Shown here: positions 1 through 64,000 of the stretch, piece after piece | Layout: every line of letters begins with the position of its first letter | Numbering within the stretch: position 1 is the stretch's first letter | Made by a program: the position numbers and the translations under genes | Source: Haliotis asinina | Lineage: Eukaryota; Mollusca; Gastropoda; Lepetellida; Haliotidae | Direction: 5' to 3' | NCBI RefSeq assembly: GCF_037392515.1 | Contig: NC_090291.1 | Coordinates: 38,029,001 to 38,093,000 of the forward strand | DNA length: 64,000 nt | The notes under the pieces: generated by a model | Told to the model about the DNA's origin: nothing | Seen by the model: only the letters and a program-made list of their open reading frames with translations | The model's database searches: none

Positions 1-87
1 ACAACCTGGGTATATGGTGTTGAAAAAACGAAAAACTTATTCACTGTAAATTGTGATTCAATCTAGTTATAAGTTAAATGTTTTAAC

Positions 88-196
88 AGAGTGAGTTTTA
101 CGCCACTCGTAGCAATAATTGGGCACACCAGAATTAGGCTTCAATGACTGTACCCATGTGGGAATCAAACCACTAGGCTACCTCACCGCCCCACCT
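88..196 (-). repeat. SINE-A copy
   Basis: Minus-strand copy of the tRNA-headed SINE. Read on the minus strand it has the head ending in a box-A-like TAGCCTAGTGG, a B-box-like GGTTTGATTCC, and the tail with AATATTGCT-like and GTAAAACTCACTC sequence. It lies in SPIDR intron 11 and is degraded. Confidence 0.7.
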
Positions 197-348
197 AAGG
201 AATGGAAGTCGGGTGAATATGAGGTGAACAAATAAAAATTATCAACCATTTTCACCATATATTAGGTTTGGACAGTTCAGTGTTTCTTTCAGTCTAGCTG
301 ATAACTCTCTACAGGAAATGGTTGGTGAGACATGTAGTGTGTACTCAC

Positions 349-3300
349 GGAGCTGCTTGCCTGTTCCTCCTCTTGACTTTCCTGGCTGGAGAGAGATGCT
401 CTGTGACCTGACCATGCACCCTCTAGCACACTGAACAGTGCCACATTCCTGCATCAAGGATAGTGAGTGAGTGAGTTTGGTTTTATACTGCTTTTAGCAA
501 TACTCCAGCAACATCACTTGAGGTAAAACCAGACATGTACTTCATACATTGTACTCATATGGAGAATCGAACCTGGGTCTTTGGGGTGACAAGCGAATGA
601 TTTAACCACTAGGCCACACAACTGCCCCGCAATAAGGAGACACTTGCCAAGGTATATTGATGCTAAATCTGAATCCAAGTGCATGCATGCTCCTGATAAA
701 ATGATTATGCATGCCTAGGTCAAGATATCAACAACTAATAAGAATAGAGTTACCTCTCTTTGATGGTTCTGTTAACAACTTTGAGTCCTGTGAAACAACA
801 CATGTGACCCTCGGCTTGAGTCACCTCATCCTGTCCAGAGTTATCTCCCATCTCTACAACAGCCATTGTGCCATGACTGTCTTCCACTAACAAAGAATAT
901 CTGAAACAATGACAAAAAGATATGCAGATCTGTAACCCACTTCTACAACACAAGGATAAGTATTGTGCAGACAAAACATTATTTACTTGGGTTTGAAGCC
1001 ATGATCATCAGATTCTGGTGAAAAAAGAGACACAACTCTTGCCCCCCACACCAACAGTGCTGAATAAATGACTGGTCAGAATAATCACTGATGTCTTACC
1101 TGGCTGCTGATGAGAAAAACACCCTCTGTATGATAGCACGGAAGGTGAGACCGTGGCCAGGCCCTGTCCTTTGAATGCTCTCTAACAGAGAGTCATACAC
1201 TGATACAACCGGTAGCTGTGACCTCTTCACTGTCTGGAGGAGACCCGACTGGGTGGCAGGAAGACCTGTGTTCTGTGTGCCTCTCACATCAGTCTGTAAA
1301 ACATGGACAGTTACAAATACAAATACATATAAGTATAAAGTATTTCAAACCATGGCCGCATTTTATCTGGGATTTTAATTCTCAGTCCAGATAGATTCCA
1401 ATAAAAACATTTTTTCGTACAAAGTATAAAAGGGTCAACAGGTGGCTACATGAGCAATATTGAGCACATCTCATTTTATACTGCTTTACTGATGTCACCA
1501 TTACATATGTGGAGACACCTTAATAATCTACAATCTTGATACATTTTACACCCATACCATTTTGCATCATTACCAAATCAGAAATCACTGTTGACAACAT
1601 ATTTTGCCCAAAGTAAACAGTTTTATGGGATGCGTGATTCCTGCGTACTTGATGCAGAAATTTGATAAAGTATCCTGTGCCTCATGGTGATATTTTTGCC
1701 GGTATAGAAATATCTGAGTTTGTAATGATATCCAGTATTGAAAATAAACATTCTGTTTATGACCATTACACTAATGACATTGAAAGTAACACATATTACT
1801 CCCCATTATCAAAGGGGCAGTATCCAAGGTCATTGACTTTATACAAATTTTTACACTCCTACTTTTGGAAATGGACTCTCAAAGAAATACGCCGAGTCTC
1901 CAGGTCTACCAGTTTCGAAGAGCTATGTAAAATCCTGGGTAAGACTGTTTATGCCCATACATTTGTACTACCTACAGCAAAGGGGCACACAAGCATGCTA
2001 ATTTGTACTAGTCAGATGACCCAAATGGTTAAACCGTTTATTCTTCATGCTTAAAGGCTGGGTTTGAATCCTCACATGGAGACAATGTGCAAAGTCCATG
2101 TCTAAATAACATAAATAGAGATTTATGCATTAATCCAGGGACTGATGTCTTTGCTGAATACTAGATATATATCACTAGATATCAGTTGCTATTAATATTG
2201 AAATACTCACTCCCTGTAAGGATGATGGCAAGTATGGAAACTGTGTTGCAGGACAATGTGCAGCTGATGTATTCGCATCTGGAGACCAAACATAGGTGTC
2301 AAACATAACTGGTGAGGGAGACTGATGACAAGCTGTGTGTCAAAGATTTACATCAAGGCTGTCAGCAAAATGTGATCATGACGTTTACCACTTTGAAATT
2401 TACTTGCATAGTGTAGACAAACCATGGGGATTTATCAGGATGAACATTAATGATTGTGTGAATAATGTGTTGCTTAAACAGCATCGGGCAACAAGACATT
2501 AAACTTATATCACAGTGTGTGATGATGTTTCTGGGCCTCTACTTGCCCCTTTTTCAGGTGTATGGTGAATTATTTTACACAATCAATAATATAATCACTA
2601 CATACAACATAATATGATCATCCTTAATTCTTGGAGATTCTTAACACAAATTAACTTATATCTCTAACCTGTTGGCTGTTCCTGTTTGTTATATATGTAT
2701 GCTTATTTAAAATTGTAAACCAAAAGTCACTGTGTTCTGTAATCTGATTGGTTGAAAAACATGATCAAATGGTATTAGATTCCCGGAAACTGCAAGACTA
2801 TTCACTGCGTATTTACACGTAAACAATTATTTTGTTGTGTCATCAACAGTGGTGACGTCATTCAAATCATATTGTGACGTAAAGTTAGAATGACGTCACA
2901 AATGAGCAACTCCAGATGCTACCATGGGAACCAGCTGAAACGGCCAGCTGATGACACTTTACTGCTGTACTCATACTTGATGTAAACGAGTGCAGACAGT
3001 AAAACCCCTTTGGTTTACTTTTATGTTTACAATGTCGATAAACATCATGTGTTATTGAGTATTTGAAGCACGGGAATATTTCATTTGAAACCTCCGGCTT
3101 ACGCCGTCGGTTCCAAATGCATTCCCGTGTTTCAAATACTCAATAACACCCGGAAATTGGCCAACACATGATGTTAATCTCCTAATTCAAAATTAAAATA
3201 TGTTATGATATCTTGAACCTTCAATGTGGTAAATTTAAACATTTTATCTAAAAATGTTTTCATTTGTCACTTGAACTCTTTGTTGCTGTAAGAAGTGACT

Positions 3301-6300
3301 AATGGGGTTGTGTGGTCAGACTTGCAGACTTGGTTGACACATGTTACCATATCCCAATTGTGCAGAATGATGCTAATGCGTTCGCTCACTTGATTGTCAG
3401 CTCCAGACTTAAACATTTAAAGCTGATATATACTCTTTCCTAAGTGCATTATAAAACAACCAAACAATCAATTTAAACAGACACATCAGTTTTTAAATTC
3501 AGACAAACCTTCAGAATGCTATTTACACAGGGAGGGATGCTTCATTACTGCAAGAAATCAGTTTTGTGAGATAACATGCTAACAAATCTAGTAAGACAAA
3601 CCATTTGTGCATGGGCAGTTCCATGTAGCTATCACATCAGTTTTCACCAAATCCGAGCACTTGGCTTTCCAGTTTTGTTGAACAACAGCTGAGCAAACTC
3701 TTGTAAAATGAGTGCACAGCAGGACTGTCTGTTTCTGACTAGTCAACTGTAGTTGCTGCCTGGAAACGAAAACATACATTACAGATTTATTGTCTTGATG
3801 TAGGAACACTTTAAAACAAAATTAGCCTCAATGGTAGTTTCAGAGGTGGGGTGCAGGGTGTATGCACCACTTTCCCCTCATACCTTCATTGTTAATAGTG
3901 CCTTTAGATAATTCATAACTTAAATATAATAACAACAAGAATATTCTCAATGTGTCTTTCCAAGGCTAGATATCCTGCTCAAAGTGCACAATTTGATCAT
4001 TATTACTCTGGATAACCCAAGCTGCCTTTCAGGAGCTAAACGGTTATTAGTCGTAAACTTATTTCAACGGGTACCCATTTTCTGTTTACGAACAGAGGCA
4101 ATTTTAAACAATCTCACTTGCCGAAAGTGAGACCATATGTACCATTTGTACTTTGTTGTGGGGCAGAACTGAAGTCTTAGGAACTCTGAGGAGTCAAGCT
4201 GCCAAACATGGTCACCCATTCAAAGCTCTCTTAGAGTGAAGATAGTCGTAAGAGGCATACCTTAACATACGACTATCTCCTTGCTAAGAGAGCTTCGAAA
4301 ATCTAGGCCATGGCTCAGATTTCTCAAAACAAACTTAGGTTTTGAGTTTGGACTCAAATTTGAGAAAGCGCACTTCCCAGAATGAACTGAAATTGATATT
4401 AAACTCAAACATCATAGACAATTTGAGATTACAGATGACATAAGTTGTTAGGCCTCTTTTATGTAAAAATCCAGTTGAGATAAAAATTCAGATGTTTTAA
4501 ATTGTAAACTGTTGAAATTTGTCCCACAATCATTCTGTCACAAATTGATCCATGAAGATCCAGGTTTGAACAGTAACCTATGCTTGTAAGAGTCAACTAA
4601 CAGGATCAGGTGATTAGACTTGCTGAAATTTTCAACACATATCATTACCTCCTAGTTGCATGGATCGAAGCTCGTACTTCATCACTAGATTGTCTGGTCC
4701 AGACTCAATCATTTACAGACTCCCTACAGTAGGAATACTGCTGCATGCAGCGTTAAAGAAGCATGAGAACCAGTGACCACACATTCCTTGGACTAATGTA
4801 CATAATTTAAACAGAACCTACTACAAGGGTCCATATAGATTTCATTTTACAGATATTTTAGGGTTGAGGAAGTGAAAATACCATGGAGGGTACAGTGTGA
4901 CCATTGACCCAGCCTCTATCTGCAGTTTATCCATCATCTGCTTGGAGAACAGGATCAACTGCTTCCTCCATTGGTTGTCATTATCAACTGGGCTGTTACC
5001 TTCACCTCCCTTCTCATCAATGTCAGCTACTTCACAGTGAGCAAGTTGCAGGGAAAAGAGGATTTCAAACCTCAAAACCCGCACAAGGATGGCTTTAGAA
5101 GAATCTGTAAAACAGCAGTCAAGGTTGTTCCTGAATTCATCTGTGGTGATAATATTGATTTCCTTCGAGATATTGTACTATTATTTTGTTAAACGTGAGG
5201 TTGTGAAGGCTGCCATACCTTTCATTTTTGAAAGTAATCATCATATTAGCAATTTCATTTCTACGATCACCCTGAACAACAGACAAAACTGCACAAACTA
5301 AACACAGTATGACTATATGAAATCAATTTAGTCTGTGTTAATAAAATATAAAAGTTGTTGCCATCACCTGTGTGGTCAGTGTGCTGATGTTCCCACATCC
5401 TGACAGCTGACCTCTCTCTTGCCTGGACACGGGCCAGCTGCTCTGCAAGGCCACCTCTAGCCAAGGGGAGATAAACATGTTGCTACTCATACAGGTCAGC
5501 TTTTCAAGTTGAAATAATAACCATCAAATTGACAAGTCCATGTAATTAAATGCATGTAGTATATATGGGTCTTTTGTCAACTAACAATTTATCTCATTGC
5601 TTTCTCAAAAATCCTTAAATTTAATGTGCAAAATAGTTTTCAAATTTTGCTAGCCAGCCATGCTAGCTATGTCTGAAAGTTACTACCCCACAAATATTTC
5701 ACAAGCCTGAAATTTTAATATGGACACTAAGCAAAAGAAACTATACTACCCATCTAAAGTTTAGACTCGCTTAAAAGATTCACCATATGTAATGCACATA
5801 AGTGGCTACACTCAACATTAATGCCTTTAAAGATATAGGGGAACCAACTGATAACCTTATGCAGATAAATTGCATGAGGACAAGGTTTCAAACTGCTGAA
5901 AAGCATGTGTAAATATCGTGCATGTGAACAGCTGTGTCTTGGTGTAAAGTTAAGAATTCACCAATTTTCACTGAGTTTCATCATTTATTGAACTCATGAC
6001 AATAATCTTTAGAATGTTACGAATTTATTTTACAAAGCATTAGCTAATGTGTAATATATACCTTTAAACAGTATGGAATATTTTGCAAAATCTAGTTTAG
6101 AATAGCTGACTGAAATATGTGGCTACATTTACACTAGTGATGGGGTGTAAAAAAAATAGATGAGAATAAGATATCATCAGCATGACACAGGTTACATCAT
6201 GTTGAACATTTTTATCAGGTCATAATCTTACATGATTTTAAAATGTGTTATAACTTAACAAGTTGGAGAGAGCAATATATTTACAAAACAACACCATGAA

Positions 6301-9300
6301 ACGTTATTAGCCCGCTAGCCCAGTGACTGTGGAGATTCACAAATGGATTTTTACAAGCTACATGCTAACGAACCAGTGGTTATTTCACAAACTGAAATGA
6401 TGCCACTTGACTGCACCTTGGAGGCATATAAATATTCATCTGCATGGTCTAAATGTAACATGTTTTGGCTGTTGCTCTTATCAGTCTACTTCTTATTTTG
6501 AGAAAAAATCTTTCTAACAAAACAAACTGATCTGAGTGATAATGAGTGCTTCTTTAATACCATTAGAATCAATATCAGAGAAATTATTCATTTTATTCTC
6601 ATTTTATGTTCTTTTCATGAAAATGTTATATTTGGGGATTATATTTTCTTAGTAATGTACAGATTCGAGTACTTTTGTTGGGTTGAGTCTTATCCGGGAT
6701 TGGAACCCACAGTGACCCTCAAAGTGGGAGATGTTGTAGTTGAGGGGGTTAGGCACCAGACTTTGCGTCCTCAGGGTTCAAAAATCTTTTCAGTTTTCAT
6801 TTCTGGCAATCAAATAATGGTATCTTACTTGTCCATAGACTACTGGATAATTTCCACTTATGGTTTAAAAAAACTGTATATTATCTAGGATTTCATTTCA
6901 TATCTGCTCATAACGAAGCTATTAAAGTTCACAATAATAATTAATTAGATGTAGAAGAGAGAAATTATCACTCTTCGATAAATAGTCCAGTAAACATTAA
7001 CATCACGCATTATGTCATAAAAATCAGGGCAAGTGGAAAATTAGTCAGGACGAGTTACTTTCTTGAAGTCACTGTGGCAAGTGGCTTTCAAAACATTTTT
7101 GAACCTCTGGTGCTGGTGATTGGGTGCCTGACTCTGAAGGTGTGGGTTCCAATTCTGAATAGGATAACCAAACAAAAGTACAATCCCCAAAACAACATAT
7201 GTTCCATTTGACCACTTTCTAAATGGCATTGTGCACTCATGGGTGGATCCGTAAACCAAGAAAAAGAAGTCCATTCGCCCACGAGTTGTTTTCATTTGGA
7301 GCCAGTGAGAAGCAGTAGTAAGATCTATATACTTGTGGTATTTCTTCTTCTTTTTGGCTGAGTCTGGGTCAGGCTGAACCTCTTCATCGTCCTGGCTGCT
7401 GCTGGCTTTGACAGGAGTCTGCCAGTCCATGGCCTTCACCCAGTCACTGGCCTTCATCCCTGAGGGGTTTTTGGATGGTGAGTAGGAGCTGGAGGCCTGG
7501 CTTGACTGGTATGTCATGATCATTGGAGAGTCGGGGAATGCCTGGAACATTACACAATAGATGAATTATGGAGTGTCTGTAAAAATACAGGACAGGCAGG
7601 GTCTGCAGTGATACCATAACAAATATAATTCATATCTTGGTACATCTAGGAACCATGCTTGACATATGTACCAAATTTGATGAAGCTAGCATGTATAGTT
7701 TAGGAGAACTACTTCGGACATCCTAATAGCCACAGCCTAAGTGACGCTTCTATGGAAAATGCAAAAAGTAATTTCATATCTGGATTTAACCTCCAAAACA
7801 TATGTCTAGGGATCATGCTTGACACGCAGTCTAAGTAAACTTAGCCTCAGTACTTTTTGTTTGATTAAACTACTGAGTCTAACAAAACCTTATGGGAGGT
7901 CACGTCAGGTAACCTTTGAGACTGACCAATCAGAACACAGCTTACCAAAATGCGAAAGTGGACTTTCGCACACAACTTTCGAACTTTGTATCTCACAATG
8001 ATTCTGAATGCTATTTAGTGTATGCTTACTTCCGGGTGCTGTACACTGCGCACGTTACAACCATGACAACGGTGAGTAAACAGTCGCTGAAGAAAGTGTT
8101 TTGGGCAATATTCAAGGATGTCATCTTTTGCGGAAATATAAGCTAATGGTAACCATGTCAACAGAAACCCCAAAGCGTATATACTGCAGGTCAAATAACT
8201 GTGTTTTATGCAGATTTTCGCTTGTGGAGAGATCTGTGTCAGTGACCTGAATATTTTGAAAGTCCCTCCAATCATAAGTAGTATAGCCGTTGTCTGATTA
8301 GTTAAATCTATTTAACCGTCTTGCGTTTGATTGGATGGTCATACATCGCTCAAAGGTTACCTGACGCGACCTTCTATTAGGTTTTGTTAGACTCAGTGGT
8401 GGAGTGTAACGAGATACACTGAGACTGAGTTTACTTAGACTGGCTTCACATGTGTACCAAGTTTGGTTAAGCCATCATGAATAGTTTAGGAGATACACTT
8501 CGGACAAAGTATTGCGGACTTTGTTGTTGCAGGGCATGAAAAAAGAGGGTGATGAAGGGCTGCAACAGTATACATTACTTGAGAAACTATGACAGTCTGT
8601 AACAGCACACAAAAGCTGACTGCAACACATCTGTATATGAAAAGGGAGTACCTGGAATAGCTAACTGCAATACATCTGTCTACAACAGTATGGAACAGGA
8701 GGCAGTGCCTACAACAGTCCACAACAGGTGACTGCAATGCATCTGTATATGACAGTATACATCAGCTGAAGTGCCTACAACAGTCTATAACAGCTGACTG
8801 CAAAACATCTGTATACGGCTAACAGCAGGGAGTGCCTACAACAATCCACAACAGCCGACTGCAATCAATCTGTAAACGACAGTATGCAATAGCAGAGTGA
8901 CAGCATTTGTAAAATAGCTACTTGACAACTTGGCATTGGTACACAACAGCTTGGAGGGGCCACCAAATGTGAAGTCACTACTTAAATAGTGTGGTGAAAG
9001 TCATTTGCGTGGTTTGAAATTGTGACAAATGTAGGGGTTGGCAATTGCAACCATTTCTACCAGTTTTGTGAGGCAATAGAGACTATAAATGCTATTACTG
9101 CTATTATAAAGGAAGGTGTGGTGTTAGCTAAAATAATGACCCACGAACATCATATGAGTCAAATTCTTCATATTCAGTCTTGATGTAAGTTATTCTAAGA
9201 TGCTTCGGTGAAAGATCAAAGGCGCCGACAATACTTTATCAGACGATAATGTGCACTTTTTGCATTACGTCAATATGTGTTGACGTCACTGCGCCATTCC

Positions 9301-12300
9301 AGTCTGCCCCCTCGTAATCGAACTTTTTTGCATTACGTCACAATGTAACCAATGTCACGATAGATGTCAGTTGCCATCGCCTCATACTGCCTCCAACAGT
9401 AAACTGCTTCGTTTCTCCTGTTTCTTGGTTTGCAGTTGCATCACACAGCTAACATCACTGGTGGAAACATTACGTTTATGTTTTCCGAAGGATAAAATGT
9501 CTCACAGTTTGACTCAAAATTTTACAAAGAGACGGTAATGTTTGCAATGTTTACATTCCCACAATGCAATCATGGAATGTCGCATGACTAGGCAGCTTCA
9601 GCTGAATATACTGATCTAAACTTTCGTTGGTAGTAGAAATGAGACAGTCATATCACCTTGTATCAAGAGAATCAAAGATGTGATTAAAATGATCTAGAGA
9701 AGATATTTAACCCAAACATAAACCGTCACCAAACTGTTTTTCTATTTGTTTTTCTAGTAACATTTGTCTTAACGTAGGGGGCTGACACATCAAGAGAACA
9801 GCTCGTTAGTTAGCCCTGTGCGAGGATTTTTAATTTAGGTCACAGACACCGTCGTTTGTTTTCTGGAAATGGTTTAATCAAAATTAGGCTTAGAAATTAC
9901 TAAATACGGCATCTTAGAAAAGAAATACAGTTCGTTCTACCACCATGTATAGTGTAATAAAGCACACTTTCGCCCTGAACTATTATATCATTAAAGCATG
10001 AAGACGCTTGCGTCCGAAATAACTCTAAATCTGTTTCGCTTGTGTCTTCTACAAAATCTAACGATGGCTACAAAAACATTTTACTCTCTTTCCAACAAAT
10101 AAATTTTGACAAAACATTCAAATGCAGTCCCTGTGAATATTAAGAAGAGGGATTACATTGCATCAACTCTACTAAGACAATACCCATGGGGAAAACAGCA
10201 AAATGCAAGATTCAAATCGTTTAATTCACACAGGTTGGCTGAAGTGTACAATCTGATACTCATGCTTCAAACAGTTCAAAATTAACACTGAGGTGTTTGG
10301 TAAGATAAATGCTGCATTAATCTTCTTGAATGGAAACAATGCATACAACATTCCGTGTTTCATCCTGTTTATTAAATTTTATTACATCCTGTTTCACTGA
10401 GGACAGTAAATATGTTATCAGAACACAACCTGGCTGTGTGTGTTTGTGTGTGAGCAACTTCCTTGTACACTAATGTATTTGATTAGCATTACCATGAAAT
10501 CTCTGCTGTGTGGTATATCTACCCCGACATTTATTGTGCTCATGTAAAGATCACAAAATGAAACAAACAACCACGCTGATTTTACTTTGTTTACCCACAA
10601 TGATTAACATAAAGCCATGGTACTGTAGCTCACCTGTATGGGTAGTCCACAGGTGCAATGTCATCAGCATAATTGTGCACATTTTAAGATGTAGTTTAGA
10701 ACTGATGTTCAGTAACCTGCGCTTGTAAGAAACAACTAACAGAAATGGGTGGTCAGGCTTGCTGACATTGTTGACACATATCATCGCATCCCAGCTGCAT
10801 AGACTGATGCTCATGCTGTTGATCACTGGACTATCTGGTCCAGACTCAAATATTTACCGACCACTGCCATTTAGCAGGAATATTGCTGAGTGTCCATGTC
10901 TCTCATGAAATGTTAATATCAAGTCTTGTGAAAGGCACTGATATTCATACAGGTTCTGCATTAATCACGAGAAAAAACAACAACAAAGACTAAAATGAAA
11001 TAGAGTGAACTAAATAGAGTGCCAATATATGGAAACACATGCTGCATATTCAGGGTATTTCAGCATATTCATGAAATCCCAGACTAACCGAACAATTACT
11101 TAATTTAACATTATTTTGTCTATAACTAGTGAAAAAGCAATATGTTTTGCAATGTGGGTGTTATGGCAGCAACATTAAAAAACAGAATGAACCTACATTA
11201 TTTCTGAGAATGGCGTACCTATAGTATGAACGGTCATAATTCAATACCAAACAAAAGTCAAAATTTAAAAGCATCGGTAAAATCAAACCATAAATTTTCA
11301 GCTGATTTCTACATAAATATCAGATTTTATTAAATTTTGAACCAACATGGCTGAGTAATGGCTATATTTAAGACACAGCTTTCATATTGTTTTCATGCAT
11401 TTGATTCAGACCTCTCACTCATTGTTAGAATAAGCCTGCAAGTTTTCAGCTTTAGTGGCTCTAATTTAGCCTAAAGCAGAGATGTCACAATATATGGCTA
11501 ATGATATCTGACAGGTGTGTGAAGTGTGGTGGGGTAGCCTAGTGATTAATGGATTTGCTCGTCACGCCAAAAGTATGACTTTGATTCCACACATATATGT
11601 CCAGCAGGGATGTTGCTCAAACTAAATTCACCCACTCACTCACTGTCTGTGAAGATCCGGGGTAGAAAAGGTCTTCAGTTACTCATGCTTGCCATAAAAG
11701 GTGACTATGCTTGTCTTGATAGCCAACTAACGGCATTGGGTGGTCAAGCTCGCTGACTTGGTTGACACATTGTATCAGTTCCCAATCGTGCAGATTGATG
11801 CTCATGCTGTTGATCACTGGATTGTCTGGTCTAGACTCAAATATTTACAGACCTCCGCCCTATAGCTGCACTATGACTGAGTGCGGTGTAAAACTCATGA
11901 TATATGACACATACACAGGTCATAAACATAACACTTCCTTGTCTTGAATATAATTGTACAAGGAAAATATGACACTAATACAAATAAAGGAAACACGAAC
12001 AAAGCCTGGTCAAAGGCCAACAGACTGTTATGTATTGGCCTGATTAGTCACTATCTCCAGAACAACATGCACCATGCACAGATATAATTATTATCTCAAT
12101 TATTATCTCAATTCTATTGCTTTACAAGTACTACCAAGTTTTGAGTATGTCAGATTCAGAACTGAAATAAACAAGAGTTATATCCCCCCAGCCCCCACAT
12201 GTTTGAAAGGACAAATAATCTGAGAGTTACTCATTGTTTCTTAGACTAAGTTTGAATTGTTTCCATGGAATTCATGAAAATTATAAATGCCATATATCTG

Positions 12301-15300
12301 TAACCAGCAAACTCACAATTTCATATATCTGTCAAGATCTGTTGAAAGATATGAAATGGTTTTTGAGTTGTGCTCTGGGAACGAAGCCCACCCCTCCATT
12401 TTGAGAAAAAGTCTGAAATGTTTCCATGGAAACCAAGAAAATAATACATAACAAAAATCTTTAAAAAGCAAAAGGCACCACTTTGAGGTCTGCCACACAT
12501 ATCTAGAAAGTTTTACTAACAGATATTAAGAAGTTTTTGAGTTCTGCTTCGGAAATGAAATACACCTTTCACTTTTCAGACTAGGTCCAAAACGTTTCAA
12601 TGGAAACAGAGAAAATAAGAAATCACAAGATCCTGTACATAGCAAAATGCACCACTATAGGTTCTGATTGATATATCTACCAAGTTTCACAGAAAAATAT
12701 TTAACGGGTTTTGAGTTCTGCTTCGGAAACGAAGCCCATACCTCTATTTTGAGACTATGTCCAAAACGTTTCCATGGAAACTGAAAAAATAATAAATTAC
12801 AAAAACCTGCAAATAGCAAAAGGCACCACTTTAGGTTCTGATTGATATATCTACCAAATATTGCAGAAAAATATTGAATGGTTTTTTAGTTCTGCTCCGG
12901 AAACGAAGCCCACCCCACCATAAGACTAACACCAAAATGTTCCATGGAAAAACCAAAACAAATATGAATGCCAAACTGATTGTGATTTACAGATACATAT
13001 GAAACAAACATATAATTTAACCAAAGATCTTGCAGAAACACTGATTAAGACACTATTCCAACCCAAAACACTCATTCATACCATAGCTCTGCCACTATAC
13101 ATGCTCTTCGCATTGGTCTTTTTCACATAACACTGATGTGACCATTTCTCATGAAAGATATGCATTATCTTGTATCCAGTTATTACAGTACATTCAAACT
13201 ATGATTGGGATATCCCTAACTATTTACAACATGAACATCTTAATTATTTTATCATAAAGATATTTTAATTATATGAAGAAATACCTATTGACAAATATAG
13301 GATTCTATAAGTATTATTTAGCATGTATAAGTTAACACTTTTAAATAGCACATTCATCACTGCAACCCATGAAGGTCTAGGGTAGAATAGGCCTTCAGCA
13401 ACCCATGCTTGCCATTAAAGGCGACTATGCTTGTTGTGAGAGGCGACTAACGGCATCAGGTGGTCTGGCTTGCTGACTTTGTTGACACGTCATCGGTTCC
13501 CAATAGTGTAGATGGATGCTCATGCTGTTGATCATTGGACTGTCCGGTCCAGACTCAATTACTTACAGACTGCTGCCACATAGCTGGAATATTGCTGAGT
13601 GCATCGTTAAACCAAACTCACTCACTCACATATTCATCACTGCAGTTTTGCATTGCTTTTTAAAAAGTTGTGTAAACTAGGACAGTAACAGTGTCTTAAC
13701 TACATAACTCCCCAGTGTATTGGCTTCATCACCTGTGCTACTTGATGTTCTTACTCTCCATCATCCAATACGTACCACTTGCTTTTCAAATACATGCTGT
13801 TGTCAATGTTAGATGCCAGCTTTGAGGAATACCATGTGGGTTAGGATGGCTTATGCTAGGCCTTCAGTGTCAAATATGCTTGATGATATTTTGTGTTTTC
13901 AGCAACATCATGAAGTGAATCATTCTTATCTTTCATAGCAACAGGGTGCAACTCTGCCGTGACAATGATATTATCATCGGATAATACAGAACTATGTTGT
14001 CCAAAATGAGACTTCTGTCATGCACACTGGTATTCAAAATGGCTGCCTACAACAGATCAAGAGTGCGACCTATAATACTTTGATTGGGTGCATAATTTGT
14101 ATTTTAATCACGAGTTTGTCAAATTAATCACATTTTCCATTAAATGAATCACAATGAGTATTGTTAGTAAACATTTTAGCCAGGATACTGAAAATATATC
14201 ATGTGTCATTTCAATATTTCAAATTACACTAATTCCCCTCTTAATAACAGGCTTTGGGTATTTTCTTATTTGTCTTGTCTCAACATGGAATATCCCCAAA
14301 TTCAGTCACAAGGTCAATTAAAACTTATTCACTTCCATGAAGGAAAGGAGAACTTCCTCAATGAACTAAAATAGATAGAACACTCCTGTGACATAGTGAA
14401 ACAAGGAAAGTAATGATTGCTGTCCTGGTATTACTGTCTGGCTCTGAAGGAACACTCTTGCCTGTTCTCCCAGATCTAGTCAACTCACTCAACCAACTCA
14501 GGTAAGTTATAAACGAACAACTCCTCAGTTTCCATGTATATCTTGCATTACCAGTTTCATAATCTTATAATTGATTATTCAAGTCATAGGATTAAGATAC
14601 TTCAGAGGATAATTGATATGGAAGGCCTGGCCTCGATTCCCAATCTTCAAAGTAGGTTCAAAGTAGTATGCCCGTTTCTGTGCGCAAAAGTATCGTCAGA
14701 AGTGGCATAAAACTCAATTACCCTCACTCAGTCAGGACCAAACAAAAAGTCCACCTTTGTGCTTCATCATGTTCTTCAGTGATACTGACAAACTCCAGTT
14801 ACTCAGAGGCAACCTTTGACACTGTTAACTAGATTGGCACGATAGATGTGCGAATTTCTGGGCAAGTCTATATCAACATGTACATTGTTTAGGATGCAGT
14901 TGTCCATATTTTAAAATCTATACAAGGGAAATGATTTCCAATCTAAAATAAAGAATCATTTATCAGTTTTTACACATTCAGTGATCAGAAAGGTGTTGCA
15001 CACTATCTTCAAGATTACTCCACCTACGTATAGCAATATGAATGACGTCCCTGGGAATCAGCGAGCGCGTCAGTTTAGTTTTACGCCGCACTCAGCAATA
15101 TTCCAGCTATAGGGCAGAGGTCTGTAAATAATTGAGTCTACACCAAACAATCCAGTGATCAACAGGATAAGTATCGATCTGTGCAATTGGGAACCAACGA
15201 CGTGCCAACCGAGTCAGAGAGCCTGAGCACCCGATCCCGTTAGTCAGCTCTTACAACAAGTATGGTTGCCTTAAATGGTAAGCAGGGGTTGCTGAAAGCC

Positions 15301-18300
15301 TATTCTACCTCAGACATTCACAGGTCTCATGGGAATCATTTCACAAAGTGATAGTAAAGGTGTTGATAGCTATGACTGTTGTTAGTCATATGCCATAACA
15401 TAGGCTTACGACAGTCATAGCATTTCAATCGTTTTGTGAAGCAATGCTCATCATGCTGGCTTACAGAAACACCATTGTGCATTGTAAACCGAAAGTCACT
15501 GTGTTCTGTAATCTGATTGGTTGAAAAACATGATCAAATGGTATTGTAAACCAAAAGTCACTGTGTTCTGTAATATGATTGGTTGAAAAACATGATCAAA
15601 TGGTATTGTAAACCAAAAGTCACTGTGTTCTGTAATCTGATTGGTTGAAAAACATGATCAAATGGTATTAGATTCCCGGAAACTGAAAGACTATTCACTG
15701 TGTATTGTCACGCAAACAATTGTTTTGTTGTGTCATCAACAGTGGTGACGTAATTCAAATCATATTGTGACGTAAAGTTAGAATGACGTCACAAATGAGC
15801 AACTCCAGATGCTACCATGGGAACTAGCTGATACGGCCAGCTGATGACACTTCACTGCTGTACCCCTACTCGATGTAAACGAGTGCAGACAGTAAAACGC
15901 CTTTGGTTTACTTTTATGTTTACAATGTCGATAAACATCATGTGTTGGCCAATTTCCGGGTGTAATTGAGTATTTGAAGCACGGGAATATTTCATTTGAA
16001 ACCTCCGGCTGACGCCGTCGGTTCCAAATGCATTCCCGTGCTTCAAATACTCAATAACACCTGGAAATTGGCCAACACATGATGTTTATCTCCTAACTGT
16101 AGCATGGATACTTCAGTTAAACATAGCATACTGACATTGAACCAACCAGTCCTTGTCTCATCCACTCAGTGTCAAAGGTCTTCCACCTTACATGTTTGCT
16201 TGTATTATGTGGCCAGGTATTTATGATCTTACAGTGAGTGGGTAGACTTTATATACACTAGACAAAGACCGCAGTTAAGTCTTTGTAATTTTTCTTACCA
16301 TCAGTTTCCAAGTTTTATAGTGGGAATGCATCATAGTACAAAAATGCAACACTTGTTGCTTTAAAGACCAAATATACTTTTTTTTTTTTGTGCTCATATG
16401 AAGGACTTGTGGATAGTCTTAAGCGGGACACCAAATTCATTCATAAAAAAAGTCTGGTTAATTAATAACGAGCGATTAAAAGTTGCCCAAAAGTTGTTTG
16501 CTTGCCTGCCAAAGAAACCGGGTTAAGTAATGCTGTCTCCAGAACACTGCAACAAACTGCAGTGACGTCATGTGAGGAAGGATTTTCAGTTAGTTGCATA
16601 TGAAATGTGTAATGAGCTCGTCAATTGCTGATTTCTCGACGTAAACAAAGACATGCTGAATCATTGTCAATTGCTCCCAGGTGTCGATGCAAGGATTTCC
16701 ACCTGACATTTCTGTTCATGCTAGTAATGTTTGTGAGTGTGAAGCGAGCATTGTGGAAGCAATCTGGTCACGATTGCAGGTTTAGACAAAGCTATAAACA
16801 GGATAATCCTGGAGATGTACATGAATACTACAGCGACTCACATAAGTATACCTCACACTATGTTATGGAGGTGCAACCCTCTGAAAGGTTGAAATTTCGT
16901 TCACAGGAGAGGATTGTGCTTTGTTGTCAAAAAAGTTGAAAAGTTAAAAAGCTGAAGTTGAAAAGGTACTAAAATGTCAAAATGAGGAGTTTTAATGATG
17001 GGGCTTCATTCATAATGATGTCAATCAAAATGATTTATGTATTTGTACCCTCCTAGAGTATATGTAATTTGTAAAACAATATCAGTCAAGAACAACATTC
17101 ATATGAAAAATGTCAAAAGAGATTTGTTGATAAAAAAAGTCTTTCAATTAATTGGACTACCATACAACGAGCCTGACTCACTGTTCTCATCATGAGCACA
17201 AATCTATGCAGTTGGGATATGATATGTGTCACTATCAACAATGTCAGCAAGCCTCACCACCTGATACCGTTAGTCACCTCTTATGACAAGCATAGGATGC
17301 CTAAGATACTCCTTTGAGCAGTAGTTTAGTTACCATAGATATCATTTTAGCAAATAAATGAGGGTGGAAAGTCTGAGTTCATGCAATACGTTTTCAACTC
17401 CCATGAGCAGAACTGTACTGACTAATCTACTGGGAAACATGAATAAGTTGAGAACCGACCTGACAACTGACAAAAGCTTATGTCCCCAGTGGTCAGCAGT
17501 GAAAGTACACCTAGCCATCTCACCTGTCTGGGTATGTCTGCCACTTGAACACATGGCTTCTTGTCTTCCTTGGCCCCGTTATTCATCCCCTCCCCTTCGT
17601 CTTCCGTATTGCTGGAGATTGCATCAATATCTCCAGCAGACTCGTATAATCCATGAACATCAAAATCTGGACATGTTGTCCTCAGCTCTAGCTTAGCTGC
17701 TTTAGGAAATGCTTTCTTCTTTGTCAAAGGTGTGCAGTCCTTTGTCATAGTTGGTGTGTAATTCTTCCTCTTTGCTGATTTTCTAACTTGTTCATCAGAT
17801 TTGACATTGGTTTCCAATTCTTCACTATCACTTGAGGACCAAGATATGAGTTCAGCATCTGAAAAGCAAACAAGCAAGTTGAAGGCATCCATATGTACCA
17901 TATTTATTTCAACATTATTGTGATACGTACTCACTATTACTTCTCAGGTGGTATTCAAGTAATACCACACACTTGTGGAAGGTGTGTGCATGTTTAGTTT
18001 AGAAGTTTATATGATATCTCAGACTGACTCAAGTTTTCAAAATGAACCAATGCATTTAAACTTATATAAACCTGTAGAGGTTATGAATTCTTTGAAGAAG
18101 AAGTCCTCCTTGGGGTACATACATACCATTAAAATGTCCATTATCAAATGCCTGCGACAGTTGTACTAATATTCCAATAAATATTTTACAAAACAAAAAA
18201 CCTGTTTTTGTCTTGTGAGACCACCCCCAACAGGACACCTTCCTGGCCCCCAACAGCCAAGAGCAGGTAACTCTCGCCGTCTACCTCGTATCTCACTTTT

Positions 18301-21300
18301 CATGCTAAACTGGTCGCACCACAGCAGAAACTGCCATGTCTCCTGTAGGAGGGACGGAGACACCGTACCGCCCTGTTTCAGGATATAGGTCATTGCCGTT
18401 TGGTTCTCCATCTCCCTACGCACCACACAGCCGCAAGCCTTCTCCTGAAAGTGTTGGAACACTAATCAGACTGCTCTAGCACATTGATGTGCAGGTGTGT
18501 TTCGCTTTGTAACCACTGGTCCGAAACTGATTGACCGCCCAGGCCCAGTACAACCCCCCACCCTGTGAAGGAAGCATCCGTCTGAATTGAGAGATCTGGT
18601 GAGGGAATGTCCAGGGGCAGGCCCCGGGATAGATTCCCTACCACTGTCCACCACCGTAAATGAGGAATTAACCATCCTGGAGTGTGGAGAATAAACTCGT
18701 AACACTGGGAATGAGCCCACATCCGAGCTAACGCATACTGAATGGGTCGCTGTTGCCGCAATGTTGCCTAACAACTGGAGCCAAGTCCGAGCTGAGGCTG
18801 AGGGTGACTCGAGAAACTGTGAAACAATTCTCTGAACTTTGGAGATTCAATCCGGAAACAGGGAGACCAAGCCTCGTGCTGTTTCAAATTGTACGCCCAA
18901 GATCAGATTCTGTGTGGGAACTAGGTCTGATTTCTTGAGATTGATAATCCAGCCACATAACTGCGAACATCGTGTCTTGATTCAAGTGAACGGCAAATGC
19001 CCGAAGGAGCCAATCGATCAGGTACGGGTGACAGCACCTGCCCTGTGACCTGGCCACTTGCGCTGGGATTAGCATAAGCTTGGTGAACACCCTCGGAGCC
19101 ATAGCGATGCCGAAGGGAAGCACCCGAAACTGATAGCATATCCCGTCAAAGGAAAACCGAAGGTACTTCCTGAACTCGGGATGCATGGGAACATGCAGGT
19201 ACGCGTCTCTGAGGTCGATGGACGTAAACCTGTCGCCTCTTTCTACAGTTGAGATCACTGACCTTAGTGTGTCTCTGTCTTGAATGAAGGTACCTGTAAC
19301 ATCCTGTTCAGTCCTCTTAGATTTAGAATAGGTCTGAACCCTCTGTCCTTTTTGGTGACTAGGAAATAAGTGGAATAAAATCCCTCTTGTTCATGTCCCT
19401 TTGGAACCACCTCTATGACCGCCTTGACCAGTAATGAGCACCTCGGCTTTCTCCGGAACAGCTGGCACTGGAGTGCAACGGATCCCAGGAAAGGAAGGTG
19501 GGTCTCGCTTCCACTGTGGTAAGTGGCCGTCCCTGAGTGTGTATAGGAACCAGGGATTGGATGTAACCTTTTCCCATTCCGGCAGGGATGTGCGGTAATA
19601 GGCAGTGAATCCCCGACTTCGGCAGTGCTCCGACTGCTTGATTCGGGGTCAACAAGGGCTCCAGAGGACATATTACTGGGAAGCCAGGACCAACTTCCCT
19701 TTCCTCTGAAAAGGCTGCTGGGGACCAGCTGCCTTGCCCTTGCCCCTACCTTTACCTTTGCCTTTACACGCCTGCAATGGCTGTGCCCATTTAGCAGTGT
19801 CCTTGGCCGGAGGTAAGGACTGAGGGCCGCGTGCGAGACGAATGACTGCTCCAGCAAGGGTTTAGAATCCTTGAACATGGAGACAGCCTCCATGGCCTCT
19901 CGGACAACCGTTGCCGCTCCCGAAAAAAATGTAGATCCCATCCGATAGGGCAGCGCTAGGACAGCTTACTGGGTGGCTGGTGAATACCGCGCCACCGACA
20001 ACCAAAGCCTACGGAGGGCCATAACAGCAGACATCATCTGACACGCCGAGGACCTGATAGAGTCCTGTGCCAAATGAGACTGCACCTCTGTAAGCTGCTG
20101 CGCTAGAGTAGAGGGGGCATATTCCTCCTCATCTCCGCCACCGTCCACAAGGTGATCTTGTAACACCGAAGTTTATGTGGCGTGGATGGTGACCTTTAGA
20201 CATTGCGCAGCATTGCAGTACTGCTCCTCAAATGAGCGACAAGGCGACTTGAGAGCAGTAACATTGGATGTAAATGGTGGCAACTGACGACCCTGCTCAG
20301 CCATGCAATCATCGACCACTGGAGGGTTGTATAAGCCGAGGTCCCCCATCAGATATCTGCGATCTAGTTCTGGTAAATCAAAACATGATCAAGAACCCGA
20401 CAGAAGCTGATTAATTTCTTCGGCCAGAACGGAAGGAAGTATGCAGAGCCGGGTATCCACCACCTTCGCCGGAGCGAATGCCTTGTCTGGGAGCCAAAAC
20501 TCTGCGGGGTCAGGCGCCGCCAAGGCAACAACCCCCTGAGAAAGGACAGTAGCTATACGCTCCCACCTTGACCCTCTCCCTCCTCCATAGTTTCCTTGAC
20601 ACAATCCCCCAGCAGCGACATCTCTGAGTCAAAAGACAGCTCCGGAGGATTGGTTGAGGGAACACACGAGAGTGAGAGAGGCTCGAGCAGAGCCGAGCGG
20701 CTCGATGCTATCGACCCGACACCAGAGATGGAGTCCGGGTGGCTGATAGCCAGTAATGCTTCCAGTGTAGACATGACAGGTGCTGCACCAATATTGGCAG
20801 CCACAGAGTGGCCGGATACCGATCCCGCCGCCGGCTCACCCCCTAAGGAATTCCCCACACCAACACCACAGGCTTGGTTGGGGATTCCTTTGGATGCCAT
20901 ATTAGTAGACACACTCGATTCCGGATGGACGCTGATCTCCTGGCGGAGACCAGACATCACGTCCGAAATGAATGTATGTACAGATGCCATTTGCTGCTGT
21001 GAAAGAGAGGCGATTAGATCCAGTGTTAAGGGTTGCGGGGTTTCAGGAGGAGGTGCAGAAGATGTTTTCTCACTCATATTCACTTCACTTCGTAAGCTTG
21101 CTGTATTTGTAGAGCTGTTGAATGGACGACTGTCTTGAATGACGACAGAATGAAAAGTGAGGTACAAGGTAGACGGCGAGAATTACCTGCTCTTGGCTGT
21201 TGGGGGTTCAGGAATGGGCCCTGTAGGGGTGGTCTCACAAGAAAAGAACGAGTTTTTGGTTTTGTAAAATATTTACTGGAATATTGTTACAACTGGCATA

Positions 21301-24300
21301 GGCATTTTAAAATGGACATTATAATGCTATGTATGTACCCCTAGGAGGACTTCTTCTGAAAAAGAATGAAGCTGCCCCTGCCTCAGATATAGTTGAACTT
21401 GATATAATTTTCTTAACCTTGATAGGTACTTTAAAGGGGCACTGATCCAGAGCTTTTCCATGAACTTGTTGCTTCTGTCCTTGTTTTTCCCTTGGGCACC
21501 CACATGATATCCCAGAATTTTTTGCTCGTTTGTGACCTCTGCTGCATTACCCTCATGTACAATTGATGGCATAAAGAATAGAATGAACAACAAAAATGAA
21601 ATCTTGTTTACTTGAAAATATTTCCATCTTCATTCATATGGAAACGCATCAAAATATTTTGAAGTTTGACTATCAGCCAGTGGTAAAAAAAATGTTAAGA
21701 CTGATAAATAACAAAGTCAAGGTACATCAATATATTTTGTCTTAGAATTTTTAATACTGTTTAGTTGATTACAATAGTTATATGCATTTTGAAACTTTAT
21801 AAATAACATACGATATGCTTATACTTATAGTGATTTTATAACATGACTGTAATATGTCGACAGTTTATATATTGCCAACGTTAATCATATTTCACACGCT
21901 GTAAGGGCGACACGTGAAGGTCCCGGGGTAGAATAGGCCTTCAGCAACCCATGCTTGCCATAAAAGGTGACCATGCTTGTCGTAAGAAGCGACTAACGTG
22001 GATCGGGTGGTCAGACTAGCTGACTTGGTTGACACATGTCATCGGTTCCCACTTGTGCAGATCGATGCTCATGTTGTTGATCACTGGATTGTCTGGTCCA
22101 GACTTGATTATTTACAGACCGTCGCCATATAGCTGGAATATTGCTAAGTGCGACGTAAAACTAAACTCACTCACTCACTCACTCACTGTAAGGGCAACCT
22201 AGTGTATGTTGTCTGTATCAATATGTCACCGTGAAAAATATGATTCTGTTGAATGCTACCACAAGTGAATAATAACAAAATGTAAACATTAAAATAATAA
22301 CACACTAAGGTTATAGCATCAGTGTCAGGCTATTACCTTGTTTGAGGAATGTATTTCTTATTAACCACAATGAATGATATGCCATTCATCTGTACCTGAC
22401 AAAGAATCCTCTGCCATGTCAAGTGTCTTTTAACGGTGTAATATGCAAAAATGACATACATCAGTTTTTTCACATTGGTGTTTAGTCTAGTCTCATTGGT
22501 CACCAAAGGTAGCAAACCTGACAACTAATTACATGACGTCTACCATTCTTTAAAAAAAGCACCCGTCTCAGTGAGTTGTGTTTTTAGTTCCTACTATTAC
22601 ATTTTTATACTTATCCATCTTTGACCACCCTTGTTGAATGCGTTTAGGTATGAGGTGTTGTTGGAGCTATAGCTTATTTTTTTAGGAAAAGACTGTCACT
22701 GCAGAAGAGTGTCACAAGTCATGCCCCTGGAGGTTCAGATGTAAACAACACTCTTCTGCAGTGACAGTCTTTTCCTAAAAAAATAAGATAGCTCCAACAA
22801 CACCTCATACCTAAACGCATTCAACAAGGGTGGTCAAAGATGGATAAGTATAAAAATGTAATAGTAGGAACTAAAAACACAACTCACCAAGACGGGTGCT
22901 TCTTCGAACGATGCCATGTTTTGCTGCGTGAGTTTCCGTTCGCGACCGACAAATCACGGAAGTGAGCCGAAAAATCTACAAAAATGGCCGAGTGTGTTTC
23001 AGTTATTACCGCTAAAATGCCGATATGACTGCAATTGTTTCGCGAGTGGGCTGCGTTTGTTTACATTTGAGATGTAATGCCTTCAAATTTGCTGTAATTC
23101 CTTCAATTACTTACGGGGGCCTGAATGTTCTCCACACAAGAGAAATGCCAAATGGAAACATCTGACAGGTAATCTGAGTTGCAATATAACTAATTACACC
23201 TGTTATAAGTTCATTAACTGATCATCAAGTAAATGATGACAAATAACGTGTAGGTTTATACCAACAAACACAGGTTGTAACAAAGGATGTAGTAATTGCT
23301 TTATTGCATGTAAAATTATAATTGCCTAAAAAATTTATGGGCTGATGATTCAAACAGAACTTCATTGTTTCATAAGAAACACATACAAGCATTTGCTGTG
23401 TACATAACTTAAAAATTGTACCTATTTACTTAAGTAGAATTTCAGATTTTTCTAGCAATGGCAAAGTGGGGTAGTTTAGTTTAAGAATGCAAATAAATCA
23501 AGTGTATGTATTTAATATCATATGTAATACATGTAACATTTTTACATGAAATTAAACATTGTGAAAAAAATACACAGAAATAGAATCAAAGTGGATCAGT
23601 CACCATAACTTCCAGGCATAAGAAAATCTCAAAAGCCTACACAGCTGTGATACTTTATTGAAATCAGACAAGAACCACTGAAGATATTTTCAAATAAAAG
23701 CATCTGATGGGCATCCACCCTTCCCAATGTTCTACTGTTTAGGTTGAACACATTCTGCTAAGGTGGACAGTAGCCAAATCCCCAAGTTTATTACAGATGA
23801 GGGAACAGGTACCAACAAACTTGAAGCTTAGCTTTGTAATTAGACTGTTGGCAAGTAACATTAATTGCCCTGGATCTGTGCCCCTTTAAACATGTGCCAT
23901 TTTGCACAAGAAACCATAGTAACTTATCACCTTTTGTACTCTGCTCTGATGCATCAGATACAAGTTCAGTGGGATCGTCAAAACTGGACTCCAGGAAGCC
24001 TTGGACCTTGGGCGGTCGTTGAGGGCATAATCTCTTTGTGTTTCGTTGCCCTGTGTCCGTCTTGTCAAAACCAGAAGAGAATCCTTCCATACATCGCTTC
24101 CACTCTCCATGTTGCAGAGATGCTGATGTTGCTTCTAGATCATCTTCCAGCTTTGGAAAGATCAATAAGACCTTAGATTAGCCATGACTTACTAAATTTA
24201 TTGCTACAAACACAAATTTGTACAGCATGTCAGTTTTCACCAACTTTTAAACTACTTTTAACAACAAATGACATTCCTAAATAGGGGATAAATGAAACTT

Positions 24301-24703
24301 AAAAACAGTTAAACATCCTCTTTTTCAAATGGATGTGTTAGTCCTGTTCACAGAAGAGGGTTCCATTACCTTTAACTCCTAACAAAGTTTGCTTTGACAT
24401 GATTTGAGGTTCATTGCATGAATATGTAATTTAAAAGGCGTTCACCTACACCAAATTTAGAAGGGTGGAAATATTTTCCACGGAGTAGGCAAATATAGTT
24501 TAATGACACAATGTTTAAGCCTCTGGTCAACAGGTTTCGTCTGCTACCGTCAGCACAATTTAACAGAAATGACATTGCTATAATTCGTTAGCTCAAAACG
24601 TCTCTTTGAGAGAAAGTGAGTGTCAGAACATTTCATGGGAACTATGAAACGTAGTTACCTTCCTCTTTGGGAAGCGCCGACCGCTACTTTTGCTTCGTAA
24701 CAT
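349..24703 (-). CDS. SPIDR: SPIDR, scaffold protein of homologous recombination (3' part off window)
   Basis: Orthologue of vertebrate SPIDR (KIAA0146), a nuclear scaffold known to bridge BLM and RAD51 in homologous-recombination repair. Exons in transcript order: 24703-24659, 24150-23931, 17858-17524, 7541-7333, 5456-5368, 5104-4882, 3759-3602, 2278-2211, 1293-1100, 900-754, 448-349. All junctions are GT-AG and frame is kept for 596 codons; human SPIDR has about 915, so the C-terminal third lies beyond base 1. Matches to the human protein (from memory) include basic N-terminus MLRSKSSGRRFPKRK, ISWSSSDSE (about residues 93-101), GGLAEQLARVQARERSA (271-287), YPPW ending at 374, YDSLLES (481-487), IIQRVFF (504-510), LLVEDSHG (517-524) and LFSVLEGAW. 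The start was chosen because exon 1 is the first ATG in frame, has a gtaact donor and matches the human basic start. The exon 2 acceptor has a weak pyrimidine tract, and the exon 4 (gtatat) and exon 7 (gtttgt) donors are weak; homology decides those. Confidence 0.92.
466..628 (-). repeat. SINE-A copy
   Basis: Minus-strand SINE-A in SPIDR intron 10, starting with a GTGA tail on the plus strand. B-box equivalent GGTTCGATTCTCC and A-box equivalent TAGTGG are visible on the minus strand. Confidence 0.75.
1294..2210. other. SPIDR intron 8, nothing recognised except a SINE-A remnant
   Basis: AT-rich intron. A 130-codon open frame on the plus strand (1662-2054) has no recognisable domain and no homologue I know, so I treat it as chance. 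A weak SINE-A remnant (about 2015-2110, plus) carries GGGTTTGAATCC. Confidence 0.5.
2712..3185 (+). repeat. Hairpin/CRE repeat family, copy 1
   Basis: First of three copies (others at 15481-16097 plus and 54011-54290 minus) of an interspersed repeat of about 475 bp. It begins ATTGTAAACC and ends ATCTCCTAA. It holds two perfect palindromic CRE octamers TGACGTCA (2853-2860, 2891-2898) and a variant TGACGTAA (2874-2881). It ends in an inverted repeat in which GAGTATTTGAAGCACGGGAAT pairs with its near complement about 50 bp later. This copy lacks part of the left stem seen in copy 2. It lies in SPIDR intron 7. No transposase or terminal inverted repeat is visible, so its class is unknown. Confidence 0.7.
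3290..3420 (+). repeat. SINE-B fragment
   Basis: Diverged plus-strand SINE-B: GGTCAGACTTGC, TTGGTTGACACATG, CCCAATTGTGCAGA and TCCAGACTTAA are present. The tail is lost. Confidence 0.6.
4223..4295. repeat. Short fold-back sequence
   Basis: Imperfect hairpin: AAGCTCTCTTAG (4223-4234) pairs with CTAAGAGAGCTT (4284-4295), and GATAGTCGTA with TACGACTATC inside it. It resembles hairpins at 15340-15440 and 28910-28971. A short MITE-like element is possible. Confidence 0.5.
4556..4757 (+). repeat. SINE-B copy
   Basis: Plus-strand SINE-B with CAGTAACCTATGCTTG, TGGTCCAGACTCAATC, ATTTACAGACT and a tail remnant GGAATACTGCTGCATGCAGCG. It lies in SPIDR intron 6, just downstream of exon 6 on the minus strand. 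Confidence 0.7.
7635..8515 (+). repeat. Two-unit tandem repeat split by a MITE
   Basis: Two related units, about 7635-7735 and 7770-7826 resumed at 8443-8515. Both carry CATGCTTGACA, GTACCAA(A/G)TTTG and TAGTTTAGGAGA followed by ACTTCGGACA. The second is interrupted at GCTTGACA by the element at 7827-8442. The ACTTCGGA core resembles the CTTCGGAAACGAAGCC of the satellite at 12236-12965, so the two may be relatives. Confidence 0.65.
7827..8442. mobile_element. hAT-like MITE, copy 1
   Basis: About 616 bp with terminal inverted repeats of about 95 bp starting CAGTCTAAGTAAACT and ending AGTTTACTTAGACTG. The arms contain TGAGTCTAACAAAACCT and CGTCAGGTAACCTTTGAG. It is flanked by an 8-bp duplication with one mismatch, gcttgaca/gcttcaca. 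An 8-bp target duplication and CAG-starting ends are typical of the hAT superfamily. No transposase is encoded, so it is non-autonomous. A second copy lies at 39671-40288. Confidence 0.75.
8558..8900 (+). repeat. Minisatellite, about 70-80-bp units
   Basis: Degenerate tandem array with about five units built around AGTGCCTACAACAGTC, ACAACAGCTGACTGCAA and CATCTGTATATGACAGTAT. Apparent open frames through it are side effects of the repeat. Confidence 0.7.
10704..10900 (+). repeat. SINE-B copy
   Basis: Plus-strand copy with CAGTAACCTGCGCTTGTAAG, GGTGGTCAGGCTTGCTGAC, CTGTTGATCACTGGAC, TGGTCCAGACTCAAAT and tail GGAATATTGCTGAGTG. Confidence 0.8.
11525..11645 (+). repeat. SINE-A copy
   Basis: Plus-strand copy beginning GGGGTAGCCTAGTGATTAA (A-box region), with a decayed B box TTTGATTCCACAC and a CACTCACTCACT tail. 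The next SINE-B starts directly after its tail. Confidence 0.75.
11651..11895 (+). repeat. SINE-B copy
   Basis: Nearly full plus-strand copy: AAGATCCGGGGTAGAAAAGG, CATGCTTGCCATAAAAGG, GGTGGTCAAGCTCGCTGAC, TTGACACATTGTATC, CTGTTGATCACTGGATTG and tail TGAGTGCGGTGTAAAACTC. Confidence 0.85.
12236..12965 (+). repeat. Satellite-like tandem repeat, unit about 170 bp
   Basis: Four full units marked by the anchor TTTCCATGGAAAC-like sequence near 12260, 12421, 12595, 12769 and 12940, giving periods of about 161, 174, 174 and 171 bp. Each unit also has AGCAAAAGGCACCACTTTAG, TGATTGATATATCTACCAA and TTTTGAGTTCTGCTTCGG followed by AAACGAAGCCCA. The short blocks CTTCGG and CCATGG are the best conserved. 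Confidence 0.8.
13372..13630 (+). repeat. SINE-B copy, near full length
   Basis: Plus-strand copy from GAAGGTCTAGGGTAGAATAG to the ACTCACTCACTCAC tail. It is a good reference copy: both head and tail are present. Confidence 0.88.
15066..15325 (-). repeat. SINE-B copy
   Basis: Minus-strand copy. On the plus strand it reads AGTTTTACGCCGCACTCAGC, then ATTCCAGCTATAGGGC, CAATCCAGTGATCAACAGG and TGAAAGCCTATTCTACC. Confidence 0.85.
15340..15440. repeat. Short fold-back sequence
   Basis: Ends TTCACAAA/TTTGTGAA pair, and GCTATGACTGT pairs with ACAGTCATAGC inside. Similar in plan to the hairpin at 4223-4295. Confidence 0.5.
15481..16097 (+). repeat. Hairpin/CRE repeat family, copy 2, with a triplicated start
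   Basis: Longest copy of the family. Its first 62 bp (ATTGTAAACC ... ATCAAATGGT) are present three times in tandem, at 15481, 15543 and 15605. One perfect CRE TGACGTCA lies at 15784-15791 with TGACGTAA variants nearby. The last part (15930-16090) is a long inverted repeat with arms of about 70 bp from GATAAACATCATG to CATGATGTTTATC and a CCTCCGGCTGACGCCGTCGG loop. It would fold into a strong hairpin in DNA or RNA. Confidence 0.8.
16378..17000 (+). other. Unrecognised stretch with a 104-codon open frame
   Basis: Contains a T-run at about 16379-16390, a CRE TGACGTCA near 16563, and an open frame at 16625-16939 with scattered Cys and basic residues (start MLISRRKQRHAES). I recognise no domain. 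The layout could be a decayed DNA-transposon piece or chance. No splice signals tie it to SPIDR, which runs on the other strand. Confidence 0.25.
17185..17310 (-). repeat. SINE-B fragment
   Basis: Minus-strand partial copy: ATGAGCACAAATCTATGCAG, CAGCAAGCCTCACCACCTGA and TTAGTCACCTCTTATGACAA on the plus strand. Confidence 0.65.
18096..18303. repeat. Left inverted terminal repeat of the DIRS-like element
   Basis: 208 bp matching the reverse complement of 21150-21357 with roughly 13% differences by eye. The outer end reads AGAAGAAGTCCTCCT. DIRS ends need not be identical at insertion, so this divergence is not a reliable clock. Confidence 0.85.
21150..21357. repeat. Right inverted terminal repeat of the DIRS-like element
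   Basis: Partner of 18096-18303. Both arms have the same length (208 bp), which supports these as the true element ends. No target-site duplication was seen, as expected for this order. Confidence 0.85.
21915..22190 (+). repeat. SINE-B copy, near full length
   Basis: Plus-strand copy from GTGAAGGTCCCGGGGTAG to a (ACTC)n tail at 22170-22190. Confidence 0.88.
22559..22900. repeat. Near-perfect inverted duplication (about 154-bp arms, 35-bp loop)
   Basis: Left arm 22559-22712 and right arm 22748-22900 are reverse complements with only about two substitutions near the outer end (CGTCTCAGTG versus CGTCTTGGTG) and one 2-bp indel (GAGCTATAGCTT versus GAGCTATCTT). The 35-bp spacer is unique. SPIDR is transcribed through it, so its intron RNA could form a stem of about 150 bp. 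The arms are not related to the other repeats in the window. Confidence 0.9.
22888..22917 (-). other. Candidate orphan first coding exon (MASFEEAPVL)
   Basis: On the minus strand an ATG in good context opens ten codons that end exactly at a consensus donor (gtcttg|gtgagt). Upstream is a promoter-like sequence. It is in phase 0 and so cannot be joined in frame to SPIDR exon 3, which needs phase 1. I found no following exon. It may be the 5' end of a nested gene, a relic, or chance. The right arm of the inverted duplication begins inside this exon. Confidence 0.35.
22918..23070 (-). promoter_or_regulatory. Promoter-like block inside SPIDR intron 2
   Basis: CpG-richer than its surroundings, with an ETS-type core ACGGAAGTG (about 22965) and a YY1-like AAAATGGCCG (about 22980). 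Such pairs are common in TATA-less housekeeping promoters. It lies directly upstream (minus strand) of the candidate orphan exon. Function is inferred from motifs only. Confidence 0.35.
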
Positions 24704-25000
24704 CTCACCCCGCGAGAAGAGGTTCAGCTGCCTACATAATGAACACTCAAAATGAATGCTTTCGTCCCTTATAAACAAAGGGAAGTAAATGCTTTGCAAT
24801 CTATAATCGAAAATAGGTGTTACCTCCTCACAGCGACGACCTATGCGTTGTATCGGGTGACAACGACGTACGCGCTGGAAAGGAGTTTCGCATACGCGCT
24901 GAAGAGCGGGGGACAGACTGGTTCTCTGAGCATGTTGCGCTGGCGCTTCACTAGGGAAAAGGTAAACGAGAACGTCCTCGGTATTCTCTAATCTCTCAAC
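24659..25000 (-). promoter_or_regulatory. SPIDR first exon and probable promoter, CpG-rich
   Basis: The first coding exon of SPIDR (24659-24703) is preceded on the minus strand by about 300 bp that are clearly richer in CpG than the AT-rich surroundings (runs of cgcgctg, acgacg and gcgggg between 24830 and 24970). This is what an invertebrate housekeeping promoter often looks like. No TATA box was recognised. The transcription start is inferred, not seen. Confidence 0.4.
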
Positions 25001-26633
25001 AATGCGGTGTTACGAGTCTACATCTACAGACAAGGAAGTAGGCAATTCCCATCAATAAATATTTGTTACACTTACGATATCTGAGTGGGAGTTAGTGCAT
25101 TAGTTGGTAAGTCTTCGCATTCGTGTATAATATTCACACCTTTTTCTATACACTGAAAAGATAGTTACAGAGGTTATATAGTTTACATGGGTATGAGGAT
25201 ATGCAAGAAGCTTATAAGTTACATAACGCTTTATAGTTATCTATTGGACAATAGTATGCGACCTGGTTCAAACCTGTAGATAGGCTGAACAGCAATTACT
25301 TTTTAAACTGTTTGATATTTCACGCCACATATTTTCGCAATATTCTGTAAATAAACGAACCAGGACCAGATGATCTGGTGACTGGCATGTTCACTATACC
25401 CCGTAGTTGGGATACGTACGGTACTGTGCAGTGAACTTGACGTTTAGCTAAAGTACAGACGCCATTTTGCGGTGTTGTCTAATCTGTGTAATGTATACTT
25501 TGCAGGTGTATGGATTTTGTGACATTGTTATCATATACGGACATATGTACTTGTTTAGTTCACAATTTGAACACATTTTCTACAGTGTAAGATCAGTAGA
25601 ATACACAAGGCACCCATTAGTCTGTCTCATAGTCAGTCAACCACATAACTTCCCCTACTTCCTAGCTCTCCCTGCATTGTTAAAGCTCAAAATGCAGTCT
25701 AGATTCCCAGGGGTTCTTAATTTCCCATCTAACAGCTGGGCTCCTTTCAAAATAAGGGTTTATTTGTTGCTATCAAAATTACAAAATTACTAACTAAGCG
25801 TTAGTCAATGAACCCATCAACATATCACCAATTTAACTCTGTCATCTCACATGATGTGTCAAAGTTTGGTTCTCTGGAAACGCGGCGCGTGCGCTTCGTT
25901 ATAGGCTGCGGGTGTCGTTTACATGTTAGCAAGAGAGTAAGAAATGCAATGTTCTGTGATATTTGATAATTGGGAAACATTTCAGCAACAACGCAAGGGC
26001 CCTTAAATTACGCCTAAGTTTAAATGGCATTTCACTATACTTTCATTATAAATATTGTTAATAAATACATGTGTGGTGTCAACATAAACTAAACTGAATC
26101 AGTCATTCTAAAAAGCACTGCAGCCGTGAAGCGATTATCACATAATATTTAAACATGGTATACACCTCAAGAAATCCGTTCCATTTCCAAAATGGGTACA
26201 TTGAGTGACGATCATTTCTATCATCTTTCCTCACACAGAAATATGTCACGGTCAGATTGGTTCAGTGCTCTGCTGTTATTTTCAATGCACCCCGTATACA
26301 AGCGAGGTGCAATGCATACACGACGCTGCCAACTCGTTCGGTACTTTGTGGTAGTTACATTTTTTAATCTCGCTTAACATTAAATGATCCATGAAGCACG
26401 GAAATTTCCGACGTACTGCAAATGGAAATCGATGGAAGGGAGATAACTCTAAATCTGTTTTATTGTGTCGTCCCATACGCTTTATAGTGTTCACCGTCGT
26501 GAATTTGCTGAAACATTGCTTATAGTGGCATGAAACTAATATCAAACTTGGTTAGAGTTGTACAGGTGTTTTGTGGTCATTTGATGATTTTACGAGCACT
26601 TCCGATGGATCCAAATAAGCATTTTGAAACTAA

Positions 26634-26895
26634 TGAGTGAGTGAGTTTAGTCTCATGCCGCACTCAGCAATATTCCAGCTATACGGCGGCGATCTGTAAA
26701 TAAAAGGGTCTGGACCAGACAATCCAGTGATCAACAGCATACACATCGATCTGCGCAACTGGGAACCGATGACGTGTGTCAACCCAGTCAGCAAGCCTGA
26801 CCACTCGATCCCGTTAGTCGCCTCTTACGACAAGCATAGTCGCCTTTGAATGGCAAGCGTGAGTTGCTGAAGGCCTATTGTACCTTGGACCTTCG
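26634..26895 (-). repeat. SINE-B copy, near full length
   Basis: Minus-strand copy starting with a GTGA tail on the plus strand, followed by CCGCACTCAGCAATATTCC, GATCTGCGCAACTGGGAACC and CTGAAGGCCTATTGTACC. Confidence 0.88.
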
Positions 26896-27059
26896 CGGGT
26901 AGACTGAAACTAGTGCTCCACTGGCTTTGATTACGTGCAATGTTTTTCTTGCCTTGACAATTACCGACAGAGACCGTAAACGGACACACAGGTGCCTTCT
27001 CTGCACGTACATAATGTAGTCATCCTCACCACGTGTATGTTTGCGTATCTGGCACCGAC

Positions 27060-27157
27060 GACTCAGGTACAATGTGTGAAGCACATTTCTGGTGTCCTCC
27101 GTCGTAATATTGCAGGAACATTGCTAAAAGCGACGTACAACCATACTCACTCACTCC
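27060..27157 (+). repeat. SINE-A 3' part
   Basis: Plus-strand 3' half: GGTACAATGTGTGAAGC, TTTCTGGTGTCC, TAATATTGCAGGAACATTGC, TAAAAGCGACGTA and an ACTCACTCAC tail. The tRNA-like head is lost. Confidence 0.7.
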
Positions 27158-28734
27158 ACTTAACAATGGCAGGTATGAAGCATGACGAACACAGTCATCA
27201 ATTGGTTTGATGTTTAGGTGATGCAATCTGTGCTCGGCAGATTGTTGAATAGATTCAGCATTCAATGAAATGGCCTGCCTCAGGTACAAAATGACTAGTG
27301 TTTCCGGTCAAACGATTCCAGATCGACTCCACATACACCTCCATAGACAGTAGTGATCGTTCGTTGATCGCCACATTACAGAATGGGGCTCAGCCCCATG
27401 AATGTATTACCTCCCTTGGTTGGCTTTTTATCCAATCAGGTGTATACGATGCGAAGTTGAACCAACCAGTCACAACTCACTTTCGTTTTTCAAATTATCT
27501 TGGCAGAACGAACCATGTAGATGGTCTCTGAAACTGGCAGGAGGAGTTCTTGCATATGTTGTGTTTAAATTTTCAGGCCTATCAATGTGTCTGTATGATT
27601 TCCCCCAAATCTGAGTGTCACTGCGAACAAATCGCAGCTGCGACCGCTATCTTTGTTGACACTGGCAAGTTCAGTTGTGACGGCGGCTTAGTTGATTGGC
27701 TACTGTGAGAATGCGGAGCCAGCGAATGGAGGTAATAAAATTTTCGGACCAAGCCGCAGATGCGTCCAGGGTATAGTGGAGACTTATCGGAACGCCTACC
27801 GGAGATATCGAGGATGCAACAGTGGAGGCTAGTGTCAGTCTTATCCTGAAAGATAGTGGAACCTTTTATTTATAATGTTCCACTTCCTCATAGCATGTGC
27901 TCTCCATGGGATCGCGTGTATGTGACTTGCATGCTAAGGCAGTACACGAAAGGGAATTGCAATACCTATTCTAAGGTAACATAATAAAAGAGCAGTTATA
28001 ATAGCAGTAAAGGCAGTGATAAGGAGAGAGTTTTTTTATGGATGTCGACTTCTTTATCATGAGAAAGAACGTTTCTTGGTATATCCTTACTCCTTCATCA
28101 GATTAATGAATGCAGGCAGAGTATATAGATATATACAGGCCGACTTGAGGCAGTATTTCCGTAAGTGAACGTAAAATTGGCCATGAATCACAACATGATG
28201 ATCAAGTTTAAGTGAAATTAATAAACTGATAATAAATAATTATTCATTTTACACTAGTGTAATGTTGTTTGTTATGTGTTTTCACTGTTGTGTCTGAAAG
28301 TTCAACTTCATCATCAAGGGAGCTAACTCCTGTCAAATTGGACAATTCGGACTCAATGTAATTCGGACAGTCAAGTCGGTCCCAGTCAAGTCCGAATTTG
28401 ACAGATTCCACTGTATTTATTTACACATGTATATGGTGCGTGGGTGCGCATGTGCGCGTGAGATGGAGGCTAAACAATGTAAACAAAGTAAACCAACAGT
28501 AAACTGGCGTCGATATTTGATTGGCAGAGGACAAATGGAAGCCAGCACTTAATCATTTAACTTGCACTGAACAGAAGTCAATACATAAACCAGTGATGGT
28601 AATATTCACCTCTCAGCGACTGTAATCGAACTTGCCATGTCTAGCCAGAGTATCCGAGGTATAGCCCGAGCACACAAAATGCTGGTATGCTTGTAGACAG
28701 TAAGATGTGAGATGGGAAGCAATAGCAAGAACTC

Positions 28735-28895
28735 TACATGTAAATAATCGAGTCTGGACCAGAAAATCCAATGGTCAACAGCATGAGCATTGCTCTGTAT
28801 AATAAAGATGACCAAATCAGCAAGCCTGACCACCCGATCCCATTAGTCGCCTCTTACGACAGGCGTGGGTTGCTGAAGATCAATTCTTACCCAGG
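28735..28895 (-). repeat. SINE-B fragment
   Basis: Minus-strand partial copy: AATCGAGTCTGGACCAGA, CAGCATGAGCATTG, ACCACCCGATCCCATTAGTC and a reduced head. Confidence 0.75.
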
Positions 28896-28909
28896 GCCCT
28901 TATTCGTAG

Positions 28910-28971
28910 TTCGTAGCCCCAAGGATTGTTAAATTTGATGACAGGTTTAGGGGGTTCTAAGGGCTACGAAC
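28910..28971. repeat. Short fold-back sequence
   Basis: TTCGTAGCCC pairs with GGGCTACGAA across about 40 bp. Possibly the same class as the hairpins at 4223 and 15340. Confidence 0.4.
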
Positions 28972-29470
28972 GTTTCTAGAATAGCTTTAGCCTGACCTTT
29001 ACGGAGGAATTAATTGTAAGGTCCAATCTCGTTTATCAAAGACCTCAGTGGGAATTTTAATTTGGAATATTGTTGAGGTAAGTGACCAATACACAGGTAA
29101 GATGAGTTGTTAGGAAGACTCGTGTAGATAGCTCACATACTCCAACTAGAATTTCCAGTTTTAGTTCATATACTCGTTCATGAAACGACATATACGAGGG
29201 AAAACCAAGTCCTTTGACTTGCTTGATAACGGTGTTCGTACCTACACCGAATCGTCGCAGTCTTGACTATCGATAGAACTTGGTTTTCCTTCATCTTTAC
29301 AACTTGTAAAATGCCTCTCAAATCAGACATATACCAACCCGATTAAAGATGATCTCTTCCGGACAGAAGGAAGTTGTTAATATTGGTTCATACTTCATGT
29401 CGTGTGATAACTAAACTTCTTACGTGCGTTGAAAACCTCTGTTAAAGGCACCACACAGACAGGCTAGACC

Positions 29471-32400
29471 ATGGAGCATTTGGCAGTGTGTGTTCTCCTG
29501 TTTATGTCGATCTCTGCGGCAGTCGAGTTTCAAGAAGACGCCCCGTTACTGTTTGAGAGCAAGTATGAGAGAGCGGCCCAGTTAACAAAGGCAAAGGTCA
29601 CATCCATCAAAAAAGTTCTAAGCAAGTCCTTCGAACCTCAGCCCTTGACGAGACTAACTGACACTGGCAAGGCTACAAGCTGCGGTGGTAAATCTCAACT
29701 GATTTTCACAATTATATTTTTTGTTTACGTGAAAAAGAAAGAAAAATGTATTGACCAATCTTGAATTGATAATTGTGTAAACATAACACTGACCCTGTAT
29801 GGACAACTGTTCATTCATTTCATATTCACAAGGAATTTATAAATAACGATCAAATTAAGATCGATATTTGAATATACAGGTTGGGTGATGGAAGTGGAAG
29901 TCTAAAAGTTGGACACTTTCTCAGCTGAAAATGTCAGGGAAGCCGAGGGAAGAGTTACCTGTATCAGGGAGGATTCAGAGGTGTTCTGCACAAACGCTGT
30001 GGAGATAAAGACACAGTGTTTATATGGGGGATGATCATATCCATAGTCTTTGAAAATTTGTCATGACACTCGAAAAAAACCAAAACAACCAAACAACCCC
30101 CAAAACACCCAGTTTATATCACATGGAACGTCCCTCATGTCATAACACTGACGATGGGGTAGCCTAGTGGTTAAAGCGTTCGCTCGTCACGTCGAAGACC
30201 CCGGTTCCATTCCCCACATCGGTACAATGAGTGAAGCCCATTCTGATGTCCACGGCTGTGATATTGCTGGAATATTGCTGAAAGTGCAAAAAAAAAGACC
30301 CAGCATACTCACCCACTCATTCATTGCCCTCGTTGATATACGAATGTTTCAAGCGAATACGTTAATGTTTAATAAACTAATATATATCGCTTGCTTGCTT
30401 CTTTCCTTCTAGGTCTACAGAAGTTTAACTTGACCTGGACTCCAAAGATTGTGAATCCGTCTCGTGGAGTTACGTTCAGGCTCCAAATGACTGCAGGTAA
30501 ATCACACGTGTGTAGCCATGTGCTGGTCAGTGTGTGTGGCCATGTGGCAGTGCCTTACAAAAGCCTGTATCCGTCTCTTGATACGTTAAAGGCCCATTGC
30601 CGTTTTAGATTTATTCTGTGTAATCCGCGAAGATCCGGGTTAAAATTGGTCTCCATCACATCACACTTGTTGTTGGTGGCGACTAATAGGATTGGGTGGT
30701 CAGGCTTGCTGAATTGGTTGACATTTGTCATTGTATCTCACTTATACGCACAGCAACGCTCATGCTATTGATGACTGGATTTTCTGGTGCCGAATTGATT
30801 AGATTTCTTATGATGTTCATCACTGAACTGTCAGTGAACATAAATCATGAAGTCCAATATCTGTGGAATACGACCAGGCCAGGCAGCCCCACGACCAGAC
30901 CAATTCTGACGCCCGAGCATTGACTTTGACGAGTAATACTCAGTCACAACACTGTTCATATGGGTTTGCCCTGACGTGCAAAATCTCCTTACTTGTCACC
31001 CACCGAACATGGGTGACTGAAGGATACAGGTAATGACATTTACTCATGGAAACTAACGTGAAAGTACGAGTGTTATTTTTTTTCCCGGAATTCCATCCAC
31101 AGTGCAATACATACCATATGAAGAAATCTGGAAAAGAATAAAGGAACACTTTGTACATTCATGTGTACCCTTGTTTGCTTTCCAAGTTGACACATGCCAT
31201 CGGATCCCAGTTGCGGAGATAGATACTTATGGATTGTCTGGGCACATAAACTGTGAAGTCAAAAGTCCGTGCAAAACGACCGGGCAGGCCGACAACCAAT
31301 TCTGACGCCAGAACATCGACGTTGACTTGTACTTTCATATGTTCCCTTGATCGTGTTCATTAGAATATTTGTACTTATAATCTGTTACAATACACTGAGT
31401 CTCTATGTTGTAGCTACTGACTTCAGCAGTGGACAACTGGACGTGGCCGTGTATACTGACGAATCGAGTGAGCCATTCATCACAGACTCATTGCCCGTGA
31501 ACTGTCCAATGATCGACAAGGTTATCCCGAACTTATGTCCCATCAAAAAAGGAGGTAGGTTTAGATTTCCAACATTGTTTTCCCTTTGAGGGATCAAATG
31601 ATTGCCTTGATGCATTGTTTTAATGGTCTGGATGAAACAGTTAAAACTGTGAACATCTCTTTAGTCATCATATCATCGTCAGTCTAACATGGAAAGGAAG
31701 CATCAAATGGATGCTGGCATCATGAATTTAACATATTTCCATCTTTTGGAAACCCAGAGCAAGGTCTGGGTTTGGAACCCACAAACATAGTGAGTGAGTT
31801 TTAATTTTACACCGCTGTGAGCTATATTCCAGCAACCCCACAAACGTAGAGACAGTTGCCGCCATTGTTAACCACCTAGGAACAGTACCTCTGGTCCACC
31901 ATCACCTTTCGAGAGTTCAGATGATGATATGGTATAACGATTACCAACCAAAAATCTATGTAAGCCCAAATATTCATAGAACTCCTTTGGTCCGTTTGTT
32001 TGCTTAACGCTGCACGCAGCAATATTCCAGCTATATGGTGGTTATCTGTAACCTCGACCTTGTTAGACAATGGGGTGTAAGGGAGGTAGACGGTTTGTAC
32101 GAATAATATGATGTGGGCACATGTGTGATAAGGGACGCAGCTCTACAGAACAAAGTTCCAAGACGTGTGTGATATTACATTCACCATTTACACCCTGTTC
32201 TTTACACAGCACCTATTGATGTGAAATACGACCAGTCAGACCTGACAGCCTTGCCCCCAGTGAGTAGTACATTCCTGTGGTGCTTGATTTTTATGGAGTT
32301 GCAATTTGAATTTTAGACAAACGTTTTCCATCACCGCGCCTGCATTGTGATCACATAATGTGGTGGTGATAATGTCTTGTATTATCAACAATAACTTGCC

Positions 32401-32670
32401 CTTTGTCCTTAAAATATCGAACATTTGTATTTTTGAAAGAACTAGAAAGGTAAAAACAGTAACTATTCTCTCATGGTGATTCTCATAACAATAAAATTTA
32501 CCTGTTTTATAATGGGATGGGATGAAAAATTGAATTTTATGCTATATTTAGTTTTGTGTTTGTTGAATGCTTGCTTCTTTCGATAGGGTTCCTACAAACT
32601 GACGGCCAACATCACCAGCACCAAAGAGTGGTTCATGTGTGCTCAGGTGGTTGTTACCATTGAGGGGTGA
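29471..32670 (+). CDS. Secreted ML-domain lipid-binding protein, GM2-activator-like
   Basis: Complete five-exon gene: 29471-29687, 30413-30496, 31414-31554, 32210-32259 and 32587-32670; 191 residues. A hydrophobic signal peptide covers about residues 1-17 (MEHLAVCVLLFMSISAA). An ML (MD-2-related lipid-recognition) beta-sandwich starts near Cys71. Supporting features are FNLTWTPKIV, a Cys pair in VNCPMID ... LCPIKKG, the LPPGSYKLTANIT strand and the final CAQVVVTIEG. The spacing of CPIKKG and the G-Y-x-L strand matches GM2 activator slightly better than NPC2. Family members carry sterols, glycolipids or other lipids in lysosomes or outside the cell; the ligand here is unknown. Two N-glycosylation sites (NLT, NIT) are present. 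About 50 polar residues (20-70) lie between signal and fold, which is longer than in human GM2A or NPC2. A possible poly(A) signal AATAAA lies at 33776-33781. Confidence 0.82.
30153..30325 (+). repeat. SINE-A reference copy
   Basis: Best-preserved head of SINE-A, in ML-gene intron 1. GGGGTAGCCTAGTGGTTAAA (box A region) and GGTTCCATTCCCC (box B region) are tRNA-like, followed by GTACAATGAGTGAAGCCC, GATATTGCTGGAATATTGCT and an interrupted CACTCATTC tail. Confidence 0.88.
30497..31413 (+). repeat. ML-gene intron 2 with a duplicated composite segment
   Basis: Two segments about 400 bp apart (about 30680-30945 and 31175-31335) share a SINE-B piece (TTGACA ... TCGGATCCCAGTTG-like) joined to a unique block with TGAAGTC, ACGACC(A/G)GGC, CCAATTCTGACGCC and GACTTTGACG/GACGTTGACT. 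The same unusual junction in both implies one composite unit was duplicated. Confidence 0.65.
31788..31870 (-). repeat. SINE tail fragment
   Basis: GTGAGTGAGTTTTAATTTTACA and ATATTCCAGCAACCCCA on the plus strand. A minus-strand SINE-B-type fragment (TTAACGCTGCACGCAGC, ATTCCAGCTATATGGTGG) follows at about 31995-32060. Confidence 0.6.
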
Positions 32671-33914
32671 AGACACCTACCTGTAACCGAAAACACCTGT
32701 CTTTCTACATTCCGCTTTTGTTTTTCAACCCCACTTTTAGCTCTCCCATACTTGCAATGGAATGTCTTCCGCTTAGAAAGTTAACAAACTTATATTTGCC
32801 AGAGACTTCATGTTTAATTTGTTTTCAGAGATGAAACTTGGTGAACAAATTTAGTTAGGTTCCCACTTTATATTGTTATCTAAAGTCAGTCGATAAAAAG
32901 GCACTTGAATGTATCAGTATGAATATGCATGAGTATCAGTAAAATCAATCTATGACTACTCAGTATTATTACTAGTATATGGGAAATGGCATAGATGTAT
33001 GGTATGTCAAACTATGTCAGGTATCACATATACTTTATATATTCTCTACATGAATCTCAGCCCTCACTCACTCCAAAATTATCCCCATGCAACACACATA
33101 GCTGATTTTACTATTGCATAAGTTCTGACAGCTGTGTACAGATCATAAAGGTAAATATTGAGTGTAATCTGAATATTGTGCTGACGATGTTTTTGCCAAG
33201 GAGGGTTTAATCTTGATATTACATATATAGCTATGCCTCAGAATTGTTATTTACAAATGTAAATATGATGTTAGCCGAAGGTCGAATCCATCATTTGTTT
33301 ATGGTTTATGCAACATGTTTTATAGTGTTATTACATCACACAGATCGTCAGGCGCATAGCATGCTATTTGTTTCGTGTATAGGTTGCAAAGTTGAACCTA
33401 GGTCGAATGTTTTCACAACAGTAATATAATGAAATGGAGTCCTGAGACTTTCTTCATTTTCAGCTAAGGAAATCTAGACCTGCCACATTTTCTAGACTTG
33501 CGTGGGCTTTCCTGGATATATATACTTAAAGGTCTGTATGACATACTAAACAGTCATGTACGCCTGGGCATATTTGTTTAACAATGGTAGCTATGTCCTT
33601 GATCATCCTGTCAAGCGTACATCCACACAAACTTCCGGATTCTAACTGCATTATAATCTCAGGTTAATGTGTATCGTCCCTCGCTCCTTCCAGTTTCTGC
33701 GGCATTTACTGATGTTTTAACCCACTCTGATAACACTTTTCTGATGACTCTGCAATTTGCTCAAGCTATTTTTGTAATAAACATGATGCATTTCTTGTGG
33801 GTCTGACTGTTGTCAATCTGCTGTCGACTCCCCACGACAGCAGCAGCAATGTCATGTTTGGCTTTAGCGTTTCAAAAGTGATCTGACCTAGGTGCACCTG
33901 ATTGTTTGTTGTTT

Positions 33915-34095
33915 AATCAGCTCACGGCTGTTTATAAATAGTCAAGTCTGGATCAGACAATTCTTTGATTGACAACATTCGATCTCATACTATAACATGA
34001 GTTGACGAAGTCAGCAAGTCTGACCACCTGATCCCGTTGGTCACCCCTTTGAACAAGGTTTGCTGAAGACCAGTTCTAACCCGGATTCTTCATGG
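33915..34095 (-). repeat. SINE-B copy
   Basis: Minus-strand copy: TCAAGTCTGGATCAGACAAT, GTCAGCAAGTCTGACCACCT and GATCCCGTTGGTCACC. Confidence 0.75.
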
Positions 34096-34194
34096 GTCCG
34101 AAGAAAGGAAACAATGAGCGAGGGTGTAGTTTTATGCTGCTTTTAGCAGTATTCCAGCAATATCATGGTAGGACATCAGAAATGAGCTTCACAC

Positions 34195-34400
34195 TTTCTA
34201 CCCAAGTGATGCTTGCCATAAAAAGCAAAAGTTTGTAATAAGAGGCGACTATTAGGTGCTCAGGCTCGCTGACTCGGTTGACACATCATCTGTTCAAAAG
34301 TGTGCAAACAGATGCAGATGCTGCTGATCACTGGATTGCCTGGTCCAGATTCGATTATTTACATACAGCAGCCATATTGCTGAAAGTTTGCTTAGTGTGG
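34195..34400 (+). repeat. SINE-B copy
   Basis: Plus-strand copy: GATGCTTGCCATAAAAAGC, AAGAGGCGACTATTAGG, GGCTCGCTGACTCGGTTGAC, CTGGATTGCCTGGTCCAGA, with a truncated tail. A minus-strand SINE-tail fragment at 34120-34175 precedes it. Confidence 0.78.
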
Positions 34401-34744
34401 CCTGTTGGTTCTGCAGCCATGTGATCGAGGGACAGCCAGATTCTACTGTGAGGAGTTGGCAACCATGAAAGTTGACAGGTTGTAGAGCTGGTCAACCTTT
34501 CTTGGCATACCTAGAGTCAAAACCATGTGCTCACTCATCTGTGAGTGCATATGTGAGCAAGTAAGGTAGCGACTAAGTGAGCGAGATTTTTGCAATGCTC
34601 TTAATTTCATCCTCCCATATTACAATGGGAGAGACCGAAAATGGGAGTAACACACTGCACTGCAAGTAGAATGGAACATGGTTTTTGGTGTGATGAGTAA
34701 ACACCTGAGCCAAAAGGACATTCCACTTTGTGAATAAATGCCTG

Positions 34745-34870
34745 CAGGGTGATGGAGTAGCCCAGTGGTTACAGCATCGGTTCGATTCCAAACATGCGTA
34801 CAATTTGTGATGCTGATTTCTAGTGTACCCTACCCTGATATTGCTGGACTATTGATAAAAGCAGGGTGAC
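34745..34870 (+). repeat. SINE-A copy
   Basis: GATGGAGTAGCCCAGTGGTTA (box A) and CGGTTCGATTCCAAAC (box B, closest to the tRNA consensus in the window), then GATATTGCTGGACTATTG. It abuts the SINE-B copy at 34870. Confidence 0.8.
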
Positions 34871-35060
34871 TGAGGGAGTGAGTTTTGTTTTAGGCCGCAC
34901 TCAGCAATACTCCTGCCATATGGTGGCTGTCTGTAAATATTCAAGTCTGGACCAGACCATCCAGTGATCAACAGCATGAGCATCAATCGACACAAGTCTG
35001 CGAGCATGACCACCCGATCCTGTTAGTCGTCTCTTACGACAAGCATAGTATGGCAGCTAA
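34870..35060 (-). repeat. SINE-B copy
   Basis: Minus-strand copy: GAGTTTTGTTTTAGGCCGCA, CTCAGCAATACTCCTGCC, AGTCTGGACCAGACCATCC and TTAGTCGTCTCTTACGAC. Confidence 0.8.
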
Positions 35061-37347
35061 GAGCAGGGAAAAACATACACCTAAGTACGGCACTGACCAC
35101 ACAAAGGCATAGCACAGGTTGGGTAGGACTCTAAACAGATAGAGTGCCATCTACAGATAGGTAAGAGGATAGCTGAAAATTAGTGGGTGCTGAAAAACCA
35201 ATAAATATTTTGGAGATCTGATCCTGTGCTAAAATAGTCTGTGTTCATCCTTATCCCTGTCACATTACCGATGAATTTACAAAAATACACACTTGAAAAA
35301 CACAACATGAAACAGAAAGGTTTTTACAATTTTTTTCTGTAAAATTCACACATTTGTAATAATCAATGAACTAATTTCGTTCAAATTATCGCAGCAAAAA
35401 TATTTTTCTTCAATACATAGTCATACAAGCAAATTAAACTGCATTCTCTTCCCACAGATGTTACCTGTTATATCTTCCTACGAACCCATTCTAATACAGC
35501 CATATTTCCCAGTTCTCATAAAATCCCCTAACAGCAAATATTCACAACATGAATTTTCTCCCTTCCTTCTATTGAATCAGAACATGTGTTACACCAACTC
35601 AGATCCAACTTGACTAATGTTGATGTGACACCCAAGACATTTAATGGCTAGCTCAATCCACCATTACATGTCCAGAAGAATTGCTTGCAACATAGCATAC
35701 AGAAATTACTGATGCCTTCTGAATGATCACTTTTGAAACAAAGTCGCTGATTGCACAACTGTCTGCAACCAGTCATGAATCCTGAACACTCACACCATAA
35801 AAGAAGCATGAACACTCACACTATGAAAAGGCTGTACTAAAAAGTGGTTTATATGAAGATATGACAAGAGACCTCTGTGGGAAGAGAATGAAAAAACTGG
35901 AGGAGTCACAGCACTACACACTTGGGTTGTCTTCTTTGGAATAGTGGCTACTTTGCAACAACCTCATCAGCTTTCACTCAAATACACTTCACATACATGC
36001 TAGCAATACAGCTGGCACTTAGTTGAACAACAGCTGAACAAACACTGCCTGGTGCTTCAGCGTCCTTCAGTATCAACTGTTCATAGGTTGATATATGATA
36101 TATACCATACTAACCGCCACATACAAGCATGGTCATCTCCTCTCACCACTAACAAAAATATGTAACAATTAAAATTACAAATCACTGATTACTTTACGGG
36201 TAAATGGAGATGTGAAGGTGACTTTCTTTTGAATGATGATCCTATGTTGTTTATCTGTGATCACTTGAAGAAACTAGTAGTTATTAAGGCTATATAATAA
36301 CTACAACTGACAAAATACAGTTTGTTCGGTGATTATCTGCTGTCATGGCGATCATTAAAAATTAGGTTATTAATTACAGAAAGTTGAAATACCTATGCAA
36401 AACATGAACTTTTCGTTCACCCATATTGGTTACCAAGGTTTTGGGTATTGCTTTTCTAAGATATAGTGAATATATGAAAGAAATTTTAAAAAATATTAGT
36501 GATAATCTTGAATAGATACAGGTGACAGGCTTCTACCTGGACTCACAAACATCAGGGTTCCAGGTACCCCCTGATTATTAGTTTTCAGGTTTCCTAGCAG
36601 GAAAACGAGGGTTCTTTGAAGTAACATTGTATAAATCTATACCTTTCAACAATTTCTTGAAAGCCTGGAATGACTCATTGATAATGTGTACTTAGAGATG
36701 AAATGACGCATATAACTGCTCAGAAAGAATCAACCAAACATTTTACAAGGTCATAGATGTGTCATGGGTACAATGAAGAATATTATTTCCCTCTGAATGC
36801 AGTGACTTTTATTCTGTGTTTATTCACTACATTTGTGCATCTTGTACAGCAATGGTGATAATTAATAGTGAACCCAGATACTGTCAACAACTAAAATTAT
36901 TTATCAGAATAGATCATGACAAGGAAAGCTTTTTCACGCTGCTCATATTTTTTCTGACTGTGTTTGATGTATGTCAGCTTAATACGGAAAGAAATTACAA
37001 AAAAAACTCAACGTGCATTTTCACAACCTTTATAAAACTCATTAATTTGGGAAGTGTGCTTGCAGACAAAGTCTTAAATATTCAAACCTACAACCAACAG
37101 GTACATGTACTTGCACTGCTATGAGATAAAGCTCATGAAACACCTTAAACAAAATCTTTTTGTATCCGGCAAAATCTCTTGAAATCAGACAAAGACAGAC
37201 TTCTGTCAATAAATTAACAACCTTGAAGTTATTATATTAATTTATCATTAGGTTAAACCTGCCTATTCCAGGCTGCCTTCAGTTTACACTGGACCAGGCT
37301 GGAAATGCAGAAACGGGACAATTTATCATCCAAATGGCATTCTTTAA

Positions 37348-38112
37348 AAGTCACATGCAACGTAAAACACAACTCTGCACATTCTGATACCTTTCTGTAT
37401 GCACTTACTGAAACAAATCATCAAAAATGCCAATTCAACCTACAAAGTTTGAAAAAAAAAAAGATGAAAAAAGGTCTGCGTAATCGCTAAGGAAAAAGTG
37501 GTTTCAACAGCTATGCTGCACTGCACTCTTTATGCACATGCAGTGAATTGGTTTGCTGAGCTTGGAGCAGTATGCCTGCCCGGAGTATGAGTGTATGAGT
37601 TTGTGAGCAGTAGTCTAATCTTGGTTGTGTACACAAATAAGTAAATGATCTACATATTACATTAAATAGAACCATGTTGATTGTGATAAACAGACTCTGT
37701 CACAGAGAAAACTCAATGTCTGATTTATTGACACTTATATGTCTGCCTGTCTGTCTGCCTGACAATATGCAATGCACAACTTCAATCACTGACCACATGC
37801 AATTAAGACTTATCAGGCTTATAAGCCATAAACAAAGAGACGGCTAAGCGTATCTGCAAATGAACCAGTGGCCAATGAAAAAGGTTCATTACCCTTGAGT
37901 GCACAGACGCAGGCTCTGACTTGGTTCGGCATCACGGCTGCTTCGTTTCGAGGCAGGTAAACCCAAGAACAAAATATTGCACTTCTGATTTGCAATTACA
38001 TGCTTAATATTTTGTATATTTGTTTTTTCTAAACCAGCAATGCATTTTATATATCATGAATAAGTGATATCTATGTTTTAATCATGTTTGTTTTTTTGGT
38101 TGCATGTGACCT
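37348..38112. mobile_element. TTAA-flanked non-autonomous DNA element
   Basis: About 765 bp with inverted ends AAGTCACATGCAAC and GTTGCATGTGACCT, each bordered by TTAA (37344-37347 and 38113-38116). TTAA target duplication is the mark of piggyBac-like transposons. No transposase is encoded and the termini are not the usual CCC type, so the family assignment is tentative. Confidence 0.5.
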
Positions 38113-38344
38113 TTAATCCACAAATCTGGTTTAATTAGATTATACTCTATTACAATTTTCTATTGCTATTGTTTAATTTGTTATGCTTTCCTGATAAAAA
38201 TGAAATATCTGTATAGCTAGCGGCTCATGCAAAATATTACCTATGACAGATAAGGAAGCTACCAACAATTGTGGCAATGTACTGACAATTCTGCAAGAAG
38301 GAGAATGTTGGTTTTATCCAAGACTGTACATGTCTCCATGAATG

Positions 38345-41300
38345 TCACGAATCTTTCTGTCGAGATAATTTTCGATTCCTAATAAAGACAGCCCTTCTCT
38401 CTCTGAATAACAAATGACGATCTTTAAGTTCCACCTTCCCATCCTTGTACAGGTTCCTGATCTTTTCAGCTTCTGGGATGGGATCCATTTTTCCCGACCG
38501 ACGCATATAGCGTATGACCATATTGGTCCCTCCAAGTGTCACCGTGTAGCGGGCAGGTGTTGCAAGCTTGTACATCAGGTAGGCCAAGGCCACGAATCCA
38601 AGACCACCGGCACGGAAGGGTTTTATAAGCGTCTCACTCAACCCAAGTTGTTCCATCAGCGGCACAATGTCTACTCCACTGCAATAAAGAAAACAATGCA
38701 TCATGGCATGTTGGGAATTGGTTGAAATCTCACAATTGATGACTGCTACATTATCAATGACCAATCATCGAAAACAACTGGTTAGCGTCATTTTTTAGAT
38801 TTTCCTATCCAGGCTGTTATTGATTCAACTTACTACTCCAGTGATCAATGGCATGAACATCGATCTGCGCAATTGGGAACCGATGACATGTGCCAACCGA
38901 GTCAGTGAGTCTGACCACCCAATACTGTTGGTCAACTCTTACGAAAAGCATAGTCGCCTTTTATGATAAGCAAAATTGTCATGAACATAAACTTCCTGGA
39001 GACTTATTCTGTCATGACTTTTCACTAAATTTCAGTCAGTGAAGTGAGTCTTCTAAGAGGTAAACATGCTTTCATGCACTGACAACTTCAAAGATATGGT
39101 CCATTGTTAAGGGTTCCAAAGACTAAAAGAGTAGTTCCAAAACCGTTTGAGCTCGATTATGAGAAAATATGACTGACTGCTTGCTCATTTCGTCACTGCA
39201 ACCAATCTTCATCTACTCATTAATGAGTAAGTCAGACTCCATGGTACTATGGTAGTGAAGCATCTGTCCATTCATTTATTTGGGGTTTGTGACAGCACCC
39301 AACAGTTGATGACAAAGTTCTGGCCCTCACAATTAGTGCACACTTGTTTTCACTTGCTTTACACACCTGTCATCTGAAACTTTTTTGGAAATGGGCAAAA
39401 AGAATTCTGAAAATGTTTCTTTCTTTTTATTCTGCAGATAAGTTTGAGAGCAAACACCACCAACATTTGCTCCACAAAACACACATTTATCATGTTAAAT
39501 ATTGAACATCAATGTTTACATGTTTAATAAACAACCAAAGTTTGGGGGAAGACTTGAAGAAACTCTGTTTTATATCATCCTACTTGAATGATAAATGAAA
39601 TATTGTTTTTGGCTTTTTTCACAAACCAACAGGAGTGTAACAAATTGGGCAGTTATGAAGCATCCAACTTCGACATAAGTAAATTTATCCTCAGTACCTT
39701 TTGTTACACTCCACTACTGATTCTAACAAAGCCTCATGGGAGGTTGCGTCAGGTAACCTTTGAGATTGACCAATCAGAACACAGCTTTCCAAATCGCGAA
39801 AGTGGACATTTGCATATACCTTTTGAATTTTGTATCTCAAAGAGGTTCATACCCAAACGATTCCAAATGCTATTTAGCATATAATCACTTCGGGGTGATG
39901 CACACGGCGCATGTTACAACCATGACAATGGTGAGTAAACAGCCGCTGAAAATAGTGTTATGGGCAATATTCAAGGATGTCATCTTGCGGAAATATTAGC
40001 TAATGGTAACCATGTCAACAGAAACCCTAAAGCATACATAATGCAGGTCAAATAACTGTGTTATATGGGGATTTTTGTTTGTGGAGAGATCTGTGTCAGT
40101 GACCTGAATATTTTGTAGGTCCCTCCAATCCCTAAGTAGTAGCCGTTGTCCGATTGGTTAAATCTATTTAACCGTCTCGCTACTGACTGGACGCTCATAG
40201 GTCGCTCCAAGGCTACCTCCCATAAGGTTTTGTTAGATTCAGTGGTGGAGTGTAACGAAAAGTACTGAGGCTAAGTTTACTTAAACTGCATCGAACTATT
40301 GATGCATTGCATTAGTTGAGTCTCCAATAGTAATAAATCGATGGTAGAAACAAAAAACTATCGACAGACCAGTATACTGACTTCCATTGAAAAATGTGCA
40401 GTACAATATACTAAATATATTTCATTTAGAGTTATCCCTGCTTGGTACCTAACCTAACCTAAACAAACTTGATCTGGGTTTAATGTTTCTTGTCAGCTAT
40501 TAAAAGAAACAGAAATAACTTCAGCTTGTTTTTCATTTCAGAAAAACTATCTATTCATTTGGGAAATGATTTCAAATGAGACAATTCAAGGTGAGAAAAG
40601 TTATTGCAGAGCCAACAATACACACCTGACTGCTGCCATGTAGAAAGATCCAAACCAGACCACAGAGGTTACACAGTGCACACCTATTAGAATCTTCCCA
40701 TGCTCTTTGTATGTTTTCCTGAATCTCTGGAACACTGTTAGTGTATTGTCATCTTTTCCATCCACTTCATTATGGACTTTATTGTCATCTGTTACTTTAT
40801 TGGCATCTAACTTTTGGTTGGTGCTGAAATCTCTCACACTAACACAGAAAGTTTCTGGGACTGACGGTTTACAAAATGGGGAAACCAAGACTTGACTGTC
40901 ATGTAGAAAAGTTGAGAACAATAATGGCCCTTTTGACAAGTTTCTTGACGAAATGAACTGATTGTTCACAGTACTTGGAACTACTGCACAAACTGAAAAA
41001 AAAGGAGAAACACAATGAGCATCACAACATGTCATGTGGACAATATCTACCATACGCCAAAGTCTGCAACAGAGGAAACTATTTTTGTAAGAATTAATGG
41101 GAACTTAACTTGAAACTTTCACATTGCCAACAAGGTATACTGCTTTATTTTCACGCTATAAATCTGAGGGAGAATTTAGCAGCCATACTTAACGGCTGCA
41201 GAAATGAATGGAAATGGAGAAATGTTGAGGAACACATACGAAAGTCATGAGAGGCTATGGTGTCCCATGACTTTCATTCATTAATACTAACAAGTGGACC

Positions 41301-42124
41301 TGATGCAATCTACCATAACTGAACTATTTTGTATTCTAAATGATAGAATGTGATGAGAAATGATCTCATATGATGCAAATCAACAAAGGCCTCAGGTATC
41401 AGACGTTAAATTCTCAAGTACACATGAAGGACAGAGAACTAGATAATTCATTTGGGTAGTCAGGTAACAAAAACGTGTGAGTACTTCATAAGGATTATTA
41501 AATATTTATCTTAGGCACTCACACGTCTGCTGCAAATTGGCAATAAAATATTGCACATATGATAATCAGTAAGTGCTATGCTCATTTTAGATCCAGCTGT
41601 AATGTTACTTTTATGGTCTTATTTTAAAGTTAACTTCAATGAAGCAAAAATGAGCCTTTTAAAACGATTTTTTTAAAACACTTTTATTCAGGAAATGAAT
41701 GTGTAAACAAACTTGCAAAAAAGCGAAAGCTTATATTGATGTTGTTACACAATTAATTTAAGCAGCCCTTCTTTTGAAATTTGAAAGAGCAGGTTTAATA
41801 ATCATGATGAAATATGATAGGAGATGTTATCATCTGATACTGATAATCATGTTTTTCTAAATGATTTAATCAAAACTGACATAAAAAAAAACCGCACACA
41901 CCAAGAAATTAGAACAGACCAGACATTTCAGATTACCACGTCAAATATTCTTACATCTTGACTGGACTGAATCTATCATTAAAACTACCAACGTACAAGT
42001 ATGACAAACACTTACCCCTACTAGCGTCCAGAAGCTTCGGAAGATTGTTTGAGAAACTTGGAGGACAACTTTTTAGTATAATCCTTAGGTTTGGCGTGAA
42101 AGCCATGCATCGAAACGATGCCAT
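38345..42124 (-). CDS. FAM210A: FAM210A, mitochondrial DUF1279 protein
   Basis: Complete three-exon gene: 42124-42016, 40992-40626, 38678-38345; 269 residues (human FAM210A has 272). The N-terminus (MASFRCMAFTPNLRIILKSC) is basic and low in acidic residues, as expected for mitochondrial import. Residues about 122-220 form DUF1279: TVFQRFRKTYKEHGKILIG, a membrane segment VTSVVWFGSFYMAAV, then SGVDIVPLMEQLGL, and ATPARYTVTLGGT, which is nearly identical to human FAM210A and separates it from FAM210B. The C-terminal tail is basic. Known role of the family: an inner-membrane protein linked to mitochondrial translation and muscle and bone maintenance. Intron 2 carries a hAT-like MITE. The start lies about 380 bp from the divergent RNMT candidate start. 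Confidence 0.93.
38830..38975 (-). repeat. SINE-B fragment
   Basis: Minus-strand partial copy in FAM210A intron 2: CAGTGATCAATGGCATGAAC, GATCTGCGCAATTGGGAACC and AGTCAGTGAGTCTGACCACC. Confidence 0.78.
39671..40288. mobile_element. hAT-like MITE, copy 2
   Basis: About 618 bp, alignable throughout to 7827-8442 (shared CAATCAGAACACAGCTT, TATTCAAGGATGTCATCTT and GAGATCTGTGTCAGTGACCT). The flanks read catccaac/catcgaac, again an 8-bp duplication with one mismatch. It lies in FAM210A intron 2. Confidence 0.75.
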
Positions 42125-42502
42125 TGCTACTGCGCTGACATGTGCTACCTGATCGACACGAGACGGAATCTTACTCGGGATTGTTTACCATGCTAACTTC
42201 GACCTCAAGCTCCACATGCCGCATGTCACGGATGTAACGACAACTCGGTTCTGTCTCTTGTGCTTATAACAGCGCAAAGTTTCAAGAGCATCATTTATGT
42301 AAAACCAATGGTACCATAACCCGGCTCTACAGCTAATTAACAGCATAATTTTATTTGTTTATTAGACTGACAATTATTACGTAAATGTTAAAATCAAGCC
42401 ATAATGCTAGATAAAGTAAAGTTCAAATGCATTTAGGGTATGTATCGGTTTGTTTTGAATATATCATGTACGACAACCGTAGTCCATTAGATTTCCGTAA
42501 GC
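42125..42502. promoter_or_regulatory. Probable bidirectional promoter of FAM210A and RNMT
   Basis: 378 bp between the FAM210A start codon (minus) and a candidate RNMT start codon (plus, 42503). No TATA box is placed for either side. The FAM210A side has more CpG (cacgagacgg, catgccgcatg), while the RNMT side is AT-rich. A shared promoter is inferred from the short head-to-head spacing. Confidence 0.55.
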
Positions 42503-53505
<11,003 letters not shown>

Positions 53506-54010
53506 CAGTGTGTACTGGGGACTCTGGTGTGAATTCACAGATGAATTGTGGGATAACATCAGCTCCCCCAGCTCCACCTGCCCAAATGCATCATGGGAAA
53601 GCCAGTGCCCATGATCCCAAGGATATATGGCATACTCGTCATAACCATGGTAACAAGAGCTTACATGCCTCACTTATACTGGTGGTGCACCTTCGACAAT
53701 GAACTTTGACATCTTGAGATTTCTAATGGATGCTGGAGCTTCTTCATATTTACGCGAAAGAATTAAGTTTGATGTATTGTATTCACCGGAGAGACTAGGG
53801 AGGTTTCATTGACTACGTTTGTCAGTAATATGATGTACAAGGTGCTGATATGTTGGTGTGTATATATGTGCTCTGTGTATGGTCTGTGGGAGAAACATCA
53901 GATGGACTGTTTGTGAGATGTTGGATGATGGCTAGAACGGGTCCAGTATCCAGTATTTATTCCAGTGATATCTCCATCACAAGCCAGGACTGTCTCAGAC
54001 AATAGTTAAG

Positions 54011-54290
54011 GGATAAACATGTGCCGGCCAATTTGGAGGTTTTATTGAGTATATGAAGCACAGGAATATTGAACCAAAGGTGGTATCCGGAAAATTCAAA
54101 TGAAATATTTCTTTGCTTCAAATTGGCCAACACATATGCTTATCGACATTGTAAACACAAAGGTAAACCGAAAGGTCCATATGAGTTTTCCTGTCTGCAC
54201 TTATTGACATGGAAAGAAAAGCACCGATTTTTTTTGTTTCTACCATTCGGTTTCAATCAGATTAGAAAACACAGTGAATTTTGATGTACA
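54011..54290 (-). repeat. Hairpin/CRE repeat family, copy 3 (decayed)
   Basis: Reverse-orientation, shortened relative of 2712-3185 and 15481-16097: GGCCAATTTGGAGG, TTGAGTATATGAAGCACAGG, CAAATTGGCCAACACAT and TTATCGACATTGTAAACA are recognisable. The CRE octamers are not preserved. Confidence 0.65.
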
Positions 54291-54411
54291 GTTTTGGACA
54301 TATTCAGCTAATTTGAATCGATGCCATGATCTGATAGCTCCAAGTGGCATTAAAACAAGATTCATTCATCTACTCTTTCCAACCAAGTGCAGTATCTGCT
54401 TCTTCATGGCA

Positions 54412-54560
54412 GGGATGGTAGAGTGGCCTGGTGGTTAAGGTGTTGATTCTCCACATGGGTACAAGTCTACATTTCTACATTTCTACTGTCCCCATGCTGT
54501 GATATTGCTGAAATATAACGAAAAGCAGCATGAAACTAAACTCACTCACTCATTCTTTTA
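54412..54560 (+). repeat. SINE-A copy, internally shortened
   Basis: TAGAGTGGCCTGGTGGTTAA head, CCACATGGGTACAAG middle, GATATTGCTGAAATATAACG and an AAACTCACTCACTCATTC tail. Confidence 0.78.
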
Positions 54561-55431
54561 TGGTAAGTCATTGATTGTCTTCCATAAACTAGTTGCATTG
54601 TCATGCCTTTGTAAAATTGTTTGTAATGAAAAGTTACTTTGGTTACCGTGGCAACCATGGCAAAAAATTACCAGGACATTTTTTTGTTTGACATGTAGTT
54701 CTGAGGTAACTGATCTGGTCTATAGGTGCTTGTTTGAGTTTGTTTTGTGTACATATATTTGCCGATATCAGACTGTCATAAAAATCCTTACCAGGTGCAA
54801 TACAGTGAAGTGATCTACTGACGACATGACAAGGGTCTCGCCTAAAACATAATACAGCAGAATATGAGCTTAAGTGAGTATGTTACAACAAAACAGAATC
54901 CTATTTTCATCAGTGCTACTAGTATTACATAACATTTGCTTTTCTGTAGAACAAAAAATCAAAATGTCTCACATTTTGAAATAAATTCAGTATAATCGTA
55001 TGATGTGTTGTTTTTCATAATTCTGATGGACGTGTGACGTCTTTGTGGAACATGTTTTATCTTGGGGTTGGAGCACTTTCACCTGACATAATGTGACACA
55101 ATAACCCAGTATCTGCATCCAGACTTTCAGGGTGTTACAATGCAGCCACATGAGATAGCTGCCTGAGTCCTGCTCATTGGCACTTTATATATGTACAAAC
55201 TATTTCCATGGAAATAAAAAATAAAACTAATGAAAAATTCTGGCTTTTGATGTAAGGCTTTCCAAGCATTCGCATTGCTAGTACATCTATTTGTATACAA
55301 AACTGAAATATCAATTGCTGGAAGGTGCTTATTTTTCTGTATGGAGCTTGAGTTTGTTATACATTCGTCACTTTTAGATATTGACAGACATTTTCCAAAG
55401 GAAGTAGGAAATCGGGGATGCAGCAAAGAGG

Positions 55432-55620
55432 TAACAGTGTACTTAAGTCTCTCTATACTGACTGACATAGTGTAACACTGTACTGAAGTCTGTATATCCT
55501 CGCTGACAGAGTGTAACACTGAGCCCCAGCGTCTGTATCCTGGCTCACATAGTGTAACACTGTACCCCAGTGTCTATATCCTGGCTCACATAGTGTAACA
55601 CTGTACCCCAGTCTCTATAC
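55432..55620 (+). repeat. Minisatellite, about 41-bp unit
   Basis: Four to five units of AGTGTAACACTGTACCCCAG plus TGTCTATATCCTGGCTCACAT, ending directly at a SINE-B tail. Confidence 0.8.
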
Positions 55621-55800
55621 CCTGTCAGCAATATCCCAGCTATAGCTATATGGCGGCGATCTTTAAAAAAACAGAGTCTGGGGAAGACAATCCTGAGATC
55701 AACAACATGAACATCGACCTACGCAGTTGGACTACGATGATATGTGCCAACCGACAAGCACAGGTAGCAAGACCAATTCTAACCCGGATCTTCATGGGTA
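55620..55800 (-). repeat. SINE-B copy, shortened
   Basis: Minus-strand copy: GTCAGCAATATCCCAGC, TATATGGCGGCGATCTTTA, CAACAACATGAACATCGACC and GATATGTGCCAACCGACAAG. Confidence 0.75.
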
Positions 55801-55851
55801 CGAGTCAAGGTATCCTTAGGGTGGGCGACTCTTCTCGTAATATTAATAACT

Positions 55852-56094
55852 GATTTTCTGACAACCCATACTTGCCATAAAAGGCGACTATGCTTGTCGT
55901 AAGAGGGGACTAACGGGATCGAGTGATCAGGCTCGCTGACTTGGTTGACACATGTCACCGGTTCCCAATTGCGCAGATCGATGGTCATGTTGTTGCTCAC
56001 TGGATTGTCTGGTCCAGACTCGATTATTTACAGACCGCCGCCTTATGTCCTTAATATTGCTGAGTGCGTCGTAAAACTAAACTCACTCACTGTC
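55852..56094 (+). repeat. SINE-B copy, near full length
   Basis: Plus-strand copy: ACCCATACTTGCCATAAAAG, GGCGACTATGCTTGTCGTAA, GGTTCCCAATTGCGCAGATC, GATTATTTACAGACCGCCGC and AAACTAAACTCACTCACTG. A minus-strand tail fragment lies at 57298-57352. Confidence 0.88.
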
Positions 56095-58269
56095 AGACGG
56101 CATCGGGAGGATTGCTTGATTCCAGAATCTCAAATCATTACCAGCCAGTTGATACAGGACAGCGGAATAAAACATCCCCAGTTGAAAGTTATGTATTCTC
56201 ATAATTCATACCATATTGGTTATGAATTTGGTGAATTTCACGTTTTGTTTATGTGTCCTACCTTGGGCCTTGAAAGGAAAAATAGTTATCAACAACTATC
56301 ACTGTAGCTATTCAAATATGCACAGAACAGTTTTTTCACCTTTATAAACAAATACGAAATTAGCAATATTTGACAAAATAATGACTCACTTTAAGAATCA
56401 TTCAGTTCAGAAAACATCCTTATGCAAGACGTTGTCTGAAGCATTGCTAAATCACTGCATACTACTATGATACTAGGCTACATAAAAAATGCTTCTCTTT
56501 TTGGGGTCAGTTGTGCGCGTAACACCTTTTTATTGCCGATTTTTAAAAAATAGTTTTGACTTGGCCGCGTCCCGATTATCCATTTGTTGACTATAAGAAT
56601 GAGTGTCTGAAAGAACGAGTGTGACTGAATGTACAAGTCATCAACACGTGGTAAACTTCCCAAGATGTATTTCTGAAAGAGAGAAAAAATAAAAATGTGT
56701 TCCTCGCTCATCACTTTTTTCTATCCAAAAGTTTAAAAAGTCCTACCGCCCTCGTCACATTTGAAAATTATGTGCCCGTGAAACATTTAAATTTTTTTAT
56801 GAAGCTCTATTCCTAATCAGTGTAAACACTGGAAACCACTTTAATACAACATCGGTAATCTGGCTGATATATGTGCGATCCCCAGAGGATATTCTGACTG
56901 GTAGTGCGTTATCGGTAAGTTATCAAAGAGAAAGCCGTAGATTGGCTTGTAAGATATTTTAAATAGTTTACAGACACAATTTGTGAATGGGAATTCTTTG
57001 TAAGGTGTTCAGTACTTCAGGAAATGCACAGTTAAGATTCTGCTTAGCGCATGCGATATAATCAGTCTTTGCCAACTGTTTATGTCAAGATGCTCGTTGA
57101 TATTATCCGGGTAAAATCTGTTGATAACCATATTTAATATTAGAAACTTTCTGAACAGACACATATTCAAATGAATACATCTTTTGAGGATGTTTTTATT
57201 CTATAACATGCCATGTCTGATGTTGAAGTTCTTAAATATATGTGGTTAAACTCAGCAAAGGCTGGAGCTAACGTCTGTGAGATATGAGTTTGCATCTGTG
57301 AGTGAGTGAGTTAAATTAATATTTACCCTCACATCAGCAATGTCTCAGCCATGACGTGACGAAAACGATTCATACCATAAATACGACAGGTTTTTGAAAA
57401 GTAAATCCTGTCAACGATGGACAGTAAAATTATTAGTGTCATAGAAAAATAGTCACAGATATATGAATACAAAACTAGCATGTAAAACTAAAACAGTTTA
57501 ATTACAGAAGACAATACAGTACAAAACGGGGGCTATTTTAGCTTCAATTAATTAATCTCAGTTTAGTTAATTTAACGCATACTAGTATTTGACATTCGTA
57601 TATACTGGCACTAGATTTCAGATCTCTTCACTAAATGACAAAAAATATAACCAAGATCACATTATACGCACCATCACTGTTTAATTATGAAACCTAACTT
57701 CCTAAAGTCCTAAATTCGTACTATTAGTATCCAGTTACATTTAATCTTTGAAGTAATTTATGAATGTAAATCTAACCCCACTTCATCACAAGACGTATGT
57801 CGCTCTCTATTATGTTTAACAATTTATTTTCCGTAAATGAACTCGCAAGGTGCCGACTGGCTCTGGATTCGATGTGAGATATACACTGGGTGGAGGCCTC
57901 TTCTACAAATGAGATTATTTTACCCTGATCCTAACTCTACTTAACGTGGACAGGATGTAAAATGACACGCCTCTGCCTTTTTCATAAATTTTGCTTGGAC
58001 TACTTTTTTAGGCTTCTCTGCATTCGAAGGGCAGCTAGAACTCTCATCCCTAGTGTAGGCAATCGGAACACACCAGTAACAATGTCCGCCAAGTGAAGCA
58101 TACTAATATGTTTAAACGCAATGTTGTTGTAGTATATCGTGTATGTGGCTAAGCGCATATATATGGGTATATGTAGATTATGTAAAATGAATTTTTTATT
58201 TCGCATATGTTCGAGTTGTACAATGGTGTTGAAACAAGAAGAACGAGAACGAAGATCCGACACATAAAC

Positions 58270-58475
58270 GAGGTTTTCCGAACGTAACCGGAAGTTGACA
58301 AATTGTTCGACGAGCGTCTCTTTGTCTGCCGCTTAACGGCTGTCTCTTAATCCTTACCATCGAGAGACTAAACACTCTCTTATTGTTTAATCATATTTAT
58401 TTTATCATATTTTATCCCTTTCTTAACCATACAGTCCTCCATTTTCGTGTCAAAGTGTATATTTATTTCGTAAAT
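58270..58475 (+). promoter_or_regulatory. PABPN1 promoter / 5' UTR
   Basis: CpG-richer stretch upstream of the PABPN1 ATG with a perfect ETS/GABP motif CCGGAAGT (58288-58295) and no TATA box. This is typical of a housekeeping promoter. A pyrimidine-rich run (ctctttgtctgccgctt) at about 58317-58333 may mark the start region. Confidence 0.5.
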
Positions 58476-61400
58476 ATGGCCGATATTGAAAATGGTGATC
58501 AGGAGGAAAGTTTTACAGAAACCAATGGAGATTTCGACACGAGTCAGTTTGATCCCGAAGCCACTGACGCCGACACCAGTGCAATAGTATCTGAAGATGT
58601 TGGCGTGGAAGATCCGGTCTGTATGAATATACTAGATATGAGTCCACTAGATATACATATGCCTAAGGTGTTTAATAACAATAGATATGTGTCTCATGTC
58701 TCGTTGAAAAGTTAGTGTAGGTTCCAACATAGACCCACAGAGTGTTTATCTGTGCAAGTTGGAGCAGATGACATTTCTGTATTTTCCATCACTACTGCTA
58801 CAATAATTCCTGATGATCCAGTGGAAAGAAAACAATTATGTTAAACATTATTTAATCTGCAAACGATATATTTCTCTGAACACTGTCAGATTGTCACACC
58901 CGAACTTACCGAGGTAGCATATGTTATGTTCTGTTGTGACAATGGCAAGATATTTGATGACTGTTGCAGGAACTTGAGGCTATCAAAGCCAGGGTCAAAG
59001 AAATGGAAGAGGAAGCTGAAAAATTAAAAGAAATGCAGAAAGAAGTTGATAGTCAAATGAATATGAGCTCTTCATCTATATGTGGGTTTTAGTCAGTAGA
59101 GACACGAACATCGTTCCTTTTATACTATCATGCACTGTAAAGAAACCATTGGGTTTTCATAGGTTTAATAGCTTTTCTCAAAGTATCATCCATCAATGTG
59201 ATCAATGCCATCATCAGTATTTAATACTGTTTTGGCATGCTAACAATTTGTATTTTTATTTATTTAACTGTTGCCTAAATTAGAAATGTATAGTTCTGGC
59301 ACTGGTGTGTCCAGATTGAATTTGCTGACAATGCTGAGAATTATGGATGAGTGTAAAGTGTTTTGATAGTTTTACTAGCTTAACAGCCATCACATTTCTA
59401 TACATTCAATTGAAGATTCTTAAAACTTACATGTACTTGAATTATAACATCACACCCCATGGAAATAATTGTTTATTGGCTCAGTTAAATACATTTTGTG
59501 GCTTTCTATGTGATGTTTTTTACCAGTCATTGTGTTAAATTATGCTATATCTAAAACTTCAATAAAATAATAAGGCCTGCACAAGACTGATTAGTACTGT
59601 TAATTATAACTTGCTCCAAACTTTTACATGGACAGACTTGTTCATTTCAGCATCTTTCCCAAGCGTTGATGAAAAAATAGAAGCTGACGCTCGTTCAATA
59701 TATTGTGGTAATGTGAGTATATTTTAAGTGACGATATTCTGATTTTACAATACTGAATCATTAAGTTTGTATGTAAGTAATTTTGGTATGGGAGGTTCAA
59801 GCTTCCATTGCATTTTATTTGTAGTACCAATACTGCACTGTGTGAGCAAAGCAATTACCATATCACCTCAGAAATCCTAGTTTTTGGGGGTTTTTTTTCT
59901 TTCAAAATTTTTTTGTTTATAAAATATACTCTTTAAACATTACAGTGAATGTTTCAGGTTGATTATGGTGCCACAGCAGAAGAATTGGAGCAACATTTTC
60001 ATGGATGTGGCTCAGTGAACCGAGTGACAATACTGTGTGACAAATTCACTGGCCACCCAAAAGGGTGGGTTATCTTTGAATGTCATTTATGATTTTATGC
60101 ATGTAGGATTCTACATTAGTTTATATTAAAGTTGTAGCTAACACATTCCAAGAAGTGATATTTGCACATGTTGGACTTCTGATTTTCCATGATTGTAACA
60201 TAACCACTGCTGATCTTGGAGAAAAAATGCTTTTATAATTGCAAAGTTACATCTCTACCTGGAACAATTGTCAGAATTTTTCTTTTTGTTGTCCCAAATG
60301 AATTGCCAAAGAGATGTCTTTCAGAGACATCTCATTCTCAAACAATCACATGGGGAAGTATTGGCTGAAGTTCAAATTGTAACTAACAATTGTTAGTGCA
60401 AATAGAAAGAGTCAGTTTCCAAGTTAGACCGGTGAGCTGGGTTAACCAAATGACTAAAGTGTTTGCTAGTCACGCCATAGGCCAATATTAAAATATTCCC
60501 CACATGGCTACAATGTGGGAAGACCACTTCTGTTGTCCCCAACTCAGATGTTGCTGAAATATTGCTAAAAGCAAATTACAGTCATACACACTGCAAACTT
60601 GACTCATATTTTAACATTTGAGGAATTATGAATTCAGTATGCAAACCATGTTTTACAATATGTCATGTTGCTGTGATATAACTCTTGAAACTGCATTACT
60701 TGTCAAACTTTTACTGTTGCAGAAAAATATATATTACCTTATGACTGTAAAGAAAATGGTGCCCAAATGTGTTTGTAGGCAGAGGTTGCATCTTTGCTAA
60801 TCTCCATAATTGCAGTTCTGGAAGTTTGTCAAGAGAGCCGATACATGATTCTGATATCCCAAGAAATGATGTTTGCACATGTTGGACTTCTGATCCTTGT
60901 GATTGTAACATATCCACTACTGATCTTGGGAAATACCTATATGCATGTATATGATTGTTTCTAAAAAATCTAAGAAATTAGGTATTTGAACCATGCTCAG
61001 TAAATCATTTTTATGTAGAGTCATGATCCAAACACTGAAATTAAATGGAGTGTCAACAGTGTTTTAGAACATGGCTCTTCTTGTGACACTGCATGTTTTT
61101 ATTCAGTCAATCACCTTGTACATTCCAAAAACTATAATGTTGCCTGTCCATTATTAGACAAGGACACTCGAATAAGTTTCTGGTTTGCAGATGGCATTTG
61201 TTTCTCATTTGCATGTTTTAGTTTATGACAAAGCAGAGTTGGCAAACAAAGTCTTCTTAGAACATATGACTCTCAAAGATTTCAGTGTTGTCAAACAATC
61301 ATACATGTAGTGATCGTAATATTTCCCTGAGCAAGTCCTCACTTTCAGTTAGTGCCATGTTTATGTGTTTGAATATTGAAAGACATATTTTGAAAAGCCG

Positions 61401-62818
61401 TCACTGCCTTATAGGACCTTTATCATGTTATTCCAAGAAATGATGTTTGCACATGTTGGACTTCTGATCGTTTGTGATTGTAACATAACAACAACTGATC
61501 TTGGAGAAATGCTGAATTTTCAGTTAGTATAAACTTACCTCTGTACCGTGTCCCTGACTGTATTTCTTAAAGGAATCTTAGAGACATTGTGGCAGTGACT
61601 TTGAAAGGTCTCACCAATATCCAACCCACCTGCATGTAGTGATTATAAAAATGCCTTAGATAAGTTTCTAGTCTTTTTTGGGTTTTTTTGTTGTTTTTTT
61701 TGTTTGTTTTTTCGTTTTGTTTTTGGGGTTTTTTTGGAATGGGACTTTTTGAAAGATTTGAAATATTATATTATTCATAAATTTTTCCAAGAAATGGACT
61801 TTGGATCCTCTTATTTCAACATATCCACTGTTGATCCTGGAGAAAAGGCTGTCTGTTATTAGATGACAGTCATGTTCGTATTTTGTGCTTCTGAAGAAAG
61901 ACTGCAACAGTTTTTCAATTTTCTAATTCAAGACTAATGTTTTGTTCCAGATTTGCATATATTGAATTTGCTGACAAAGATTCAGTAGCAACTGCAATGG
62001 CTTTGGATGACTCGCTTTTCAGAGGTCGACAAATTAAGGTAAAGTACCAGTTGTCCTTTGATTGCCAGTCTTTCTCAAAACAAATCTGGTATGTTTTCAG
62101 GACATGAATACCTTGTAGTTTGATAACAGAAACCATATTACAGTTTGTTTACAAAAGAGTTATGGCCCTTGTAATGCGTTTCTTGACATAGTGTAAGTCA
62201 TCCCCAGTGGGAACAGATTTTCTTTGGAAAAAGTGATGGGTAGGGAAACTGAATATGTTTCATTGCATGAGATGGGTGGTGAAGTCAAAACACAAGAACC
62301 AGATAGGAACAGAACACTGGTGGGGAATATTGATGACCATGTCATCATACTCATTGTTACTCTTCTGAGTTACTAAGATTGCTGTCTGTGTATCCCATGT
62401 TACAGTATTGTACAAGGCAGTGGTAGCATTACCTTCATACATTCCAATCTGGAACAGCTCTGAGGGAATAATATACTTGGTTGTTAACCCCCTGGTGTGT
62501 AATGGGAGGTGGAGATATAGTTGACGCCTCGTCTGTCTGACCGTCCGTCCATCTAGAACAGCTCTGAGGGAATATTTTAGTGTTGTGTTTTTTGTGGTGC
62601 AAAATGTGTAATGTTTACCCAGTATGTTTTTTCATAGAAACTCAGTCTGAAATAGTGCAGTGTATGGACTGTTGCATTTATTTCAAATCCATTTTATGGT
62701 TTCAGGTCTCTCCAAAACGGACAAATAGGCCAGGCATTAGTTCCACAAATCGCTTCCCACGCAGTAGAGGCAGAGGCAGGGGACGTGGGTTTAACCCCAG
62801 GGGAAGAAGACCATATGG
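58476..62818 (+). CDS. PABPN1: PABPN1, nuclear poly(A)-binding protein (3' end probably outside window)
   Basis: Binds new poly(A) tails, stimulates poly(A) polymerase and sets tail length in the nucleus. Exons: 58476-58616, 58970-59081, 59651-59712, 59958-60064, 61951-62038, 62706-62818. Domains: an acidic N-terminus (residues 1-47; no polyalanine run, unlike human); a coiled coil with [20 protein letters not shown] (48-67) and QMNMSSSS; and one RRM with RNP2 IYCGNV (101-106) and RNP1 KGFAYIEF (140-147), [17 protein letters not shown] and [19 protein letters not shown]. An RG-rich tail ([20 protein letters not shown]) follows. The exon 1 donor (gtctgt) is weak, but VEDP|ELEAIK matches the human IEDPELEAIK. 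Reading on from 62818 gives a hydrophobic end and a stop at 62849, unlike the usual RG- and Tyr-rich end. I infer a splice (GG|gtttgt) to an exon beyond 64000 or unrecognised before it. Confidence 0.94.
60065..61950 (+). repeat. PABPN1 intron 4 with four copies of a ~75-bp block
   Basis: Blocks at about 60149-60225, 60856-60935, 61432-61512 and 61792-61852 share CCAAGAAATGATGTTTGCAC, ATGTTGGACTTCTGAT, TTGTGATTGTAACATA and CCACTACTGATCTTGG. The block ends CCAAGA/TCTTGG are complementary. Weaker similarity between blocks (ATGTAGTGATTATAA, AGATAAGTTTCT-type pieces) suggests old tandem duplications. A SINE-A copy lies at 60430-60590. Confidence 0.7.
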
Positions 62819-64000
62819 GTTTGTTGCCTTTCTTCTGTTGTCCAGTTAATTTCATATCAGACAATTATATATATTTTGTCAACCAAGAGTAGGTCCTTTT
62901 TAAATTATTGATAGCACAGACCGGGAATTCAGTATCACAATTCTACTGCTTGACAAGTATAAGATGAGCCTTGATTTGACACATTACCCCAGTTTGCATA
63001 TGTGGGAATGCCCTCCAGAACATTCCATTTGAAACAAGAGGCAAACAAATTGTCTAAATATGGAAGAGTTCAATTTCCTCGTGCAAATCTTGTTGTGATG
63101 GTGTTTTGCTGAACTAAGTCGGTTTACAAGGCACGTGTTAAACAGTAGCGCTATTGATTTCATGCCACGGTCAGCATGTATTGCTTGTGCTTAATTGGCA
63201 ATCTGCCTGTAGCAACCAAGTGTATTTGTCCCGATTTCTTGCCCTGCCTGCATGTCACAAACGCGTTTACTGTGCTTGCTTATCCAATACTTGTCAAGCA
63301 GTAGTATCACTCATGCTTTTCTTAGTGCTTAATCTCATTGTTCAAAGAAGGAGAATCAGGAAGTTCTGTGTTCTGTAAAATCTACATCTACATGCCAGTC
63401 AGACATTCTACTGATTAATCTTGATGTGGTATCGTGCAATCAAAGAAGTTTTGAAAGTATTTTATTACTGCCATCTGATAAATTTCAAGTCATTTTTTCA
63501 TTTGTATTTATGGAATGATATAGCAGTAGAAACATGACATAATAAAACCAACCCTCTACATCCCCAGATGTTTGGGAGACACAGCAAGTAGTTACTAGTC
63601 ATAGCAAACTACACTTTTTGTGTAGCCAGTTGAATTATATGTAGGTTTTAGATGAAAAATCTCGTGTGATTCTGACTCAAAGAGCTATCAATATATTCTT
63701 TTATAATTCTGTTTCATGAACAGAACAGTTTCGTAACACATACACACATTCACTCACTCACCTCACTTGCTCACTTTTGTCCTGAAATTTTGTGAAATGA
63801 CCTTTGAAATGAAGTTTGCACCCCACCTTTCTCAAAAAGTTGTTTCTGCCTTTGGCAGATGTCTTTTACGATAGTTTTTATTATCAAAGAAATTGTAATT
63901 AAAAATGACATTTGTTTCACCCAAATCACTTCTGTTAGGATGACACATGTCATTCTTCATTTAGTTCATGTGACAAGCGCAAACAAATTATTGTATGTTA
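62819..64000. other. Right edge: probable PABPN1 intron or 3' flank
   Basis: AT-rich, with a short ACTCACTCACCTCACT run at 63748-63770. I searched for an RG-rich or Tyr-rich terminal PABPN1 exon and found none I could support. No other gene is visible. Confidence 0.5.

Follow-up and report, generated by a model that had tools for sequence, protein, structure and literature searches.

In the genome of the gastropod Haliotis asinina (1.14 Gb, 159 contigs), FAM210A and RNMT are neighbouring genes on opposite strands with their heads facing each other, and a single CpG-rich block covers both candidate first exons. We consider it likely that this is an orthologous divergent pair kept since before the protostome-deuterostome split, that one two-way CpG-rich promoter region serves both genes, and that the pair survives by virtue of its interlocked promoters. 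The stretch of DNA analysed, hereafter the window, comprises 64,000 nucleotides (C12:38029001-38093000), and positions are counted from its first letter. Spliced models, in which the junctions are GT/AG and the frames join, place FAM210A on the minus strand (42124-38345) and RNMT on the plus strand with its last stop at 53505; the outer coordinates, 38345 and 53505, are the stop-codon ends of the two models. The models and the family matches described below confirm the head-to-head arrangement on divergent strands proposed in the initial annotation. The exons, together with the next gene past RNMT, are as follows.

42016..42124, minus strand: FAM210A coding exon 1, ATG at 42124; frame open, donor GTAAGTG, in phase with exon 2
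40626..40992, minus strand: FAM210A coding exon 2, spliced model
38345..38678, minus strand: FAM210A coding exon 3 with stop, spliced model, PF06916
42503..42512, plus strand: end of the candidate RNMT exon 1, ATG 42503, inferred; donor GCG/GTAAGA, frame continues into RNMT via acceptor 43508 or 43466
43508..43594, plus strand: second exon of RNMT, assuming splicing to acceptor 43508 (the alternative acceptor being 43522); the rival ATG 43537 lies within it
45032..45078, plus strand: RNMT coding exon, spliced model
46164..46302, plus strand: RNMT coding exon in which the methyltransferase domain begins, profile match and spliced model
47067..47198, plus strand: RNMT coding exon, profile match and spliced model
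47936..48060, plus strand: RNMT coding exon, profile match and spliced model
49663..49844, plus strand: RNMT coding exon, profile match and spliced model
50481..50651, plus strand: RNMT coding exon, profile match and spliced model
51103..51217, plus strand: RNMT coding exon, spliced model
52220..52339, plus strand: RNMT coding exon, spliced model
52895..52928, plus strand: RNMT coding exon of 11 residues, spliced model and alignment to human RNMT
53348..53505, plus strand: last RNMT coding exon, basic C-terminal extension and stop, spliced model
58476..62846, plus strand: PABPN1-like, next gene past RNMT, some exons seen; identified by similarity of frame 59949-60089 to polyadenylate-binding protein 2 in the PDB (E 2.5e-21)

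The FAM210A model comprises three coding exons and 270 codons including the stop, and its product matches PF06916 in Pfam (E 3e-22, profile positions 1-86 of 88). Its domain is identical to that of human FAM210A at 49/104 positions and to that of human FAM210B at 32/102, both human sequences being provisional versions. As judged from these identities, the gene in the window is most likely FAM210A rather than FAM210B. Inspected by eye only, the C-terminus carries 46 charged residues after RRSGKM; a C-terminal coiled coil is given as a FAM210A feature in PMC7863409.

Taken from ATG 43537 to the stop at 53505, the RNMT model is made up of 11 coding exons, which total 427 codons with the stop counted. 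It matches PF03291 (Pfam, E 8e-124, profile positions 3-314 of 315), and its best match in the PDB is human RNMT chain 3bgv (E 2e-116). Five PF03291 matches were found genome-wide and all lie inside the window, giving a single RNMT locus. The N-terminus is short, with 61 residues ahead of TQSRIF from ATG 43537 or 74 from ATG 42503, and no long N-terminal region of the human type was found in the model. That region of human RNMT carries nuclear localisation signals and is accessory, the enzyme not being defined by it. Membership of the RNMT family rests on the catalytic domain of the predicted protein. A KRK run sits in the C-terminal extension (53348-53505).

The initial annotation had placed the two starts about 380 bp apart. 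ATG 42503, which stands in a good context (AGCATGG) and is followed after 10 exon bases by the good donor GCG/GTAAGA, lies 379 bp from ATG 42124. Six AG acceptors in the interval 43466-43530 were tested. Two of them (43508 and 43466) leave the frame open from ATG 42503 into RNMT and four do not, which makes the spacing of 380 bp plausible. Acceptor 43508, the better of the two open ones, would add 13 residues to RNMT. All six score low (0.6 for 43508) when set against the 12 acceptors of the FAM210A and RNMT models, which score 6.0 to 14.8 in sample and -2.6 to 10.4 when each is left out in turn. A start at ATG 42503, spliced via 43508, is plausible. Alternatively, the coding start of RNMT is ATG 43537 and exon 1 is non-coding, in which case the coding starts would be 1413 bp apart and the short spacing would not hold for them. 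Under either start, exon 1 would lie near 42.5 kb. The CpG-rich features there are as follows.

42125..42502, no strand: interval between the candidate ATGs, putative shared promoter; CpG o/e 1.21 for 42128-42504 vs 0.48 for the whole window
41851..42800, no strand: CpG-rich block over both candidate first exons, peak o/e 1.33; 94 kb contain 17 such blocks in all

This block is the sole CpG-rich one between 38345 and 53505. With an o/e of 1.22, 42101-42500 ranks at percentile 98.9 among the 400-bp segments of the window; segments of that length that begin at 43301-43501 have ratios of 0.11-0.24, and 43523-53505 as a whole has 0.33. The 17 CpG-rich blocks make up 11% of the 94 kb, a random 379-bp interval lies at least 90% within such a block in 5.5% of placements, and another block (57901-58700) also precedes the PABPN1-like gene, a single gene. 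The CpG evidence for a shared promoter is therefore modest: it supports a putative single promoter region serving FAM210A and RNMT, and CpG content does not prove two-way firing. Searches with simple patterns detected no TATA, Sp1, NRF1, CACGTG or full ETS site in 42125-42512. A motif scan yielded scattered CGGAA cores, one CCAAT and the palindrome TTACGTAA at 42377 (two occurrences in 94 kb), which we dropped as too post hoc to serve as promoter evidence. A structured RNA in the window was rejected as well, Rfam giving no match at gathering scores.

In human, FAM210A and RNMT presumably also stand head to head with adjacent starts, and the comparison base is one non-human genome. The adjacency of the two genes at 18p11.21, which the initial annotation had put forward, was seen in the literature: they are tabled together at this location in PMC6113773, and human CpG probes are annotated 'RNMT;C18orf19' in PMC6157157. 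The same two genes are accordingly found together in human and Haliotis asinina.

FAM210A-RNMT is another case of a known class, the conserved divergent pairs. Irimia et al. reportedly treated conserved divergently paired genes in 2012. The conserved bidirectional pairs in PMC3815023 and PMC3403606 share with the present one divergent genes, a short gap and a CpG-rich middle; they are defined by transcription starts, whereas FAM210A-RNMT is known here from candidate ATGs. Bidirectional genes, with starts less than 1 kb apart, account for 11.35% of the genes in human and 32.17% in fly, and Xu et al. argue that most divergent links have been shuffled in going from invertebrates to vertebrates (PMC3403606). 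Our literature search, in which papers were mostly judged at title level, came upon none that describes the divergent FAM210A-RNMT pair as conserved.

As a control, five other human head-to-head pairs were looked up in the Haliotis asinina genome. Only ORC1-PRPF38A was kept; none of the other four was seen in this arrangement. The survival of FAM210A-RNMT is accordingly notable, albeit not unique. SURF2 lies on C2, ~28 Mb from SURF1; both MutS_I matches are on C3 and DHFR on C16; no tblastn match to HSPD1 was found within 10 kb upstream of the HSPE1 match, nor one to AURKA within 10 kb upstream of the CSTF1 match. Pfam scans covered 3 of the 21 open frames listed for SURF1, 4 of 31 for DHFR, four for HSPE1 and one for CSTF1. 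The region upstream of a second PRP38 gene (on C2), outside the control set, was scanned too. ORC1-PRPF38A, named as a human divergent pair in PMC3815023, stands head to head at C7:39372001-39392000, the ORC1 call being based on two sub-threshold BAH matches (E 0.0044 and 0.011) and AAA motifs recognised by eye. It resembles FAM210A-RNMT in being a human divergent pair found head to head in the same genome. Nevertheless, its CpG o/e peaks twice, at 1.26 and at 1.22, with ~2 kb between the peaks and values of 0.73-1.07 in the intervening sequence, in contrast to the one block at FAM210A-RNMT.

In the reading that we favour, the shared promoter region would be CpG-rich, span a few hundred bp and fire both ways: minus-strand firing would yield FAM210A, and plus-strand firing a short first RNMT exon, joined by splicing ~1 kb downstream. 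The core promoter of each gene would then lie within the 5' region of the other, and because of this overlap few rearrangement breakpoints would spare both genes. No functional link between the two products would be necessary for the pair to survive. Alternatively, two independent promoters came to lie close together by chance, and the adjacency has been kept by slow genome rearrangement rather than by constraint. The retention of ORC1-PRPF38A with two separate CpG maxima indicates that close firing is not needed for a pair to be kept, and slow rearrangement would also fit the finding that RNMT shares its contig with a VAP gene and a G-alpha-s gene. We nonetheless regard this alternative as unlikely, as FAM210A-RNMT has one CpG block instead of two, and the four human pairs not found head to head in the regions searched argue that adjacency is not retained by default.

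The initial annotation had taken the shared promoter to be one that is not easily broken and had explained it by function, namely that it was selected since FAM210A and RNMT need joint expression, coupling mitochondrial translation to nuclear cap methylation. The pair is indeed kept while its flanks presumably differ from those in human. FAM210A is also described as binding mitochondrial EF-Tu and promoting the expression of mitochondrial-encoded proteins (PMC7863409). However, Xu et al. conclude that divergent pairs co-express more as a by-product of their arrangement, co-regulation not being the cause of their retention, and that a biological process common to both members is not found above chance (PMC3403606). 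The papers found with 'RNMT' and 'bidirectional promoter' concern other subjects, to judge from their titles and abstracts. Given the view of Xu et al. and the existence of a known class of such pairs, the earlier reading is weakest in its functional coupling, and we hold a need for joint expression to be quite improbable; the divergent pair and the one CpG-rich block across both starts stand. Chance re-association of the two genes in one lineage, for which a comparison with one non-human genome leaves some room, is scarcely credible: if partners were drawn at random from some 20,000 genes, we estimate the probability of this neighbour, oriented as it is, at ~1 in 10,000 or less. Divergent pairs surviving from the bilaterian ancestor offer natural tests of whether gene order is held by promoters, and FAM210A-RNMT, which joins unrelated pathways, separates structural constraint from functional co-regulation.

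A second gene of the FAM210 family lies nearby. The FAM210B-like gene (C12:38100575-38104523, plus strand) lies downstream of RNMT, starting 18,070 bp after its stop codon and 7.6 kb past the end of the window; this gene and FAM210A are the two PF06916 genes found genome-wide (three exon matches from 16 candidates). With provisional human sequences again, its domain is identical to human FAM210B at 59/108 positions vs 35/102 for human FAM210A, the two genes here are identical to each other at 37/102, and the two human genes at 31/102. On the same provisional sequences, 10 quartet columns place the A genes together and the B genes together, two group the genes by species and one is crossed; if right, this suggests that the A/B split predates bilaterians. 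The FAM210B-like exon contains a module of ~64 residues twice in tandem (34/64 identical), and the only Pfam match of the frame above cut-off is the FAM210 domain.

The order FAM210A, RNMT, PABPN1-like, FAM210B is a candidate ancestral cluster, in whose gap further genes may lie. In human, FAM210B is presumably on 20q13, in contrast to its position 18 kb from RNMT here. We tentatively propose, at somewhat less than even confidence, that FAM210A and FAM210B are pre-bilaterian local duplicates flanking RNMT, and that after the genome duplications of vertebrates the 18p11 copy kept FAM210A-RNMT and the 20q13 copy only FAM210B, the FAM210A-RNMT unit being the part that could not be dismantled. If so, the human pair would only look like whole-genome duplicates by position. 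We take human 18p11 and 20q13 to share the duplicate pairs GNAL/GNAS, VAPA/VAPB and MC2R-MC5R/MC3R, and RTF2 and CSTF1 to be the human neighbours of FAM210B. On C12, a G-alpha-s gene and a VAP gene, both identified by eye against provisional human sequences, lie 8.5 Mb and 2.3 Mb from RNMT, respectively, whereas RTF2 is on C7 and CSTF1 on C16. Two of the four human 18p11/20q13 markers are thus on the RNMT contig, for which the chance is ~1.5% given the size of C12. The placement of VAP and G-alpha-s speaks for a simple whole-block reading and that of RTF2 and CSTF1 against it, so that we treat it as a lead, not proof. C12 also carries another G-alpha gene that is not of the Gs type, and further G-alpha matches were obtained on C4, C5, C9, C10, C13 and C15. 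The FAM210B neighbour also helps to test the interpretation of vertebrate paralogy regions, as an old tandem pair can pass for whole-genome duplicates.

The genes flanking FAM210A-RNMT in human presumably differ from those in Haliotis asinina, and we assume that neither PABPN1 nor a DUF4502-type gene is near human RNMT. With flanks presumably unlike those in human, the pair seems to have outlasted its neighbourhood. At 20 kb past FAM210A, two minus-strand frames match DUF4502 below the cut-off (4845-5177, E 5e-5; 17425-17943, E 0.034), and these weak frames may belong to SPIDR. The cap-methylation gene RNMT and the poly(A)-binding PABPN1-like gene are close neighbours here. A GC-rich stretch on the minus strand at 18890-19390 of the window carries a reverse transcriptase domain (PF00078, E 2e-10).
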